Source of the DNA: Candidatus Omnitrophota bacterium | GTDB taxonomy: Bacteria > Omnitrophota > Gorgyraeia > Tantalellales > Tantalellaceae | Assembly (NCBI GenBank): GCA_016783605.1 | Contig: JADHWG010000005.1 | Location: 1-57,913 of the forward strand | Length of the DNA stretch: 57,913 nucleotides | Reading direction: 5' to 3' | Shown: positions 1 to 57,913 of the stretch, piece after piece | Position numbering within the stretch: position 1 is the first letter of the stretch | Layout: every line of letters begins with the position of its first letter | The notes under the pieces: model-generated | The model's database searches: none | What the model was told of the DNA's origin: nothing | What the model saw: only the letters and a program-made list of their open reading frames with translations | Program-made: the position numbers and the translations under genes

Positions 1-171
1 TATCTGATTAACTTGTTCGCCATTCAGAGGACCGAAAATCGATTCGGTTGCAAGATTTTCATGAGAAAAACAGACGTTTTCAAAACAAAGCATAAACACC
101 AAAAGCAGAATGATCCGCTTAAAAACGAACGTCTTGTAAGTATTTTTGTCTTTTTTGTAATTTTTTAACAT
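1..171 (-). CDS. N-terminus of a secreted protein (partial, runs off left edge)
   Basis: An open frame of 57 codons begins with ATG at 171 and continues past the left edge. A GAGGG ribosome-binding site lies a few bases upstream. The first 17 residues are polar and lysine-rich. They are followed by a hydrophobic stretch (about residues 20-35, IILLLVFMLCF) and a plausible signal-peptidase site near residues 34-37 (VCFS/H), so the protein is probably exported. I do not recognise the visible mature part. A good promoter lies 96-123 bases upstream, so it appears to be transcribed on its own. Function unknown. Confidence 0.6.
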   Translation of the reverse strand, partial: MLKNYKKDKNTYKTFVFKRIILLLVFMLCFENVCFSHENLATESIFGPLNGEQVNQI

Positions 172-566
172 TTTACCCTCGAAAACGCATATTTTTGTCG
201 CAATAGCCACTTAGATCCCGCTCGTGACCTGTTTTTTGTCTAATCCTAATGGAAATACAAGATATTAGTATAACATAAACAGCAATTAAGTCAAGAGAAA
301 GTTTGTTTGAAGTATAATGTGACAGTGGGCATACTTATGCCATACCTCTCGAACAAAAGAGATCTCTATAAAACCTTCCCAAATTATTGGTAAAAATGCC
401 GGGGTTTAATGGCACGATGGGATATAACTTCTTTCAACAGCATGGGTTATAATGATAAGTCTTTTCACCGAAAGGGTTAAATCTTTACAATATCTTACAA
501 AAATTATAACAAAAAAAAAGAGTTCACCTTGAATAGGCGCTAATTGGGCACATAAACACATGATTT
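172..566. other. Non-coding stretch between the left-edge gene and the ImmA-type gene
   Basis: About 395 bases without a credible gene. It holds the promoter and leader of the left-edge gene and a short palindrome (GGCATA-CT-TATGCC, 328-341). The rest is AT-rich sequence with no repeat family member and no clear terminator. Confidence 0.5.
267..294 (-). promoter_or_regulatory. Sigma70-type promoter for the partial secreted protein
   Basis: On the minus strand, TTGACT (289-294) and TATACT (267-272) are separated by 16 bases. The predicted transcript has an untranslated leader of roughly 90 bases before the ATG at 171. I did not recognise a riboswitch in it. Confidence 0.5.
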
Positions 567-1163
567 TTATACATCAAACTCTATTTGTTCTTTTAGACCA
601 AGCACTCGAAACCTATGATAAATCGCCAATGGGCTAACGTTGAAAAGGTTTGAAAGGTGCCTAAAAAGTGAACCACTATTAAGCACAGGAACACTTGTTG
701 CATATTTTAAACTTTTTTTTCTAAATAAGTCGCTTGGCATTAAAATAGCTCCCCCCAGATGTTTTGCGTCCATATCCATTTTTGCATATTCTTTGGCAGA
801 TATTTTGCCATACGCATCCATATAATCCTCGGGAGTTTTCACTCCGTCAAATATGTTTTTATGAAGCACATAATGACCAATCTCTTCCGCAACCGTAAAT
901 CGATAGCGTTTTTCGAACAGATCTAAATCCATAAGTTTTTGATCTACATAAATTTTTTCCAAAGATAATGCCAAATATCCATGCAATCCATACCGTTCTT
1001 CTAATTCTGAAAAAGGATAAATACCAATTTTTAAATCAGCTTCCGCTATAACATCTATTTCTATTGGAAAAGAATTTTTCGGCTTGTGAAAATTATCAAG
1101 AAACACTTCTGCAAACGTTTCCAATTCTTGATGGGTATAAAATTTGATAGGAAGATTCGACAT
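567..1163 (-). CDS. ImmA/IrrE-family (COG2856) metallopeptidase-like protein
   Basis: A 198-residue protein of the ImmA/IrrE family. Members are zinc-dependent proteases that usually cleave or modulate a partner XRE repressor. The core motif is visible at about residues 92-99 (AEEIGHYVLH). The canonical HExxH reads EExxH here, so the first histidine ligand is glutamate; this variant may keep or lose metal binding. The ATG directly follows the TGA of the XRE gene, so the two are translationally coupled. The arrangement matches XRE-ImmA pairs found in mobile elements and toxin-antitoxin-like loci. Family assignment is firm; activity is inferred. Confidence 0.8.
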   Translation of the reverse strand: MSNLPIKFYTHQELETFAEVFLDNFHKPKNSFPIEIDVIAEADLKIGIYPFSELEERYGLHGYLALSLEKIYVDQKLMDLDLFEKRYRFTVAEEIGHYVLHKNIFDGVKTPEDYMDAYGKISAKEYAKMDMDAKHLGGAILMPSDLFRKKSLKYATSVPVLNSGSLFRHLSNLFNVSPLAIYHRFRVLGLKEQIEFDV

Positions 1164-1544
1164 TCATTTTCTCTTTCTGATGTCCTTTATTAATTTTTCA
1201 ATTTCTGTTCGTGTTAGTTTTTCATTTTTTATTGTCCGAGCCATAACTGGAAGTTCCTGTAAAATATTGTTCTCAATAAAATACTCTTTTACATCGGCGG
1301 GCAATTCTCCGGGATGTGCTGCTACGTCAAATAATTTTTCATATTCACTTGAACCTTTTTTCAGTTTTAGCGCTTTTGCAATTTTATGCAAAAATTCCAC
1401 CCCATGCGGAACTTTGTGTCTTCCACTTTCAAGATGGCACAGATTAGATGGTAACATATCAATTAACTTTGCAAATTGCCTCAAACCTATTCTTTTTTCA
1501 AGTCTTAGTTTGCGCACGTACTCTCCAAAAGTTAATTTTTTCAT
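1164..1544 (-). CDS. XRE-family transcriptional regulator (partner of ImmA-type protease)
   Basis: A 126-residue protein with an N-terminal XRE helix-turn-helix (about residues 8-60: FGEYVRKLR, then LRQFAKLIDM and the ESGRHKVP recognition region) and a basic C-terminal tail. The start is supported by a near-perfect site AAGGAGGTGAGTC just before ATG. It is expected to bind the two palindromes immediately upstream and repress its own operon, with the ImmA-like product relieving repression. It is unrelated in function to the dcw operon behind it. Confidence 0.85.
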   Translation of the reverse strand: MKKLTFGEYVRKLRLEKRIGLRQFAKLIDMLPSNLCHLESGRHKVPHGVEFLHKIAKALKLKKGSSEYEKLFDVAAHPGELPADVKEYFIENNILQELPVMARTIKNEKLTRTEIEKLIKDIRKRK

Positions 1545-1949
1545 GACTCACCTCCTTCGCGTAGAACACTATTGTAAATATTTTACAACACCCTCAAGAT
1601 TAGTTTACATTGATTACAATTCAATGTCAATAAGCATACATAAAAAGTTTTATCACTAATTTATAACTTATTTGACTGGCAATGGTTAAGCTTTTGTTAA
1701 AGCACAAAAAGCCTGTCTCACTTCCTCTTTTGTCCTTTCCCCGGCAAATTGTCATTCTATACAATTTTCTTTCCATTGTTTCGTTTTTACTAATTCACTT
1801 TTCAATCTAAGTTTCCTTAAAAACTCAAAATATTTCTAATTCCACCTACGAGATGAAATTGGGGTGTACGTGGTATTCGTAGTAAATATTTGGAATTTTA
1901 CTCATAGTTCCTTTTAATTTATGAGGGGTACAAGAAGGACGGTTGTTTG
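1545..1949. other. Gap after ftsA: XRE promoter plus sequence without a gene; no ftsZ
   Basis: About 405 bases. The right part of the XRE promoter region lies at 1572-1630. A lone copy of the CCTACGAG repeat family is at 1839-1859. No open frame, terminator or remnant of ftsZ was found, although ftsZ is the expected neighbour downstream of ftsA. Confidence 0.5.
1572..1630 (-). promoter_or_regulatory. Promoter and two operator palindromes of the XRE-ImmA operon
   Basis: On the minus strand, TTGACA (1625-1630) and TAAACT (1602-1607) are 17 bases apart. A perfect inverted repeat, ACATTGA-N7-TCAATGT (1607-1627), fills the space between the two boxes. A second, TTGTAAA-TAT-TTTACAA (1572-1588), lies just downstream of the expected transcription start. 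The geometry is that of an autorepressed promoter. Confidence 0.65.
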
Positions 1950-3002
1950 TTAGAAGTATTTATCGATGAATTTTATGGTTCCGGAGAAAAATCTTTTTAG
2001 GGCGCCGATACAAATGTGGTTTTTTTGGTTTTCGCTCGTGAGGTAATCCAATACTCCCAGCGGCGCGGAATACCCGGCTCTTTCAGGGGGGAGCTCTTCA
2101 TAATCTTTTCGGGCGCAAACTCCGGCAACAATCGGTACGTTAAAAAACTGTTCGGAGAACTCTATTAGTTCTTCAAAAAGAGCGCCGGAGCCGGCAACTA
2201 TAATTTTCTGCACCTTTTCCCATTCACACAATTTTGTACCTTCGGAATATAAATTTTCTAACACACTTCTTTCAACAATTCCGTTCCCCGAGACATATTT
2301 ATCCGTCCCGTACGAAAAAACCCGGCAATCGGCCAATGTCCCGCGATCAAAAAGCATAATTTCGGTTAGGTTTTTGTGTAAGTTAAATATTGCCGTAACC
2401 ATATTCTTGTCTTCATCATTTAAAAACCGATACGAAGAAGCAAGGCCGGAAAAAACAAAACCGGCCGGAACAAATCCCGCGTGAGCGATACATTTTGACA
2501 TGTTATTTAAAACGGACGAATTTATTGTCAGAATATTTACATCAACACCTAATTTCACGCCATCAAGATCCATCGGATTTTTAATGCCTTTTTCGCTATC
2601 AATATAAAATTCGCGCGCTATCTTATGTAAAGGCTCTTTATCCAAAGGGATCTTCACGGTCGAGGCAATATCTATACACCTGGCGATATCACGCTGGCGC
2701 ACTTCTCTTCCATATTTTGAAAGAAGCACCACGCCGCTTGAAGATATCCGATCTATCGACGCGGAAGTAACAGCCGCGTAAACATCAGATGCCTTTTTCC
2801 CGGTTTTTTCAGTCAGTTTATTAAGAACTTCCGATATTGAACCGGAAGCTTGGACAACATCTGAAATTATTCCTCCGCTAAAGGCCTCTGATTTTACTCG
2901 CGCGAAATCTTCAAAAACGCAAGATCCGTTCTTTCGCCACCTTGCCATAACCGCGGAGACCTCCCCGCGGCCGGCATTAATAACAGCAACATATTTTTCC
3001 AT
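1950..3002 (-). CDS. ftsA: FtsA-like cell-division protein with degenerate ATP-binding motifs
   Basis: This 350-residue protein is the last gene of the dcw operon. The FtsA signature region is clear: KNPMDLDGVKLGVDVNILT (about 141-159) and AGFVPAGFVFSGLASSYRFL (about 175-194) align with the 1C domain and interdomain segment of FtsA. The C-terminus ends in a basic, aromatic helix (KRFFSGTIKFIDKYF) like the FtsA membrane anchor. The actin-fold nucleotide motifs are not intact. Phosphate-1 reads INAGRGE instead of (D/E)IGT, phosphate-2 reads IFNLHKN instead of DIGGGT, and the stretch before the adenosine motif is about 70 residues shorter than in E. coli, which removes much of subdomain 2B, the FtsZ-binding part. 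An AGGG site precedes the ATG. Identity as an FtsA homologue is firm; a conventional ATPase role is doubtful. Confidence 0.85.
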   Translation of the reverse strand: MEKYVAVINAGRGEVSAVMARWRKNGSCVFEDFARVKSEAFSGGIISDVVQASGSISEVLNKLTEKTGKKASDVYAAVTSASIDRISSSGVVLLSKYGREVRQRDIARCIDIASTVKIPLDKEPLHKIAREFYIDSEKGIKNPMDLDGVKLGVDVNILTINSSVLNNMSKCIAHAGFVPAGFVFSGLASSYRFLNDEDKNMVTAIFNLHKNLTEIMLFDRGTLADCRVFSYGTDKYVSGNGIVERSVLENLYSEGTKLCEWEKVQKIIVAGSGALFEELIEFSEQFFNVPIVAGVCARKDYEELPPERAGYSAPLGVLDYLTSENQKNHICIGALKRFFSGTIKFIDKYF

Positions 3003-3057
3003 TAATCTACCCTATCATGTTTAATTCTCGCTCTTTTTGTTCCGCTTACCCCTAACC

Positions 3058-3109
3058 CCACCTACGAGGTGGAACAAAGGTGAACCTCGATTCCACCTAC
3101 GAGGTGGAA
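3058..3109. repeat. Two CCACCTACGAGGTGG palindromes between ftsA and ftsQ
   Basis: Copies at 3058-3072 and 3091-3109 of the family whose core is CCTACGAGG. They are followed at about 3125-3157 by a degenerate direct repeat of the GAAACATGAAGCGTGTAAC type. They lie inside the operon and are expected to be transcribed as small hairpins. Confidence 0.7.
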
Positions 3110-3164
3110 CAAAATTGGTTCTTTCGTGAAACATGAAGCGTGTAACATGAAACGTGTACATCGC

Positions 3165-3965
3165 TTATCGAAACGACAATACCGCGGCTTCAAATCTTAG
3201 ATCTATGTATTTCAAATCCTTAATGTTCAGTTCCGGGTCATTCAATATTTCTTTCAATGAATCGATCTTTCTCACAAAATTGTCTTTGCCCACTTTAACC
3301 ACAACGCCGGATATGCTCAATTGAATGTTATTGCGATCGTGAACGTTTATAAAATCTATGTTCTTTGTGTCAACATCGCCTTTTTTAGACAAACCTCGAA
3401 TAAGAAGCAGAGCCCTGCTTAACGCTCCATTTTTTATTCGGTCTCCCTTTCCCGGCGTTTTTAGAAAGAAATTTATACCCTTTATCATCACTATTTCTTC
3501 CATGCTTTGGCCGACCGCGAGCACTATTCCTTCGGAATCAACAACCACTCCGCCGACCGAATCGATCACAGCGACAGGTTCTCTCGGAACAATATCAAAT
3601 TCAAGCATATTGGGAAAATTCCTCCGTATTTCTATTTCTTTAAATTGAGGGAAATCATCTTTCGTGATCACCTGAATTTGTTTCAGATCCACGGTAAATA
3701 TGTTGCGTCCCAGATAAAACTCATTCAATTTATTCAAGTTTTCGTCAAAAGAATGCTCTGACTTCACATTTACACATATTTCTTTTATTTCGAACAATTT
3801 GCTATTATAAAAAAAGTGCCTTACTCCCAAAAAGATCCCGCCCGCAATGGCGAAAAGTATCACTAAGAACAGAACGATCCTTAAAAAATATGCTTGAGAC
3901 GAAATATAAACTTCTGAATATCCGCTTCCCTTTGACGAACGTGAGTTTGTCTTCTTTTTAGACAT
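3165..3965 (-). CDS. ftsQ: Cell-division protein FtsQ
   Basis: A 266-residue bitopic membrane protein. It has a lysine/serine-rich cytoplasmic tail (1-25), one membrane segment (about 28-49), then a POTRA-type domain starting FEIKEICVNV and including IRRNFPNMLEFDIVPREPVAVID, followed by the FtsQ C-terminal domain. FtsQ bridges FtsA/FtsZ-side and FtsL/FtsB/FtsI-side divisome proteins in the periplasm. Its place between ddl and ftsA is the classic one. A GAGGAGA-type site precedes the ATG. The N-terminal tail is short and the protein close to usual length. Confidence 0.85.
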   Translation of the reverse strand: MSKKKTNSRSSKGSGYSEVYISSQAYFLRIVLFLVILFAIAGGIFLGVRHFFYNSKLFEIKEICVNVKSEHSFDENLNKLNEFYLGRNIFTVDLKQIQVITKDDFPQFKEIEIRRNFPNMLEFDIVPREPVAVIDSVGGVVVDSEGIVLAVGQSMEEIVMIKGINFFLKTPGKGDRIKNGALSRALLLIRGLSKKGDVDTKNIDFINVHDRNNIQLSISGVVVKVGKDNFVRKIDSLKEILNDPELNIKDLKYIDLRFEAAVLSFR

Positions 3966-3998
3966 TCTCTTTTCTCCTCTTTTTAAATTTATTCGTTT

Positions 3999-4925
3999 TT
4001 ATCTTTTCAGCGACGAATAAAGCATTTTAACACATAACGAACAAAAATCCAAATCAGCCGCTTTTGCCGCCATCGGCAAAAGACTTTTTTCCGTAAGTCC
4101 GGGAATGGTATTTACCTCCAATACAAATATTTTTTCATCATCAGAGAGGATAAGATCCACTCTGGAAAACCCTCCGCACCCGAGAGCTCCATGCGCTTTC
4201 ATTGCGACCTGCTGAACTTTTGAATATACTTTTTCCTCAAGCACCGCCGGTACGCGATATGCTGTCTCATCCGACTCATATTTCGCGGTAAAATCATAAA
4301 CGCCTTGTTTGGTTATGATCTCTACGATCGGAAGCGCCGCGCGATCCATTATTCCAACGGTTAGTTCTCGTCCGTGAATAAATTTTTCGATAAGCACCTC
4401 ATCCGCGAACATAAAGGCTTTATCTATTCCTTCGGAAAAATCATCTTCCGAAAAAACAACGGAAAGCCCGATACTGGACCCCTCATATCTGGGTTTTATC
4501 ACACATGGAAAACCGATTTTCTCCGCGGTAATATTTTCACTTCTTCCTACCAGTCGGCATTTCGGCACCGTAAGAGCCGCGTTTTTGAATCTTTCTCTTG
4601 AGGAAAACTTGTCTAACGCCAGAGCCGACGAAACCGGATTGCTTCCTGTATACGTTATGTTACGCTTCTCCAACATACGCTGAACAGCGCCATCTTCTCC
4701 GAATTTTCCGTGTAAAGCGATAAACGCCACATCAATATCAGTTTCATCTATCAAAGATTCAAAATTATCCTCGCAAATATCACAAAAAATTGGTCCAAGT
4801 CCCGCGCCGGAAAGCGCGGCAAAAACGGCATTTCCACTTCTTAGACTAATTTCCCGCTCATTGGAACTGCCCCCCGCCAAAACCCCAATTTTGTACCCCT
4901 TTAACTTATCAATTTCACAATTCAT
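3999..4925 (-). CDS. ddl: D-alanine--D-alanine ligase
   Basis: This enzyme makes the D-Ala-D-Ala dipeptide used by MurF. The protein has 308 residues from the ATG at 4925. It opens with a Ddl N-terminal motif (YKIGVLAGGSSNEREISLRSG) and contains ATP-grasp motifs (KPRYEGSSIGLSVV; EVNTIPGLTEKSLLP). The open frame extends 23 codons further upstream, but that extension (VGSTYEGSTYEVV) is translated repeat sequence. ATG at 4925 has a GTGAGGG site eight bases upstream and starts the conserved domain, so it was chosen. Neighbours murB and ftsQ complete a standard cell-wall order. Confidence 0.93.
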   Translation of the reverse strand: MNCEIDKLKGYKIGVLAGGSSNEREISLRSGNAVFAALSGAGLGPIFCDICEDNFESLIDETDIDVAFIALHGKFGEDGAVQRMLEKRNITYTGSNPVSSALALDKFSSRERFKNAALTVPKCRLVGRSENITAEKIGFPCVIKPRYEGSSIGLSVVFSEDDFSEGIDKAFMFADEVLIEKFIHGRELTVGIMDRAALPIVEIITKQGVYDFTAKYESDETAYRVPAVLEEKVYSKVQQVAMKAHGALGCGGFSRVDLILSDDEKIFVLEVNTIPGLTEKSLLPMAAKAADLDFCSLCVKMLYSSLKR

Positions 4926-4938
4926 AGTTTTTCCCTCA

Positions 4939-5029
4939 CCCCCCAAAACAACCTCGTAGGTTGAACCTTCGTAGGTTGAACCTACGAGGTTCAACCTACA
5001 GGTTCAACCTACGAGGTTGTTTGGGGGGG
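4939..5029. repeat. Long inverted repeat of the CCTCGTAGGTTGAAC family between murB and ddl
   Basis: A 91-base element bounded by CCCCCCAAAACAACCTCG and its complement. It contains four head-to-head copies of a GTAGGTTGAACCT unit. It fills the murB-ddl gap exactly and abuts the murB stop codon and the ddl ribosome-binding site. Confidence 0.8.
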
Positions 5030-5932
5030 TTATAAAATTTCTATTTCGGGTTTTAAATTTATTTTAAAGACATTTTTTACTTTTTTTTGGATATCCTCCA
5101 TAAGCGCGATTACGTCGCCCGAGGAAGCTCCTCCGGTATTCACTATAAAATTTGCGTGTTTTCTTGAGACCATTGCCGCGCCGCGCCGCGCGCCTTTCAT
5201 GCCGGACTTATCTATTAACTCACCGCTTGAAGGGGAGCCTTTTCCCTGATTTTTAAATATGCATCCCAAAGTTTTCTCGGTTAAGGGCTGATTCCGAGTT
5301 TTTTCGCGGATGTAAGAATTAAACTTTTTCTCCAGAACCTCGGAGGGAACTTTTTCCAAACAAAACTCCGCTTGAACTATGATTTCCTCTCCGCCGAACG
5401 AAGATGAACGATATCCGAATTCAATTTCTTCTTTTCCCCTCGACACATATTTTCCTTGTTTATCTAAGATCAAAACTCTCAACAGTTTTTCACTAACGGC
5501 GTTTTTGTAAGAGGCATTCATTTTAACGGCGCCGCCAATCGTGGCGGGAATACCCGCGGTTCCCTCCAGTCCTCCCAATCCGCTCCGACAGCAAGTAATA
5601 ATAAGTTTTCCGAGACTTATTCCTCCTCCGGCCGTCACCACATTGTTCTTTATTTTTGATCCGCTAAAAAAATCGCCCGACAATTTGATAATAACACCGT
5701 CAAAACCCGCCTCGCGAACTAAAATATTGCTCGCGTTGCCGATAACTTTCATCTTTATTCCCGCGCGTTTCAAAAGATCAACGGTTTGGCGTAAAGTTTC
5801 CACATCCGTGACCTTTATCCACGCATTGGCATTTCCGCCGATCCCGATAGACGTTAGGCTTGAAACGGAATAATCAAAGAAAACATCCCCGCCGCATAAT
5901 TTTATCAATTTTTTTTGTAGTTCGCTATTCAA
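5030..5932 (-). CDS. murB: UDP-N-acetylenolpyruvoylglucosamine reductase MurB
   Basis: An FAD/NADPH-dependent reductase forming UDP-MurNAc in the cytoplasm; 300 residues. FAD-binding motifs are visible: GNASNILVREAGFDGVIIKL (about 61-80) and GLEGTAGIPATIGGAVKMNA (about 119-138). The catalytic proton donor, usually serine in a GS-FKNP motif, is cysteine here (TLGCIFKN). This substitution is known in other bacterial MurB proteins. The C-terminal motif ELIDKSGMKGARRGAAMVSRKHANFIVN is intact. AAGGTGAG precedes the ATG. It lies between murC and ddl, as in many dcw clusters. Confidence 0.93.
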   Translation of the reverse strand: MNSELQKKLIKLCGGDVFFDYSVSSLTSIGIGGNANAWIKVTDVETLRQTVDLLKRAGIKMKVIGNASNILVREAGFDGVIIKLSGDFFSGSKIKNNVVTAGGGISLGKLIITCCRSGLGGLEGTAGIPATIGGAVKMNASYKNAVSEKLLRVLILDKQGKYVSRGKEEIEFGYRSSSFGGEEIIVQAEFCLEKVPSEVLEKKFNSYIREKTRNQPLTEKTLGCIFKNQGKGSPSSGELIDKSGMKGARRGAAMVSRKHANFIVNTGGASSGDVIALMEDIQKKVKNVFKINLKPEIEIL

Positions 5933-5954
5933 TTAGCTCACCTTCATCATTCAA

Positions 5955-6066
5955 GGGCACGGCATGCCGTGCCCCTACGGATGACCTCGTGATGCGGGCA
6001 CATGCAATGTGCCCCTACATTTTAAATCAACCGGCCGCATGAGGGCACATGCAATGTGCCCCTACG
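5955..6066. repeat. Three adjacent GGGCAC-type palindromes between murC and murB
   Basis: One GGGCACGGCATGCCGTGCCC copy (5955-5979) and two GGGCACATGCAATGTGCCCC copies (5996-6018 and 6043-6066), all flanked by CTACG on the same side. The last copy overlaps the 3' end of murC and encodes its final residues. Confidence 0.85.
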
Positions 6067-7455
6067 AATTCGATCAATTATCTTACCTGAAACTTCTCTA
6101 ATGTCTCCGGCGCCGAGCACCAAAACCATGTCATCCTGTTTCGCTGTTTCGCGGATAAATTCCGGAATATCTTTTTTTCTTAAAAATACGACTTTCTCAA
6201 ATCGTGTTTTGTCCATGTCTCGACATATATTCTCGATTTTTATCTCTTCCGCGGCGGATTCGTCCGCGGAATATATATCCGTTAAAACAAGAATGTCCGA
6301 GGAATAAAAACAATTCGAAAATTCTCGTTTAAGATCTTTCGTCCGGCTATAGCGATGAGGCTGAAAAACGGAAATGATCCTGCCGGAAGTATTATATCTG
6401 CGAGCCGCGGTAATTACAGAATTTAGCTCCGTCGGGTGATGCGCGTAATCTTCAACAACTTTTACGCCTTTCGCGGTTCCAATAATATCAAACCTTCTTT
6501 TTACTCCGCTAAACGAATCTAACGCTGAGGCAATTTCCGCGGAGGAAAGGCCGATTTCAAGACACACTGAGACGGCCGCCAATATGTTCATCAAATTATA
6601 TCGGCCGATAAGGGAACTCGTAAACCGCCGGGATCGGGCGCCTTTCGCGTTCAGTTCAAACTCAATAAATTTATCAAACTTGACATGCTTTGCTGATACG
6701 TCAAACTCGCCGTCCAATCCAAAAGAGATCGTCCGCGCGCGGAGTTCCTCGCGAAAAGATCTTAGGATCGGATCCTCTCCGTTAAAAACAAAAAAACCGT
6801 CTTTTGAGATCCCCCGCGCGAATTCTTTATATGCTTCGGTAAGGTTTTCCATAGACCCGTAATGTTCAATATGCTCTCTTTCAATGTTTGTCACTACCGC
6901 GCATTTCGGGCGAATATTCCTAAAATATCCGTCGCTTTCGTCAATTTCAGCGACCGCGATCCAACCGCCGCCCAATTTCGCGTTGCCGTTAAACAACTCA
7001 ACCTCGCCTCCGATAATAACAGTCGGAGTTTTCCCGCATATATGCAAAATATGCGAAATAATAGAGGTCGTCGTGGTTTTCCCATGCGTTCCGGTAATGC
7101 CGACCGAAAGATCGTGCTCCAGGATGATCATTCTCAGGAGTTCCCCTCTTGAGATAATTTTCACCCCGAGCTTTTTCGCCTGAAGGATCTCGGGATTGTC
7201 ATTTCCAATGCAACTGGATCTTACCGCTATATCCGTATCGGGCGGGACATTGAGCGCGTCGTGTCCTTCAAATATAACTGAGCCCAACCGCTTAAGTTCA
7301 TCTGTAAGATCATTCAGTCTCAGATCCGAGCCGGTTATAATATGCCCTTTTGAAAGATATATCTTCGCCAAAGCGCTCATGCCGATTCCACCGATTCCTA
7401 TAAAATGAATGTTCTTCACGCGTTTGCCGTATATTTCAAGTCGATCAGCTGACAT
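6022..7455 (-). CDS. murC: UDP-N-acetylmuramate--L-alanine ligase MurC
   Basis: Adds L-alanine to UDP-MurNAc. Taking ATG at 7455 gives 477 residues. The dinucleotide-like GIGGIGMSALA (about 20-30) and P-loop TGTHGKTTTT (about 121-130) are intact, as are the middle-domain DESDGYF and C-terminal DYAHHPTE motifs. A longer upstream frame overlaps murG and does not look like MurC, so it was rejected. The natural end should be near IIDRIRR. The last dozen residues (GTLHVPSCGRLI) come from an inserted GGGCACATGCAATGTGCCCC palindrome. Enzyme identity is not in doubt. Confidence 0.93.
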   Translation of the reverse strand: MSADRLEIYGKRVKNIHFIGIGGIGMSALAKIYLSKGHIITGSDLRLNDLTDELKRLGSVIFEGHDALNVPPDTDIAVRSSCIGNDNPEILQAKKLGVKIISRGELLRMIILEHDLSVGITGTHGKTTTTSIISHILHICGKTPTVIIGGEVELFNGNAKLGGGWIAVAEIDESDGYFRNIRPKCAVVTNIEREHIEHYGSMENLTEAYKEFARGISKDGFFVFNGEDPILRSFREELRARTISFGLDGEFDVSAKHVKFDKFIEFELNAKGARSRRFTSSLIGRYNLMNILAAVSVCLEIGLSSAEIASALDSFSGVKRRFDIIGTAKGVKVVEDYAHHPTELNSVITAARRYNTSGRIISVFQPHRYSRTKDLKREFSNCFYSSDILVLTDIYSADESAAEEIKIENICRDMDKTRFEKVVFLRKKDIPEFIRETAKQDDMVLVLGAGDIREVSGKIIDRIRRGTLHVPSCGRLI

Positions 7456-7456
7456 A

Positions 7457-8581
7457 TTAACAAAGTCCCTTCCTTCTTTGCGCCAACAAAACAACCTCTT
7501 TTGCCAATTTCTCCCCGGCATCGGGAACGCTTTGCCTACCCGCGGCCAGCGCCATATCTCGAAGTTTTGAACCATTCGTCAATAAATTCAACACTTCCCG
7601 AGCCAGATCCTCGGAAGAAAATCCCTTTTCTTCTCTATGAATAGCTCCCCCCTCACGCGCGAAATATTCCGCGTTCGACCTTTGATTATTTTTCGGATTG
7701 GGATACGGAACAAGTATCATCGGTTTCGAATAAAATGCCAGTTCAAATATTGCCGACGCGCCTGAACGCGTGATCGCCAGATCACTCACACAATACGCGT
7801 CCGCTATCGAATCCAAAAACGAAAAAACTTTTCCCGGAATTTTGTGTTCACGAAAAAAACGTTTTATTTTCTCATGATCTTTTTTGCCTGTCAGATGAAT
7901 AAACTGAACCGCGCCCGCCCCGCGAAGCGGTTCGTTTATTATGCGCGCCGCCTCGCCCGCGGTATTATTAAGGAAAGAACACCCTTGGCTTCCCCCCATT
8001 ACAAGAACCGTTTTTATCTCCGGCGATATCCCGAGTCTTTGAGCCGATTGAATTCTATCGTTGGTTAGCATTTCCAATCTCAAAGGGTTTCCTGAATAAA
8101 CCACACGCGTCTTTCTTTCTCCGGGAAAAAACGTGAAAGATCCCTTGAAGCTAACGGCGATCGCGTCGGCAAAACGGCTTAAGATCCGATTCGCTCTACC
8201 GGGAAAAAAATTTTGCTCATGCACAAGAACGGGAATTCCGAACATTTTTGCGGCAACAATTATCGTTCCCGATGAATATCCTCCGAACCCGACGCACACA
8301 TCCGGCGCGGTTTTCGCGATGATATAAAGCGACCTTACCGCGTCAGTGAAAGACTTTATTAAAAAAATAAAAATGCGATAAATATTAAACTTTCGCGGCA
8401 TAGGGTTTACAGACAGAAAAAAACACGGATAACGGCAATTCGCGAAAAGAGTCTTATCCAACCGGCGGCGGCTTGAAACAAAGAACATATCTTTTATTCC
8501 CTTTTTCTCCAATTCTCGGCTCAAAGCGATCGAAGGAAAAATATGACCGCCGCTTCCCCCGGCGGCAAGAAGGATCCTCAT
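7457..8581 (-). CDS. murG: Lipid II synthase MurG
   Basis: A membrane-associated GT-B glycosyltransferase that adds GlcNAc to lipid I to form lipid II; 374 residues. The N-terminal glycine loop GGSGGHIFPSIAL (8-20), the second loop GGSQG, and the UDP-GlcNAc-binding C-terminal SGASAIFELAFYSKPMILVPYP with NNQRSNAEYF are visible. Spacing to ftsW is one base, and to murC one base after the stop, so the genes are translationally coupled. The length is typical of the family. Confidence 0.95.
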   Translation of the reverse strand: MRILLAAGGSGGHIFPSIALSRELEKKGIKDMFFVSSRRRLDKTLFANCRYPCFFLSVNPMPRKFNIYRIFIFLIKSFTDAVRSLYIIAKTAPDVCVGFGGYSSGTIIVAAKMFGIPVLVHEQNFFPGRANRILSRFADAIAVSFKGSFTFFPGERKTRVVYSGNPLRLEMLTNDRIQSAQRLGISPEIKTVLVMGGSQGCSFLNNTAGEAARIINEPLRGAGAVQFIHLTGKKDHEKIKRFFREHKIPGKVFSFLDSIADAYCVSDLAITRSGASAIFELAFYSKPMILVPYPNPKNNQRSNAEYFAREGGAIHREEKGFSSEDLAREVLNLLTNGSKLRDMALAAGRQSVPDAGEKLAKEVVLLAQRRKGLC

Positions 8582-8582
8582 T

Positions 8583-9668
8583 TTATTCCACCCCCCTTGC
8601 CAAATTCAAGATAAGTCCGCAAGCGGCCAGATGACTGATAAGAGAACTTCCGCCATAACTTATAAACGGCAGCGGCAACCCTTTCGTAGGCAGCATCCCG
8701 GTCGAAACCCCGATATTAACAATAACCTCGAACGCGATAATGATACTGATCCCCATAACCGCGCGCGAGGCAAACGTATCGTGCAGTTTGAAACAAATTC
8801 TGAGTGAAAACCATAAAAACAACGCGAAAAGTGTCAATATTCCCACAGTTCCCAAAAAACCCAACTCCTCACCTATTATGGAAAATATAAAGTCCGTATG
8901 TGACGCGGGAAGATAAAACAGTTTTTGCCGGCTCATTCCGAGTCCCGCTCCCCAAAATCCGCCGGAACCAAGCGCGATAAACGATTGAACAAGTTGAAAC
9001 CCCGCACCCTTCGCGTCATTCCAAGGATTAATAAAAGTCAATATCCGTCTTATCCGATACGGTTCCATAAGTATTGCCGCCCCGACAACCGGAATGGCGC
9101 CAACGGCGACGTATGATAAATGTTTTAATTTCACGCCCGAAACAAATAACATTACGACTCCCGCGACCAATATCGCCACAGCCGTTCCCATATCGGGTTC
9201 AATAAGAACCAAAGCCGCAGTAACGCCTATTACAATCATCGGCGCGAGTATCCCGTATTTGAAGTTTTGCATCAGATATTTTTTTCGCGCCGTTAAATCG
9301 GCAAGATAAAGCACCAAAGCAAATTTCACTAATTCCGAAGGCTGGATCCCAATTCCCAAAAATCGTATCCATCTCCTTGCGCCACCCGCTTCGGAACCTA
9401 TCCCGGGAATCAAAACAAGAACTAAAAGAGTTATCAAAAAAAGCATTATCCATTTCGAGTTTTTTGCTATCGCTTTAATAGGGATCGACATACACACTAT
9501 TGCCGCGATCACCCCTCCCGCCAAACACGCGACGTGCCGTTTCACAAAATACATACTGTCTCCGGTTTGGCTATAAGCATAAACGGCACTCGAAGAATAG
9601 ATCATTACTATCCCGATCATTAAAAGCAGAAAAACCGTTCCCAAAACTATTTTTGAATTATTATTCAT
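8583..9668 (-). CDS. ftsW: Peptidoglycan polymerase FtsW (SEDS family)
   Basis: A multi-pass SEDS protein of 361 residues that polymerises lipid II at the septum together with FtsI. About ten membrane segments are evident. Conserved loops include GARRWIRFLGIGIQPSELVKFALVLYLAD, HTDFIFSIIGEELGFLG and the C-terminal LPFISYGGSSLISHLAACGLILN. Its start overlaps the murD stop by four bases (ATGA), indicating coupling. It is encoded in the same operon as the partner transpeptidase FtsI. Confidence 0.94.
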   Translation of the reverse strand: MNNNSKIVLGTVFLLLMIGIVMIYSSSAVYAYSQTGDSMYFVKRHVACLAGGVIAAIVCMSIPIKAIAKNSKWIMLFLITLLVLVLIPGIGSEAGGARRWIRFLGIGIQPSELVKFALVLYLADLTARKKYLMQNFKYGILAPMIVIGVTAALVLIEPDMGTAVAILVAGVVMLFVSGVKLKHLSYVAVGAIPVVGAAILMEPYRIRRILTFINPWNDAKGAGFQLVQSFIALGSGGFWGAGLGMSRQKLFYLPASHTDFIFSIIGEELGFLGTVGILTLFALFLWFSLRICFKLHDTFASRAVMGISIIIAFEVIVNIGVSTGMLPTKGLPLPFISYGGSSLISHLAACGLILNLARGVE

Positions 9669-11065
9669 ACTTTTAAACTGCCCGTTTGCCGCGGCCGACG
9701 CCCGAATGACAACAAAAGCTTTTCTACTTCCCGAGAGAAAACTTCACCGCGTTCTTTATAACCGGAAAACATATCAAAACTGGAACACATCGGAGAAAGT
9801 AAAACCGTATCGCCCATCTCGGCCAAAGAAATACTTTTTTCGACCGCCTCCCTCATGGAAGAAACGCGCGTTACCGGAACCGCTTTTTTGAAAGCACCAT
9901 CCATGATACCGGCAGATTCACCTATCAAAACCATCGCCTTTACCTTTTTTTTCACGAGAGATAAAATAGAAGCGTAATTCCCGCCTTTATCTCGTCCGCC
10001 GGCAATGAGTATCACTTTCCCTTGAATTTGCTCAAGCGCGGCGCGGGAAGCGTCTATATTTGTAGCCTTGGAATCGTCCACAAATTCTATGCCTCCGGAA
10101 ACCGCGATTTTTTCGCATCTATGCGCCAAGGCCTTGAATGTTACAACACTTTGGCGGATAACACGCTTGTCAATTCCCATAATACCAGAGGCGTACGCGG
10201 CGCTTTGGATATTATCAAGATTGTGAGTTCCTTTAAGGAATAGTTCTTTTTCGTGGGCGATGAACTCCTTTTTTCCGTCTATTTCAATTATCACATCTTT
10301 ATTTTTGTGCGAATGAAAAATACACCGGCTCTTTATATTTTTCGTTATCGTATCTTTTAGAAAAGTTGAATTTAAAATAGCCCAATCTTTTTCCGTTTGA
10401 TTTTCAAAAATTTTAAACTTACTTCTTTTATAATTCTCATAATTGCCATGCCTTTCGTAATGATCGACCGTTATATTCAGCAAGATGGCTATATGAGGCT
10501 TAAACTTTCTTATGGTTTCCAACTGAAAAGAACTTACCTCCACCACCGCCACACTTTCAGCCGTAAGCCGATCTATTTCTCCGCACAAAGGATTGCCTAT
10601 ATTTCCCGACAGAACCGCGTGTCTGCCTCCCGCGGAAAGGATGCTCCCAATAAGCCTTGTTGTAGTGCTCTTACCGTTTGTACCGGTAATGGCAATGATA
10701 GGTGCCGGAGAAAATAAAAATCCCAATTCCAATTCACCCAAGACAACGGCTTTCTTGGAAATAATTCCACGCAAACATAAGGGCTGAACATTTATACCGG
10801 GACTGGCGATGACCATTTTTGAATTGCCGCAAAATTTCGCCGTATGGCCGCCAATTTCATATCCAACAAGATGATCTTTCAATGTTTCAAGTCGAATTCG
10901 AACTTCCGGAGTATCAAAACCCTCGCTTATCCGAACCTGAGCCCCTCGATCCGCCAAAAGCCTGCAAGCCGCCTCACCGCTAACACCAAGCCCCAACACC
11001 AAAATTTTCTTACCCTTAACATTCACCATGTATACACACCAAAGAATTGCACCTCGTAGGTGCAA
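9665..11065 (-). CDS. murD: UDP-N-acetylmuramoylalanine--D-glutamate ligase MurD
   Basis: Adds D-glutamate to UDP-MurNAc-L-Ala. Motifs: KILVLGLGVSGEAACRLL near the N-terminus, the P-loop TGTNGKSTTTRL and C-terminal DDSKATN. The start is ambiguous in an interesting way. TTG at 11065 has an ideal AAGGAG site seven bases upstream, but its first dozen residues (MHLRGAILWCVY) are encoded by a hairpin repeat (11044-11066). ATG at 11029 begins exactly at the conserved domain but has no good site. I kept the longer form on ribosome-site evidence; the enzyme itself is certain. Confidence 0.9.
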   Translation of the reverse strand: MHLRGAILWCVYMVNVKGKKILVLGLGVSGEAACRLLADRGAQVRISEGFDTPEVRIRLETLKDHLVGYEIGGHTAKFCGNSKMVIASPGINVQPLCLRGIISKKAVVLGELELGFLFSPAPIIAITGTNGKSTTTRLIGSILSAGGRHAVLSGNIGNPLCGEIDRLTAESVAVVEVSSFQLETIRKFKPHIAILLNITVDHYERHGNYENYKRSKFKIFENQTEKDWAILNSTFLKDTITKNIKSRCIFHSHKNKDVIIEIDGKKEFIAHEKELFLKGTHNLDNIQSAAYASGIMGIDKRVIRQSVVTFKALAHRCEKIAVSGGIEFVDDSKATNIDASRAALEQIQGKVILIAGGRDKGGNYASILSLVKKKVKAMVLIGESAGIMDGAFKKAVPVTRVSSMREAVEKSISLAEMGDTVLLSPMCSSFDMFSGYKERGEVFSREVEKLLLSFGRRPRQTGSLKV

Positions 11066-11290
11066 TTCAGGTCTCCTTCCACTTTATGGGCGAATTTACG
11101 TATACTTATCCGCCTGTTCTCTACTTCGCCACAAATACTGCCGCAAAAATGGGACTCCACACCACCGGATTCCACCTACGAGGTGAAATTCAGGTTTAAT
11201 TCAGATTTAATGCACCAATCCCAACACAACCCCCCAACAACCTCGTAGGTTGAACCTACGAGGTTCAACCTACGAGGTTGTTGGGGTTGT
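11044..11290. repeat. Repeat-filled gap between mraY and murD
   Basis: The 316-base space from 11066 to 11381 carries no gene. It holds a hairpin AATTGCACCT-N3-AGGTGCAATT (11044-11066, reaching into murD), a CCACCTACGAGGTG copy (11169-11190), and a long inverted repeat built from CCTCGTAGGTTGAACC units (11228-11290). A degenerate copy lies near 11325-11343. No clear promoter was found, so murD and downstream genes are probably read through from mraY. Confidence 0.7.
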
Positions 11291-11381
11291 ATTGCAAAAA
11301 CAATGGGACGCCTCCCTCAATAAATTTCACCTACGAGATAAAACCTTGGGGTTCTTCCACCAACTAATGACCAACGACTGT

Positions 11382-12470
11382 CTACCGTACCTTAAGCGCC
11401 GCGATACTTAATATTGCGAATATGGCGGCGACTATTAGAAAACGCATCGTGATCTTGGCCTCATGCCACCCCTTTATTTGAAAATGGTGATGGATCGGGG
11501 TCATAAGAAAAACACGTTTTTTTGTCATTTTGAAAAATGTGACCTGAATAATAACTGACATTGCCTCCATTACCAAAACAGCGCCGGCAAGAAGCAAAAG
11601 AAACTCTTTTTTTATCAAAACACTTATTATCGCGATCGTTCCGCCGAGAGAAAGAGCTCCCGTGTCTCCCATAAATATCGTGGCGGGATAACTATTGAAC
11701 CAAAGAAAGCCGAGCCCCGCTCCCGTCAGCGCCGCGCAAAATACCGTAAGTTCTCCGGCGCCGGGAAGATAAAAAATATGCAGATATTGGCTCAAATCGG
11801 CGTGACCCGTAATATAGCTGAACACAGCATATGTAAACGTCACAAATATGACACATCCGACAGCCAAACCATCGAGTCCATCGGTAAGGTTTACCGCGTT
11901 TGAAGACCCGACGATCACGATGAGTATAAAAATTATGTAGAAAATACCGAGATTACAAACACTATTTTTTATAAACGGAAGATATAGATCAGCGCCTATC
12001 GCCTTGTTTTGTAAAACGAAAACCCCTACGATAAGAGCAAGAATGATCTGTCCTGCCAATTTGCTCTTTCCGCGTATACCTTTGGAACTTTTATTCTTAA
12101 GTTTCATAAAGTCGTCCAGGAAACCAACCAATCCCAACCAGATCATGCCGGCCATTGTCAATAAAACGTAACTGTTGTCCAAACGACACCACAAAAGAGA
12201 AGACACAATGACAGAAACGATGATCAGGATCCCCCCCATCGTAGGCGTTCCTTCTTTATGTTTATGAAAGTCATAGATTCCCGCCACGTGTTCCTTGCGA
12301 ACATATTGCCCGATCTTAAAAGTTCGAAGCCATTTGATTATTACCGGGCCTATACTCACACAAATAATAAAGGACGTAAAGGCCGCAAGTCCCGCGCGAA
12401 ACGTTATGTATTTAAAAATATTGAATCCGAACCAAAACTCTTTTAATTGGTATAAAAAGTGGTATAGCAC
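11382..12470 (-). CDS. mraY: Phospho-N-acetylmuramoyl-pentapeptide transferase MraY
   Basis: An integral membrane enzyme that transfers phospho-MurNAc-pentapeptide to undecaprenyl phosphate, giving lipid I; 362 residues and about ten membrane segments. Hallmarks: KEGTPTMGGILI, DDFMKLKNKSSKGI, NAVNLTDGLDGLA, FMGDTGALSLGG and the histidine-rich loop MTPIHHHFQIKGWHE. The start MLYHFLYQLKEFWFGFNIFKYITFRA is typical of the family, even though it overlaps the end of murF by 28 bases. Confidence 0.95.
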   Translation of the reverse strand: MLYHFLYQLKEFWFGFNIFKYITFRAGLAAFTSFIICVSIGPVIIKWLRTFKIGQYVRKEHVAGIYDFHKHKEGTPTMGGILIIVSVIVSSLLWCRLDNSYVLLTMAGMIWLGLVGFLDDFMKLKNKSSKGIRGKSKLAGQIILALIVGVFVLQNKAIGADLYLPFIKNSVCNLGIFYIIFILIVIVGSSNAVNLTDGLDGLAVGCVIFVTFTYAVFSYITGHADLSQYLHIFYLPGAGELTVFCAALTGAGLGFLWFNSYPATIFMGDTGALSLGGTIAIISVLIKKEFLLLLAGAVLVMEAMSVIIQVTFFKMTKKRVFLMTPIHHHFQIKGWHEAKITMRFLIVAAIFAILSIAALKVR

Positions 12471-13819
12471 TTGATCACTTCCTCCATTTTTGACACACGA
12501 GATCCTTTTACAAGCACGGTTGTATCCGCGTCCGACATTTCATTTACTATTTTTCCAGCGTTTTCGGCGTCTTCCGCGCAAATAATCTTCCCGGGATCCA
12601 TCCCCGCGCCTTCCGCCGCCAGAGCGATCTCTCTAGCACTGGTTCCGACAACAACAAGAAAATCAATATTTTTTTTCGCTATACTTTTTCCAACCTCTCT
12701 ATGAAAAAAGCCGCTCCGGATCCCGAGTTCTGACATACCTCCCGCGACAACGCCTTTTTTTTTCGAGCTGACGGATTTCAAAAATCTAAGCGCGCATTCA
12801 AAAGAATCCGGGTTGGCGTTATATGAATCATTAATAAAATTGCAATTTCCGAAAACCATTTTTTCCAGCCTCATTTTCGGAAGACGTGTTCCCAACAGCG
12901 CTCCACACGCCAGGTCATACCCAATACCGAAACTTTCCGCCGCGAGTATTGCGGCGGAAGCATTATAAACGTTATGTGCGCCGGCTACCGGCAGATAATA
13001 TTTTTTCCCGCTTAAATAAAACTCGTATCCATCGTTCTTTTCCCGGATCTTCTCGATCACCTCATCGCTTTGTTCATCCGTTCCAAAAAAAGAAACCGAA
13101 ATCTTTTTCGAACGAACACTTCCCAACAGAACGTCATCCTTATTAAGAAAAGCTTTTCCCCCAACCGGCAGGAAATCCAACAATTTCCGTTTCTCGTTAA
13201 AAACGCCTCTTTTATCGCTTAATCCGTTCAAATGACCGCATCCTATATTCGTGATAACGGCCGCGTTCGGCGCCGCGATACCTGATAAAGTCGATATTTC
13301 ACCGGGTGCGTTCGTTCCAAGCTCAATAACCGCGATATCAAAATCATCAACCAACCGAAAGAGAGTCAAGCTGAGACCGATAACATTGTTATAAGAGGCC
13401 GGACTTTTGAGAACCCGATACTTCACCGAAAGAATATCCGCCAGGATATTCTTAACCGTAGTTTTTCCGTTTGTTCCGGTTACACAAATGAACGGGATCT
13501 TCGATCCTTTTCTTATTGCCGAGGCGATATCACACATCGCTTTGGTCGCATCTTTGACAACAATAACACTCGCTTGATTTTGTCTTAACAGCTCTCCATC
13601 GGCATGATCGACTATTACACCGCTCGCGTTTTTTTGAACCGCCCTGGAGACAAAATCATGACCATCGTAATTATCCCCTTTGATCGCGATAAAAAACTGT
13701 CCACTCTTTATTGTTCTTGAATCAATAGAAAATCCGGTAGTAATCTTTTCTTCTTTATTTCTCGAAAATAATTTCCCACCCGTAATTTCAGCGATTTCCT
13801 CGATCGAAAACTTATACAT
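12443..13819 (-). CDS. murF: UDP-N-acetylmuramoyl-tripeptide--D-alanyl-D-alanine ligase MurF
   Basis: Joins D-Ala-D-Ala (from Ddl) to the UDP-MurNAc-tripeptide; 458 residues. It shows the Mur-ligase P-loop TGTNGKTTVKNILA, NNVIGLSLTLFRL, the central-domain ELGTNAPGEIS and C-terminal INDSYNANPDSFECALRFL. Its start follows a TAGGA site. The 5' side is separated from murE by a four-copy tandem repeat array (13832-14105), and the 3' end overlaps mraY. Confidence 0.95.
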   Translation of the reverse strand: MYKFSIEEIAEITGGKLFSRNKEEKITTGFSIDSRTIKSGQFFIAIKGDNYDGHDFVSRAVQKNASGVIVDHADGELLRQNQASVIVVKDATKAMCDIASAIRKGSKIPFICVTGTNGKTTVKNILADILSVKYRVLKSPASYNNVIGLSLTLFRLVDDFDIAVIELGTNAPGEISTLSGIAAPNAAVITNIGCGHLNGLSDKRGVFNEKRKLLDFLPVGGKAFLNKDDVLLGSVRSKKISVSFFGTDEQSDEVIEKIREKNDGYEFYLSGKKYYLPVAGAHNVYNASAAILAAESFGIGYDLACGALLGTRLPKMRLEKMVFGNCNFINDSYNANPDSFECALRFLKSVSSKKKGVVAGGMSELGIRSGFFHREVGKSIAKKNIDFLVVVGTSAREIALAAEGAGMDPGKIICAEDAENAGKIVNEMSDADTTVLVKGSRVSKMEEVIKCYTTFYTN

Positions 13820-13831
13820 AGTATTCCTACA

Positions 13832-14105
13832 AAACGTTACATCATATAATCGACAATTGGGTTGAAATTCGAGGGCACGGCATGCCGTGCCCCTACGAAA
13901 CGTTTCATCATATAATCAACATTTGGTTAAAATCCGTAGGGACACGGCACGCCGTGCCCTTACGAAACGTTTCATCATATAATCGACATTTGGTTGAAAT
14001 CCGTAGGGGCACGGCACGCCGTGCCCTTACGAAACGTTTCATCATATAATCGACATTTGGTTGAAATCCGTAGGGGCACGGCACGCCGTGCCCTTATGAA
14101 ACGTT
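13832..14105. repeat. Four-copy tandem array, 67-bp period, between murE and murF
   Basis: AAACGTT-containing units begin at 13832, 13898, 13965, 14032 and (partial) 14099, giving 66-67 base periods. Each unit has the spacer TCATCATATAATCGACATTT followed by a GGGCACGGCACGCCGTGCCC palindrome. The first copy has CATG in the core and the later ones CACG. The array makes up nearly the whole 306-base gap, which holds no gene. Confidence 0.9.
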
Positions 14106-14125
14106 CCATCGCCCAAACAGATCGG

Positions 14126-15562
14126 TTAAAAATATCCCTTTTCCTCTAACGCCTCTTTTGCGACTTTTTTGTCATCAAACGGCAGGATCTCGTTTTGCAT
14201 GATCTGATAATTCTCGTGCCCTTTGCCGGCGATAAGAACGATATCTCTTTCTCCCGCGGAACTTACCGCTTCATGTATCGCGCACCGGCGCGACTCTATT
14301 ATACTATAGTTGGTTTTGCCTACCATCCCTTTTTCAATGTCACTCAATATGCTCTTCGCGCATTCGCCTCTGGGATTGTCATTTGTAATTATGACCACAT
14401 CCGAGAATTCACCCGCGATACGCCCCATTACCGGACGCTTTGACTTATCTCTGTCACCTCCACACCCGAAAACGCAAATAAGTTTGCCCCGCACGAGCCG
14501 CCTGAGAGCCGATAAAACACTTTTCAGCGCGTCCGGGGTATGCGCGTAATCGATAAAAACTTTAAATGGAGCATTACTCTCAACAGGATCAAGCCTTCCG
14601 GGCGGAGCGGAAAATTCTTCAACACCTTTTTTAATCGCGTCAAGATCCATACCGGAGGCAAAAAACACACTTACGGCGGCCAATATGTTATACACATTGA
14701 ATGCACCGACAAGCCCGGTTTTGATCGCAACGGTACCGGCACCTTCGGTCTTTATGTCAAATTCCGTTCTTCCTGAAAAAAAACGCAAATTCTCCGCGCG
14801 AACGTTCGCCTTTTCTTTTATTCCGAAAGAAATAAGTTTCGATGCCTTAATTTTAGCGGAGGTGCTTATGACCAAAGGATCATCCGCATTTAATATTGCC
14901 GCTCCCCGCGGTTTAAGATTTTCAAATATGCGCGTCTTCTCATAAAGATACGTTTGCATATTTTTATGATAATCCAAATGTTCCGGAGTTATATTCGTAA
15001 ATACCGCCGAATCCAAAGCAATGCCTGAAATCCTGCCCTGGCTAAGCGCGTGAGAAGAAATTTCCAAAGCTACAGACCGTTTTCCATCGGCAACCATTTT
15101 CGCGAACATTCGGTTAAGCGTCAAAACATCCGGGGTTGTTAAAGTCGACCTTTTCAATTCGGTGCCGGTTTGTTTTGTAAAAACCGTACTGACAAACCCG
15201 CTTGCCGAACCCAAAGCATCCGAAATCGCGTCGATCAAAAATACACACGTAGTTTTCCCATTAGTTCCCGTTACCCCGTGCACTCGAAACATACTTGACG
15301 GATCTCCGAAAACGTCCTTCGCGGCGAGAGCTATCGCGTGTTTCGTATCTCCCGAAACTATAAACTTCTCCCGCGCTTCTTTTGGAATTTCTTCCGGAAT
15401 TCTTTCGCAATAAACCGCACTCGCCCCTTTTCCAAGAGCCTCTTGAATATGATCATGCCCGTCAAAAACCGTACCTTTTACCGCAAAGAAAATATCTCCC
15501 GGCATCACTTTACGAGAATCCGTTTTTATGTTCGTTCTATTTAACTTTGCTATTTTTGTCAT
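14126..15562 (-). CDS. murE: UDP-N-acetylmuramoyl-tripeptide synthetase MurE (meso-DAP type)
   Basis: Adds the third amino acid of the peptide stem; 478 residues. The P-loop TGTNGKTT lies at about 98-105. The specificity motif DNPRGECA matches the DNPR signature of meso-diaminopimelate-adding enzymes, so the peptidoglycan is predicted to be of the mDAP type. A DYAHTPDAL motif is also present. No strong ribosome-binding site precedes the ATG at 15562, but the N-terminus aligns with the start of the catalytic fold, so no better start is apparent. Confidence 0.94.
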   Translation of the reverse strand: MTKIAKLNRTNIKTDSRKVMPGDIFFAVKGTVFDGHDHIQEALGKGASAVYCERIPEEIPKEAREKFIVSGDTKHAIALAAKDVFGDPSSMFRVHGVTGTNGKTTCVFLIDAISDALGSASGFVSTVFTKQTGTELKRSTLTTPDVLTLNRMFAKMVADGKRSVALEISSHALSQGRISGIALDSAVFTNITPEHLDYHKNMQTYLYEKTRIFENLKPRGAAILNADDPLVISTSAKIKASKLISFGIKEKANVRAENLRFFSGRTEFDIKTEGAGTVAIKTGLVGAFNVYNILAAVSVFFASGMDLDAIKKGVEEFSAPPGRLDPVESNAPFKVFIDYAHTPDALKSVLSALRRLVRGKLICVFGCGGDRDKSKRPVMGRIAGEFSDVVIITNDNPRGECAKSILSDIEKGMVGKTNYSIIESRRCAIHEAVSSAGERDIVLIAGKGHENYQIMQNEILPFDDKKVAKEALEEKGYF

Positions 15563-15638
15563 TTTTGATCTATGCCTGAATGGAACACCATTGTTGAAAA
15601 TATGTACACATTAACCAACAACATGTTTTTGTCATAAT

Positions 15639-15663
15639 AGGGCGAATAATTATTAGCCCCTAC
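15639..15663. repeat. GGGCGAATAATTATTAGCCC palindrome between ftsI and murE
   Basis: A palindrome with the same CCCTAC flank as the GGGCACGGC family but a different core (GAATAATTATTAG). It lies in the 119-base gap between ftsI and murE. Confidence 0.7.
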
Positions 15664-15681
15664 AAAATCGTCTTCCGTTAA

Positions 15682-17364
15682 TCAAGAAACGCGCGCTGAA
15701 TCCTTCGAATCCATATATTGCAATATGCGTTCTGCCATCTTTTTAAACACCGGCGCGGCTACAACTCCTCCAAAATATACCGGATGGGGATCAAAAACAG
15801 TAACAACTATGCTTAAAACCGGCGCGTCCGCCGGAGCGATACCGATAAAAGTCGCGTCATACTTATCAGAAAAATATCCGCCGTCCGGGTTGACCTTTTG
15901 GGCGGTTCCCGTTTTTCCGGCCATTTGATACAAGTCTGATGAGGCACGCCGTCCGGTACCGGCAGTAACCGCGTATTTTAAAATTTCCCTCATCTTGAGA
16001 CAAGTATCTTCCTTGAGCACTCTCTGCCTCACGGTTGGCTTAAATTGCCGATACACTCCGCCTCCCCATGTGGTTATTTTATCCACAATGTACGGCTTTA
16101 CCAAATATCCGCCGTTGGCGATCACGCTCATCGCCGCCGCCAATTGAATCGGAGTCACCGCTATACCTTGCCCGATAGGTATGGTCGTTATGTCACTCCT
16201 CGACCATGCCGAAAAAGGACGGCTGATACCGCTAACTTCTCCGGGCAATGAAACAGATGTCTTCTCGCCAAACCCAAACCGTTTTATATAATTGTATAAT
16301 TTTTTTCCGCCGAGTTTTTTTGCCGCTTTTACCGTGCCGATATTACTCGATTTACCTATTACTTCACGAAATGTAAGCTCTCCATATTTATGAAAATCAT
16401 GCAGCACTCTGCCTGAAACTCGATAGCTCCCTCTTTCACAGTAAAACTTATCATCCAAATCGACAACGCCTTCATTTATCACAGCACTGGCCGTAATTAC
16501 TTTGAACACACTTCCCGGTTCATAAATATTGGAAATGGCCTTGTTCTTAAAGACTTCTCGACGAACATTCTCAAAATCGTTCAGATCATAACCGGGATAA
16601 TTCGCCAAAGCCAAAATTCTGCCGGTGGCTGGTTCCATAACTAACGCTACAGCTCCACTGGCCTTATATTTACGCGCTTGTTTTGAAAGTTCCTCTTCAG
16701 TTATGTATTGAATAACACTATCGATCGTCAGCACAATATTAAAACCGTTCTCTGCCGGAATAGAATCCTTATCAACAAACAGAACCGTCTCACTTTTCGC
16801 GTCCTTTATCAGATGCCTGTACCCCGATTTTCCCTTCAATTTTCCATCAAACTCAAGTTCGATCCCTTCCAAACCGTTATTGTCAACTCCAACAAACCCT
16901 ATCACATGCGCGGCCATAGTGTCACCGGTATATTCCCTCTTATTTTCCGTCACAAAATCTATACCGGTAAGTTTCTGCTTTTTGATCTTTTTCGCAAGGC
17001 GCTCATCAATTTTCCGTTTGATCCAGATAAACGCTTTTTGTTTATCGAATTTTTCCCTTAAAACTTTTTTGTCCATACGCAAAATTCTTGCAAGTATGGA
17101 AGAGGTTCGTTTTTGATCGGTTATTATTCTCGGATTACAAAACACGCTTGGAACTTCGAGATTTACGGCCAACGGTTCCATATCGGAATCATATATCACG
17201 CCGCGCTGCGGTTTTATTTCGAGCACCTTATTATGCTGATTTGAAGCCATCCCGGTAAACTTTTCGCACTCGATGATCTGTAAACAAAAGAGACGAAAAA
17301 AAAGCGCCGCAAGAAACACCATTACAAATAGAAACACCACATATTGGCGAGTTTTATACATCAT
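15682..17364 (-). CDS. ftsI: Peptidoglycan transpeptidase FtsI (class B PBP)
   Basis: The septal class B penicillin-binding protein, 560 residues. It has a short cytoplasmic tail and a membrane anchor (about 8-30), then a PBP dimer domain (RGVIYDSDMEPLAVN at about 54-68) and a transpeptidase domain. Active-site motifs are intact: SVFK with the acylated serine at about 285, SSN at about 339-341, and KTG at about 484-486. The partner polymerase FtsW is encoded downstream in the same operon. Two ATGs are adjacent at the start; the first gives the listed length. No PASTA domain is present. Confidence 0.95.
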   Translation of the reverse strand: MMYKTRQYVVFLFVMVFLAALFFRLFCLQIIECEKFTGMASNQHNKVLEIKPQRGVIYDSDMEPLAVNLEVPSVFCNPRIITDQKRTSSILARILRMDKKVLREKFDKQKAFIWIKRKIDERLAKKIKKQKLTGIDFVTENKREYTGDTMAAHVIGFVGVDNNGLEGIELEFDGKLKGKSGYRHLIKDAKSETVLFVDKDSIPAENGFNIVLTIDSVIQYITEEELSKQARKYKASGAVALVMEPATGRILALANYPGYDLNDFENVRREVFKNKAISNIYEPGSVFKVITASAVINEGVVDLDDKFYCERGSYRVSGRVLHDFHKYGELTFREVIGKSSNIGTVKAAKKLGGKKLYNYIKRFGFGEKTSVSLPGEVSGISRPFSAWSRSDITTIPIGQGIAVTPIQLAAAMSVIANGGYLVKPYIVDKITTWGGGVYRQFKPTVRQRVLKEDTCLKMREILKYAVTAGTGRRASSDLYQMAGKTGTAQKVNPDGGYFSDKYDATFIGIAPADAPVLSIVVTVFDPHPVYFGGVVAAPVFKKMAERILQYMDSKDSARVS

Positions 17365-17396
17365 TCCTCATAATTTTTCCGCGGGGCCGGAGTGCT

Positions 17397-17762
17397 TTAA
17401 ACGCGGGGTTTGGCTTCGGCACTCAACGTGAAAAGGTCAAAAAACTTTTCGATCAAACTCCCGCCAAAAGACTTCTCGAAAGTTTCGCTGGAAGCGATCT
17501 GACAGTTATTTGTCCGTCCGGTCCGGAGACTAGCAAACTCGATTTCTTCTCCGCTGAGCGAGATAAGAAGATTTCTAGGAGATTCCAGTTTGGATAGATT
17601 ATACATTAACTTCGAATTTTGGTCAACGATACGCGCCAAGTCTTGCCTGTTCTGCTGAAGAAAATACCCGGTTTTCACGATCTCAACCCGCTGATGGACA
17701 TATCCAACGGCGATCATCGTGACCAATACTCCCATTGATATAAACTTATGAAATTTCATCAA
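17397..17762 (-). CDS. ftsL: FtsL-like divisome protein
   Basis: A small bitopic protein of about 120 residues between rsmH and ftsI, where FtsL is encoded in dcw clusters. It has a short basic N-terminus, one membrane helix (about 8-24) and a segment with helical heptad character (about 30-60). The sequence is too divergent to recognise by itself, so the call rests on position, size and topology. The start is TTG at 17762 or the adjacent ATG at 17759, both served by a GGAAAGAG site. The rsmH stop immediately precedes it. Confidence 0.7.
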   Translation of the reverse strand: MMKFHKFISMGVLVTMIAVGYVHQRVEIVKTGYFLQQNRQDLARIVDQNSKLMYNLSKLESPRNLLISLSGEEIEFASLRTGRTNNCQIASSETFEKSFGGSLIEKFFDLFTLSAEAKPRV

Positions 17763-18659
17763 TTACACTCTTTCCGCGCATCGCAATTTGGCGCTTCTTG
17801 CCCTTGAATTTGCCCGAATTTCATCTCTTCCGGGCGTAATGGGCTTTTTTGTAATAATTTTGAGTTTTTCTTCCCGAGCGGCATTCCTGAATAAATTTTT
17901 TATTATTCTATCCTCAAGCGAATGGAACGAAATAACGCATATTCTCGCGCGGGCGGCCAAGAATCCCAAAGTCTCACGAACGCCGACTTCCGCCGACTCA
18001 AGCTCATCGTTAACGTATATCCTTAACGCTTGAAAGGTCCTCGCGGCCGGATGTAAACGAACCTTACGATATTTCCGTCCCACCGCCGCCAATATCACTT
18101 CGGTCAATTCTTTCGTTGTCTCTATTCTTTTTTTCGCGCGCGCGCGAATTATTCCTCCGGCAACAAGCGATGCATGTCTTTCTTCCCCGTATTCTCTAAT
18201 TATCTCGGCAAGTTCATCTTTGCTGAAATCGTTTACAACACCGCACGCGCTTACATCCTGACAATTACTGAACCGCATATCCAACGGACCGTCTTTTAAA
18301 AAACTAAACCCTCGTTCCGCTTCGTCTATCTGATGAGATGAAACGCCCAGATCAAAGATCGCCCCATTCACCTTGTCCACACCAGCTATCCGCAATATAT
18401 CCCCGACATTTCGAAAATTATCGTTCACCCAAACTATGCGGCTGTTAAATTCAGATAAACTCTCTTTCGCGTTTTCTATCGCCTCCGGATCACGATCAAT
18501 CGCGATAAGCTTTCCCTTAGAACCTATTTTTTTCAAACATTGAGCGGCATGTCCCCCGCCGCCCAAAGTCGCGTCCAAAACGGTATCTCCCGGCGCCAGC
18601 TTCAAATATTCCATCACCTCTTGTAAAAGAACCGGAAGATGCAAAAAAAATCCTTTCAT
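17763..18659 (-). CDS. rsmH: 16S rRNA (cytosine-1402-N4)-methyltransferase RsmH
   Basis: An S-adenosylmethionine-dependent methyltransferase of 298 residues, formerly MraW. It begins with HLPVLLQEVMEYLKLAPGD and carries the SAM motif DATLGGGGHAAQCL. It also has FDLGVSSHQIDEAERGFSF, RTFQALRIYVNDEL and SFHSLEDRIIKNLFR, all diagnostic. Its position near mraZ at the head of the dcw cluster is conserved across bacteria. Length is typical. Confidence 0.95.
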   Translation of the reverse strand: MKGFFLHLPVLLQEVMEYLKLAPGDTVLDATLGGGGHAAQCLKKIGSKGKLIAIDRDPEAIENAKESLSEFNSRIVWVNDNFRNVGDILRIAGVDKVNGAIFDLGVSSHQIDEAERGFSFLKDGPLDMRFSNCQDVSACGVVNDFSKDELAEIIREYGEERHASLVAGGIIRARAKKRIETTKELTEVILAAVGRKYRKVRLHPAARTFQALRIYVNDELESAEVGVRETLGFLAARARICVISFHSLEDRIIKNLFRNAAREEKLKIITKKPITPGRDEIRANSRARSAKLRCAERV

Positions 18660-18710
18660 ATACCTTGTTCAGTATTCTTATCCCGCGCGGCGCGCGAGAG
18701 GCTTTCTTAA

Positions 18711-18887
18711 TCAGGGTTTAAAAAAACTACTCATCATACCGCGTTGTCTTTTATAAAATTTGCTGTAAGAGTCAACCAAATCGTTTTTTGAGGAAGCGCG
18801 AGTACCTCTCTTTTTTTTGCCGGAGGACTTCTCTTTTCCATAGATCGATCCGCCGAATGAACAAGCTTGTAAATATTTTTTTTTCAT
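18711..18887 (-). CDS. Small lysine/serine-rich protein of unknown function
   Basis: A 58-residue frame between the 63-residue small gene and rsmH. An ATG at 18887 is preceded by GGAGGGGGAGCC, a strong ribosome-binding site. The product has a run of KKK near the start, a central SSGKKKRGTRASS basic segment and the ending RQRGMMSSFFKP. It has no membrane segment and no recognised domain. Operon position and site strength argue that it is real; a role in nucleic-acid binding would be a guess from charge alone. Confidence 0.6.
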   Translation of the reverse strand: MKKKYLQACSFGGSIYGKEKSSGKKKRGTRASSKNDLVDSYSKFYKRQRGMMSSFFKP

Positions 18888-18948
18888 AAGGCTCCCCCTC
18901 CAATCTGCTTTTTTAAAGTTCCCGACATCAAGCGGCAGACAAAAAAGA

Positions 18949-19140
18949 TCATATACATTTCTTAGCTCTTACCTGTTTTCTTTTGCCCAATTTTGACGAA
19001 GAAACAACATACCTTTTAACCCCTAAATGCGAAGTGCCGGAAGGAAGCGCTCTCGCCTTTTTGACCCTTTCCACCATATTCACACAATTAATAAACTCAA
19101 CTTGCTTTTTATGAAACTTTATCGCGTATCTTCGATACAT
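18949..19140 (-). CDS. Small basic protein of unknown function downstream of mraZ
   Basis: A 63-residue, strongly basic protein starting at ATG 19140 with the ideal site AAGGAGGTCAGAT before it. It lies between mraZ and the 58-residue frame, so it belongs to the dcw transcript. It has no membrane segment and two cysteines. The C-terminal half (RYVVSSSKLGKRKQVRAKKCI) is lysine/arginine-rich, as in ribosomal or RNA-binding small proteins. I do not recognise a family. Confidence 0.6.
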   Translation of the reverse strand: MYRRYAIKFHKKQVEFINCVNMVERVKKARALPSGTSHLGVKRYVVSSSKLGKRKQVRAKKCI

Positions 19141-19193
19141 ATCTGACCTCCTTGTCCGGCTTCTTGAGTGTGTCCGCGTATTTTTTTCGCCGT

Positions 19194-19631
19194 CTAAAAA
19201 TCCAAAAGATTTTCAGCAATATCCTCGTAACTTTCTTTGGAACTTTTATAAAAATTTTCCCACACGTCTTTGTCCCATATTTCAATTCGGTTGGATACGC
19301 CTATGATCATTATCTCTTTTGCGAGTCCCGCGTATTGTCTCAAATAATCGGGAACAAGCACACGCCACTGTTTATCCGGAACAGCTTCACTTGCTCCGGA
19401 AAAGAACATGCGTTTGAATTTTCTCACTTCTTTTTTTGTGAAAGACATCGATTTGAATTTATTTTCCTGAAGCTTCCATTCAGTTTCAGCAAACATAAAT
19501 AGACACTTATCCAACCCGCGAGTGATATAAAACTTCTCTATACACAACTCCTCAACAGCATCGCGAAAACGAGCAGGTATGATCAACCGATTCTTCTTAT
19601 CCAATATGTGTTCATACTCACCATAAAACAT
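19194..19631 (-). CDS. mraZ: Transcriptional regulator MraZ
   Basis: MraZ is a double SpoVT-AbrB-type DNA-binding protein that represses its own dcw operon. The start was set at ATG 19631 because the product then begins MFYGEYEHILDKKNRLIIPARFR, the conserved first DXXXR-type swapped-hairpin motif. The second motif is DKQWRVLVPDYLRQYAGL. The longer open frame upstream is translated repeat and promoter sequence. Length is 145 residues, as usual. Three direct repeats that fit its operator lie directly upstream. Confidence 0.93.
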   Translation of the reverse strand: MFYGEYEHILDKKNRLIIPARFRDAVEELCIEKFYITRGLDKCLFMFAETEWKLQENKFKSMSFTKKEVRKFKRMFFSGASEAVPDKQWRVLVPDYLRQYAGLAKEIMIIGVSNRIEIWDKDVWENFYKSSKESYEDIAENLLDF

Positions 19632-19632
19632 T

Positions 19633-19696
19633 CCACTTCCCCCCACTTTGCTCCACTTACACCAACGAGTATACCCAAAAAATGGCCCAAAGTCAA
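19633..19696 (-). promoter_or_regulatory. dcw operon promoter with a triple MraZ box
   Basis: On the minus strand, TTGACT (19691-19696) and TATACT (19668-19673) are 17 bases apart. Downstream, AAGTGG occurs three times at exactly 10-base intervals (complements at 19633-19638, 19643-19648 and 19653-19658), ending just before the mraZ ATG. MraZ is known to bind direct repeats of this kind (AAAGTG[G/T] or TGGG cores, 10-bp spacing), so this is a very likely autoregulatory operator covering the transcription start. Confidence 0.8.
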
Positions 19697-19722
19697 CCAC
19701 CAAAACCCTAACAATTTCACAT

Positions 19723-19875
19723 CGTAGGGGCACGGCATGCCGTGCCCTCATAAACCGACGAATAAATTCATTGCGATACTACTTTTTTCACGCTATCATT
19801 CATCTAACCCCAAACAACCTCGTAGGTTGAACCTCGTAGGTTCAACCTACGAGGTTGTTTGGGGGGTGGGTTAGG
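19723..19875. repeat. Two palindromes upstream of the dcw promoter
   Basis: A GGGGCACGGCATGCCGTGCC copy (19723-19747) and a 72-base inverted repeat of CCTCGTAGGTTGAACC units bounded by CTAACCCCAAACAACC (19804-19875). With the promoter they account for most of the 353 bases between mraZ and the next gene. Confidence 0.8.
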
Positions 19876-19877
19876 AC

Positions 19878-19904
19878 AAAAAAAATGCCGCTTTTGAGGC
19901 GGCG
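19878..19904 (-). terminator. Rho-independent terminator after the zinc-ribbon gene
   Basis: On the minus strand, GCCGC-loop-GCGGC is followed by eight T. It lies about 80 bases downstream of the zinc-ribbon gene and so separates that gene from the dcw promoter. Confidence 0.75.
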
Positions 19905-19984
19905 TTGGGTAATTTGGATAATATTGGAAAAATACTTGATCTTTTGCTTTAATGGCGAGGGTTAATTGAATTTCTGTGGTGAAT

Positions 19985-20296
19985 TTATCTGTTCCTGTTA
20001 TTAATCGACTCCATCTGTGAATTATAGCCGTTTATGGCTCCTACGCCATTTTTCATGTCTTTCATGATCGTTTTGGAAGAATTCCACATGTCCTTTATAT
20101 CGTTTAAAAGTATTTTGGTATTGTCGGTTGCGATCTTTAACTCTGCTCGATAAAAAAAAGCGGCTCCAGCCAAGGCAAGGACTATGAATATTTTTACTAT
20201 TCTCCAAATCCAAATACCTTTTACTTTTTTGTGGCAATATCTGCAAAGCACAGCGGAATCCTGTATCGTCTCAGCACAATAACGACATCTCTTCAT
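19985..20296 (-). CDS. Zinc-ribbon membrane protein of unknown function
   Basis: A 103-residue protein with an N-terminal zinc ribbon (CRYC at 4-7 and CRYC at 18-21), a single membrane segment (about 28-46) and a helical, polar C-terminal part (about 50-100) rich in K, D and N. GAAAGGTGAG precedes the ATG. Proteins of this architecture are common and poorly characterised. The gene lies between a ferredoxin-type membrane protein and the dcw promoter and ends in a clear terminator. Confidence 0.75.
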   Translation of the reverse strand: MKRCRYCAETIQDSAVLCRYCHKKVKGIWIWRIVKIFIVLALAGAAFFYRAELKIATDNTKILLNDIKDMWNSSKTIMKDMKNGVGAINGYNSQMESINNRNR

Positions 20297-20346
20297 AAAA
20301 ACTCACCTTTCATTAAATCTCCCAAACAAACAAGAACGACTTCCCA

Positions 20347-21117
20347 TTAATTTGAGGGATTTTTTTTTGGTTTCCACACGAAATCTGTCTTATTGTCGGG
20401 ACAATCGTATACGCAGTCCATGCAAAGAATGCATTCCCCTTTTATGTAATTCGCCCCGCGTGTAATCGCGCCCATACGGCATGTGCTTTCACATATATTA
20501 CAGCTCTGGCACGTCGGGACAACTCGTCGTGTTAATAAAGAAAATTTCGAAACTGCCGCGTAGATCGCGCCTAACGGACAAATATTGCGGCACCAAAAAC
20601 GCGGCACTAAACGCGCCGTAACAAATGTGGATAAAAAAAGAACTAAAGTTATCATAACGGGAAAAGCCTCGCGCTGAGCACCCTTAAAGAAAAGGAGAAA
20701 CCTGTCCACAATAACCAAAGGATCAAAAAACCACACCATCCATCCGCCTAAACCGGCGCTCACAAGGACTCCCGCAAGTACAAAAAATTTTATGTAACGC
20801 GAACGGTTCGTTTTCTTTTTTATTATTCTTTTCTTGGAAAGACGCATTCCGGCGACATCGATCAATGTCCCTAACGGGCACATCCATCCGCAAAAAAATC
20901 TTCCGGATAAAAACACTAAAAAGATCATCCCGAGAGAAATGATCAAAATCGGTTCAAGAGTTTTTTTTACAATGGAAAGAGATATTGAAAGCAACGGATC
21001 TATCGAGGAAAATATGCCGGCAGTCAAAATGTGATTGAAAGGAAAAAGTGAAAGAAAAAGAAAAAGCGTTAAAAACGCACCTTGAGAACATCGCCTGATA
21101 ACAACAAGTTTTTTCAT
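20347..21117 (-). CDS. NapH/YccM-like 4Fe-4S membrane protein
   Basis: A 256-residue polytopic protein with four cysteine-rich motifs: FCGWMCPLGTLID and WCRNICPLGAIYA in loops after membrane segments (the NapH/RnfE/CcoG-type arrangement), then a C-terminal ferredoxin-type pair CQSCNICESTC and CILCMDCVYDCP. Such proteins pass electrons from quinol across the membrane to partner reductases; the partner here is not apparent. ATG at 21117 has a GAGG site and starts at the first basic segment; the longer frame upstream looks like non-coding sequence. Confidence 0.8.
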   Translation of the reverse strand: MKKLVVIRRCSQGAFLTLFLFLSLFPFNHILTAGIFSSIDPLLSISLSIVKKTLEPILIISLGMIFLVFLSGRFFCGWMCPLGTLIDVAGMRLSKKRIIKKKTNRSRYIKFFVLAGVLVSAGLGGWMVWFFDPLVIVDRFLLFFKGAQREAFPVMITLVLFLSTFVTARLVPRFWCRNICPLGAIYAAVSKFSLLTRRVVPTCQSCNICESTCRMGAITRGANYIKGECILCMDCVYDCPDNKTDFVWKPKKNPSN

Positions 21118-21200
21118 GTTGCCTCGGTTATGAAATTTTTCAAAATTCGTTAAAGCCGAATGACCATTCGCCCTTAACGAATAATTGTCCAAAATTGAAC

Positions 21201-21225
21201 AGGGCGAAAAATTTTTCGCCCCTAC
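21201..21225. repeat. GGGCGAAAAATTTTTCGCCC palindrome
   Basis: A perfect palindrome with the CCCTAC flank shared with the GGGCACGGC family but with an A/T core. It lies between malic enzyme and the NapH-like gene. Confidence 0.75.
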
Positions 21226-21263
21226 AAATATTTGTATCTCGGGCGGACACTTAGGTACGCCCC

Positions 21264-22514
21264 CTACCTGTATTTTTCAGGAAGCGAGGTGATCGCCGCT
21301 ACTTTATCTCTTATGGCGGCTTCTGCCACCCTTTTAGATTCCCAGTTTATTATACGTGTGTCAAACGGGGTCGGGATAATATAATCCGGTCCGAATTCAA
21401 AATTTCTACCATATGCCTTTTTTACGTTTTCGGGGATTTCACTTTCTTTCGCCAAGTCAGCCAAAGCCTCGGCCGCGGCGAGTTTCATTCCGAAAGTAAT
21501 TTTACTCGCCCTTACATCAAGCGCTCCGCGAAAAATAAACGGAAAACCCAGAACATTATTAACCTGATTTGGATAATCCGACCGACCGGTCGCCATGATG
21601 TATTTACGATCCTTCATGGCACGCGCGACTTTTTCAGGAGCTATTTCCGGTACGGGGTTTGCCATCGCGAAGATCGCGGGATATTCCGCCATTGAAAGAA
21701 CCATCTCTTCCGTTACGCAATCGGCAACTGAAACTCCGATAAAAACGTCCGCACCCTTGAACACTTCCTGCAACGACTTCTTTGACGTCTCTACGGCATG
21801 TTTTTTTTTGTATTTATTAAGATCTTCCCGTTCGAAATTTACAACGCCTTTGGAATCACACAAAACACAATTCAAGACTCCCGACTTCTTTATCATCTCA
21901 GCTATACGAAGACCCGCGGCGCCGGCGCCGTTAATAACAACTTTTATATCTTTCATTTTTTTCTCGGCAAGAACGCAATAGTTTTTAAGCGCCGCCAGCG
22001 TAATGATAGCGGTACCCCATTGGTCATCATGGAAAACAGGTATGTCCAACGTCTCCTCCAACCTGTCTTCGATCTCAAAACAAGCCGGAGCGGCTATATC
22101 CTCAAGATTAATGCCGCCGTACATCCCGGAAATTTTTATTACCGCGTCAACAAATTTATCAATATCAGTACGACCATTTTCCCCTGATACTTTTTCAAGA
22201 GGAACCGGCCACGCGTCCACTCCCGCAAACGCCTTAAAAAGAACCGCCTTACCCTCCATAACTGGAATAGATGCTTTTGCCCCGACATTTCCCAGACCCA
22301 GAACAGCCGTTCCGTCTGTTACCACAGCAACAAGATTCCCCTTCGCCGTCAAAGAATATGCCAACGATTCATCTTTTTCGATCGCTTCTGTAACCATCGA
22401 AACCCCGGGGGTATACGCCATACTCAAATCTTTTTGACCGGTGAGTTCCTTTAGGAGCCCCAGCTCGATCTTACCCCCAAGATGATATTTAAAAACTTCG
22501 TCTTTTGTAATCAC
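21264..22514 (-). CDS. NAD(P)-dependent malic enzyme
   Basis: Decarboxylates malate to pyruvate in the cytoplasm. The protein has about 416 residues with an N-terminal AYTPGVSMV motif, the malate/metal-binding region (GNVGAKASIPVMEGKAVLFK; EDIAAPACFEIEDRL; FHDDQWGTAI) and a Rossmann motif VINGAGAAGLRIAEM. It is of the short bacterial type without a phosphotransacetylase domain. GTG at 22514 was chosen because GGAG lies eight bases upstream and the product then begins ITKDEVFKYH. The slightly longer TTG start at 22532 has no site. Confidence 0.9.
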   Translation of the reverse strand: MITKDEVFKYHLGGKIELGLLKELTGQKDLSMAYTPGVSMVTEAIEKDESLAYSLTAKGNLVAVVTDGTAVLGLGNVGAKASIPVMEGKAVLFKAFAGVDAWPVPLEKVSGENGRTDIDKFVDAVIKISGMYGGINLEDIAAPACFEIEDRLEETLDIPVFHDDQWGTAIITLAALKNYCVLAEKKMKDIKVVINGAGAAGLRIAEMIKKSGVLNCVLCDSKGVVNFEREDLNKYKKKHAVETSKKSLQEVFKGADVFIGVSVADCVTEEMVLSMAEYPAIFAMANPVPEIAPEKVARAMKDRKYIMATGRSDYPNQVNNVLGFPFIFRGALDVRASKITFGMKLAAAEALADLAKESEIPENVKKAYGRNFEFGPDYIIPTPFDTRIINWESKRVAEAAIRDKVAAITSLPEKYR

Positions 22515-22551
22515 TTCTTTTTCTCCATTCAACTAACTATCAACCAGCCAA

Positions 22552-22824
22552 CTAACTAGCCCTATACGCGCAATTCGGGCGAAGCGTATCATTCAATATG
22601 TGTTCTCTGATCGAAACACATCTAAAAGATTTCCCGGAAACCGTTTTCTGCAGTTTAAAGCGATCGTTGTATTCTTTGCAAAACCACCGATTTCCCGTTT
22701 TTGTTTTGACCAAATTCACGCATACGTCATCAAGCGCTCCACAGCATTCCCCGCACCGCAGACAAATCGATTCGAACTTCTCTTCCTGCTCACTGGCACA
22801 TTTTTTGTATTTTTCGGAATCCAT
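22552..22824 (-). CDS. YkgJ-type cysteine-cluster protein
   Basis: A 90-residue protein with the CLRCGECC motif (about residues 21-28), further cysteines in DDVCVNL and RWFCKEY, and C-terminal CVSIREH and RPNCAY. This fits the YkgJ/UPF0153 metal-chelating cysteine-cluster family. The biochemical role is unknown. The ribosome-binding site is weak because a CTTCGCTTCGCTCAGGAT-type repeat lies just upstream (22837-22866). Confidence 0.75.
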   Translation of the reverse strand: MDSEKYKKCASEQEEKFESICLRCGECCGALDDVCVNLVKTKTGNRWFCKEYNDRFKLQKTVSGKSFRCVSIREHILNDTLRPNCAYRAS

Positions 22825-22836
22825 ATCGCTTAAAAA

Positions 22837-22866
22837 GAGATCCTTCGCTTCGCTCAGGATGAGAGG
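22837..22866. repeat. GATCCTTCGCTTCGCTCAGG-type repeat
   Basis: A copy of an interspersed element related to the right-edge repeat at 57810-57890 (CATCCTGAGC ... GAAGGATCTC). It lies between the YkgJ-type gene and the 69-residue membrane protein. Confidence 0.7.
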
Positions 22867-22887
22867 CGAAGGAAAACTCTCCGCCTC

Positions 22888-23097
22888 TCACTTTTTCGTC
22901 AAAAGATGCCGAGTGACCTTCCCGACCAACACAATAATATAAAATACGCACACTAAAAAAAAGAGGCCCACTAAGATCGATAGCAGCAGCGAACTTAACC
23001 CTATCACGATCGGCCACGCGAAAGAGACAATGCTTATGATTATAATCGAAAAAACAACCACAATAAATCCAATAAAAAAATTCTTTAAAATTTCCAT
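22888..23097 (-). CDS. Small two-helix membrane protein of unknown function
   Basis: A 69-residue protein starting at ATG 23097 after GAGGAAGG. It is nearly all hydrophobic, with membrane segments at about 9-30 and 34-60, and ends in a basic KVTRHLLTKK tail. The longer open frame upstream translates repeat sequence and was discarded. No family recognised. It follows the PilZ gene after a hairpin repeat. Confidence 0.6.
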   Translation of the reverse strand: MEILKNFFIGFIVVVFSIIIISIVSFAWPIVIGLSSLLLSILVGLFFLVCVFYIIVLVGKVTRHLLTKK

Positions 23098-23140
23098 TTT
23101 AACCTTCCTCTCACATAAGCCCACATTTTTAGATTCCAAC

Positions 23141-23185
23141 CATCTGACAACCTCGTAGGTTGAACCTACGAGGTTGTCGGACGGT
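23141..23185. repeat. CAACCTCGTAGGTTGAACC hairpin
   Basis: An inverted repeat (core 23146-23180) of the CCTCGTAGGTTGAACC family, placed directly after the stop codon of the PilZ gene. Confidence 0.8.
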
Positions 23186-23189
23186 TTTT

Positions 23190-23579
23190 CTACTCTGCTG
23201 TTAGCGTTTGGATCTCTTCCGGGGTCATATCTTTTTTTCTTAAAAAACATACGCCTATATCGTATGATTTCCCGCTCTCGCCTTCGGAAATCCTGACAAC
23301 TCTTCCAAAAACTCCGTTATTGTGGATAACAAGATCATTTTCTATTTCTTGGCACACATTCATTAACTTTTGGTTAAGCTCTACCCAAACCACACTCGCC
23401 AACGCGGGGATGGACGCTTCGCTTGAGGTTGAAAACAAAAGCCCGGAAGCGCTGACATTACGAGACCAAACGTCCTGTTTTCCGGTAAGTTTTTCGCCTT
23501 TGAGCACTTTGAAATTCAGCTGATTATCATAATCAACTCTCAGAAATTCACGTCTGTCTTCAGAGTCTTGAAGGTTCAT
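23190..23579 (-). CDS. PilZ domain protein (c-di-GMP receptor), copy 1
   Basis: A 129-residue single-domain protein. It shows both parts of the c-di-GMP-binding signature: RREFLRV near residue 10 (RxxxR) and NVSASGLLF near residue 41 (N/DxSxxG). ATG at 23579 is preceded by GGGAGG and lies one base after the stop of the LOG-family gene, so the two are coupled. No output domain is attached, so the effector is probably a partner protein. Confidence 0.85.
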   Translation of the reverse strand: MNLQDSEDRREFLRVDYDNQLNFKVLKGEKLTGKQDVWSRNVSASGLLFSTSSEASIPALASVVWVELNQKLMNVCQEIENDLVIHNNGVFGRVVRISEGESGKSYDIGVCFLRKKDMTPEEIQTLTAE

Positions 23580-23580
23580 C

Positions 23581-24243
23581 TTATTTTCCTCCCGCTTTAT
23601 TGTAGAACTTTTCCACAAATTCTATCATTTCTTTCGGATCGTCGCTTAATTTAAATATTTTCAGATCCTTTTTTTCGATCATATCTTCCATCAAACAAAC
23701 ACTTTTTATCCATTTCATCATCCCTTTCCAATAGTCTTTTCCCACCAGGATTACAGGAAACGGATCAACCCTTTCTGTCTGGATAAGAGCTATCGTTTCA
23801 AAAAATTCGTCCATAGTCCCGAACCCTCCGGGGAATACTAAAAACGCTTTGCCATATTTTGTAAACATAAGTTTTCTGACGAAGAAATAACGAAACTCCA
23901 AGGGAAGAGTGACGTGTTTGTTAACTTCTTGTTCAAGCGGGATGGTGATATTAAGACCAACCGATTCTCCTCCGGCTTCTTTCGCGCCTTTATTCGCCGC
24001 TTCCATTATTCCGTTACCCGCTCCGGTAATTATCGCATATCCTTTTTTCGCGAAAAGCCGTCCTGTACGTTCGGCCAAACTATAATATTCATTGGTTTTC
24101 TTCATTCGAGCGGAACCGAAAATACTTACGGCTTTACCGATATCCCGCAAAGATTCGAACCCATCCACAAATTCACTCATTATCCTGAATACACGCCAGG
24201 GATCCGCCGCAAGCAAGTCTTCCCTTTTAATCCGTTTTTCCAT
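23581..24243 (-). CDS. LOG-family protein (Rossmann fold; nucleotide phosphoribohydrolase-like)
   Basis: A 220-residue protein of the Lonely Guy/TIGR00730 family. The family motifs FGSARMKK, GAGNGIMEAANKGAKEAGG and PGGFGTMDEFFETIALIQT are complete, including the arginine and PGGxGTxxE residues used by enzymes that release bases from nucleoside 5'-monophosphates. The true substrate is unknown. ATG at 24243 was preferred because it has a GGAGGGG site. It is adjacent to purQ and purL, so a role in nucleotide salvage is plausible. Confidence 0.85.
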   Translation of the reverse strand: MEKRIKREDLLAADPWRVFRIMSEFVDGFESLRDIGKAVSIFGSARMKKTNEYYSLAERTGRLFAKKGYAIITGAGNGIMEAANKGAKEAGGESVGLNITIPLEQEVNKHVTLPLEFRYFFVRKLMFTKYGKAFLVFPGGFGTMDEFFETIALIQTERVDPFPVILVGKDYWKGMMKWIKSVCLMEDMIEKKDLKIFKLSDDPKEMIEFVEKFYNKAGGK

Positions 24244-24276
24244 TAGAGCCCCTCCGGTTGTCATTACACTTTCTGT

Positions 24277-25077
24277 CTAAACATATTTCTCGGCATATTT
24301 TACACCATTTCTAAAAATTTCTAACCCTGTGCCCAATTTGTGTTTTTTATTCTGTAGCCGCCTCCAATTCGGATGCTGAAGATATGATATATGTCTTTCA
24401 GGATGCGGCATCAGCCCAAGAACTCGGCCCGTAGTGTCACAAATCCCGGCGATGTCATCAATAGATCCGTTCGGATTATAAGGCCGGCCGAAAAGTTTGC
24501 CGGTTTTATCCGTATAACGAAAAACAATTTGCTCGTTATCTTGTAAATCTTTTAAGACATCCGCACCTCGCGGAACAAACTTGCCTTCAGCATGCGCTAT
24601 AGGGATCGTCACCAAATCCGGAAAGTCTTTAACCCAAATACATTTTTCACTGCCCGTTTTTTTAAGATACACCCACCTGGAATCAAACCGTCCTGAATCA
24701 TTAAGAGTAAGTGTCGCCTGCACGCCGGTATCGGCAATCTTGTCCGCCGACGGCAAAAGCCCCATCTTTATTAATACCTGAAAACCGTTGCAAATGCCAA
24801 TGACCGGTTTATTTTTCGAGATAAACCTCACAAGATCATCTTCCAACTTGGATCTAAGTTCGTTGGCGAGAATCCTTCCGGAGGCGACATCGTCTCCGTA
24901 GGTGAACCCGCCGGGGATCGCCAGGATCTGATATTCGCGAAGCGCCTTGCGTTTTTCCACCAAAGCGTTAATATGCACCAACTCAGTCTCGGCACCCGCG
25001 AGTTCGAACGCGTAAGCCGTCTCCATATCACAATTCGTACCTGCCGTACGTAAAACTATTACTTTAGCTTTCTTCAT
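24277..25077 (-). CDS. purQ: Phosphoribosylformylglycinamidine synthase, glutaminase subunit PurQ
   Basis: A class I glutamine amidotransferase of 266 residues that supplies ammonia to PurL in purine synthesis. The nucleophile cysteine lies in GICNGFQ (about 92-98), the oxyanion region in IPGGFTYGDD, and the catalytic His/Glu in MPHPERH. It is longer than the common 225-residue PurQ and resembles the variant that works with PurS-PurL fusions. It overlaps purL by 14 bases, so the subunits are coupled. Confidence 0.92.
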   Translation of the reverse strand: MKKAKVIVLRTAGTNCDMETAYAFELAGAETELVHINALVEKRKALREYQILAIPGGFTYGDDVASGRILANELRSKLEDDLVRFISKNKPVIGICNGFQVLIKMGLLPSADKIADTGVQATLTLNDSGRFDSRWVYLKKTGSEKCIWVKDFPDLVTIPIAHAEGKFVPRGADVLKDLQDNEQIVFRYTDKTGKLFGRPYNPNGSIDDIAGICDTTGRVLGLMPHPERHISYLQHPNWRRLQNKKHKLGTGLEIFRNGVKYAEKYV

Positions 25078-27946
25078 GCATCAATTTCCTAAAAGGTTTT
25101 TTCCAACTTTCTTTGAGCGTATCAATATCCGTCTCAATAATTTTATTTTCTTCGTTTCCGAAAACCGTTAGCTTCGTTTCTTCCGTAACTTCTCCGATAA
25201 GACCAACCGGTACAGAGTTCATTTTTTTCTCGAACATTTCTTTGTTCTCGGGAGAAACTTCAACGATAAAACGTGAATTCGATTCGGAAAAAAGTATTAC
25301 GTCTTCACGCGTTACACCCTCCTCAACAGGAACTTCTTTGAGCCTGATCCGGGCTCCGTAACCCCCGGCAAAAAGCATCTCACTGAGCGCGACCGCCAGA
25401 CCCCCTTCGGACGAGTCGTGCGCCGACGCCACTAAGCCTTCCTGTATCACTTCACTTAACTTTTCCATAAGCGACAAAGATCTTTCAGGATCAACTTTCG
25501 GAGGCAGTCCCAGTTTTTGACCGTTCACCGCGAAATACCTGCTCCCGCCCATCTCATGATAAGTTTTTCCGACAACATAAATTAAATTTCCGCTTCTCTT
25601 TATGTCCATTGAAATTGTTTTATCAACGTCATCAATAACGCCGATGGCCGAGATCAAAAGTGTCGGTGGAATAGAGATTTTGTGTCCATCGGCATTAAAT
25701 TCGTTATTTAAGCTGTCTTTCCCTGATATGAACGGAGTTCCGAACACTTTCGCCATACGATAGCACGCCTCCGACGCGCGGACCAAACTGCCGAGCTGAC
25801 GCGGATCTTCCGTATTTCCCCAACAAAAGTTGTCAAGAAGCGCGACTTTTTTTAAAGTTCCCCCGACGGCAACGATCTGCCGCAAAGCTTCGTCTATGGC
25901 GCTGGCGGCCATCCAATACGGATCTATATCAGCGTAGGCGGGATTTATTCCGTTGGATACCACAATACCTTTCGGGCTATCAAGAAAAGGCCTTGTAACC
26001 GAAGCATCCGCCGGTCCGTCACAATTCGGTCCCACAAGCGGTTTAAGAACACTCCCCCCCTGCACTTCATGATCATATTGCCGGATGATCCATTCCTTAC
26101 TGCAAACATTCCAATCGGAGAGTATCTTTAAGAGATCTTCGGTATAGTCTTCCTTTTCAGGGAAATGTATATCACTCGGCATCTCTTTTTCTTCCCATAT
26201 CGCCTCACGCGCCGTACGGGGAAGACCATTATGAATGAAATCCATATCCAGATCCGCCACCTTATGCTCCTCGTAATACAGGCGTAATTTTTTCTCACCC
26301 GTAAACTTTCCGATCACAGCCACTTCCACAAATTCGTCTTTAAAAACATTTTTTAGCGCTTCAAGATTTTTTTCTTTTACGGCAAGAACCATTCTCTCCT
26401 GCGCTTCCGACACCCAAATTTCCCAAGGTTTGAGCCCTTCATATTTAAGCGGAGCTTTTTCAAGATATACCTCGGCTCCGGTATTTTCTCCCATTTCACC
26501 GACCGCGCTTGAAAATCCTCCCGCGCCGCAATCGGTTATAGCCTCATACAGTTTAAGGTCCCTCGCTTTTAAAAGCGCGTCGGCCACTTTTTTTTCCGTT
26601 ATGGGGTTTCCTATCTGAACAGCACTGCCGGAACAAATTTCGGATTCGGAGGTAAGTTCCGCCGAAGAAAAAGTCGCCCCATGAATTCCGTCCCGCCCGG
26701 TTCTCCCGCCAACAGACACAATTAAATCTCCTTCTGAAACTTGTTTGAATGAAAACTCTTTCGGCATTATCCCCACATTTCCGCAAAAGACCAACGGATT
26801 TCCGGTATATCTTGGGTCAAAACACACCGCGCCGTTAGTGGTGGGGATGCCCATTTTGTTTCCATAATCTCTCACGCCTGAAACCACACCTTTAAGCACC
26901 CGTTTCGGATGAAGCGCGCCCTTCGGAACATCCAGAGCCTCCATATCGGGCAGGCCGAAACAAAAAATATCCGTATTGATAATCGGTTTGGAACCTAAGC
27001 CCGTCCCCAGCGGATCTCTTATTACCCCGCCGATCCCGGTTTCCGCGCCTCCATAAGGTTCAAGGGCTGACGGATGATTGTGGGTTTCGACCTTAAAACA
27101 AATGTTGTGTTTCGAATCAAATTCAATAATTCCGGCATTATCTTTAAACACCGACACACACCACGGTTTATTTAGATCCCGCGTTACTTTCATCACGGTC
27201 TCGGAAAGAAGATTTTCTATTCTCTTCCCGTTATAGATAACGGCGCCCATCATTGTTTTATGTTTACAATGTTCACTCCAAGTTTGCGCGATCGTTTCAA
27301 GTTCACAAGGTGTAGGGTTTCTCTTAAGTTTCGAAAAATATTCTTTTATCGCTTTCATCTCGGCGAGACTGAGATATAACGCGCCGCTGAAAGATAGCTC
27401 CAGAAGCGCCTCATCATCGGCACTCATAATATCGATTTCTTCATGCTTAAATTTATATGGTTCCGGCATTATTTTTTCTTCTTTTTCGGAAACTATGTGC
27501 TGAATAACTTTATTATAAAGAAGCTTATCGGTTATTTGCACAAACTCTTCTTTTGACAATTTCCCATGAATAATATATTTTTTGGAAGAGCGGGCGGACA
27601 TAATCCCTTGTATCCCCGAGTCTTTCGCGGCTTTAATAATGCTTTCTGAGGTCGGATCCATAACACCCGCGTTATACGCGACTTCAACGACATGTACATT
27701 TTCCGATTCTTCAACATTGAATCCGGACGCATAATCACATTCCTGTGAAATCATATCCGTCAATACCCCAAGAGAAAGGCGAGACAATTCTTCCCGCGAG
27801 AAATCGCCTCCGATAGTATAGACACAAATATACTCAACTTCACTCACGCCGTTTATCCCGAGATCACGGATATCCCGTTTTACCCCAACGGCCACCGCGT
27901 CAAAAACGCCCTTTTTATCTCTAACTTCTACCCTAGCAAATTTCAC
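25064..27946 (-). CDS. purL: Phosphoribosylformylglycinamidine synthase PurL with N-terminal PurS-like extension
   Basis: The ATP-dependent synthase of the fourth step of purine synthesis. It has 960 residues, against about 740 for a plain PurL. About 160 N-terminal residues look like PurS-type alpha/beta units (MKFARVEVRDKKGVFDAVA... and a second unit near 65-140). PurL proper starts near residue 175 with LSLAEMKAIKEYF and continues through QTWSEHCKHKT, VETHNHPSALEPYGGAETGIGG and HDSSEGGLAVALSEM. The start is GTG after AAGG. There is no separate purS here, which fits the fusion. Confidence 0.92.
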   Translation of the reverse strand: MKFARVEVRDKKGVFDAVAVGVKRDIRDLGINGVSEVEYICVYTIGGDFSREELSRLSLGVLTDMISQECDYASGFNVEESENVHVVEVAYNAGVMDPTSESIIKAAKDSGIQGIMSARSSKKYIIHGKLSKEEFVQITDKLLYNKVIQHIVSEKEEKIMPEPYKFKHEEIDIMSADDEALLELSFSGALYLSLAEMKAIKEYFSKLKRNPTPCELETIAQTWSEHCKHKTMMGAVIYNGKRIENLLSETVMKVTRDLNKPWCVSVFKDNAGIIEFDSKHNICFKVETHNHPSALEPYGGAETGIGGVIRDPLGTGLGSKPIINTDIFCFGLPDMEALDVPKGALHPKRVLKGVVSGVRDYGNKMGIPTTNGAVCFDPRYTGNPLVFCGNVGIMPKEFSFKQVSEGDLIVSVGGRTGRDGIHGATFSSAELTSESEICSGSAVQIGNPITEKKVADALLKARDLKLYEAITDCGAGGFSSAVGEMGENTGAEVYLEKAPLKYEGLKPWEIWVSEAQERMVLAVKEKNLEALKNVFKDEFVEVAVIGKFTGEKKLRLYYEEHKVADLDMDFIHNGLPRTAREAIWEEKEMPSDIHFPEKEDYTEDLLKILSDWNVCSKEWIIRQYDHEVQGGSVLKPLVGPNCDGPADASVTRPFLDSPKGIVVSNGINPAYADIDPYWMAASAIDEALRQIVAVGGTLKKVALLDNFCWGNTEDPRQLGSLVRASEACYRMAKVFGTPFISGKDSLNNEFNADGHKISIPPTLLISAIGVIDDVDKTISMDIKRSGNLIYVVGKTYHEMGGSRYFAVNGQKLGLPPKVDPERSLSLMEKLSEVIQEGLVASAHDSSEGGLAVALSEMLFAGGYGARIRLKEVPVEEGVTREDVILFSESNSRFIVEVSPENKEMFEKKMNSVPVGLIGEVTEETKLTVFGNEENKIIETDIDTLKESWKKPFRKLMHEES

Positions 27947-27987
27947 AATTCAACCTTTTTTTACCGGTTTTCCGGTTTAGTTTCATG

Positions 27988-28051
27988 TTTCCCGCCAGAG
28001 GCGGGTCCGCCTTCGGCGGAAAAACGTGTAGCGTGTTTGCGTGTAACATGC
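27988..28051. repeat. CCGCC-rich palindrome between guaA and purL
   Basis: CCCGCCAGAGGCGGG followed by TCCGCCTTCGGCGGA, with GTGTAGCGTG-type degenerate repeats on the right. It is the same family as the elements at 36047, 38525 and 48494. Confidence 0.7.
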
Positions 28052-28062
28052 AACCAATCTGG

Positions 28063-29604
28063 TTATTCCCATTCGATCGTACTCGGTGGTTTTGAACTGA
28101 TATCATAAACCACCCTGTTTATACCTTCAACCTGATTAATTATCTTGTTGGAAATTTCCGCGAGCACGTCATAAGGTATTTTCGCCCAATCCGCTGTCAT
28201 TCCGTCACTACTGGTCACCGCGCGCAGGCAAATCGTATTTTCATATGTGCGGTTGTCACCCATAACTCCCACGCTTTTAACCGGAAGCAAAACACCGAAG
28301 ATCTGCCAAGTTTTCGAATAAATTCCGCTTTTTTTGGCAATATCTATGATTATCCAATCCGCTTCTCTCAAGATCTCTAAACGCCGTCGGGTGACCTCAC
28401 CGACTATTCTGACCGCGAGCCCCGGTCCCGGGAACGGTTGGCGCTCGATGAGTTCTTTTGAGATTTTAAGCTCTTTCCCGACTTTCCGAACCTCATCTTT
28501 AAAAAGATCCCGGAGCGGTTCCACGAGTTTAAGACCCATTTTCTCAGGAAGACCTCCGACATTGTGATGTGATTTTATCGTTTTACTCGGTCCTCCGAAA
28601 AAAGACTGCGATTCTATAACATCGGGATAAAGCGTTCCTTGCGCGAGAAACTTTACATCTTTTAAAGTCTTTGCGCTATCTTCAAAAACTTGAATAAAAG
28701 TTCTGCCTATAATTTTTCTTTTTTTCTCCGGATCCGTTACACCTTTGAGAGCGTCTAAAAATTTATCTTCTTTGGAGGCGACATGCAAATCAAGTTTTAT
28801 GTTCTTTTCAAAAATATCTTTAACTCTTTCTTTTTCATTTTTTCTAAGGAGACCATTGTCCACGAAAATGCAGTGGAGTTTATCTCCCAGCGCTTTATGC
28901 AAAAGAACCGCGGAGACCGTCGAATCAACTCCGCCGGAAAGCCCCAAAACAACTTGATCTTCTCCCACAAGTTCACGAATATCATTTATCTTTTTTTCAA
29001 TGAAAGACTTCATCGTCCAGGTTTTCTCGCACTTACAAATTGAAAAAAGAAAATTCTCAAGTATTTTCTCTCCCTCATCCGTATGTACAACTTCCGGATG
29101 AAATTGAACCCCGTAAATATCTTCCGCGGCATTAACAAATGCCGCACACGGCGCGGATTCACTGACCGCGATTATTTGAAAATCCTCAGGAAGAGTTTCA
29201 ATTTTATCACGATGACTCATCCATGTAACGCTTTCTTCACTAATTCCTTCGAAAAGCGCGTTGGCCTGCTTAAATTTTACGCGAGTGCGTCCATATTCCC
29301 GCCTGCCGCTTTTTTTAATTTTTCCGCCGGCAATCTTCCCGATCACCTGCATCCCGTAACATATTCCTAAAATCGGTACGCCCAGATCAAATATCGCCGG
29401 ATCAAAAAGAGGAGCCCCTTCATCATACACGCTTGAGGGACCGCCTGAGAAAATTATGCCGCACGGATTGATTTCTTTTATTCTATCCATCGACACCTTC
29501 GGCGACTCCACAACGGAACGCACGGAATTTTCTCTTATTCTTCTGGCGATCAGCTGTACATATTGTGACCCGAAATCAATAACTAAAATGCCTTCTTTTT
29601 TCAT
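28063..29604 (-). CDS. guaA: GMP synthase (glutamine-hydrolysing)
   Basis: Converts XMP to GMP; 513 residues. The N-terminal amidotransferase has GICYGMQ with the nucleophile cysteine and FHPEVVHT with the catalytic His/Glu. The ATP pyrophosphatase P-loop is LSGGVDSTVSAVLL, and the C-terminal dimerisation domain ends GINRVVYDISSKPPSTIEWE as in the family. A GGAGG site precedes the ATG, which overlaps the icd stop by four bases. Confidence 0.96.
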   Translation of the reverse strand: MKKEGILVIDFGSQYVQLIARRIRENSVRSVVESPKVSMDRIKEINPCGIIFSGGPSSVYDEGAPLFDPAIFDLGVPILGICYGMQVIGKIAGGKIKKSGRREYGRTRVKFKQANALFEGISEESVTWMSHRDKIETLPEDFQIIAVSESAPCAAFVNAAEDIYGVQFHPEVVHTDEGEKILENFLFSICKCEKTWTMKSFIEKKINDIRELVGEDQVVLGLSGGVDSTVSAVLLHKALGDKLHCIFVDNGLLRKNEKERVKDIFEKNIKLDLHVASKEDKFLDALKGVTDPEKKRKIIGRTFIQVFEDSAKTLKDVKFLAQGTLYPDVIESQSFFGGPSKTIKSHHNVGGLPEKMGLKLVEPLRDLFKDEVRKVGKELKISKELIERQPFPGPGLAVRIVGEVTRRRLEILREADWIIIDIAKKSGIYSKTWQIFGVLLPVKSVGVMGDNRTYENTICLRAVTSSDGMTADWAKIPYDVLAEISNKIINQVEGINRVVYDISSKPPSTIEWE

Positions 29605-30812
29605 TTGGCCTCCACCATTTTACGCCACTGGTCTTCAAGCTGTGCATTCTCCGCCCAATCCAAAAGGTATGTCGTAAATTCTTCTCCCGTCGCGCCGCCC
29701 GCGCGGCCGGTAATTACGTGTTTCTTTTCGAAACTGCCGCACATTTCGATCGCCATATCCAAGCGATCGGCTCTTTCAGAAAATCCGATATGTCGAACCA
29801 GCATTGACGCCGCGCGTATCATTGACGAGGGATCCGCGTAAATATCCCGCCCTTCCTCTACCATGCGTGGAGCACTTCCGTGGATGGCTTCAAACATGGA
29901 CCATTTTTTTCCGATGTTCGCGCTTCCGGCAGTGCCGACACCACCCTGAAGCTGAGCCGCTTCATCGGTAAGAATGTCACCATACAAATTCGGCATAACC
30001 AAAACTTCAAAATCCGCGCGCCTCGCCGGATCAATAAGTTTTGCCGTCATAATATCGATATACCATTCGTCCGACTCAATCCCGAATTCTTTATACTCTT
30101 CAGCTATTTGTTTAGCTATTTTTGAAAATTTTCCATCCGTTGTCTTTACCACATTGGCTTTGGTGACAACCGTAACCCTTTTTTTCCCGTTCTTCTTCGC
30201 GTATTCGAACGCCAGATGAATTATTCTTTCGGCGCCTTGAGTTGTCGAAACTTTAAAATCGAGACTCAAATCCTCATTCACGTCTATACCGCGAGAGCCA
30301 AGCACATACGCGCCCTCCGTATTTTCCCTAAAAAAACACCAGTCAATTTTTTCGGAAGGGATTTTCACCGGCCGCACATTGGCAAAAAGATCGAGTTCCC
30401 TGCGCATGGCAACATTCGCGCTTTCAATATTGGGCCAATTGTCCCCGGCCTGAGGAGTCGTGGTCGGTCCCTTCAAAATTACATGACATTTCTTCATTTC
30501 TTCGAGAACATCCGCAGGTATAGCCATTTTATGTTTAACTCTGTTTTCGATCGTAAGTCCTCGAATCGTACGGAATTCTATGCATCCGGAGTCAAACTCT
30601 TCTTGCAAAGTATGCTTCAATACACGTTCGGCATGTTTCGATATGATCTTGCCGATACCGTCACCGGCGCAAATACCGATAATTATCGGCTTTAAAACTC
30701 CATAATCCACCCATTTCGTTTCTTTTTTCATCCTCTCGATACGCTCAAACTGCTCCTCTATGAGCAATCCTAAATGCGTTTTGGCTTTTTCAATTAATTC
30801 GTTATTTCGCAT
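29601..30812 (-). CDS. icd: Isocitrate dehydrogenase (isocitrate/isopropylmalate family)
   Basis: A decarboxylating dehydrogenase of 403 residues. The substrate-binding motif SANVAMR followed by ELDLFANVRP matches the S-x-N-x-x-x-R signature of isocitrate dehydrogenases rather than isopropylmalate enzymes. YGDILTDEAAQLQGG and FEAIHGSAP, the metal and cofactor regions, are present. The N-terminus (about 40 residues) is longer than in E. coli Icd. It is first in an operon with guaA and has a clear promoter. Cofactor preference cannot be read reliably. Confidence 0.85.
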   Translation of the reverse strand: MRNNELIEKAKTHLGLLIEEQFERIERMKKETKWVDYGVLKPIIIGICAGDGIGKIISKHAERVLKHTLQEEFDSGCIEFRTIRGLTIENRVKHKMAIPADVLEEMKKCHVILKGPTTTPQAGDNWPNIESANVAMRRELDLFANVRPVKIPSEKIDWCFFRENTEGAYVLGSRGIDVNEDLSLDFKVSTTQGAERIIHLAFEYAKKNGKKRVTVVTKANVVKTTDGKFSKIAKQIAEEYKEFGIESDEWYIDIMTAKLIDPARRADFEVLVMPNLYGDILTDEAAQLQGGVGTAGSANIGKKWSMFEAIHGSAPRMVEEGRDIYADPSSMIRAASMLVRHIGFSERADRLDMAIEMCGSFEKKHVITGRAGGATGEEFTTYLLDWAENAQLEDQWRKMVEAK

Positions 30813-30862
30813 AATACTAACACTCCTTCAGGTTATACACTGTAATATTATCAAGAAACACC

Positions 30863-30891
30863 ATTATAATACGCGTCCTAAGAAAATTCAA
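30863..30891 (-). promoter_or_regulatory. Sigma70-type promoter of the icd-guaA operon
   Basis: TTGAAT (30886-30891) and TATAAT (30863-30868) are 17 bases apart on the minus strand. A GAAGGAG site follows about 35 bases downstream, ahead of the ATG at 30812. Confidence 0.75.
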
Positions 30892-30985
30892 TGCATATTG
30901 CTTATAAAAAAGTGGTGGCGGAATATTCTCGGTCCGCGAATAATAGAAAACGGTAAAATGTAAATTGTTGTTGATTTACGAGAAA

Positions 30986-31010
30986 GGGCACGGCATGCCG
31001 TGCCCCTACG
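30986..31010. repeat. GGGCACGGCATGCCGTGCCC palindrome
   Basis: A full copy with the CCTACG flank, between the DUF1846 gene and the icd promoter. The 230-base gap holds only this repeat and the promoter. Confidence 0.85.
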
Positions 31011-31044
31011 TGGTGATTTAATAACACAAAAAAAACACCCTACC

Positions 31045-32565
31045 TTATCCTGCAAAAAGGCTTTTGGTTGAAAAATTCGGTTCACTCGTGAGGTTCACTC
31101 CAAGTTTTCTGAGGCCTCCCTCATCCCCGGAAGTGGGCATATGCGTCATATGCACCTCGGAACCTCTGAGCTCTTTCAATTTTTCCATTGCGACCTGCGC
31201 GGTAGGATTGGACGCGGCGCTTATGCTTAACGCCGTCAAAGCTTCTTCAAGATCCAGGCTTACGGCTTTACTGTTCAAAATATTTTTTTTCAAATTTGTG
31301 ATGGACTCTATCGTCTGAGGGGACAAAAGATGTATGTTATCCGGAATATCCGCCATTATTTTAATCGCGTTCAAAATAAGACTTGAAGACGCGTGCATAA
31401 GTGAAGAATTTTTTCCGGTAACCACCTCTCCCGAACAAAGTTCTATCGCCGCTCCCGAAAAAATGCCTTCATTTCCTTTTCCTTTTTCTTTCGCTTCCTC
31501 CGCCGCTTTTCTCGCGGGTTCCACCACATTTCTATCGGACGAGCTAATTCCCAGTTCTTTCATCAAAAGCTCTATCCTTCGAACGGCTTCTTTATCGCCA
31601 AAACCCATCATATTCTCACACAAAGCTCTAAAATATCGCCTTATAATTTCCTGCCCGGCGGCTTCCGTCACAACTTCATCGTCAACTATGCCGAATCCCG
31701 CTCGATTGACTCCCATATCCGTCGGTGACTTATATATCGAATCAGCGTTGGTTATTTTTTCAAGAATTCTTTTCAAAACCGGAAACACTTCCATATCACG
31801 ATTATAGTTGATCGCCGTTTTGTTGTAGGCTTTTAAATGAAAAGAATCCACCGTGTTATAATCTCCAAGATCCGCCGTTGCCGCTTCATAAGCGATATTT
31901 ACGGGATGCTTTAACGGAAGATTCCAAATAGGAAAGGTTTCAAATTTTGAATACCCCGATTTTTTTCCCTTTTTGTGGTCATGATATAGCTGGGAAAGAC
32001 ACGTCGCAAGTTTCCCGCTGCCCGGACCGGGTCCGGTAACGATAACAAGCGGATTCTTTGTTTCGATATAAGCATTCGCTCCATACCCTTCGTCACTCAC
32101 GATCGTATCAATATCAGTGGGATATCCTTTTGTGAAAGCATGCGTATATACCTTTATCCCCCTCTGCTCAAGTTTATTTTTAAATATCTTCGTGGCCGGC
32201 TGATCATCACGAAACCGAGTAATAACAACAGCTGAAACATCAATATCCCAATCCCTTAAGTCATCTATCAATTTCATCGCGTCGACATCATACGTAATTC
32301 CGAAATCCGCTCGCACTTTTCTCCGCTCAATATCGCCGGCGTATATGCACAGTATGATATCCGCTTTATCTTTAAGCTGTCTTAAGAGACGCATTTTGAC
32401 ATTTGGGTCAAATCCAGGAAGAACACGGGAAGCATGATAATCAAAAATAATTTTCCCGCCGAATTCGAGATATAATTTATCTTTGTATGTATTTACCCGC
32501 TCTAAGATCGCGGCGGTCTGTTCTTTTAAATACTTTTCATTATCAAACCCTACCTTTTTCAACAT
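31045..32565 (-). CDS. DUF1846 family protein
   Basis: A 506-residue cytoplasmic protein that matches the DUF1846 family along its length: [19 protein letters not shown] at the start, a P-loop-like [21 protein letters not shown] at about 175-195, and [13 protein letters not shown]. Structures are known for the family but no reaction is established. A GGAGGAGAG site supports the ATG at 32565. It has its own transcription unit or follows carB after a palindrome. Confidence 0.88.
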
Positions 32566-32636
32566 CTCTCCTCCATTTCGGATATCGCGAAAAGTTTCGC
32601 ACCGGACACGTGAGTTCGCCCTATGGTATTTTATTC

Positions 32637-32660
32637 GGGCACATGCAATGTGCCCCTACG
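32637..32660. repeat. GGGCACATGCAATGTGCCCC palindrome after carB
   Basis: A copy with the CTACG flank, immediately downstream of the carB stop in the 97-base gap to the DUF1846 gene. Confidence 0.85.
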
Positions 32661-32662
32661 AT

Positions 32663-35600
32663 TCATTCATCACCGAGCGTACACACGGATTCGCACCTCC
32701 CGATCTCTTCGTGATAATTTTGGATCGATTTTACGGAGATCTTTTCTCTTTGAGCGTTGTGAATTCCTTCCATACTGGCAACAGCAGCCGCCATCGAGGT
32801 TATGTACGGGATTTTCTGCTGTATCGCCATAAGCCGTATATAGCTGTCATCATACTTACTATTTCTGCCGATCGGAGTGTTTATAATGAGATGAATGTCT
32901 CCGTTTTTTATAGCATCCGCCAAGTTTGGTCTGCCCTCATGGAGTTTTTTTAGAACCTTACTTTTTATGCCGCTGTTTTCAAGAAAACGAGCTGTTCCTT
33001 CTGTCGCGTAAATATTAAAACCCATTTTCTTAATTTTCTCGGCAATTGGAAGCAATTGTTCCTTATCTGAAACCGTAAGAAGAACATTTCCTTTCGTTGG
33101 AAGAGCCGACCCGGCCGCCTCTTGCGCCTTGTAAAAAGCCTGTCCGAAAGAATCCGCTATTCCCATAACTTCACCCGTCGCTCTCATTTCAGGGCCTAAG
33201 AGCGGATCCACTTCAGGAAACATATTGAAGGGAAACACCGCCTCTTTTACTCCGACATATGGAACGTCCGGCACTTTTAATTCGGGAAAATCTTTCAATT
33301 TTTTACCTAACATAAGAAGCGTCGCGATACGCGCGAGCTCCAAATTCATCACTTTTGAAACCAATGGAACCGTACGCGAAGCTCGCGGATTTGCTTCGAT
33401 GATATAAACTTTATCATCACAAATCGCGTATTGAATGTTCATAAGCCCCACAACTTTTAGCTCCTTGGCTATGAGGCGTGTATAGTTCTCTATGTCCTCT
33501 AAATGCTCTTTTTTGATAGTTCTTGAGGGTATCACGCACGCCGAGTCCCCGGAATGTACACCGGCCGGTTCAATATGTTCCATAACCGCGGCAACAAACA
33601 CTTCCTCTCCGTCAGAAATGGCGTCAACTTCCGCTTCAACCGCTCTTTCAAGAAACCTGTCAATAAGCATCGGATGTTCCGGACTCACATCAATGGCTTC
33701 GAGCGCGTATTTCCTGAGCATTTCTTCTTCATATATGATTTCCATACCTCGTCCGCCCAAAACATAAGAAGGGCGCACCATAAGAGGATAACCTATTCTT
33801 TCGGCAGCCTTAATAGCTTCATCCAATGAACGCGCGATCGCGCTTTCCGGCTGAGGTATTCCCAAAGAGATCATTCTTTCCCTGAAATGTTCTCTGTCTT
33901 CCGCCGAATGTATATTTTCAGGACTCGTTCCAAGAATATTGACTCCGTTATCTTTCAGCTGTTTGGCGATATTGAGCGGAGTCTGACCGCCGAACTGAAC
34001 AATAACTCCATCCGGTTTTTCTTTTTCGTAAATTGAAAGCACGTCTTCTATCGTCAACGGCTCAAAATAAAGCTTGTTGGAAGTATCATAATCGGTTGAA
34101 ACCGTCTCGGGATTACAATTGACCATAATAGATTCATATCCGGCTTCACGCAAAGTAAACGCCGCGTGAACACACGTATAGTCGAATTCTATCCCTTGAC
34201 CGATTCTGTTCGGACCGCCGCCCAAAATCATTATTTTTTTTCCTTCCGACACAGGAACCGAGTCTTCTCCGACATATGTCGAATAATAGTAGGCGGCGTT
34301 TTCGACTCCGCTTACCGGAACAGGTTCGAAACGTTCGTGTTTTCCTATGGATATTCTTTTTTCGCGCACTTCGCGTTCAGATACTTTAAAAAGATTCGAC
34401 AAATATCTGTCGGAAAATCCCCATTCCTTCGCTTTGGCCAACTTTTCATCGTCCAAATCTCCCCACAAAGAAGCCGCTATTTCCTTTTCATATTCCGCAA
34501 GGTGCTTCATCTCTGTAATAAACCATTTTCCGATCTTCGTGATCTGATGGATCTCATCCACGCTTACGCCTTTCATCAAAGCTTCATAGATCAAAAATAT
34601 ACGTTCGCTCGATGGTACCGCGATACGTTCAGTTAATTTTTTCGCCTCAAGCACTTTAAACTTCTCTATGCCGCCCAACCCGTATCTTTTTATTTCCAAG
34701 GAACGAATGGCTTTCTGAAACGCTTCTTTGAAAGTTTTTCCTATGCTCATCACTTCCCCGACCGCACGCATTTGTGTCCCAAGCTCATCTTTCGCCTGAG
34801 AAAACTTCTCAAATGCCCACCGGGCGAACTTAATGACCACATAATCTCCCGTGGGCTCATATTTTTCGAGCGTCCCTTCTTTCCAGTAAGGGATTTCATC
34901 CATAGTGAGTCCCGCCGCGAGACGCGTGGAAATAAGCGCGATCGGAAACCCTGTCGCTTTCGAAGCAAGTGCCGAAGACCTGGAAGTTCTTGGATTAATT
35001 TCGATCACAACAAGCCGATCATCTTCAGGATTATGCGCGAACTGAACATTCGTCCCGCCAACAACACCGATCGCTTCAACGATCTTGTAAGAGATATCCT
35101 GCATTCGTTTTTGAAGCGGAGCCGGCACCGTAAGCATTGGCGCCGAGCAAAAACTGTCTCCGGTATGTACGCCCATCGGATCAATATTTTCAATAAAACA
35201 AACCGTAATTTTTTGATTCTTCTGGTCTCTTACAACCTCAAGTTCCAACTCTTCCCAACCGAGAACGGACTCCTCAACCAGCACCTGGTGTATGGGACTT
35301 GCCGCGAGACCGCGTCCGACGATTGTTCTTAGTTCCTCAACATTATAAGCGATTCCGCCCCCTGTCCCGCCCATAGTGTAAGCAGGCCGAAGAACAACGG
35401 GATATTTAAGCTTTTCCGCGATCTTCTCGGCTTCCTCCACGGATTGACAAGGTTCGGATTTCGCAACCTCAACACCAAGCTTTTTCATTGTTTCCTTAAA
35501 AATGATCCTGTCTTCACCTCGTTCGATCGCGTCTATTTTTACGCCGATAACTTCCACGTTATGTTTTTTTAAGACTCCGGCTTTATGAAGATCCGAAGTG

Positions 35601-35893
35601 AGGTTAAGACCGGTCTGCCCTCCCAAATTCGAAAGAAGCGCGTCCGGTTTTTCTATTTCAATAATTTTTTCCAGACTATCCACCGTCAAAGGTTCAATAT
35701 AAGTTTCATCAGCCATTCCCGGATCCGTCATGATCGTCGCCGGATTGGAATTGACCAGCACAATTTCATATCCCTCGCTTCTTAAAGCCTTGCAGGCCTG
35801 AGTTCCGGAATAATCAAATTCACAAGCCTGTCCGATAATAATCGGACCGGACCCGATGATTAGTACTTTTTTAATATCATCTCTTTTAGACAT
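32663..35893 (-). CDS. carB: Carbamoyl-phosphate synthase large subunit
   Basis: Makes carbamoyl phosphate for pyrimidine and arginine synthesis; 1076 residues. It has two ATP-grasp halves (IIGQACEFDYSGTQACKAL and NRIGQGIEFDYTCVHAAFTL open each half), MRPSYVLGGRGMEI, and a C-terminal MGS-like allosteric domain (from about 940: GNVLLTVSDKEQLLPIAEKI). No carA is present in the window, so the glutaminase subunit is encoded elsewhere. AAGGAG precedes the ATG. Expression is probably controlled by the leader terminator at 35932-35975. Confidence 0.96.
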   Translation of the reverse strand: MSKRDDIKKVLIIGSGPIIIGQACEFDYSGTQACKALRSEGYEIVLVNSNPATIMTDPGMADETYIEPLTVDSLEKIIEIEKPDALLSNLGGQTGLNLTSDLHKAGVLKKHNVEVIGVKIDAIERGEDRIIFKETMKKLGVEVAKSEPCQSVEEAEKIAEKLKYPVVLRPAYTMGGTGGGIAYNVEELRTIVGRGLAASPIHQVLVEESVLGWEELELEVVRDQKNQKITVCFIENIDPMGVHTGDSFCSAPMLTVPAPLQKRMQDISYKIVEAIGVVGGTNVQFAHNPEDDRLVVIEINPRTSRSSALASKATGFPIALISTRLAAGLTMDEIPYWKEGTLEKYEPTGDYVVIKFARWAFEKFSQAKDELGTQMRAVGEVMSIGKTFKEAFQKAIRSLEIKRYGLGGIEKFKVLEAKKLTERIAVPSSERIFLIYEALMKGVSVDEIHQITKIGKWFITEMKHLAEYEKEIAASLWGDLDDEKLAKAKEWGFSDRYLSNLFKVSEREVREKRISIGKHERFEPVPVSGVENAAYYYSTYVGEDSVPVSEGKKIMILGGGPNRIGQGIEFDYTCVHAAFTLREAGYESIMVNCNPETVSTDYDTSNKLYFEPLTIEDVLSIYEKEKPDGVIVQFGGQTPLNIAKQLKDNGVNILGTSPENIHSAEDREHFRERMISLGIPQPESAIARSLDEAIKAAERIGYPLMVRPSYVLGGRGMEIIYEEEMLRKYALEAIDVSPEHPMLIDRFLERAVEAEVDAISDGEEVFVAAVMEHIEPAGVHSGDSACVIPSRTIKKEHLEDIENYTRLIAKELKVVGLMNIQYAICDDKVYIIEANPRASRTVPLVSKVMNLELARIATLLMLGKKLKDFPELKVPDVPYVGVKEAVFPFNMFPEVDPLLGPEMRATGEVMGIADSFGQAFYKAQEAAGSALPTKGNVLLTVSDKEQLLPIAEKIKKMGFNIYATEGTARFLENSGIKSKVLKKLHEGRPNLADAIKNGDIHLIINTPIGRNSKYDDSYIRLMAIQQKIPYITSMAAAVASMEGIHNAQREKISVKSIQNYHEEIGRCESVCTLGDE

Positions 35894-35931
35894 AAAAAAC
35901 TCCTTTTGTTCTTCTTAAATTACGCGCGTAC

Positions 35932-36042
35932 AAAAAAGACGTTCCTCCTATTGGTATAAGGGCAAGAACGTCTTTGTTCATTTCCGATTCTTTTCATCCG
36001 TAGCGCCTCAGTATATTATCTACATTTATCGCCGCTCGTCAA
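35932..36042 (-). promoter_or_regulatory. carB promoter, leader and intrinsic terminator (attenuator-like)
   Basis: TTGACG (36037-36042) and GATAAT (36015-36020), 16 bases apart, are followed within about 75 bases by a terminator. The stem AAAGACGTTC/GAACGTCTTT (35935-35944 with 35966-35975) is followed by six T on the minus strand. Its 5' arm overlaps a competing small hairpin GAAC-AAAGAC-GTTC. The same arrangement precedes the nfnA-like gene. A terminator placed between promoter and gene implies regulated readthrough. Confidence 0.75.
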
Positions 36043-36046
36043 GAGG

Positions 36047-36147
36047 GAAGTGTACAAGTTACAGGTTTCAGGTTGCAGGTTGCAAGTTTTCCGCCGAAGG
36101 CGGATCCGCCTTCGGCGGAAAACCTGAAGCTTGTAGCCTGTAACTTG
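36047..36147. repeat. Composite repeat with a 36-bp perfect palindrome
   Basis: Degenerate 7-base repeats (ACAGGTT/CAGGTTGC) flank a perfect 36-base palindrome at 36087-36122 (TTTTCCGCCGAAGGCGGATC and its complement). Mirror-image 7-base repeats follow, up to the stop codon of the neighbouring gene. Confidence 0.85.
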
Positions 36148-37512
36148 TTACGTTCTTAAATACTCATCTATCGCTCTGGACGCTTGTTTCCCGGCACCCA
36201 TTGCGGCAATAACGGTGGCGGAACCTGTAACAATGTCGCCTCCGGCAAATATATCTTCGATATTGGTCCGCCCTTCTTCATCCGCCACAATATTTCCACG
36301 CCTGTTAAGTTCCAACCCTTCAATTGTGTCCAACAACAAGGGATTCGAGCCGTTACCTACCGCCACGATCACCGTATCCGCTTCCATCTCAAACTCGGAT
36401 CCTTCTATCGGAACAGGACGACGACGACCGCTATCATCTGCCTCGCCAAGAGAATTTTTAAGACATATCATTTTTTTGACCGCGCCGTTCTCGCCGCCCA
36501 ATATTTTTACCGGACTCGTTAAAAGATGGAACTCAACACCTTCTTCTTTCGCGTGGTGTATTTCGTCAATTCTCGCCGGCATTTCCGTTTCCGTACGACG
36601 ATAAACTATGTATACTTTTCCCGCTCCGAGCCGAAGCGCGCATCTGGCGGAATCCATCGCGACATTCCCTGCTCCGATCACAACAACTTTTCCGCCCACA
36701 TTTATCGGCGTATCATATTCCGGAAATTTATAAGCTTTCATGAGGTTTACTCGTGTTAAAAATTCATTCGCCGAATACACGCCTCCCAGATTTTCTCCTT
36801 CAATACCGAGAAAATACGGTAGTCCCGCGCCGGTAGCGATAAAAAACGCTTTAAAACCGTCTTGCCTCATTTTTTCGATCGTTTTAATCCTTCCAATCAC
36901 ATAGTTCACTTTTATTTCAATTCCCAATTTACGAATCGCGTCAACTTCTTTGCGCACTATTTCCTTCGGAAGACGAAACTCCGGGATACCGTAAGTTAGA
37001 ACCCCTCCCGTTTTATGAAGCGCTTCAAAAATGGTAACGCAATATCCTTTTTTTGCAAGATCCGCCGCGGCAGTCAATCCCGCCGGCCCGGCCCCAATAA
37101 CCGCGACTTTATCCCCATTTCTATTTTGTTCGGGTTCCTCTGAACTCAGCAAATCCCTATGTTTCAATTCAAAATCAGCAACGAACCGCTCAAGAGCTCC
37201 TATATCTATCGGCTTTCCGGTTTTGGATAGAACACACTCTTTCTCGCACTGATCTTCCTGAGGACAAACCCTCCCGCAAACAGCCGGCAGATTATTGGTC
37301 CTTTTAATAATGTCTATGGCAACTTTAAATCGCTTTTCTTTGATGGCCATGATGAAAGCGGGTATATCGATCTCAGCGGGACACCCGCTCATGCACGGAG
37401 CGGTTTTACACGCCAAACACCTGGAAGCCTCCCGCACGGCTTCTGCCTCACTATATCCGAACGGCACCTCTTTAAAATTCGTTATTCGTTCTTTGGGATT
37501 TTGTTCTTTCAT
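36148..37512 (-). CDS. GltD/NfnB-type Fe-S flavoprotein (NADPH oxidoreductase large subunit)
   Basis: A 454-residue protein like homotetrameric GltA, SudA and NfnB. The N-terminal part has cysteines for two 4Fe-4S clusters (CLACKTAPCMSGCPAEIDIP; CGRVCPQEDQCEKEC). It then has an FAD-binding motif [21 protein letters not shown] and an NADPH-binding motif VIGAGNVAMDSARCALRLG. It is encoded just after the NfnA-like subunit. NfnAB couples NADH and reduced ferredoxin to NADP+ reduction; SudAB homologues reduce polysulfide. Context favours NADPH supply for biosynthesis but does not decide it. Confidence 0.88.
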   Translation of the reverse strand: MKEQNPKERITNFKEVPFGYSEAEAVREASRCLACKTAPCMSGCPAEIDIPAFIMAIKEKRFKVAIDIIKRTNNLPAVCGRVCPQEDQCEKECVLSKTGKPIDIGALERFVADFELKHRDLLSSEEPEQNRNGDKVAVIGAGPAGLTAAADLAKKGYCVTIFEALHKTGGVLTYGIPEFRLPKEIVRKEVDAIRKLGIEIKVNYVIGRIKTIEKMRQDGFKAFFIATGAGLPYFLGIEGENLGGVYSANEFLTRVNLMKAYKFPEYDTPINVGGKVVVIGAGNVAMDSARCALRLGAGKVYIVYRRTETEMPARIDEIHHAKEEGVEFHLLTSPVKILGGENGAVKKMICLKNSLGEADDSGRRRPVPIEGSEFEMEADTVIVAVGNGSNPLLLDTIEGLELNRRGNIVADEEGRTNIEDIFAGGDIVTGSATVIAAMGAGKQASRAIDEYLRT

Positions 37513-37528
37513 AATGAATCCTTAATTT

Positions 37529-37555
37529 CGTAGGGGCGAATAATCATCCGCCCTT
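37529..37555. repeat. GTAGGGGCGAATAATCATCC palindrome inside the 3' end of the nfnA-like gene
   Basis: A copy with the GTAGGGGC flank and an AT-rich core. It begins in the gap before the large-subunit gene and extends over the last codons of the nfnA-like gene (IDKGG and stop). Confidence 0.75.
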
Positions 37556-38386
37556 ATCTATCTTACATTTTCCTTCGTAATGTTTTAAGGCTTTTTTCTC
37601 TTTATCGTTATATCTTGCGCCTCGACGCTCGAGATCATCGAAATCTACAAGATGTCCGTCAAATTCCGGACCGTCAACACAAGCGAACTTGGGTTTTCCG
37701 TCATAAAGAATTCTGCAGCCCCCGCACATCCCCGTACCGTCGATCATAATGGAATTTAAAGAAACCAAGGTTTTAATTTTTTTGGGACGCGTATATTCCG
37801 AGACCATTTTCATCATAATAACCGGCCCTACGGCAAAGATCAGGTCATATTCATCCTTGTCCAAAAGTTCTTTTAAAACGTCCGTAACAAATCCTTTTTG
37901 TCCATACGAACCGTCATCCGTTGTAATGTAAACTTTATCGCAAAACTCTTTTATTTCTTTTTCGCAAATAACCAGATCTTTTGTTCTGGCACCGATTATA
38001 ACGGTAACGTCACATCCCGCTGACTTCATCGCTTTGGCAATCGGATATGCTTCGGCCGTTCCGACACCTCCGCCGATACATATCATTTTCCCGCTTGTGC
38101 AAACGTCACTCGCGCGCCCGAGTGGTCCTACAACATCAAGAACCGACGCGCCTTTGGTAAGCGCACAAAGTTTTTTCGTACTCACACCGACAGCCTGACA
38201 CACAACCTGTATCGTCCCCTTTTCCTTATCCCACGAGTACAATGTAAGCGGAAACCTTTCGCCCGTTTCATCCACACGCAATACAACAAACTGTCCGGCC
38301 CGGGCCGAAAGCGCTATGTCACGAGCCTCAAGCTCAAGCAAACAAATTTCAGAATTAAGTTGTTTTTTTTGTACTACTTTATGCAT
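37544..38386 (-). CDS. NfnA/SudB-type FAD/NAD-binding subunit (PyrK-like)
   Basis: A 280-residue ferredoxin-NADP reductase-like subunit. It has an FAD-binding barrel (FPLTLYSW), a nucleotide-binding motif (MICIGGGVGTAEAYPIAKAM) and C-terminal cysteines for a 2Fe-2S cluster (DGTGMCGGCRILYDG...FACVDGPEFD). It partners the downstream Fe-S flavoprotein. ATG at 38386 was chosen because GGAGAA lies six bases upstream; a GTG nine codons earlier lacks a site. Transcription starts at a promoter whose leader is nearly identical to that of carB. Confidence 0.87.
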   Translation of the reverse strand: MHKVVQKKQLNSEICLLELEARDIALSARAGQFVVLRVDETGERFPLTLYSWDKEKGTIQVVCQAVGVSTKKLCALTKGASVLDVVGPLGRASDVCTSGKMICIGGGVGTAEAYPIAKAMKSAGCDVTVIIGARTKDLVICEKEIKEFCDKVYITTDDGSYGQKGFVTDVLKELLDKDEYDLIFAVGPVIMMKMVSEYTRPKKIKTLVSLNSIMIDGTGMCGGCRILYDGKPKFACVDGPEFDGHLVDFDDLERRGARYNDKEKKALKHYEGKCKIDKGG

Positions 38387-38418
38387 TTTCTTCTCCAAAC
38401 ATTCAAATTTCACGTCAT

Positions 38419-38521
38419 AAAAAAAAGACGTCCCCCTAAACAGGAAGAACGTCTTTGTTCTTTGTGCGATATTTTCATCAGTATCAGAGTTTATTATCTA
38501 CATTTCCCGGCTCACCGTCAA
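38419..38521 (-). promoter_or_regulatory. nfnA-like operon promoter, leader and intrinsic terminator (attenuator-like)
   Basis: TTGACG (38516-38521) and GATAAT (38493-38498), 17 bases apart, are followed by a leader containing GAACAAAGACGTTCTT. A terminator stem AAAGACGT/ACGTCTTT (38424-38431 with 38449-38456) ends in eight T, just ahead of the gene. It closely matches the carB leader in sequence, order and spacing. Confidence 0.75.
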
Positions 38522-38524
38522 GAG

Positions 38525-38692
38525 GAAATATTACAGGGTTCAGGTTACAAGTTACAGGTTTCAGGGTTCACGGAAAAACCTTTATTCCACCTACGAGGTG
38601 AAATAAGGGCTTTTCCGTGAAACATGCAACGTGCAACGTGTGACGTGTAACCTGTAACCTGAAACCTGTAACACCTGTAGGGGCGTCCCTAC
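38525..38692. repeat. Composite 7-base-unit repeat region
   Basis: Arrays of degenerate 7-base units (CAGGTTA/CAGGTTT and, mirrored, GTAACCT) flank a CCACCTACGAGGTG copy (38584-38604) and end in GTAGGGGCGTCCCTAC (38677-38692). That last palindrome supplies the stop codon of the next small gene. Confidence 0.75.
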
Positions 38693-38823
38693 TCTTTTAT
38701 GAAGATCTTGTGCACTCCCGCTCCGATGCGTTGAGTATCCTTCACCATCCCGGTAACCGTCTCTCCGCAGCCGGTCGCGCTCAAACACATAGCTATCAGA
38801 AAAAAAAACGTTAAGAGCTTCAT
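38689..38823 (-). CDS. Entericidin-like small lipoprotein
   Basis: A 44-residue lipoprotein precursor. The signal sequence MKLLTFFFLIAMCLSATGC ends in a lipobox (SATG/C at about 16-19), followed by a short mature part GETVTGMVKDTQRIGAGVHK, which resembles entericidins. GGAGGA lies about seven bases before ATG. The stop TAG belongs to the adjacent GTAGGGGC palindrome, so the natural C-terminus may have been altered. Entericidins are small envelope lipoproteins of unclear role; no antidote partner is seen. Confidence 0.75.
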   Translation of the reverse strand: MKLLTFFFLIAMCLSATGCGETVTGMVKDTQRIGAGVHKIFIKE

Positions 38824-38845
38824 CTACTATTCCTCCATAATTGAG

Positions 38846-39532
38846 TTAATCGATTTTACCTCTATTTCCGATCTTTGCGATGTTTTCTAATTTTCCGTAA
38901 CAAATAAGCATGTCGTTTAAGATCATCTTATCAGAAGCATGCGGCGCCGCTATTACACTTGTTCCTCTCTCTATGGCCAATATCAGAATATCTCTCTTCC
39001 TGAAAGATGATTCATGAAGCGTTTTCCCGATATCAACACATTTATCATTCAGCGTCACCTCGGCTATTCCATACCCTTCCGCGAGTCTTAAAATTTCTTC
39101 AACGGGGCGTTTTGTGAACGTACGGCTTTTTATCAGCTTTTCTTGTATTTTTTTCGTAAGTTTTCTTGTGATCTCTTTACTGAACGAAATTTTTATTACT
39201 AACAGCACCGCCAAAAGAATAACACTTACGTTCACCAATATCGGAGTCAATCCCTTGTTAAAAAAAGAAAGCATCAGAGTTGTTATAACCGATATAAACC
39301 CCGCGTTTCCAAGAACCATAAGGAACATTATAATTCTACGCCTGATATCATGGTTTACCACAATTTCAGCGTCTTTTGTCGTAAACCCCGTACCGGTAAA
39401 CGCTGAAAGCGACTGAAAAAAAGCCGTTTTTTCACTGATCCCGGTTAAATTCAACGCCACCGACGCAACCTTGACGATAAAAGCGGAAACAACAATAATA
39501 ACGATAACAGGAATAACAAATACTAAATTCAT
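38846..39532 (-). CDS. Membrane protein with a TrkA-C domain
   Basis: A 228-residue protein. Three N-terminal membrane segments (about 3-22, 62-84 and 95-115) are followed by a basic linker and a C-terminal TrkA-C (RCK_C) domain (about 150-225, EVTLNDKCVDIGKTLHESSFRKRDILILAIERG). Such domains bind small ligands and gate ion transport. A complete channel or Trk partner is not adjacent. ATG at 39532 follows AAAAGGAG; the longer frame translates a repeat. Confidence 0.75.
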   Translation of the reverse strand: MNLVFVIPVIVIIVVSAFIVKVASVALNLTGISEKTAFFQSLSAFTGTGFTTKDAEIVVNHDIRRRIIMFLMVLGNAGFISVITTLMLSFFNKGLTPILVNVSVILLAVLLVIKISFSKEITRKLTKKIQEKLIKSRTFTKRPVEEILRLAEGYGIAEVTLNDKCVDIGKTLHESSFRKRDILILAIERGTSVIAAPHASDKMILNDMLICYGKLENIAKIGNRGKID

Positions 39533-39608
39533 AACCGCTCCTTTTAAGCGTCGTATATCGTTTACTATCACCAACCTTGTAGGTTGTTCGCAGAACAAAT
39601 CCACCTAA

Positions 39609-39951
39609 CCCCCTCTCAAAGCTGCCCATTACCCATAAGCCTGGGTGGAGAGGGACAAATGAGAATTATCATTTCCTCGCACACGTGAATTTACGCAACG
39701 AACAGGCACAAGGACCTGTCCCTGGTATGCGACTCAAACGGGCACATGCAATGTGCCCCTACGATGGGCGTCCAAATAAAATTACCCGTAGGGGCACATT
39801 GCATGTGCCCCAAGATGGGCGACCAAATAAAATTACCTGTAGGGGCACATTGCATGTGCCCCAAGATGGGCGACCAAATAAAATTACCTGTAGGGGCACA
39901 TTGCATGTGCCCCAAGAAGCTTATGGGTAATGGGTAGTTTCTCAAAGGGGG
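39609..39951. repeat. MITE-like nested repeat element with inverted ends
   Basis: The ends are imperfect inverted repeats: CTGCCCATTACCCATAAGC (39622-39640) and GCTTATGGGTAATGGGTAG (39919-39937), extended outward by CCCCCTCTC/CTTTGAG-type sequence. Inside are four GGGCACATGCAATGTGCCCC palindromes, three of them in a direct array of 51-base period (GTAGGGGC at 39788, 39839 and 39890). The shared spacer is ATGGGCGACCAAATAAAATT. The 491-base gap between the TrkA-C and CNNM genes contains no gene. Near 39971-40002 it also has a TTGTATGTC/GACATACAA hairpin. Confidence 0.75.
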
Positions 39952-40023
39952 AGAACCACTTACCGCCCCTTTGTATGTCATAGTTCTTTGACGACATACA
40001 ATACGCGACATACGATATACTAT

Positions 40024-41007
40024 CTATCCGGCATCTTCAAGTTCGCCGACTATTTCCTCTAAAATATCTTCTATCGTGATAATTCCTATGGCCTCGCTCT
40101 TTTCGTTAAGAACGACACCCATCGGCTGTTTTTTATGACGAAGCCGCGCGAGCGCGATATCCAAACCATCGGCACTGGCAATATGCACCACTTCTCTCAT
40201 AAAATCAGTTATTAATTTTTTTTCATCGTCAACGTTGAAGAGTATATCATAAATGTTGGCAATTCCAACAATGTTATTTTTGTTTTCGTCATAAACCGGA
40301 ACACGTGAGAAGCCGGTAAGCGAAATAAGTCCCTTTAAATTGGAAATTGTATCGCTTTTTTCTACGGAAGAAACTCTGTATAGCGGGATCATGAACTTCT
40401 CTACCTTTTTGGATCCGAAATCCAGAACTTTGTGTATAAGCTCGACCTCATCAGCCTCTATTTCGCCGGTTTCATATCCCAAGAGCAATATCTTCTTAAG
40501 ATCGTTCTTCGTAAATGTTAAATTCCAACCGGTTCCTTTTTTTACAAACGGAAAAAGAAGAACTTTTGCCGCCCAATTTACGATAACAACGATCGGATAA
40601 AACATTTTCAGAAAGAAACTTAGAGGTTTTACAGCCTTCAAAACAAATTCAGTCGATGATTCCCGCGCTATCATTTTCGGTACGATTTCCGCGAAAACGA
40701 GCGTAACCGGCACCATGATGGCTGTCGCGATAAAAGGACTCATTGTAACGGAAAAATATTCCGCGCATACGCGCGCCGCGAGCACGGAAGAAATGATAAC
40801 CGTCAAATTCGTACCGACCAAAGTGGCTCCAAGATACATTCCTTCTTTTTTTAGAAACTTATCCGCTTTGACCGCGTATTTGTTACCCGTCACGCTGAGA
40901 TGCTTCAGTTTGATCTTATTCACACTCGTAAAGGCCATTTCAGACGCCGTAAAAAAAGCCTGAAACACGATCGCGCCGATAATGAGGAAGATATAAAGCG
41001 TTATCAT
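40024..41007 (-). CDS. CNNM (DUF21)/CBS-pair membrane protein, short form
   Basis: A 327-residue protein with an N-terminal CNNM transmembrane domain (FFTASEMAFTSVNKIKLKHL; ATLVGTNLTVIISSVLAAR; VFAEIVPKMIARE) and two CBS domains (VEKFMIPLYRVSSV...; IGIITIEDILEEIVGELEDAG). It lacks the C-terminal CorC/HlyC domain of its neighbour. This family (CorB/CNNM, YfjD, TlyC) is linked to magnesium/cobalt efflux. The pair may act as a heterodimer. It ends at a hairpin-rich gap. Confidence 0.85.
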   Translation of the reverse strand: MITLYIFLIIGAIVFQAFFTASEMAFTSVNKIKLKHLSVTGNKYAVKADKFLKKEGMYLGATLVGTNLTVIISSVLAARVCAEYFSVTMSPFIATAIMVPVTLVFAEIVPKMIARESSTEFVLKAVKPLSFFLKMFYPIVVIVNWAAKVLLFPFVKKGTGWNLTFTKNDLKKILLLGYETGEIEADEVELIHKVLDFGSKKVEKFMIPLYRVSSVEKSDTISNLKGLISLTGFSRVPVYDENKNNIVGIANIYDILFNVDDEKKLITDFMREVVHIASADGLDIALARLRHKKQPMGVVLNEKSEAIGIITIEDILEEIVGELEDAG

Positions 41008-41009
41008 AA

Positions 41010-42236
41010 TTAGACCCGTTTTTTCCGTTCAATAACCAAACTTGTAATTCTGTTTTTGGACACGTCGTTTACGGTTATGGTAAACCCGTTAAATTCAATC
41101 GCGTTACCCGATTGCGGGATTCTGCCTGCTGCCAAGATAACGTATCCCCCAATGGTGTCAACAACATCGGTCTTAATATTCATCCCTATCGTTTCATTTA
41201 CTTCATCAATGTGAGTTTGTCCGTCAACTTCAAATTTACCTCGACCTATTTTACGAATTCTGGGTTCTTCAAAATCAAGTTCATCTCTTATTTCTCCGAC
41301 AATTTCCTCTAAGATATCTTCTATGGTAACAATTCCGGAAGTAACCCCGTATTCATCGGTAACAATTGCCATATGCGTGTTTTTTTTCTGAAGTTCCTGC
41401 AGAAGATCATCGATCTTCATGCTTTCCGGAGCAAAAAATGGTTTTTTGATAAACTCCTTTATCGGAAGTCCGGTATTCAACAAAAAATCTTTGGAATGGA
41501 TTATCCCGACAATGTTGTCGAGCGTATGGATAAAAACCGGAAAACGCGAATATTGGTTTTCCTTCGCTTTCGAAACAAGATCGCCGCGTTTTGAAGTTAG
41601 ATCCAACGCGACTATGTCTATACGGGGAGACATGATATCGGCGGCATTAAGCGCTTTAAATTCCAGAATATTGTCGATCATATCTTTTTCTTTTTCCTTG
41701 AGCGCCCCGTCCTTTTTACCCAAGAAAAATAACGACTTTATTTCCTGCTCTGTTATTTTAGGACGTCCCGCGGAAACTTTTATTCCGAAACTTCTAACGA
41801 TCGCGTACGCCAGAAAAGATAAAACCGCACGGATCGGGGTAAAAAATTTCTCAAGAAATTTTATCGGACCCGCCACGAAAAAAGAGATCTTCTCTCCGTG
41901 ATATAACGCGAATGTCTTGGGTGTAACCTCTCCGAAAATAAGAATAATGAACGTAATGATCACAATTGAACACCAGATACCTTTTTCCCCCCACCCGCGG
42001 TAAAAAAAATCGGACAGAACGGCACTGGCGGCCACATTAACTAAAGTGTTTCCGATAAGAATGGTGATAAGAAGTTTGTGAGGATCTTTTAACAAAGAAA
42101 TGACACGCTTCGCGCGGGATGAATTTATGGATTCTATCTGTTTAAACCGTATTTTGTCGATAGACAAAAAAGCGGTTTCCGAACCGGAGAAAAACGCTGA
42201 AGCGATGAGTAATGTTATAAAAACAGCTGCATCCAC
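41010..42236 (-). CDS. CNNM (DUF21)/CBS/CorC_HlyC membrane protein
   Basis: A 408-residue protein with the same order plus a C-terminal transporter-associated domain. It has a CNNM domain (FFSGSETAFLSIDKIRFKQIE; GEVTPKTFALYHGEKI), two CBS domains (AADIMSPRIDIVAL; MAIVTDEYGVTSGIVTIEDILEEIVGEI) and CorC_HlyC (KIGRGKFEVDGQTHIDEVNETIG). It probably moves or senses divalent cations. The start is GTG. Only two bases separate it from the short-form neighbour, so both are made together. Confidence 0.88.
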   Translation of the reverse strand: MDAAVFITLLIASAFFSGSETAFLSIDKIRFKQIESINSSRAKRVISLLKDPHKLLITILIGNTLVNVAASAVLSDFFYRGWGEKGIWCSIVIITFIILIFGEVTPKTFALYHGEKISFFVAGPIKFLEKFFTPIRAVLSFLAYAIVRSFGIKVSAGRPKITEQEIKSLFFLGKKDGALKEKEKDMIDNILEFKALNAADIMSPRIDIVALDLTSKRGDLVSKAKENQYSRFPVFIHTLDNIVGIIHSKDFLLNTGLPIKEFIKKPFFAPESMKIDDLLQELQKKNTHMAIVTDEYGVTSGIVTIEDILEEIVGEIRDELDFEEPRIRKIGRGKFEVDGQTHIDEVNETIGMNIKTDVVDTIGGYVILAAGRIPQSGNAIEFNGFTITVNDVSKNRITSLVIERKKRV

Positions 42237-42259
42237 GAATAAATCACATTTCCTGAAAG

Positions 42260-42712
42260 TTAATTTTCTTTCGTTAATTCTCGTCTGACGATCTCACTTA
42301 CGGTTTTTCCGTCAGCGGCGCCTTTTGTGCGAATCGCGACAGCTTTCATAACAGCACCCATATCCTTCATGGAAGACGCACCGGTTTCTTTTATAACCTC
42401 AAAAATAACACTTTCCAATGCTTCTGAGGTCATCTCTTCGGGCAGATAAACTTCCAGTATTGCTTTTTCCGCCTTCTCTTTCTCAGCCAGATCAATACGC
42501 TTTCCCTCGATAAATTTTTCTATGGATTCATTATGCCTGCGCACGGTTTTTTTAATTATGGCTATAACGCTTTCATCTGTCAGCTCTTTAGTTTTATCGG
42601 CAATTTTCTTATTCTTCATCTCACTAATGAGCATCCGTAAAACCGAAACTTTGGTCTTTTCGCCGCCTTTTAGCGCCTGTTTGAGTTGCTCGAATATTTT
42701 AGTTTCCATCAT
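42260..42712 (-). CDS. GatB/YqeY domain protein
   Basis: A 150-residue helical protein of the YqeY family (LKGGEKTKVSVLRMLISEMKNK; VIAIIKKTVRRHNESIEKF; AILEVYLPEEMTSEALE; GAVMKAVAIRTKGAADGKTVSEIVRREL). It is related to the tail domain of the tRNA-dependent amidotransferase subunit GatB, suggesting tRNA contact, but the function is not established. ATG at 42712 with GAGG nine bases upstream was preferred over an in-frame GTG. It follows def directly. Confidence 0.85.
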   Translation of the reverse strand: MMETKIFEQLKQALKGGEKTKVSVLRMLISEMKNKKIADKTKELTDESVIAIIKKTVRRHNESIEKFIEGKRIDLAEKEKAEKAILEVYLPEEMTSEALESVIFEVIKETGASSMKDMGAVMKAVAIRTKGAADGKTVSEIVRRELTKEN

Positions 42713-42723
42713 AACTTGTAACC

Positions 42724-43218
42724 TCACACATTTTGTTTATTCTTTTTCGCCTGTTTTAAAGAACGTACGGCAAGAAAATAACGTACGGGATCCAAATAGT
42801 CTATGATCAATTTTCCGTTTAAATGGTCAATTTCATGTTGAATGGCTTTCGCGAAAAGTCCGTTCAGAGTTTTTAGAAAGAATTTACCGCCGGCATCCTG
42901 CGCCCGTACAGTTATTTTTTCCGGACGCGTAACATTAACGGTTATCCCCGGCAAACTCAAACATCCCTCTTCCAATTTGGACCGTTCCTTTGACTCATCT
43001 TCAATAACGGGATTGATGTAACTCATAAGCCCGTCACCGGTATCGATAATAAGAGCTCTCAGCCCAAGCCCGACTTGCGGCGCGGCAAGCCCGATCCCTT
43101 GATTCGCGTACATGATGTTCGCCATATCATCCAACATTTTGACGGTATCACCATTAAACTTTTCAACCTTCCTGGTTTTGATCCTAAGACACGGATCGGG
43201 ATATGTTTTTATTTCCAT
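42724..43218 (-). CDS. def: Peptide deformylase
   Basis: Removes the formyl group from new polypeptides; 164 residues. The three motifs are intact: GIGLAAPQVG, EEGCLSLPG with the cysteine metal ligand, and QHEIDHLNG with the two histidine ligands and the catalytic glutamate. It is part of a run panD-def-yqeY. The stop of panD lies just upstream inside a palindrome. Confidence 0.95.
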   Translation of the reverse strand: MEIKTYPDPCLRIKTRKVEKFNGDTVKMLDDMANIMYANQGIGLAAPQVGLGLRALIIDTGDGLMSYINPVIEDESKERSKLEEGCLSLPGITVNVTRPEKITVRAQDAGGKFFLKTLNGLFAKAIQHEIDHLNGKLIIDYLDPVRYFLAVRSLKQAKKNKQNV

Positions 43219-43230
43219 AAACTCGCCTAT

Positions 43231-43270
43231 TTAACTGAGGGGTCGGGGAGTTTTTCGACCCCTCAGTTAA
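43231..43270. repeat. TTAACTGAGGGGTCG hairpin spanning the panD stop
   Basis: Perfect 15-base arms (43231-43245 and 43256-43270) enclose the loop GGGAGTTTTT. On the minus strand it could act as a terminator-like hairpin. The related sequence GGGGTCGGGGAGT also occurs at the right edge (57777-57913) and near 55060. Confidence 0.75.
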
Positions 43271-43616
43271 CCTTGCACTGATTATTCTTACCCAAAACAA
43301 CCTTTCTTACACTGAAATTATGACTTTCTTTCGTTTCCATGAAGCAATATGATAATATTACCAATCCATCTCCAACTTCACCTTTTCGAGCGGCGGGTCC
43401 GTAAAAACAAATTTTTCCGGAACCCGCTTTCTCTTCGATAGCATACGTTATAAATCTTTCACCGTTGTTGTTATTAAAAACATGAACTTGTTCGCCCGGC
43501 ATTATTTCCGATGCCTCCATTATGTTCTTATCTATTCCTATGCTTCCTTCGTATTCCGACTCTTTATTGGTCGCATAGGCGTTTGATATCTTTGACTTAC
43601 AAAAAATCCTTAACAT
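43263..43616 (-). CDS. panD: Aspartate 1-decarboxylase PanD
   Basis: Makes beta-alanine for pantothenate. The 117-residue proenzyme cleaves itself to create a pyruvoyl group. The cleavage site Gly24-Ser25 lies in [10 protein letters not shown]. The usual N-terminus ([16 protein letters not shown], with the catalytic lysine) and [24 protein letters not shown] are present. It overlaps thi4 by a few bases. The final residues (QCKVN) lie in a hairpin. Confidence 0.93.
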
Positions 43617-44425
43617 GTTATCATTTCCTCCTTGGGTACCGCTTTTAATCTCTTGGAGATCAGTTCGGCAACCCTTTTACCGGATATCAGCATTCCGCCA
43701 AAAATAGGTCCCATTCTCGGGCTTCCGAAAACAGCGTTCGCGGCCATACCCGCGGCATATACATTCGGAAAAATTTCCTTAGTATTTGCTGTCATGGATT
43801 TTTCACCGATATCAGCCCACATTGATCTTTCACCGAGAACTCCTCCGGTTTCAGTCGCAAGCCTGATCTTGGATTTTTTCTCCAAAAGATGCGCGACTTC
43901 CGAGGGGTGTCCCGTAGCATCGATAATGAACTTCGATTCTATGGTCATCGGATCGACATGTAATTTCGCCATACCCACCGTCGACCAGTTTATGACAAGC
44001 CCTTTGACAACATCGTTTTTGATCATCAAGTCTTCCACTTCCATCAGATTAAAAACTTTTAGTCCCGCCAAAGTGGCCTTTGAACAAAGGGTGGACACCG
44101 CCTGAACGGAATCGACCGTATAATATCCATCCTTATACTTTTCCGTTTTTACGCCAAATTCATCAAGTATTTCGCGGCCGAGATCCTGAACCACAATTTC
44201 ATTGAACATCATGCCGCCGCCCCACATACCGCCGCCGATGCTGAGTTTGCGTTCAAACAAAGAAACCTTCACCCCCGCTTTCGCCAAATAATATCCGGCC
44301 GTAAGACCGGCCGGGCCGGCTCCGACGATCACAACCTCACTTGTTAAATGGTTTACAAATTTCTTCGCGAAAGTTTCAATTATGGCTCTTGATATCGTTA
44401 CATCATTTAATGCTGTCTTCGTCAT
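43610..44425 (-). CDS. thi4: Thi4-type thiazole synthase (archaeal, sulfide-dependent form)
   Basis: Builds the thiazole half of thiamine from NAD and glycine; 271 residues. It has an FAD/NAD-type motif [40 protein letters not shown] and [11 protein letters not shown]. At the position where yeast THI4 has its sacrificial cysteine, the sequence reads KLHVDPM with histidine (about 156). This marks the catalytic, sulfide-using archaeal type rather than the suicide enzyme. No TPP riboswitch was seen upstream; the gene follows a lipoprotein gene with overlap. The start is ATG 44425. Confidence 0.92.
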
Positions 44426-44780
44426 CACTTACTCCCTCTCCCAAAGGTGTTTTACTTATGTTCGTGAGGTTTTCCCCATCAAAATACAAATACAAATCTT
44501 CCGAAAAATATCCCGCGTTTACCGGAAAAGTGGGATACCTTCCTTTATACATCCACTCGTCACGAGAAGAACTCCACTCTTCCGAAATTACTATTCTTTT
44601 TCCATCCGGCTCTCCATATATGGAAACAACCTTATCTTGCGTCATTCCTATTTGAAGCGATCCCTCGCCCAACGGATCTTTTAACATTTCTTTCGCGCTC
44701 GGCAGTGTGACATCAGCGCATCCGGTTAGAAATAATCCAACCATCATAATCGCTACGATCCATAGACGATATGTTTTCAC
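44403..44780 (-). CDS. BamE/SmpA-like lipoprotein
   Basis: A 125-residue lipoprotein precursor with a short signal and lipobox (LFLTG/C, Cys at about 21). It is followed by [23 protein letters not shown] and EWMYKG, the pattern of SmpA/OmlA (BamE)-type domains, which assist outer-membrane assembly or bind peptidoglycan. The start was set at GTG 44780 because GGGAGG lies just upstream and the signal then starts properly. The longer frame upstream is translated palindrome. BamE membership is a pattern judgement. Confidence 0.7.
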
Positions 44781-44813
44781 TTTTGACCTCCCTCTTATCA
44801 GTGACCAGTAATC

Positions 44814-45111
44814 GGGCACATGCAATGTGCCCCTACGGTTACGGCATTGTTCCACCAGTGTAAATGAAATCGGTCTACCCAATTCCATCGTAGGGGCACG
44901 GCATGCCGTGCCCTTACCTTCCAAAATAAAACCCTTCCATTCCACATAATCGGGCACATGCAATGTGCCCCTACGGTTACGGCATTATTCCACCAGAGTA
45001 GGTGAAATCAGTCTCCCAACTCCATCGTAGGGGCACGGCATGCCGTGCCCTTACCTTCCAAAATAAAACCCTTCCATTCCACATAATCGGGCACATGCAA
45101 TGTGCCCCTAC
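44814..45111. repeat. Tandem duplication, 137-138 bp period, of two palindrome families
   Basis: GGGCACATGCAATGTGCCCC starts at 44814, 44952 and 45089. Between these, each unit carries a diverged spacer (GGTTACGGCATT, TTCCACCAG), a GGGCACGGCATGCCGTGCCC copy and CTTCCAAAATAAAACCC. The array covers nearly all of a 327-base gap and supplies the TAG stop of the neighbouring PilZ gene (45108-45110). Confidence 0.88.
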
Positions 45112-45473
45112 TTGACTTTGTATGTGGAGTTATAGAACAGATCGCACAGGTATTTCAAGAAAACATTTTTATCGCGGTCTTCAATGTTCTCGATTTCCAC
45201 ACCGACATCGTACGGAGCTTTGTCTTCCAAATTTTTTTTATTCTGCCAAACTATCCTTGCGCTAAAAGTCACGGGATTTGCGGCAGACGGCAAACGCAAG
45301 GTCACTTTTATACTTTTGTCTTCCTCCAGCTTCTTGCTTGTTTCAAACCTTAATCCCACCGGAGAAACGTTTTTTGTAATCCCCTTTTCCAGATGTCCGC
45401 CTACTTTAACGGTTACCTCCAGCGGCACATCAATACGAACAAACCTTCTTCTCTCAAATGATTTTAATTTCAT
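45108..45473 (-). CDS. PilZ domain protein, copy 2
   Basis: A single-domain c-di-GMP receptor. The signature reads ERRRFVRID (RxxxR) near the N-terminus and NVSPVGLRF downstream, with WQNKKNLEDKAPYDVGVEI typical of the fold's later strands. No strong ribosome-binding site is present. ATG at 45473 places the motif near the N-terminus as in the other copies; a TTG at 45548 would add 25 residues. Its stop TAG is supplied by the edge of a palindrome. The gene follows a TIGR04073 gene. Confidence 0.75.
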   Translation of the reverse strand: MKLKSFERRRFVRIDVPLEVTVKVGGHLEKGITKNVSPVGLRFETSKKLEEDKSIKVTLRLPSAANPVTFSARIVWQNKKNLEDKAPYDVGVEIENIEDRDKNVFLKYLCDLFYNSTYKVK

Positions 45474-45556
45474 TTTGCTTCTATTCGCGAATGATCCGTT
45501 CGCAATTCCTTTCCAAAATTTTAAGATCGGATCTTTTCTTCTTGTCAAAGCAGCCG

Positions 45557-45931
45557 CTATTTCGATGAAGAAATAGCGGGAAAAACGCGAGGTTTTTCGT
45601 ATTCTCCCACAGGAAACGTTACCAAATCCGACACTCCGGATGCCGTTCTATTTAAGGTGTTTACCGTTCCCTTAAAAATCCCGACAATGACCCCCTTTAT
45701 CGGATTCTCTTCCATCATCCCGCCGATAACACTTTTAGGAAGTTCTGTCCATCCAAAACCCGCCTTGTTCAACACTTTCACCGCTTTACAGCTTGTATCG
45801 TCAAGGCCGTTATTTCCCTTGTTTTCCGCCTGAGTGTTACAGGTCCCGGCAACACCACTTTGCGCCGTCGCCGCCACTGAAAGAGACATTAAAACGAGCC
45901 CCGCAAGCAAATACGCCATCAGCCCCTTCAT
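45557..45931 (-). CDS. TIGR04073-type exported protein, copy 1
   Basis: A 124-residue protein with a signal peptide (about 1-23, cleavage near ATAQ). The mature part has the family pattern GFGWTELPKSVIGGMMEENPIKGVIVGIFKGTVNTLNRTASGVSDLVTFPV: a W-x-ELP start, a glycine-rich helix and a GxxxxVTFP end. TIGR04073 proteins occur in bacteria with exosortase systems; function unknown. This copy has an extra cysteine pair (TCNTQ...TSCKAV). No exosortase is visible in the window. A PilZ gene follows directly. Confidence 0.82.
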   Translation of the reverse strand: MKGLMAYLLAGLVLMSLSVAATAQSGVAGTCNTQAENKGNNGLDDTSCKAVKVLNKAGFGWTELPKSVIGGMMEENPIKGVIVGIFKGTVNTLNRTASGVSDLVTFPVGEYEKPRVFPAISSSK

Positions 45932-46010
45932 ATCCCATCTCCCATTCTATCGAATATTATGTGATGAAATATAACACAATTGATAATAAAAGTCAAATGA
46001 TGCCGGTTTT

Positions 46011-46089
46011 GTAGGGGAGGGCCTTGCGTCCTCCCGTTTATCAACAACAAAGATGCGAATGAACGGGAGGACGCAAGGCCCTCCCCTAC
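46011..46089. repeat. Inverted repeat with 28-bp perfect arms
   Basis: Arms at 46011-46038 and 46062-46089 begin with GTAGGGGAGGGCCTTGCGTC and end at its complement; the loop is 23 bases. The GTAGGGG flank matches the other palindrome families, but the core is different and longer. It fills the gap between the hydrolase-like gene and the TIGR04073 gene. Confidence 0.85.
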
Positions 46090-46093
46090 GTAT

Positions 46094-47926
46094 TCATTCT
46101 ATTGTTTTTTCTATTGTTTCTGCCTTTTTCTGAACATTATTTTCCAAGATCCATTTCATCATCTGCCCGCACACATCCTTTTGCGCCGCCATGTTACGTA
46201 GTATCTCCTTTTTTGAAGCCATTTGCTCGTCAAATCCAAGATCTCTCACCACTTGAACTTTCGCGGAAGACTTGCTTTCAGAGATCAATTTTCGCAAGAA
46301 ACTAACGGCACGCGAATCGAAAAATGTATTACCCTTTTCAAAAACCAACAAAAGAGGTTTTCTGAACGCTATCACCGCTTCATACGGATCTCTTAACAGA
46401 AAGTTTTTATACCCCTCAACGGGAACTTTTACGTCAAGAAAAAAAGAAGTTTTTTCCGTTTTCCGCGTTATCTCTTCACGCCATTTCTTGATTTTTTTCG
46501 CGTTTTCGCTCAAAAGTTCCTCGGGAACCGTTTCCAATCCGTTCCTTGCCCATACTGTTCTCAATTCTTTTTCTATATTTTCTTCCGCGGACAATCCATG
46601 TTTTTCAGGATTTAACGATAGGTTTAAAAGAACACACGAATTTATTATCGGAAGTTTTGACGCGGCCTCTAACGCTGAATATGCCCCCCCGGGAGGGCCT
46701 ATGAGCGTGATACGATCATGGGCCAATGAAGAATGTTTTAAAAGAAACTTGGCGGCCTCATTAATATTCTTCGTCTTTTCTTCATCCGAAAGCCAAACAA
46801 AACTCCCACGACTTTTCCCCTGTCCGGGGTTATCGAACATAAGAGCAATAAATCCGGCTTCCGAAAGGATCTTTCCGAATAGATCCGGAATATCTTTTTC
46901 TTCTCTAAAACCGGACATTTCTTTCGGCGCGATGATTACACCCGGAAATTTTCCGTCTCCGGTTGGAACCCAGATCTTTCCGGCTAAAAGAGAATCTCCG
47001 CTTTCAAAAAAAATCTCATGTTCATTGTTCTTTAGATCCATCTTCCGTTTCTCTTGACCGGCACCATTTTTTTCTACAAGATCCGCTTCTACAAAAGGCT
47101 CAAGAGATTTTTGCTCTTCTTTGCCGATCACCTTCAATTTATTCAAAACGGAACCCGCTTTTCTTCTCAAAGATCCGATTTTTTCCGCCGGTCCTTCTAT
47201 GCAATGCGTAAGCTCAAATTTTATTTTTCCCTTCTTAATTTTAACACACAAAATCCTGTGCTTATATTTGGACAAAAAGATCTTTATATCCGGTAATATC
47301 TTACTTTTGATAACAAAACTTTCCACTTCCGTTTTACGCCCGCTAACGGGAATATACTCGTCCTTTAAATATCTGATCTCTATTTTTTCCTCGATCGGCG
47401 GAACCGCTCCATCCATGGGGATCAAGAGACTAAAAAATTGTGTTCCTTTTTTCCAAAAATTGTATTTCTCAATAAGGGGCATATACAACATTATGTCTTC
47501 CGGAGAAAAGATCACATTTTCTACGTCAAATTTGACCTTTTCAAAAGTTATAAATTCCGGCGGATCCATATACAATAGGTCATATTTTCCGCCGCTTGCG
47601 GCAAACAAAGTCATACGTTTGCCGCGGGAAACTTTTTCGGATCTTTTTTCAAACTCCAAAGGCGACAATTCTCTCTTATCTAAAACCAATTTTTCCCTTA
47701 TCCGGTCGTATCCTCCAAAATCCGAATATTCTGCGCTACTTTTGTAAATAACTTTCTCTTCCGTCACGTATCTTTCAACACTAATGTTTCCCACAAAAAC
47801 GTCTTCAGAAAACGCCTTATATCTGTATCCAATATGCCCGCTTATATCGACGTAGAAAAACGCCGCCACCATGAGCAGCACCATAAAAATAATAACTGTA
47901 GCCATTATGAACACAAGCTTTTTCAT
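46094..47926 (-). CDS. Membrane-anchored alpha/beta-hydrolase-fold protein lacking the serine nucleophile
   Basis: A 610-residue protein with an N-terminal membrane anchor (about 4-25) and an extracytoplasmic region of about 270 residues of unknown type. The C-terminal hydrolase-like domain (about 300-600) has FDNPGQGKSRGSF at about 365-377. The nucleophile elbow is expected as GxSxGG but reads LIGPPGGAYSA at about 408-417, so the serine is replaced by proline and one residue is missing. It may be catalytically dead or a divergent fold member. Its start overlaps the stop of the 190-residue membrane protein gene by four bases. Confidence 0.65.
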   Translation of the reverse strand: MKKLVFIMATVIIFMVLLMVAAFFYVDISGHIGYRYKAFSEDVFVGNISVERYVTEEKVIYKSSAEYSDFGGYDRIREKLVLDKRELSPLEFEKRSEKVSRGKRMTLFAASGGKYDLLYMDPPEFITFEKVKFDVENVIFSPEDIMLYMPLIEKYNFWKKGTQFFSLLIPMDGAVPPIEEKIEIRYLKDEYIPVSGRKTEVESFVIKSKILPDIKIFLSKYKHRILCVKIKKGKIKFELTHCIEGPAEKIGSLRRKAGSVLNKLKVIGKEEQKSLEPFVEADLVEKNGAGQEKRKMDLKNNEHEIFFESGDSLLAGKIWVPTGDGKFPGVIIAPKEMSGFREEKDIPDLFGKILSEAGFIALMFDNPGQGKSRGSFVWLSDEEKTKNINEAAKFLLKHSSLAHDRITLIGPPGGAYSALEAASKLPIINSCVLLNLSLNPEKHGLSAEENIEKELRTVWARNGLETVPEELLSENAKKIKKWREEITRKTEKTSFFLDVKVPVEGYKNFLLRDPYEAVIAFRKPLLLVFEKGNTFFDSRAVSFLRKLISESKSSAKVQVVRDLGFDEQMASKKEILRNMAAQKDVCGQMMKWILENNVQKKAETIEKTIE

Positions 47927-48495
47927 ATGATATCTAATCCCGAGATAGAATAAACTATCGTTATTTTATCTTTGTTATTTTTCGCGAAATTGGTCTTATT
48001 CGAAAACTGTTCATATATTTCGTTGGGACAATTTCTGATCGAATGACGAAACGATATGCCTTCAGAAGGAAGAAGAACACTATAAGTCCGTCCTCTTCCA
48101 AAAAATAAAGAAACCGCGCGGCTCGAAAGTTTTTTGTCTCCCAACGGATAGATCCTCTCCTTATAAAGAACGCTTCCGTCACGCTTTTGAAAAGATACTT
48201 CCACTAACGCGGAAGATACGGTTTTGTTTGAATTGTTTTTCAGGCTTCCTTTAATGAACGGCAAACGCGCTCGTGAGGCGTGTGTGTCTGTTTCAACGCT
48301 CACGTTCGACAAAATGATATCTTTCCTGAAGAGTTCGGCGTTCAGCTTATAAATGGAATTACCGTAATTTGCCGCGGAACCGTCACCTTTAAATTGAATA
48401 TACAAATTGTACCCTACAAGCGTCAAGACAAACACCATCCCTATGATAAAGGATGAAAAACCGATCACTAATCTGTGTTTTCGTTTTATAAACAT
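47923..48495 (-). CDS. Single-pass membrane protein of unknown function
   Basis: A 190-residue protein with one membrane segment (about 9-33). The outer part (LSNVSVETDTHASRARLPFIKGSLKNNSNKTVSSALVEVSFQKRDGSVLYKERIY) has the look of a FxLYD-type beta-sandwich, which is inference. It overlaps the hydrolase-like gene by four bases and DUF4416 by ten, so all three form one operon. A joint envelope function is plausible. Confidence 0.65.
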   Translation of the reverse strand: MFIKRKHRLVIGFSSFIIGMVFVLTLVGYNLYIQFKGDGSAANYGNSIYKLNAELFRKDIILSNVSVETDTHASRARLPFIKGSLKNNSNKTVSSALVEVSFQKRDGSVLYKERIYPLGDKKLSSRAVSLFFGRGRTYSVLLPSEGISFRHSIRNCPNEIYEQFSNKTNFAKNNKDKITIVYSISGLDII

Positions 48496-49112
48496 GGGTT
48501 TTCAAGTTTCAGGTAACAGGTTACAGGTTTCAGGTTCCCCGCCAAAGGCGGGGCCGCCTCCGGCGGAGAACCTGCTACCTGTAACCTGTAACCTGCTACC
48601 TGTTCTCTATACATCTCCCTCACCTTGTTAAAATAATCGATCATCTCTTTTGACGCGTAATCGGGATACGTCCACGGCCATGGATTAAAAGTATTGTTTT
48701 GAAAAAATAAGGTGGCTTCGGCAAATATGCATCCGCCCAAATACACACGATGAGAATAATCTTTAGTGGTTAAAAGAACTAATTTCGCTTCGGTGATATA
48801 ACCCGGATCGATATTCACCATTCTTTTCCCGTTGGAAGATAGAGCGGTTTCAATATTATTCGTTTCCACCTTCACCCCAGGGATTTTGTCGCTATCGAAA
48901 AGCTCCTTAAAACATACAAGTTTACGCTCAAGAAGCGCTCCGAACTCTTCTTCGTAATAATCCGTATAATCAAACGGCAGCGTCACCGGAGCCGCTTCAT
49001 ACCGACCGTATCTCTTTTTCAATTCGTCCTCAGCGCGGCTTAAAAACTCCTCTTCCTTGAAAATTATGCTCGCGATCAACTTAACCGGTTTTTGTCCGAT
49101 GAAAAAACCCAT
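48486..49112 (-). CDS. DUF4416 family protein with repeat-encoded C-terminal tail
   Basis: A 208-residue protein. The first about 170 residues match DUF4416 (KPVKLIASIIFKEEEFLSRAEDELKKRYG; LPFDYTDYYEEEFG; NIDPGYITEAKLVLLTTKDYSHRVYLG; GCIFAEATLFF; WPWTYPDYAS). The last about 38 residues (YRLQVAGSPPEAAPPLAG...) are encoded by an inserted 7-base-unit repeat and a CCGCC palindrome, and are not part of the family. The function of DUF4416 is unknown. The yjbQ gene lies nine bases upstream. Confidence 0.85.
   Translation of the reverse strand: MGFFIGQKPVKLIASIIFKEEEFLSRAEDELKKRYGRYEAAPVTLPFDYTDYYEEEFGALLERKLVCFKELFDSDKIPGVKVETNNIETALSSNGKRMVNIDPGYITEAKLVLLTTKDYSHRVYLGGCIFAEATLFFQNNTFNPWPWTYPDYASKEMIDYFNKVREMYREQVAGYRLQVAGSPPEAAPPLAGNLKPVTCYLKLENPCL
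48494..48606. repeat. Composite repeat invading the DUF4416 gene
   Basis: 7-base units (CAGGTAA/CAGGTTA/CAGGTTT) flank CCCCGCCAAAGGCGGGGCCGCCTCCGGCGG, and their complements follow. It is the same family as 27988, 36047 and 38525, but here it lies within a coding frame that remains open. Confidence 0.85.
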
Positions 49113-49121
49113 CTCTATATG

Positions 49122-49538
49122 CTATTCTCCTATTATTTGCACAACTAACCGGCGCTCGCGCGGGCGGGTATCAAAATCACAAAATACAATTTGCTGCCAA
49201 GTTCCCAATGTTAATTTTTCATCAACAAACGGAACAGTCAAAGACGGTCCGATAAAAACCGACCGGATATGAGAAGATCCATTATCATCATGCCATGTTT
49301 TGCTGTGTTCGTAGATTTTTCCGGAGGGAGCGATAATTTCGAGAGAAGCTTTGAAATCCTTAACTAAATTCGGTTCATATTCTATGGTTGTTAGACCACC
49401 GGTTGACCCGGGGTTAAATACCGTAAGAGTACCGTTTTTCGCACGTAAAGAATCGATGATCTCCTGACAGTTCTTCGTGATATCGATTACATCGGTATTT
49501 CCCTTAGCTTTTAACGAGATATATTTTGTGACTATCAT
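49122..49538 (-). CDS. YjbQ/UPF0047 family protein
   Basis: A 138-residue protein of the YjbQ family: TVFNPGSTGGLTTIEYEP, the histidine motif WHDDNGSSHIRSVFIGPSLTVPF and LGTWQQIVFCDFDTRPRERRLVVQ are all clear. Members show weak thiamine-phosphate synthase activity in E. coli, but the physiological role is open. With Thi4 in the same window a link to thiamine is possible, though the two are 5 kb apart. It is next to DUF4416. Confidence 0.92.
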   Translation of the reverse strand: MIVTKYISLKAKGNTDVIDITKNCQEIIDSLRAKNGTLTVFNPGSTGGLTTIEYEPNLVKDFKASLEIIAPSGKIYEHSKTWHDDNGSSHIRSVFIGPSLTVPFVDEKLTLGTWQQIVFCDFDTRPRERRLVVQIIGE

Positions 49539-49550
49539 ATGAAGGCGCTA

Positions 49551-49916
49551 TCATTTCTCTAATTTGCGATTAATATATTGCACCAAACGTTTGCGTTCTT
49601 TGGGCAAAAGAGCGCTGAAAAATATCGCGATATCATAATGTTGAAGAGCGCCGTCCTTTTTAACCGGATGTTCCCTGACAACAACTCCTTCAATATTCAT
49701 TGTGCTGGAAGCGCTTGTTTTCCCTTTTCCGGGCACGGAAAGAAGAACCTGCACTCTTGTCATAAGAGGAATTCTTCTATCCACTTTGCAGTATATGCCT
49801 GACGCGCTTACATCAAGACTTTGGGTAATGGCAGTAAACCCTTCCCCCGATAATTTAACGGATATATTTTCATCTCTTACTCGAGGAAATTTTCGACGTT
49901 CCACTTTTTCTCCCAT
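49551..49916 (-). CDS. PilZ domain protein, copy 3
   Basis: A 121-residue single-domain c-di-GMP receptor with ERRKFPRV at about 5-12 and DVSASGIYC at about 35-43, so both binding motifs are complete. The C-terminus ends in a helix (LPKERKRLVQYINRKLEK). It heads the run PilZ-yjbQ-DUF4416-membrane protein-hydrolase, which suggests c-di-GMP control of an envelope process. Confidence 0.88.
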   Translation of the reverse strand: MGEKVERRKFPRVRDENISVKLSGEGFTAITQSLDVSASGIYCKVDRRIPLMTRVQVLLSVPGKGKTSASSTMNIEGVVVREHPVKKDGALQHYDIAIFFSALLPKERKRLVQYINRKLEK

Positions 49917-49933
49917 TCTGTCCCCCCATATAC

Positions 49934-49960
49934 GGTCTTTGGTCTTTGGTCTTTGGTCTT
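49934..49960. repeat. GGTCTTT short tandem repeat
   Basis: Nearly four copies of GGTCTTT in a row, upstream of the PilZ copy 3 gene, in a 98-base gap without other features. Confidence 0.8.
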
Positions 49961-50014
49961 CAAAACTCTACTGGAGCAGATATTCTGAAGGTTAATCAAA
50001 CGACTGACGACTAA

Positions 50015-50362
50015 TTATCCCGGCGGCCAAGAAAACTTGCGGCCGCCCAACACATGAAAATGCAAATGAAAAACTTCCTGCCCCGCGTCCCTATTGCAGT
50101 TGGCAACTACCCTATATCCGCCTTCGGAAATTCCCGCTTTGGCGGCAATTTCTTTTATTTTGCAAAAAATCCTACCGATCAAATGCGAGTCCGAAACAGA
50201 AATAACATTCAAGGATCCGATATGTTTTTTTGGAATAACCAAAAAATGAACCGGCGCTTGTTTATTCAGATCTTCAAAAGCTATACATTCTTCATCTTCG
50301 TAAACAATAACGGTATCGATCAGCTTCTCGGCGATCTTACAAAAAATACAATCATCTTTCAT
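50015..50362 (-). CDS. HIT-family nucleotide-binding protein
   Basis: A 115-residue histidine-triad protein like HINT/YcfF: DDCIFCKIAEKLIDTVIVYEDEECIAFEDLNKQAPVHFLVIPKK at the start and the triad HLHFHVLGG near the end. It hydrolyses adenosine 5'-monophosphoramidates and related compounds. No ribosome-binding site precedes the ATG at 50362; instead a TATAAT box ends eight bases upstream, suggesting a leaderless transcript. Confidence 0.92.
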   Translation of the reverse strand: MKDDCIFCKIAEKLIDTVIVYEDEECIAFEDLNKQAPVHFLVIPKKHIGSLNVISVSDSHLIGRIFCKIKEIAAKAGISEGGYRVVANCNRDAGQEVFHLHFHVLGGRKFSWPPG

Positions 50363-50369
50363 ACCGAAT

Positions 50370-50397
50370 ATTATAACATTTGTACGCAATTTTTCAA
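50370..50397 (-). promoter_or_regulatory. Promoter of the HIT gene (leaderless geometry)
   Basis: TTGAAA (50392-50397) and TATAAT (50370-50375), 16 bases apart on the minus strand. Only seven bases separate TATAAT from ATG, so transcription should begin at or very near the start codon. Confidence 0.6.
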
Positions 50398-50407
50398 CAA
50401 ACGAAAA

Positions 50408-50902
50408 CTATTTTTCTTCTGAGGAGCCGCCTTTCAGCGTACGTTTAAAACACTTCTTCGTACAATAAAAAGCGCCGTTACGATAATACCAAAGTTTTTT
50501 GATTAACGTCTTATCGCAAGCCGCGCATTCCGTTGGTTTGGGCGGTTTGGTACTTTTCGGCTGTTTGGCATTTCCTTTTTTTTCTTCTTTCTTCTCTTCC
50601 GCGGGAGGCACAGCTTCTTCCTTCGCTTCTTCTTTCTTCTCTTCCGCGGGAGGCACAGCCTCTTCCTTCGCTTCTTCTTTCTTCTCTTCCGCGGGAGGCA
50701 CAGCCTCTTCCTTCGCTTCTTCTTTCTTCTCTTCCGCGGGAGGCACAGCCTCTTCCTTCACTTCTTCTTTCTTCTCTTCCGCCGGAGAAGCAACAGCCTC
50801 TTCCTTCACTTCTTCTTTCTTCTCTTCCGCCGGAGAAGCAACAGCCTCTTCCTTAGTCTCTTCAACTTCTTTTTTTTCTTGTTTTTCTTCGTTTACGCTC
50901 AT
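50408..50902 (-). CDS. Lys/Glu/Ala-rich repeat protein with C-terminal cysteine cluster
   Basis: A 164-residue protein starting at ATG 50902 after GGAGGACAA. Residues about 15-115 are tandem repeats of 15-16 residues (PPAEEKKEEAKEEAV and ASPAEEKKEEVKEEAV), highly charged and probably extended or helical. The C-terminal about 50 residues carry CAACDKTL and YCTKKCF, four cysteines that could bind zinc. It overlaps the upstream PilZ gene by four bases. Not a recognised family; the C-terminus could be a small zinc-binding module and the repeat a linker. Confidence 0.7.
   Translation of the reverse strand: MSVNEEKQEKKEVEETKEEAVASPAEEKKEEVKEEAVASPAEEKKEEVKEEAVPPAEEKKEEAKEEAVPPAEEKKEEAKEEAVPPAEEKKEEAKEEAVPPAEEKKEEKKGNAKQPKSTKPPKPTECAACDKTLIKKLWYYRNGAFYCTKKCFKRTLKGGSSEEK
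50581..50866. repeat. Coding minisatellite, 45- and 48-bp units
   Basis: Within the Lys/Glu-rich gene, CTTCTCTTCCGCGGGAGGCA recurs at 45-base intervals four times, followed by two 48-base variants with CGCCGGAGAAGCAACAG. The units are nearly identical, indicating recent expansion or conversion. Confidence 0.85.
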
Positions 50903-51270
50903 TTGTCCTCCGTATTTTTGTTTGACTCGTTTTGACCTGACACTATCCATTTTCGGTATATGTATTCCAGCATTCTACTCTTATCGTGACTGTCAATTTT
51001 CTTGAATCTCACCCCGGTCTTGTATAAACTTTCATTCCTATCCAAGTCGGCGGCCCAAGCAACTTCCCCTTCAAAAAACACAGGAATATTATCTCCCGGG
51101 ATCATCATTTCCAATTCCACGTCTTCCCCGCTCTTGAAGGACTCTTCACTTAGTATACCGACCCCTTCTTTACTGAAATTATTGATCCGAAGTTTTTTAG
51201 AAGAATCGCACTTACGACATATTGCGTCAATAAGCACGTTAAAGCGCATATACTTTCTTTTTTCGCTCAT
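50899..51270 (-). CDS. PilZ domain protein, copy 4
   Basis: A 123-residue protein starting at ATG 51270 (GGAGGACAA upstream, the same leader as the next gene). KRKYMRFNV provides RxxxR near the N-terminus and NFSKEGVGIL the second motif. It has two cysteines (CRKC) between the motifs, unlike the other copies. It is coupled by ATGA overlap to the Lys/Glu-rich repeat gene, suggesting the two act together. Confidence 0.82.
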   Translation of the reverse strand: MSEKRKYMRFNVLIDAICRKCDSSKKLRINNFSKEGVGILSEESFKSGEDVELEMMIPGDNIPVFFEGEVAWAADLDRNESLYKTGVRFKKIDSHDKSRMLEYIYRKWIVSGQNESNKNTEDK

Positions 51271-51369
51271 TTGTCCTCCATACAAGTTAGTTTAGCCCCT
51301 CAACGACCAATTTTCACGTTTTCCGGGAATCTGAAAATTCCCCCAAAAAAAAACATCAATCGAAAAACT

Positions 51370-51397
51370 ATTATAGCACATACTCAAGTTCAGTAAA
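51370..51397 (-). promoter_or_regulatory. Promoter of the PilZ copy 4 operon
   Basis: TTTACT (51392-51397) and TATAAT (51370-51375), 16 bases apart on the minus strand. The transcript leader would be about 90 bases and contains a GGGGGAATTTTCAGATTCCC hairpin at about 51326-51345. Confidence 0.55.
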
Positions 51398-51404
51398 GCT
51401 AAAA

Positions 51405-51519
51405 GTAGGGGCACGCATACCGTGCCCTAACAACCGTAACGGTTTTTTTGCAAAACTGGTTTCACCTACCCCTGTGAAATCGCCAAACAACCTCGTAGGG
51501 GCACGGCATGCCGTGCCCT
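51405..51519. repeat. Degenerate and chimeric GGGCACGGC palindromes
   Basis: The copy at 51405-51428 has a decayed core (GCACGCATACCGTGCC). The copy at 51494-51519 joins the CAACCTCGTAGG edge of the other family to a GGGCACGGCATGCCGTGCCC core, as if one element had inserted in or recombined with the other. The 350-base gap (51271-51620) otherwise holds a promoter and a terminator. Confidence 0.75.
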
Positions 51520-51563
51520 ATTCGCCTGTACTTTCATATCGATTTTCTAACCCCTATACACAT

Positions 51564-51597
51564 AGAAAAAGGGAACGATTGCTCGTTCCCTTTTTCT
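51564..51597. terminator. Bidirectional intrinsic terminator
   Basis: AGAAAAAGGGAACGA-TTGC-TCGTTCCCTTTTTCT, a perfect 15-base stem with T tracts on both strands, lies 24 bases after the TIGR04073 copy 2 gene. Confidence 0.85.
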
Positions 51598-51620
51598 ACA
51601 GATAAATCATTGATGCGATA

Positions 51621-51971
51621 TTATGAACTGCTACTTGCAGAATCATCACTAAACACATATTCAGGTTCTAAAACAGGCTGGTAATCTTCCGGTATTGGAA
51701 ACGGGAATGTTACTGTTTCGTATACGCCAGCACCCGTTCTAACTATTGTCATACCAACACCCTTTGCCAGGCCCATCGTAAGACCGGAAAGTACGTTTTC
51801 TTCAACACTTGTGTCATAGATATTTTTAGGAAGCTCAACCCAGCCTGTCAGGATATTTGCGAGACCTCTTCCGAGTTTCTTCGCAGGATCCTGTGCGTGA
51901 CACTGAGTGGCCATACCCACCATAGCTATGATAACACAACACACGAACATAACTTTTGCTACCTTTTTCAT
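51621..51971 (-). CDS. TIGR04073-type exported protein, copy 2
   Basis: A 116-residue protein with a signal peptide (about 1-26, cleavage near CHAQ). The family core is RGLANILTGWVELPKNIYDTSVEENVLSGLTMGLAKGVGMTIVRTGAGVYETVTFPFP. It then has a short acidic, serine-rich tail. An ideal AAGGAGGTGAGTC site precedes the ATG, so translation should be strong. It lies 6 kb from copy 1, both beside PilZ genes. Confidence 0.88.
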   Translation of the reverse strand: MKKVAKVMFVCCVIIAMVGMATQCHAQDPAKKLGRGLANILTGWVELPKNIYDTSVEENVLSGLTMGLAKGVGMTIVRTGAGVYETVTFPFPIPEDYQPVLEPEYVFSDDSASSSS

Positions 51972-52042
51972 GACTCACCTCCTTCTCTTATAAAATCTCT
52001 CCATTCACTTGAAGTATATCATGCCCATTATGCGAAGTCAAG

Positions 52043-52405
52043 TTAGACCCCCATAATGTGACCGACAAGGTTTGATATACTCCCCCTATCCTCCTCACAC
52101 ATATTGCTAAACTCAATACCCGTATCGTATTTTGGAGATTCCGACGGCTCCATGGGATGCCTTTTCACTACCCAAACTACCACCCCGTCACAAGAAACAG
52201 CCCCCTTTTCCGTCCCCAAAAACACCTCGAGTTTAACCTTTTCAAAAAGTCCGATATTGTCGCCCAAAACGACACATATCCCTCCGGAACCGATATTCTC
52301 AGTAAACGTCTCTACCTCTTTTGACCTACTTTCACGCGAAACCCGTATAAGGCATTTGTACTTCGCCCTCGGAAACTTTCTTTGATTGATCCCTTCCCTC
52401 GTCAT
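52043..52405 (-). CDS. PilZ domain protein, copy 5 (second motif altered)
   Basis: A 120-residue protein. NQRKFPRAKY supplies RxxxR. The second motif reads NIGSGGICVV, with glycine where the N/DxSxxG serine normally sits, so c-di-GMP binding may be weakened. ATG at 52405 gives the usual N-terminus. No ribosome-binding site is seen, and a TATATT box lies nine bases upstream, suggesting a leaderless or near-leaderless transcript. It sits next to TIGR04073 copy 2. Confidence 0.75.
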   Translation of the reverse strand: MTREGINQRKFPRAKYKCLIRVSRESRSKEVETFTENIGSGGICVVLGDNIGLFEKVKLEVFLGTEKGAVSCDGVVVWVVKRHPMEPSESPKYDTGIEFSNMCEEDRGSISNLVGHIMGV

Positions 52406-52414
52406 GATGTATGA

Positions 52415-52443
52415 AATATACATTATGAATACGACAATATCAA
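52415..52443 (-). promoter_or_regulatory. Promoter of PilZ copy 5 (near-leaderless)
   Basis: TTGATA (52438-52443) and TATATT (52415-52420) are 17 bases apart on the minus strand, and only nine bases separate TATATT from ATG. The -35 box lies in the first copy of a 41-base direct repeat. Confidence 0.5.
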
Positions 52444-52530
52444 GTCTATCTGAAAAAAACATTATGGGGGCACATTAATATCAAGTCTATCCGAAAAAAA
52501 ATATTGTAGGGGCACATTGCATGTGCCCGA
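52437..52530. repeat. 41-bp direct repeat plus GGGCACATTGC palindrome
   Basis: AATATCAAGTCTATCTGAAA and AATATCAAGTCTATCCGAAA begin about 41 bases apart (52437 and 52478), each followed by TATGGGGGCACATT or TGTAGGGGCACATT. The second ends in a complete GGGCACATTGCATGTGCCC palindrome (52506-52528). Confidence 0.8.
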
Positions 52531-52637
52531 ATAAAATGTACGATTTATTAACGTAGTTGGTATTAGTAGCGTATTCACCTTACCGCGGCCGCTCGAATTA
52601 CGCACGTAAACAATATCTTCCAAACCAAACATTTCGC

Positions 52638-52665
52638 TTTACACTAAGTGCTTAAGGAGTATAAT
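52638..52665 (+). promoter_or_regulatory. Promoter of the plus-strand GspA/GspB-like operon
   Basis: TTTACA (52638-52643) and TATAAT (52660-52665), 16 bases apart, followed by AAAAGGAGG ahead of the ATG at 52690. Confidence 0.7.
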
Positions 52666-52689
52666 GTTCGTTAAAAGGAGGTTGTAACG

Positions 52690-53514
52690 ATGTACTTAGA
52701 TTTTTACGGACTTCGGGAAAACCCTTTTAATGTAACAAGTGATCCCAGTTTTCTATACTTAAGTCACACTCACCAGGAAGCTATCGATCACCTTCTATAC
52801 GGCATCAACCAACGAAAAGGCTTTGTTGAAATTACGGGTGAAATCGGAGCCGGAAAAACAACCATCTGCCGCGCACTGCTGAATCAGCTCGACAAAAAAA
52901 CAAAAACCTCTCTCATCTTTAATTCCAATCTACCTGAGAATCAACTGTTGGAAGCCATTTTGGAAGATTTCGGTATCCTTCCCGAACGACGAAGTAAAGT
53001 ACTTTTTCTTAGGCAATTAAATCATTTTCTCATGGAACAACTGTCCGCCGGAAACAATACCGTACTCATTATCGATGAAGCTCAAAATTTGCGCTCATCC
53101 GCTTTGGAAACAATTCGAATGCTTTCCAACCTTGAGACCGAAAAAGAAAAACTGCTCCAGATCATTCTCGTGGGTCAACCGGAACTGAGAAATAAATTAA
53201 GTTCACCAAAACTCCTACAACTAAGACAACGCATAAGCGTAAGATTTCACGTAAACGCGCTTGAAAAAAACGAAATAGAAAAATATATTCATCATCGCCT
53301 GCTTATAGCCGGAGATGATCTGAAGATCGGTTTCACACCGGAAGCCATCGACGAAATATACCGATATTCAAAAGGAATTCCTCGTATGATAAATATCGCG
53401 TGTGACAAAATACTTCTTTTCGGTTTCGCTCAAGAAATCTATCTGATCGAACGAAACATAGTTAGAAAAAGCATTGAAGAAGTTGAAGGACAATTTAATC
53501 TTTCAACCGTTTGA
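52690..53514 (+). CDS. GspA/ExeA-like AAA ATPase
   Basis: A 274-residue AAA+ ATPase. The N-terminal MYLDFYGLRENPFNVTSDPSFLYLSHTHQEAIDHLLYGI is the hallmark of the ExeA/GspA and exosortase-associated ATPase family. Walker A is GEIGAGKTT (about 50-58) and Walker B VLIIDEAQNL (about 124-133). ExeA-GspB pairs help place type II secretion or related machinery through peptidoglycan. It lacks the C-terminal membrane and peptidoglycan-binding part of full ExeA. Strong promoter and AAAAGGAGG site. Confidence 0.88.
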   Translation: MYLDFYGLRENPFNVTSDPSFLYLSHTHQEAIDHLLYGINQRKGFVEITGEIGAGKTTICRALLNQLDKKTKTSLIFNSNLPENQLLEAILEDFGILPERRSKVLFLRQLNHFLMEQLSAGNNTVLIIDEAQNLRSSALETIRMLSNLETEKEKLLQIILVGQPELRNKLSSPKLLQLRQRISVRFHVNALEKNEIEKYIHHRLLIAGDDLKIGFTPEAIDEIYRYSKGIPRMINIACDKILLFGFAQEIYLIERNIVRKSIEEVEGQFNLSTV

Positions 53515-53525
53515 AAGGCAAACAT

Positions 53526-54023
53526 ATGAGCATAATAGGCGAAGCCCTTAAAAAAACACAAAACACAAGAACCCCTGAGATAAAAACAACCGACAAATTA
53601 AAACCTTTGTTTCCAAAAAATATTTCTCTCAAAAAACCTTTGGGTCTAAAAAAGTTCAAGACCGAATGGAAACGTTCGGTATATATCCGTAAATCGATGA
53701 TCACAGCTTCTTGGATTCTCGCGGCAATCATAGGTTTGGTAGTTCTAAAAGCCGTAACAAACATTTCCGAAAAACCAACTTCTCCAAAAACACCTATTCA
53801 GAAAACACCTGTTTCAAAAGCACAACCTGAACCGATCCTCCAGATCGCGCAAGTCCCCGATCTAACCGGCATAATGTTTTCTCCGACCAAGCCCTACGCG
53901 ATAATAAACGAAACAATAGTACATGAAGGAACAAACATCACAGGTTTTCTAGTGGTAAAAATATTCCCCGATTGCGTGATCCTCTCCAAAAACAACGCAG
54001 AATTCACATTGCCCCTTAAATAA
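53526..54023 (+). CDS. GspB-like membrane protein
   Basis: A 165-residue partner of the ATPase. ATG at 53526 starts MSIIGEALKKTQ, the usual GspB N-terminus; the in-frame TTG at 53511 adds only repeat-free linker. One membrane segment (about 57-78) is followed by a proline/lysine/threonine-rich linker and a GspB C-terminal domain (LTGIMFSPTKPYAIINETIVHEGTNITGFLVVKIFPDCVIL). Such proteins carry the ATPase's effect across the membrane. Pairing with the ATPase gene is tight (11 bases). Confidence 0.82.
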   Translation: MSIIGEALKKTQNTRTPEIKTTDKLKPLFPKNISLKKPLGLKKFKTEWKRSVYIRKSMITASWILAAIIGLVVLKAVTNISEKPTSPKTPIQKTPVSKAQPEPILQIAQVPDLTGIMFSPTKPYAIINETIVHEGTNITGFLVVKIFPDCVILSKNNAEFTLPLK

Positions 54024-54039
54024 AATTTAGTTTCTCAAA

Positions 54040-54091
54040 AAAAACCTCGTAGGTTGCCCCCTTTGAAATCTACAAGGTTGTTTTTTTCGGG
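54040..54091 (+). terminator. Repeat-derived hairpin after the GspB-like gene
   Basis: AACCTCGTAGGTT and AATCTACAAGGTT form an imperfect stem followed by TTTTTTT on the plus strand. It is a diverged member of the CCTCGTAGGTTGAACC family that may have become the terminator of this operon. Confidence 0.6.
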
Positions 54092-54141
54092 GGAATAATT
54101 ATTCATCAAAGAAACAGGCAAGCCCATTCCCTTGTATATTG

Positions 54142-54405
<264 letters not shown>

Positions 54406-54418
54406 TCAGAGTAAACCA

Positions 54419-54446
54419 TTGACAAATTCGTACAATATGATATACT
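54419..54446 (+). promoter_or_regulatory. Promoter of the AbrB/RelE module
   Basis: TTGACA (54419-54424) and TATACT (54441-54446), 16 bases apart. The -10 region lies in a TATACTTATATA inverted repeat that could be the antitoxin's operator. Confidence 0.75.
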
Positions 54447-54482
54447 TATATACGGAAAGTAAGTAAATAAGGAGTGTGTTTT

Positions 54483-54776
54483 ATGTCTAAAATTACAAAA
54501 AAACGTGCGACAGATTCCGGCTACATAATCACGATAGTTTCTTCAAGAGGCCAGGTTACTATCCCTCAGGAGATAAGAGACCACCTGCATATAGGCAAAG
54601 GGTCGATCATCTCGTTTGCGCCTATGAAGAAGGGTGTTTTAATCGTGCCTATGAAAGTTGAACCGCAAGATCCTTATACGGAAGAGGAATGGAAGAAGAT
54701 CAAGAAAATATCAGAAGCTAAGGGCAAATCTTTTGATAATTCGAAAGAAGCTAAAGAATTTATTTCAAAATTATGA
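54483..54776 (+). CDS. AbrB-family antitoxin-like regulator
   Basis: A 97-residue protein with a SpoVT-AbrB swapped-hairpin domain (IITIVSSRGQVTIPQEIRDHLHIGKGSIISFAPMKKGVLIVP, about 15-57) and a charged C-terminal tail that would embrace a toxin (EEEWKKIKKISEAKGKSFDNSKEAKEFISKL). AAGGAG lies ten bases before ATG at 54483. It overlaps the following toxin remnant by four bases, the usual antitoxin-toxin coupling. Confidence 0.88.
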   Translation: MSKITKKRATDSGYIITIVSSRGQVTIPQEIRDHLHIGKGSIISFAPMKKGVLIVPMKVEPQDPYTEEEWKKIKKISEAKGKSFDNSKEAKEFISKL

Positions 54777-55051
54777 AATATGACTTTAAAACATCCTTTA
54801 CCAGATCCATCAAAAAGTTGCCTGCCAAGAACAAAGAAGAAATAAAACAGCTTGCTTTTAGAATCATCGACCTTATTTCCACCGGTAAGCACCCATCAAA
54901 ATGACATGGTTTAACTCGTTTACGCAAAGATTATTGGGAAGCTCGAACAACTATTCGCGAAAGAATCCTATTTAAGCTTACAGATGATTGTATCTGTTTT
55001 ATTCTTGTGGGAAATCATAACGATGTTAAAAGATTTTTGAAATCTATCTGA
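54773..55051 (+). pseudogene. RelE/ParE-type toxin with an in-frame TGA (codon 44)
   Basis: From ATG 54773 the frame reads MKYDFKTSFTRSIKKLP ... TGKHPSK, then TGA (54902-54904), then continues HGLTRLRKDYWEARTTIRERILFKL ... NHNDVKRFLKSI to a proper stop at 55049-55051. The parts before and after join as one RelE-like fold with the conserved ExR and FLxxGNH-type elements. A single GGA-to-TGA change would explain the break, as glycine suits the SKGHGL loop. The antitoxin is intact, so the toxin appears silenced. Confidence 0.75.
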
Positions 55052-55073
55052 GAGATCAAAACTCCCCGACCCT

Positions 55074-55472
55074 TTATTTAATTCCGCTAAACATTTTTCG
55101 GACTTTTGAGGGAACTTTGACGGGTTTTCCTTGCGCGTCAATGAACGCGTGTTTTGTCCAGCCGATAGCGTTCACTTTATCTCCTGAGGAAACGGAATAT
55201 TCAAACATAATTCTTGAAGCACCGGCGGAAGCAAACTTAGTGTGAACGGTTACAACGTCATCATATTTAAGTGGAGACTTATAACGACAATATGATTCAA
55301 CAACCGGAAGATAAATATTCTCTTCATCTTCGAGCTTTTTGTACTCGACTCCGCGCTCTCGAAAAAACTCGGTTCTGGCAACTTCAAACCAGATCAAATA
55401 ATTGGCATAATACACAACCCCCATTTGATCGGTTTCCGCGTATCGCACTCTAAACTCAGTAGTAGACTCCAT
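55074..55472 (-). CDS. YbgC/4-hydroxybenzoyl-CoA thioesterase family protein
   Basis: A 132-residue hot-dog-fold acyl-CoA thioesterase. The active-site motif AETDQMGVVYYANYLIWFEVAR (about 11-32) carries the catalytic aspartate (ETDQMG). The later VESYCRYKSPLKYDDVVTV is typical of YbgC-like proteins, which often work near the envelope on short or aromatic acyl-CoA. ATG at 55472 was preferred over an upstream GTG that shares the only AGGTG site. Confidence 0.88.
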   Translation of the reverse strand: MESTTEFRVRYAETDQMGVVYYANYLIWFEVARTEFFRERGVEYKKLEDEENIYLPVVESYCRYKSPLKYDDVVTVHTKFASAGASRIMFEYSVSSGDKVNAIGWTKHAFIDAQGKPVKVPSKVRKMFSGIK

Positions 55473-55555
55473 AATATGCAAAATCACCTGATTAAAACCG
55501 TAATTCCACCAGATAGGTGGAACACCGGTTTCATTTGTTGGCTCAAGCTGTTACT

Positions 55556-55588
55556 CCTCGTAGGTGGAGCTCTTTTCCACCTACGAGG
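55556..55588. repeat. CCTCGTAGGTGGA hairpin between aroB and the thioesterase
   Basis: CCTCGTAGGTGGA and TCCACCTACGAGG arms with a short loop. A degenerate TTCCACCAGATAGGTGGAA copy precedes it at 55504-55522. Confidence 0.8.
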
Positions 55589-55662
55589 TGGAACAGCGGT
55601 TTTGTTTGTTCGCCCCGCTTAAAGCTTGCGGGAACAAGTTTCGCAGAAATAAACTTTCACTT

Positions 55663-56760
55663 TTAGTTTTTCTTTAAGTATTGTCTCAACACGGTTCTGA
55701 TCAAAAGGGTCGGAATATCATCAACAATTTCCGTTTTTCCGATCCTTTTGGGAAGAACAAATCGATTGGCTCCTGCTACAAATTTTTTGTCATATCCGTA
55801 CGAATTCATTATCGCCGTTATCGGAACATCCCCTAACTTAATGAAAAACCCGGCTCTCTTTATAAGTTTTTTTAGCCTCTCAAGTTCCGTCTCTTTCATC
55901 ATATCAAGCCTCAGCGCGACTTCACCCGCCAGGATCATACCGATCGCCACGGCTTCCCCGTGGCTTAGAAGTTTTGAGTATCCCGCGGCCGCCTCTATCG
56001 CGTGACCCAATGTATGTCCGAAATTTAAAACGATCCTGATATCTTTCGCGTCCAATTCATCCTTTTCAACTATGCCGGCTTTAATTTTCGCACACTCATA
56101 CACAATTTTTTCCAAAGCTTTCTCTTCTCCGGATAAAATGTTCTCCATATTTTTTTCCAAATAATCAAAAAGTCCGATGTCGGTTATGACCGCGTATTTA
56201 ATAACCTCGGCAATACCGTTACGAAGTTCCCTGCGAGGAAGCGTCTTTAAAAACCTTAAGTCAGAAAGAATGATCTTCGGCTGATAGAACGCGCCGACCA
56301 AATTTTTCGCTTCAGAAAGATCGATCCCCGTCTTCCCGCCTATCGAAGAATCAACCTGAGCCAATAAGGTGGTGGGAATTTGCACGAACGGCACTCCCCG
56401 CCGATATGTCGCCGAAATAAAACCCGCGAGATCCCCCACAACTCCCCCGCCGAGGGCAACTATAATCGGACGATGCGTTTTTGTCTTTTTGCTTATTTTC
56501 TGAACAGTATCCTGGAAGAACTCCATTGTTTTTGAAGTTTCATTCGGAGGAACTATGATCCTGAAACACTCATTCGGCAATTTTTTTATAACCGAATCCA
56601 TGATACGTTTGGTTTTCTTGGCAACCGTCTTGTCCGTTATGACAACCACCGGAGCGGAAGATTTCCGAGTTTTCATAAAATTAGGAAGTTCCCCGACCGC
56701 ACCCGACCCAATAAATATCCGATAACTTCTTTCCTGTAAATCCACTTTTATTTTTTTCAT
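55663..56760 (-). CDS. aroB: 3-dehydroquinate synthase
   Basis: Second step of the shikimate pathway; 365 residues. NAD-binding GGGVVGDLAGFISATYRRGVPF, IPTTLLAQVDSSIGGKTGID, and the zinc site including FGHTLGHAIE and SHGEAVAIGM are intact. GAGGGACAGG precedes the ATG and a promoter lies upstream. Neighbouring genes are unrelated, so it appears to be a single-gene unit. Confidence 0.95.
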   Translation of the reverse strand: MKKIKVDLQERSYRIFIGSGAVGELPNFMKTRKSSAPVVVITDKTVAKKTKRIMDSVIKKLPNECFRIIVPPNETSKTMEFFQDTVQKISKKTKTHRPIIVALGGGVVGDLAGFISATYRRGVPFVQIPTTLLAQVDSSIGGKTGIDLSEAKNLVGAFYQPKIILSDLRFLKTLPRRELRNGIAEVIKYAVITDIGLFDYLEKNMENILSGEEKALEKIVYECAKIKAGIVEKDELDAKDIRIVLNFGHTLGHAIEAAAGYSKLLSHGEAVAIGMILAGEVALRLDMMKETELERLKKLIKRAGFFIKLGDVPITAIMNSYGYDKKFVAGANRFVLPKRIGKTEIVDDIPTLLIRTVLRQYLKKN

Positions 56761-56851
56761 AAGAACCTGTCCCTCGTTTTTTTCTCAACTTTTCGTTATG
56801 ATCCGACTATCTCCCCATTGCCCTATTCCCCATACCCCATACGTTTAAGAG

Positions 56852-56880
56852 AATATAGCACATAACTGAAAAAAAGGCAA
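56852..56880 (-). promoter_or_regulatory. Promoter of aroB
   Basis: TTGCCT (56875-56880) and TATATT (56852-56857), 17 bases apart on the minus strand, about 90 bases upstream of the start codon. Confidence 0.5.
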
Positions 56881-56909
56881 AAACGGAATAAGTGTTAAGA
56901 AAATAAACC

Positions 56910-56934
56910 ACTACCAACCTACGAGGTTGGTAGT
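56910..56934. repeat. ACTACCAACCTACGAGGTTG palindrome
   Basis: A short member of the CCTACGAGG family in the 263-base gap between aroB and nnrE. The remainder of the gap holds the aroB promoter and the ATTCCCCATACCCCATAC low-complexity stretch. Confidence 0.75.
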
Positions 56935-57023
56935 AATGTGTTCTTTTAACATGCCATGTGCTATGTGAATACACAACCTCAAAAAGGGGCAAAAATTCTC
57001 TGAGTTAGCGTTATAATTGCCGA

Positions 57024-57707
57024 TTAGTCTGCAAGATATTGTTTGATAAGCTCTTTGGGGAAACCTATGTCTTTTATGATGATTTCGCCCGAGAGATCGG
57101 GGCCTTTTTCAAGGAAAAAACCTTGTTTAGGCAAACCGAATGTGATGGTTTTTACTGCTTTTGGGGTGTTTTTTCCGGCTCGACCGCTTGTCGCGTCTAA
57201 ACCGGAAGGGATGTCAACCGCGTAAATCTTTATATTTGAAGAATTTAGTTTTTTCCCGAGACTTTTGCATTCCTCCGGCAAGTCTCCTTTAAATCCTGTG
57301 CCGAAAAGAGCGTCAATGCCTATTGTGAAACCTATATCGTTCTCATCCAAAGAAAGAAAATCTTTTAATGGACGGATCTCGAGTCCCGCTTTCTTCGCTC
57401 TGGTAAAATTGTCACGCGCCGCGCCGCTCTTCGGGGGATCATTACTCACGGTGTATATCGCTAATTTGCACGGAGACTTTTCAAATAAATATCTTGCCGT
57501 GACAAATCCGTCTCCTCCGTTATTTCCTCCTCCGGAGAAGATCGCGATACTTTCTTTTTCGATCGACACAAAATCTTTTATAATTTCTTCCGCGACGGAT
57601 CTGCCGGCATTCTCCATAAGAGATGCTTGCGGGATACCATAAACTTCCTGCGCTTTTCTATCAATTTCAGACATCTCAAATGCCGTAACACTTTTTCGTT
57701 TAGTCAT
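57024..57707 (-). CDS. nnrE: NAD(P)H-hydrate epimerase
   Basis: Repairs damaged NAD(P)HX by converting the R to the S epimer; 227 residues. The YjeF_N domain is complete: ASLMENAGRSVAEEII, SGGGNNGGDGFVTARYL and VDIPSGLDATSGRAG. The usual bacterial NnrE-NnrD fusion is not present; this is the free-standing epimerase. ATG at 57707 follows GGAG and starts the domain, so it replaced the longer in-frame start. Confidence 0.92.
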   Translation of the reverse strand: MTKRKSVTAFEMSEIDRKAQEVYGIPQASLMENAGRSVAEEIIKDFVSIEKESIAIFSGGGNNGGDGFVTARYLFEKSPCKLAIYTVSNDPPKSGAARDNFTRAKKAGLEIRPLKDFLSLDENDIGFTIGIDALFGTGFKGDLPEECKSLGKKLNSSNIKIYAVDIPSGLDATSGRAGKNTPKAVKTITFGLPKQGFFLEKGPDLSGEIIIKDIGFPKELIKQYLAD

Positions 57708-57774
57708 AATATGCTCCAAGCAAAAAACCACGTTCTTCTACCGATACTAATTGTAAAGCTTGATCTTATTTAAG

Positions 57775-57913
57775 TGAGGGGTCGGGGAGTTTTTCTCCGA
57801 CCACTCATCCTGAGCAAAGCGAAGGATCTCTTGTTAATTTTCCAAAAGAATCTATAGAGATCCTTCAGCCCTTTGGGCTTCAGGATGAGGAGTCGGGAAA
57901 CTCCCCGACCCCT
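57775..57913. repeat. Nested inverted repeat at the right edge
   Basis: Outer arms GGGGTCGGGGAGT (57778-57790) and its complement (57900-57912) enclose inner arms CATCCTGAGC...GAAGGATCTCT (57807-57832) and AGAGATCCTTC...CAGGATGAG (57857-57890). The outer arm matches the panD hairpin core and the inner arm matches the repeat at 22837-22866. It may extend past the window. Confidence 0.8.

Follow-up and report, generated by a model that had tools for sequence, protein, structure and literature searches.

The FtsA protein of E. coli binds the tail of FtsZ through subdomain 2B and recruits FtsN through subdomain 1C, with 1A-1C and 2A-2B as its oligomer faces, and forms that interact weakly with themselves are better at recruiting the downstream proteins (PMC9098913, PMC8998562). 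ATP-site mutants of this protein, such as E14R, have lost function (PMC10213515). For the Omnitrophota, a 2016 review found FtsZ in one of three Omnitrophica genomes and left the reality of the absence undecided (PMC5147048), and a 2025 paper groups the phylum with those having highly conserved dcw genes (PMC12283558). A survey of Omnitrophota genomes does not discuss division (PMC10066038). The absence of FtsZ in 'Omnitrophica' is already known at the level of a 2021 figure, which places them among the phyla without FtsZ; Planctomycetes and Chlamydiae are the only ones given there as being without FtsA as well (PMC8178401). As far as searchable papers show, neither the count over the phylum nor the synteny has been described, nor has the repeated loss from FtsA of 2B and of ATP motifs.

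Organization of the dcw cluster

The window, by which we mean the whole analysed stretch of 57,913 nucleotides from a Candidatus Omnitrophota genome, has on its minus strand a dcw cluster that is complete, running from mraZ to ftsA with ftsA as the last gene:

1950..3002 (-), ftsA-derived gene, 350 aa (TIGR01174, SHS2_FTSA, AlphaFold2 model, Foldseek)
3165..3965 (-), ftsQ (Pfam FtsQ_DivIB_C, 7e-8)
3999..4994 (-), ddl (Pfam Dala_Dala_lig_C, 3e-51)
5030..5932 (-), murB (position and sequence)
6022..7575 (-), murC
7457..8581 (-), murG (sequence)
8583..9668 (-), ftsW (Pfam FTSW_RODA_SPOVE, 5e-109)
9665..11065 (-), murD
11382..12470 (-), mraY (sequence)
12443..13819 (-), murF (Mur ligase domains, position)
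14126..15562 (-), murE (Mur ligase domains, position)
15682..17364 (-), ftsI, PBP transpeptidase (Pfam Transpeptidase, 3e-76)
17397..17762 (-), putative ftsL-like small protein, from its position between rsmH and ftsI; no Pfam match
17763..18659 (-), rsmH (mraW) (Pfam Methyltransf_5, 4e-104)
19194..19751 (-), mraZ (Pfam MraZ, 2e-39)

Of the 41 dcw ends read in Omnitrophota, about 39 have an ftsA-like gene behind ftsQ, and in none of the 41 does ftsZ come next. Twenty of these ends come from families with weak ftsA scores, and 18 of the 20 have the ftsA-like gene in this place. One dcw end (L109) was unreadable by a simple ORF caller, and in G211 (L112) genes other than ftsA come after ftsQ. 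In many families the order 3' of ftsA is yggS, proC, yggT, DUF167, nucleoside phosphorylase, ileS, dksA, lspA and mreB-mreC, the last pair belonging to one conserved cluster with ftsA, approximately 10–12 kb behind it (L039-L058; for example L040:506-2357 and G042:C1:948540-961005). This order resembles the one found after ftsZ in other bacteria, with ftsZ cleanly missing. The gene immediately behind ftsA is, depending on the family, proC/yggS, a glycine cleavage gene, ribA/B, or a gene for MlaC, a T2SSE ATPase or an O6-methylguanine methyltransferase, and since it varies in this way there is no common substitute for ftsZ; a replacement gene in its place was therefore rejected.

Downstream of ftsA in the window, at the contig end, the site of proC in relatives is occupied by a gene pair (567-1544) for a regulator of the HTH type and a peptidase of the M78 family (IrrE-type). 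The pair has the look of an insertion, mobile or toxin-antitoxin-like. The window also holds an interspersed palindromic repeat, TTCCACCTACGAGGTGGAA, in seven copies with up to two mismatches where none is expected (positions 1840, 3056, 3091, 11047, 11170, 38585 and 55575). Two of the copies fall between ftsQ and ftsA, and no loci other than those from the genome of the window showed the core of the repeat.

Absence of FtsZ from the phylum

The original prediction that ftsZ is not found beside the ftsA-like gene holds for the whole genome, which is 95% complete and gives no match to PF00091. TIGR00065 is without a match in all 59 relatives searched, and the two profiles give matches in 13 of 14 controls. 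In the phylum as a whole, 380 of 384 sampled Candidatus Omnitrophota genomes have no match to the FtsZ/tubulin profile PF00091, and these include closed single-contig genomes (G042). None of the four genomes with matches (G301, G217, G209 and G077) has a convincing native division FtsZ, those in G209 and G077 being sub-threshold. ZapA and MinC are likewise missing from all 59 relatives, both families being patchy even among the controls, and MreB is present in 58 of the 59.

The Omnitrophota MAG G301 has an archaeal-type FtsZ beside a FKBP26-like isomerase gene on a 3.7-kb contig (L034:3-1698), probably a contamination. Two of the 384 genomes encode, outside the dcw cluster, a TubZ-like tubulin-fold protein with a lysine/alanine-rich N-terminus (L035:1012-2295 in G217 and L038:999-2261 in G301), to which the window's genome has no match.

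FtsA itself is retained in most of the phylum. The ftsA profile matches 383 of 384 genomes at E <= 0.001; weak matches of about 1e-17 are no better than MreB would be expected to give by cross-reaction, and by hand count about 320 genomes are clearly better than that.

Identity of the ftsA gene

The open reading frame at 1950..3002 extends just three codons 5' of its ATG. Its product matches TIGR01174, the NCBIfam ftsA profile, with 4.7e-40 and 137.8 bits, which does not reach the equivalog cut-off of 175.85 bits, and the Pfam profile SHS2_FTSA (PF02491, subdomain 1C) with 6.8e-17 and 62 bits. No match was obtained with the Pfam profiles PF14450 (FtsA), MreB_Mbl and PilM_2. The gene is carried by 18 of 19 sampled genomes of the window's family, the exception being G011. 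Those relatives that have a name belong to Candidatus Omnitrophota, which agrees with the phylum assumed in the first reading. By its position right after ftsQ, its sequence and its predicted fold the product is an FtsA orthologue, and the first reading of the locus as a dcw cluster closing with an FtsA homologue is thus borne out.

A second ftsA elsewhere in the genome was looked for and rejected, the PF14450 matches there being MreB and PilM-type proteins. The former is encoded by a separate intact gene (G000:C38) and the PilM-type genes lie at other places in the genome. As these account for the remaining FtsA-like matches, there is neither a second ftsA nor a canonical ftsA-ftsZ pair, the finding that would have made the gene redundant. 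The suggestion of a repurposed paralogue finds no support, the gene being a single orthologue in the ancestral ftsQ-ftsA position.

Domain architecture and ATP-site motifs

The features within the gene are:

2961..2981 (-), phosphate-1 motif, residues 8-14, INAGRGE, with D/E replaced by N (aligned with the E. coli protein and 40+ FtsA from Omnitrophota)
2526..2759 (-), subdomain 1C (SHS2), residues 82-159 (Pfam PF02491, 62 bits; mean column conservation in the family 0.65)
2370..2390 (-), phosphate-2 motif, residues 205-211, IFNLHKN, with DIGGG lost (alignment)
2214..2348 (-), residual segment of 44 aa at the expected place of 2B (alignment and AlphaFold2 model)
2166..2207 (-), adenosine motif KIIVAGSGALFEEL, with GG changed to GS (alignment)
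1953..2000 (-), putative C-terminal amphipathic membrane helix ending YF (sequence property)

Between the phosphate-2 and adenosine motifs there are 44 residues in the window protein and 43–46 in its family, compared to 94–101 in most long-form Omnitrophota FtsA and 106 in E. coli, and a full subdomain 2B with the FtsZ-tail site (94–106 residues) is thus not found. Since the short form recurs in 18 independently assembled genomes of the family, it is not due to an assembly error. The original prediction put the missing part around 2B at approximately 70 residues; the loss is real, and the segment lengths give a size of about 50–60. Subdomain 1C is the best conserved region of FtsA in the window's family, with the mean column conservation given above. 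The last 16 residues should form an amphipathic helix, with a moment of 0.67 that is reached by 0.7% of shuffled sequences, as expected from the earlier description of a retained C-terminal segment. The helix is amphipathic in nearly all members of the family, and the YF end is common to nearly all Omnitrophota FtsA.

The AlphaFold2 model has a pLDDT of 86.5 and a pTM of 0.83, with an input alignment of only ten sequences and five models that span pLDDT 48 to 86. It shows the FtsA fold with 2B shrunk to a short linker region, where two short helices are predicted, and not the complete subdomain that would have spoken against its loss. The 19 top Foldseek matches of the model are all FtsA chains, with a TM score to the query of up to 0.79, and PilM ranks after them with 0.54–0.62.

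The motifs were compared in an alignment with more than 40 Omnitrophota FtsA and with an E. coli reference sequence, which is identical to that of the solved structure 7q6d in the part compared. In the window protein the acidic residue of phosphate-1 is N and the DIGGG of phosphate-2 is NLHKN. The claim that both motifs lack their acidic and glycine residues can be upheld for the acid and for DIGGG, while phosphate-1 retains one motif glycine. Judged by phosphate-1, phosphate-2 and the adenosine motif, the protein appears to have lost most of the ATP-binding signature of FtsA. The glycine at E. coli position 212 (phosphate-2) is found in 2 of 18 members of the window's family compared to 18 of 20 long-form relatives, that at position 337 in 1 of 18 compared to 18 of 20, and an acid at position 210 in 7 of 18 compared to 16 of 20. 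The phosphate-1 aspartate, replaced in the window protein, is present in 14 of the 18, and weak nucleotide binding may therefore occur in the family as a whole. Erosion of the ATP motifs is also seen where 2B is retained (families f46 and f11), and many relatives with 2B have a near-canonical phosphate-1 motif. In many relatives FtsA is in fact close to complete.

The FtsA proteins of family f46 (L101-L105) are extremely diverged, with scores of 27–79 bits. In four of the five genomes the gene is followed by one for a protein of 630–652 aa and then by one of 444–535 aa; when one genome was run against Pfam, the former product had no match and the latter was an HD-domain protein.

Evolution and selection

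In an FtsA tree built without the 2B columns, which is uncertain in places because of long branches, the short-2B state needs three changes, two of them forced by the starred branches. The lineages concerned are the clade that unites the window's family with f8, f10 and f30; family f7; and, from another class, family f59. A short 2B is likewise present in family f21, whose partial sequence was excluded from the tree. The sequences thus suggest that 2B was lost in about three Omnitrophota lineages, and the pattern of 2B and ATP motifs fits a relaxed constraint on FtsZ binding and ATP use after the loss of FtsZ.

In the window's family ftsA is under strong purifying selection. The genes of five members from five genera align over 350 codons without indels and with 45–56% amino-acid identity, in spite of only 22–35% identity at four-fold sites, which is near saturation, indicating that the protein is maintained and not decaying.

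Proposed role of FtsA in the absence of FtsZ

With 2B and the ATP motifs lost, and 1C and the membrane helix retained, a nucleotide-independent adaptor is the most likely role, and we consider that the window FtsA probably is an ATP-independent, FtsZ-independent and largely non-filamentous membrane adaptor for the late division proteins. This comes close to the membrane-bound divisome scaffold no longer polymerising with ATP that was proposed at first, which as an interpretation is the best fit to the pattern of 1C, helix, 2B and motifs. An ancestor of the lineage would have lost ftsZ, with ftsA staying in its ancestral place behind ftsQ. The FtsA of the window's family has shed 2B, and with it the FtsZ-tail site and one oligomerisation face, as well as most of the signature residues of the ATP site, while 1C and the C-terminal membrane helix stayed. 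The adaptor would sit at the inner face of the membrane and act through 1C on the late septal wall machinery, by recruitment or by signalling; possible partners are FtsQ, the FtsL-like protein, FtsW and FtsI, all from the same cluster, and a FtsN-like protein. Its working mode can be likened to the one proposed for monomeric, 'active' E. coli FtsA. We infer the lack of an ATP-driven filament, the partner proteins and the role in division. As E. coli ATP-site mutants fail (PMC10213515), an FtsA working without ATP must differ in mechanism.

Other explanations share part of this evidence. MreB might have replaced FtsZ as the cytoskeletal element, a takeover also proposed for Chlamydia, and FtsA would then connect MreB filaments with the septal synthases. 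The presence of MreB in 58 of 59 relatives, the position of mreB-mreC in many genomes, approximately 10–12 kb behind ftsA and within its conserved cluster, and the disappearance of FtsZ, ZapA and MinC agree with this, but rod-shaped bacteria commonly have MreB just for elongation and its link to FtsA is a gene clustering that is perhaps ancestral and unrelated, so that we find a takeover rather doubtful. By presence and gene neighbourhood only, MreB is the leading candidate for placing and constricting the ring. It is also unlikely that the shortened FtsA still polymerises via 1A-1C, with weak or no nucleotide binding, and is the division scaffold in its own right: of the two oligomer faces, the one made by 1A and 1C is well conserved and phosphate-1 is near-canonical in many relatives with 2B, but the 2A-2B face is deleted and the phosphate-2 and adenosine glycines are lost.

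A move of FtsA to a job outside division, for example in envelope growth or polarity, could explain its strong divergence between families and the loss of the usual FtsZ partners, but is improbable with a gene that adjoins ftsQ across the phylum and a protein that keeps 1C and the membrane helix. That a highly divergent FtsZ was missed and is still served by FtsA is very improbable, and was rejected by the PF00091 and TIGR00065 searches and the reading of contiguous dcw ends. FtsZ relatives of the TubZ-like kind do exist in 2 of the 384 genomes, but the window's genome has no match to them, the profiles that detect 13 of 14 controls find nothing here, the FtsZ-binding subdomain of FtsA is deleted, and neither ZapA nor MinC is present in the relatives. 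The eroded motifs and the lost domain could finally be taken as signs of a functionless, decaying vestige, a reading that is scarcely credible with an intact, indel-free frame under strong purifying selection across the family, and that was rejected for this family by the codon-level result.

A worn-down FtsA that is kept under selection without FtsZ appears to do a job that needs neither FtsZ nor the ATP site. For the phylum as a whole we suggest, more tentatively than for the adaptor role, that division may proceed via an FtsA-centred, FtsZ-free divisome, perhaps driven by MreB, and that FtsA was repeatedly cut down to a nucleotide-independent adaptor after the loss of FtsZ, which would show that the essential and ancestral task of FtsA can lie in signalling to the septal synthases and not in anchoring FtsZ. 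The usual description of FtsA is that of a membrane anchor for FtsZ; in this phylum FtsZ is gone and FtsA is selected across the phylum, and several lineages have additionally removed the FtsZ-binding part, which makes them a natural separation-of-function experiment. The conserved remainder, 1C and the membrane helix, indicates which portion of FtsA functions in the absence of FtsZ.

Comparison with known systems

The window protein shares with described FtsA proteins (TIGR01174; E. coli, V. maritimus and T. maritima; structures 7q6d, 7q6f and 4a2a) the gene position after ftsQ, the actin-like fold, the SHS2 subdomain 1C and the C-terminal amphipathic helix, but differs from canonical FtsA in the missing 2B, the eroded ATP motifs, a genome without FtsZ and a score below the equivalog cut-off. 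PilM of type IV pili has a related actin-like fold, and the structural match is clearly weaker (0.54–0.62 compared to up to 0.79). Hyperactive E. coli FtsA R286W would be in the same state as proposed here, weakly oligomeric and recruiting downstream proteins, but unlike the window FtsA it retains 2B, the ATP site and the dependence on FtsZ. The Chlamydiota and Planctomycetota likewise have an FtsZ-less divisome, with MreB present in Chlamydiota, but with few exceptions they have lost FtsA too (PMC8178401, PMC12283558), whereas in the Omnitrophota FtsA is retained together with a nearly complete dcw cluster.
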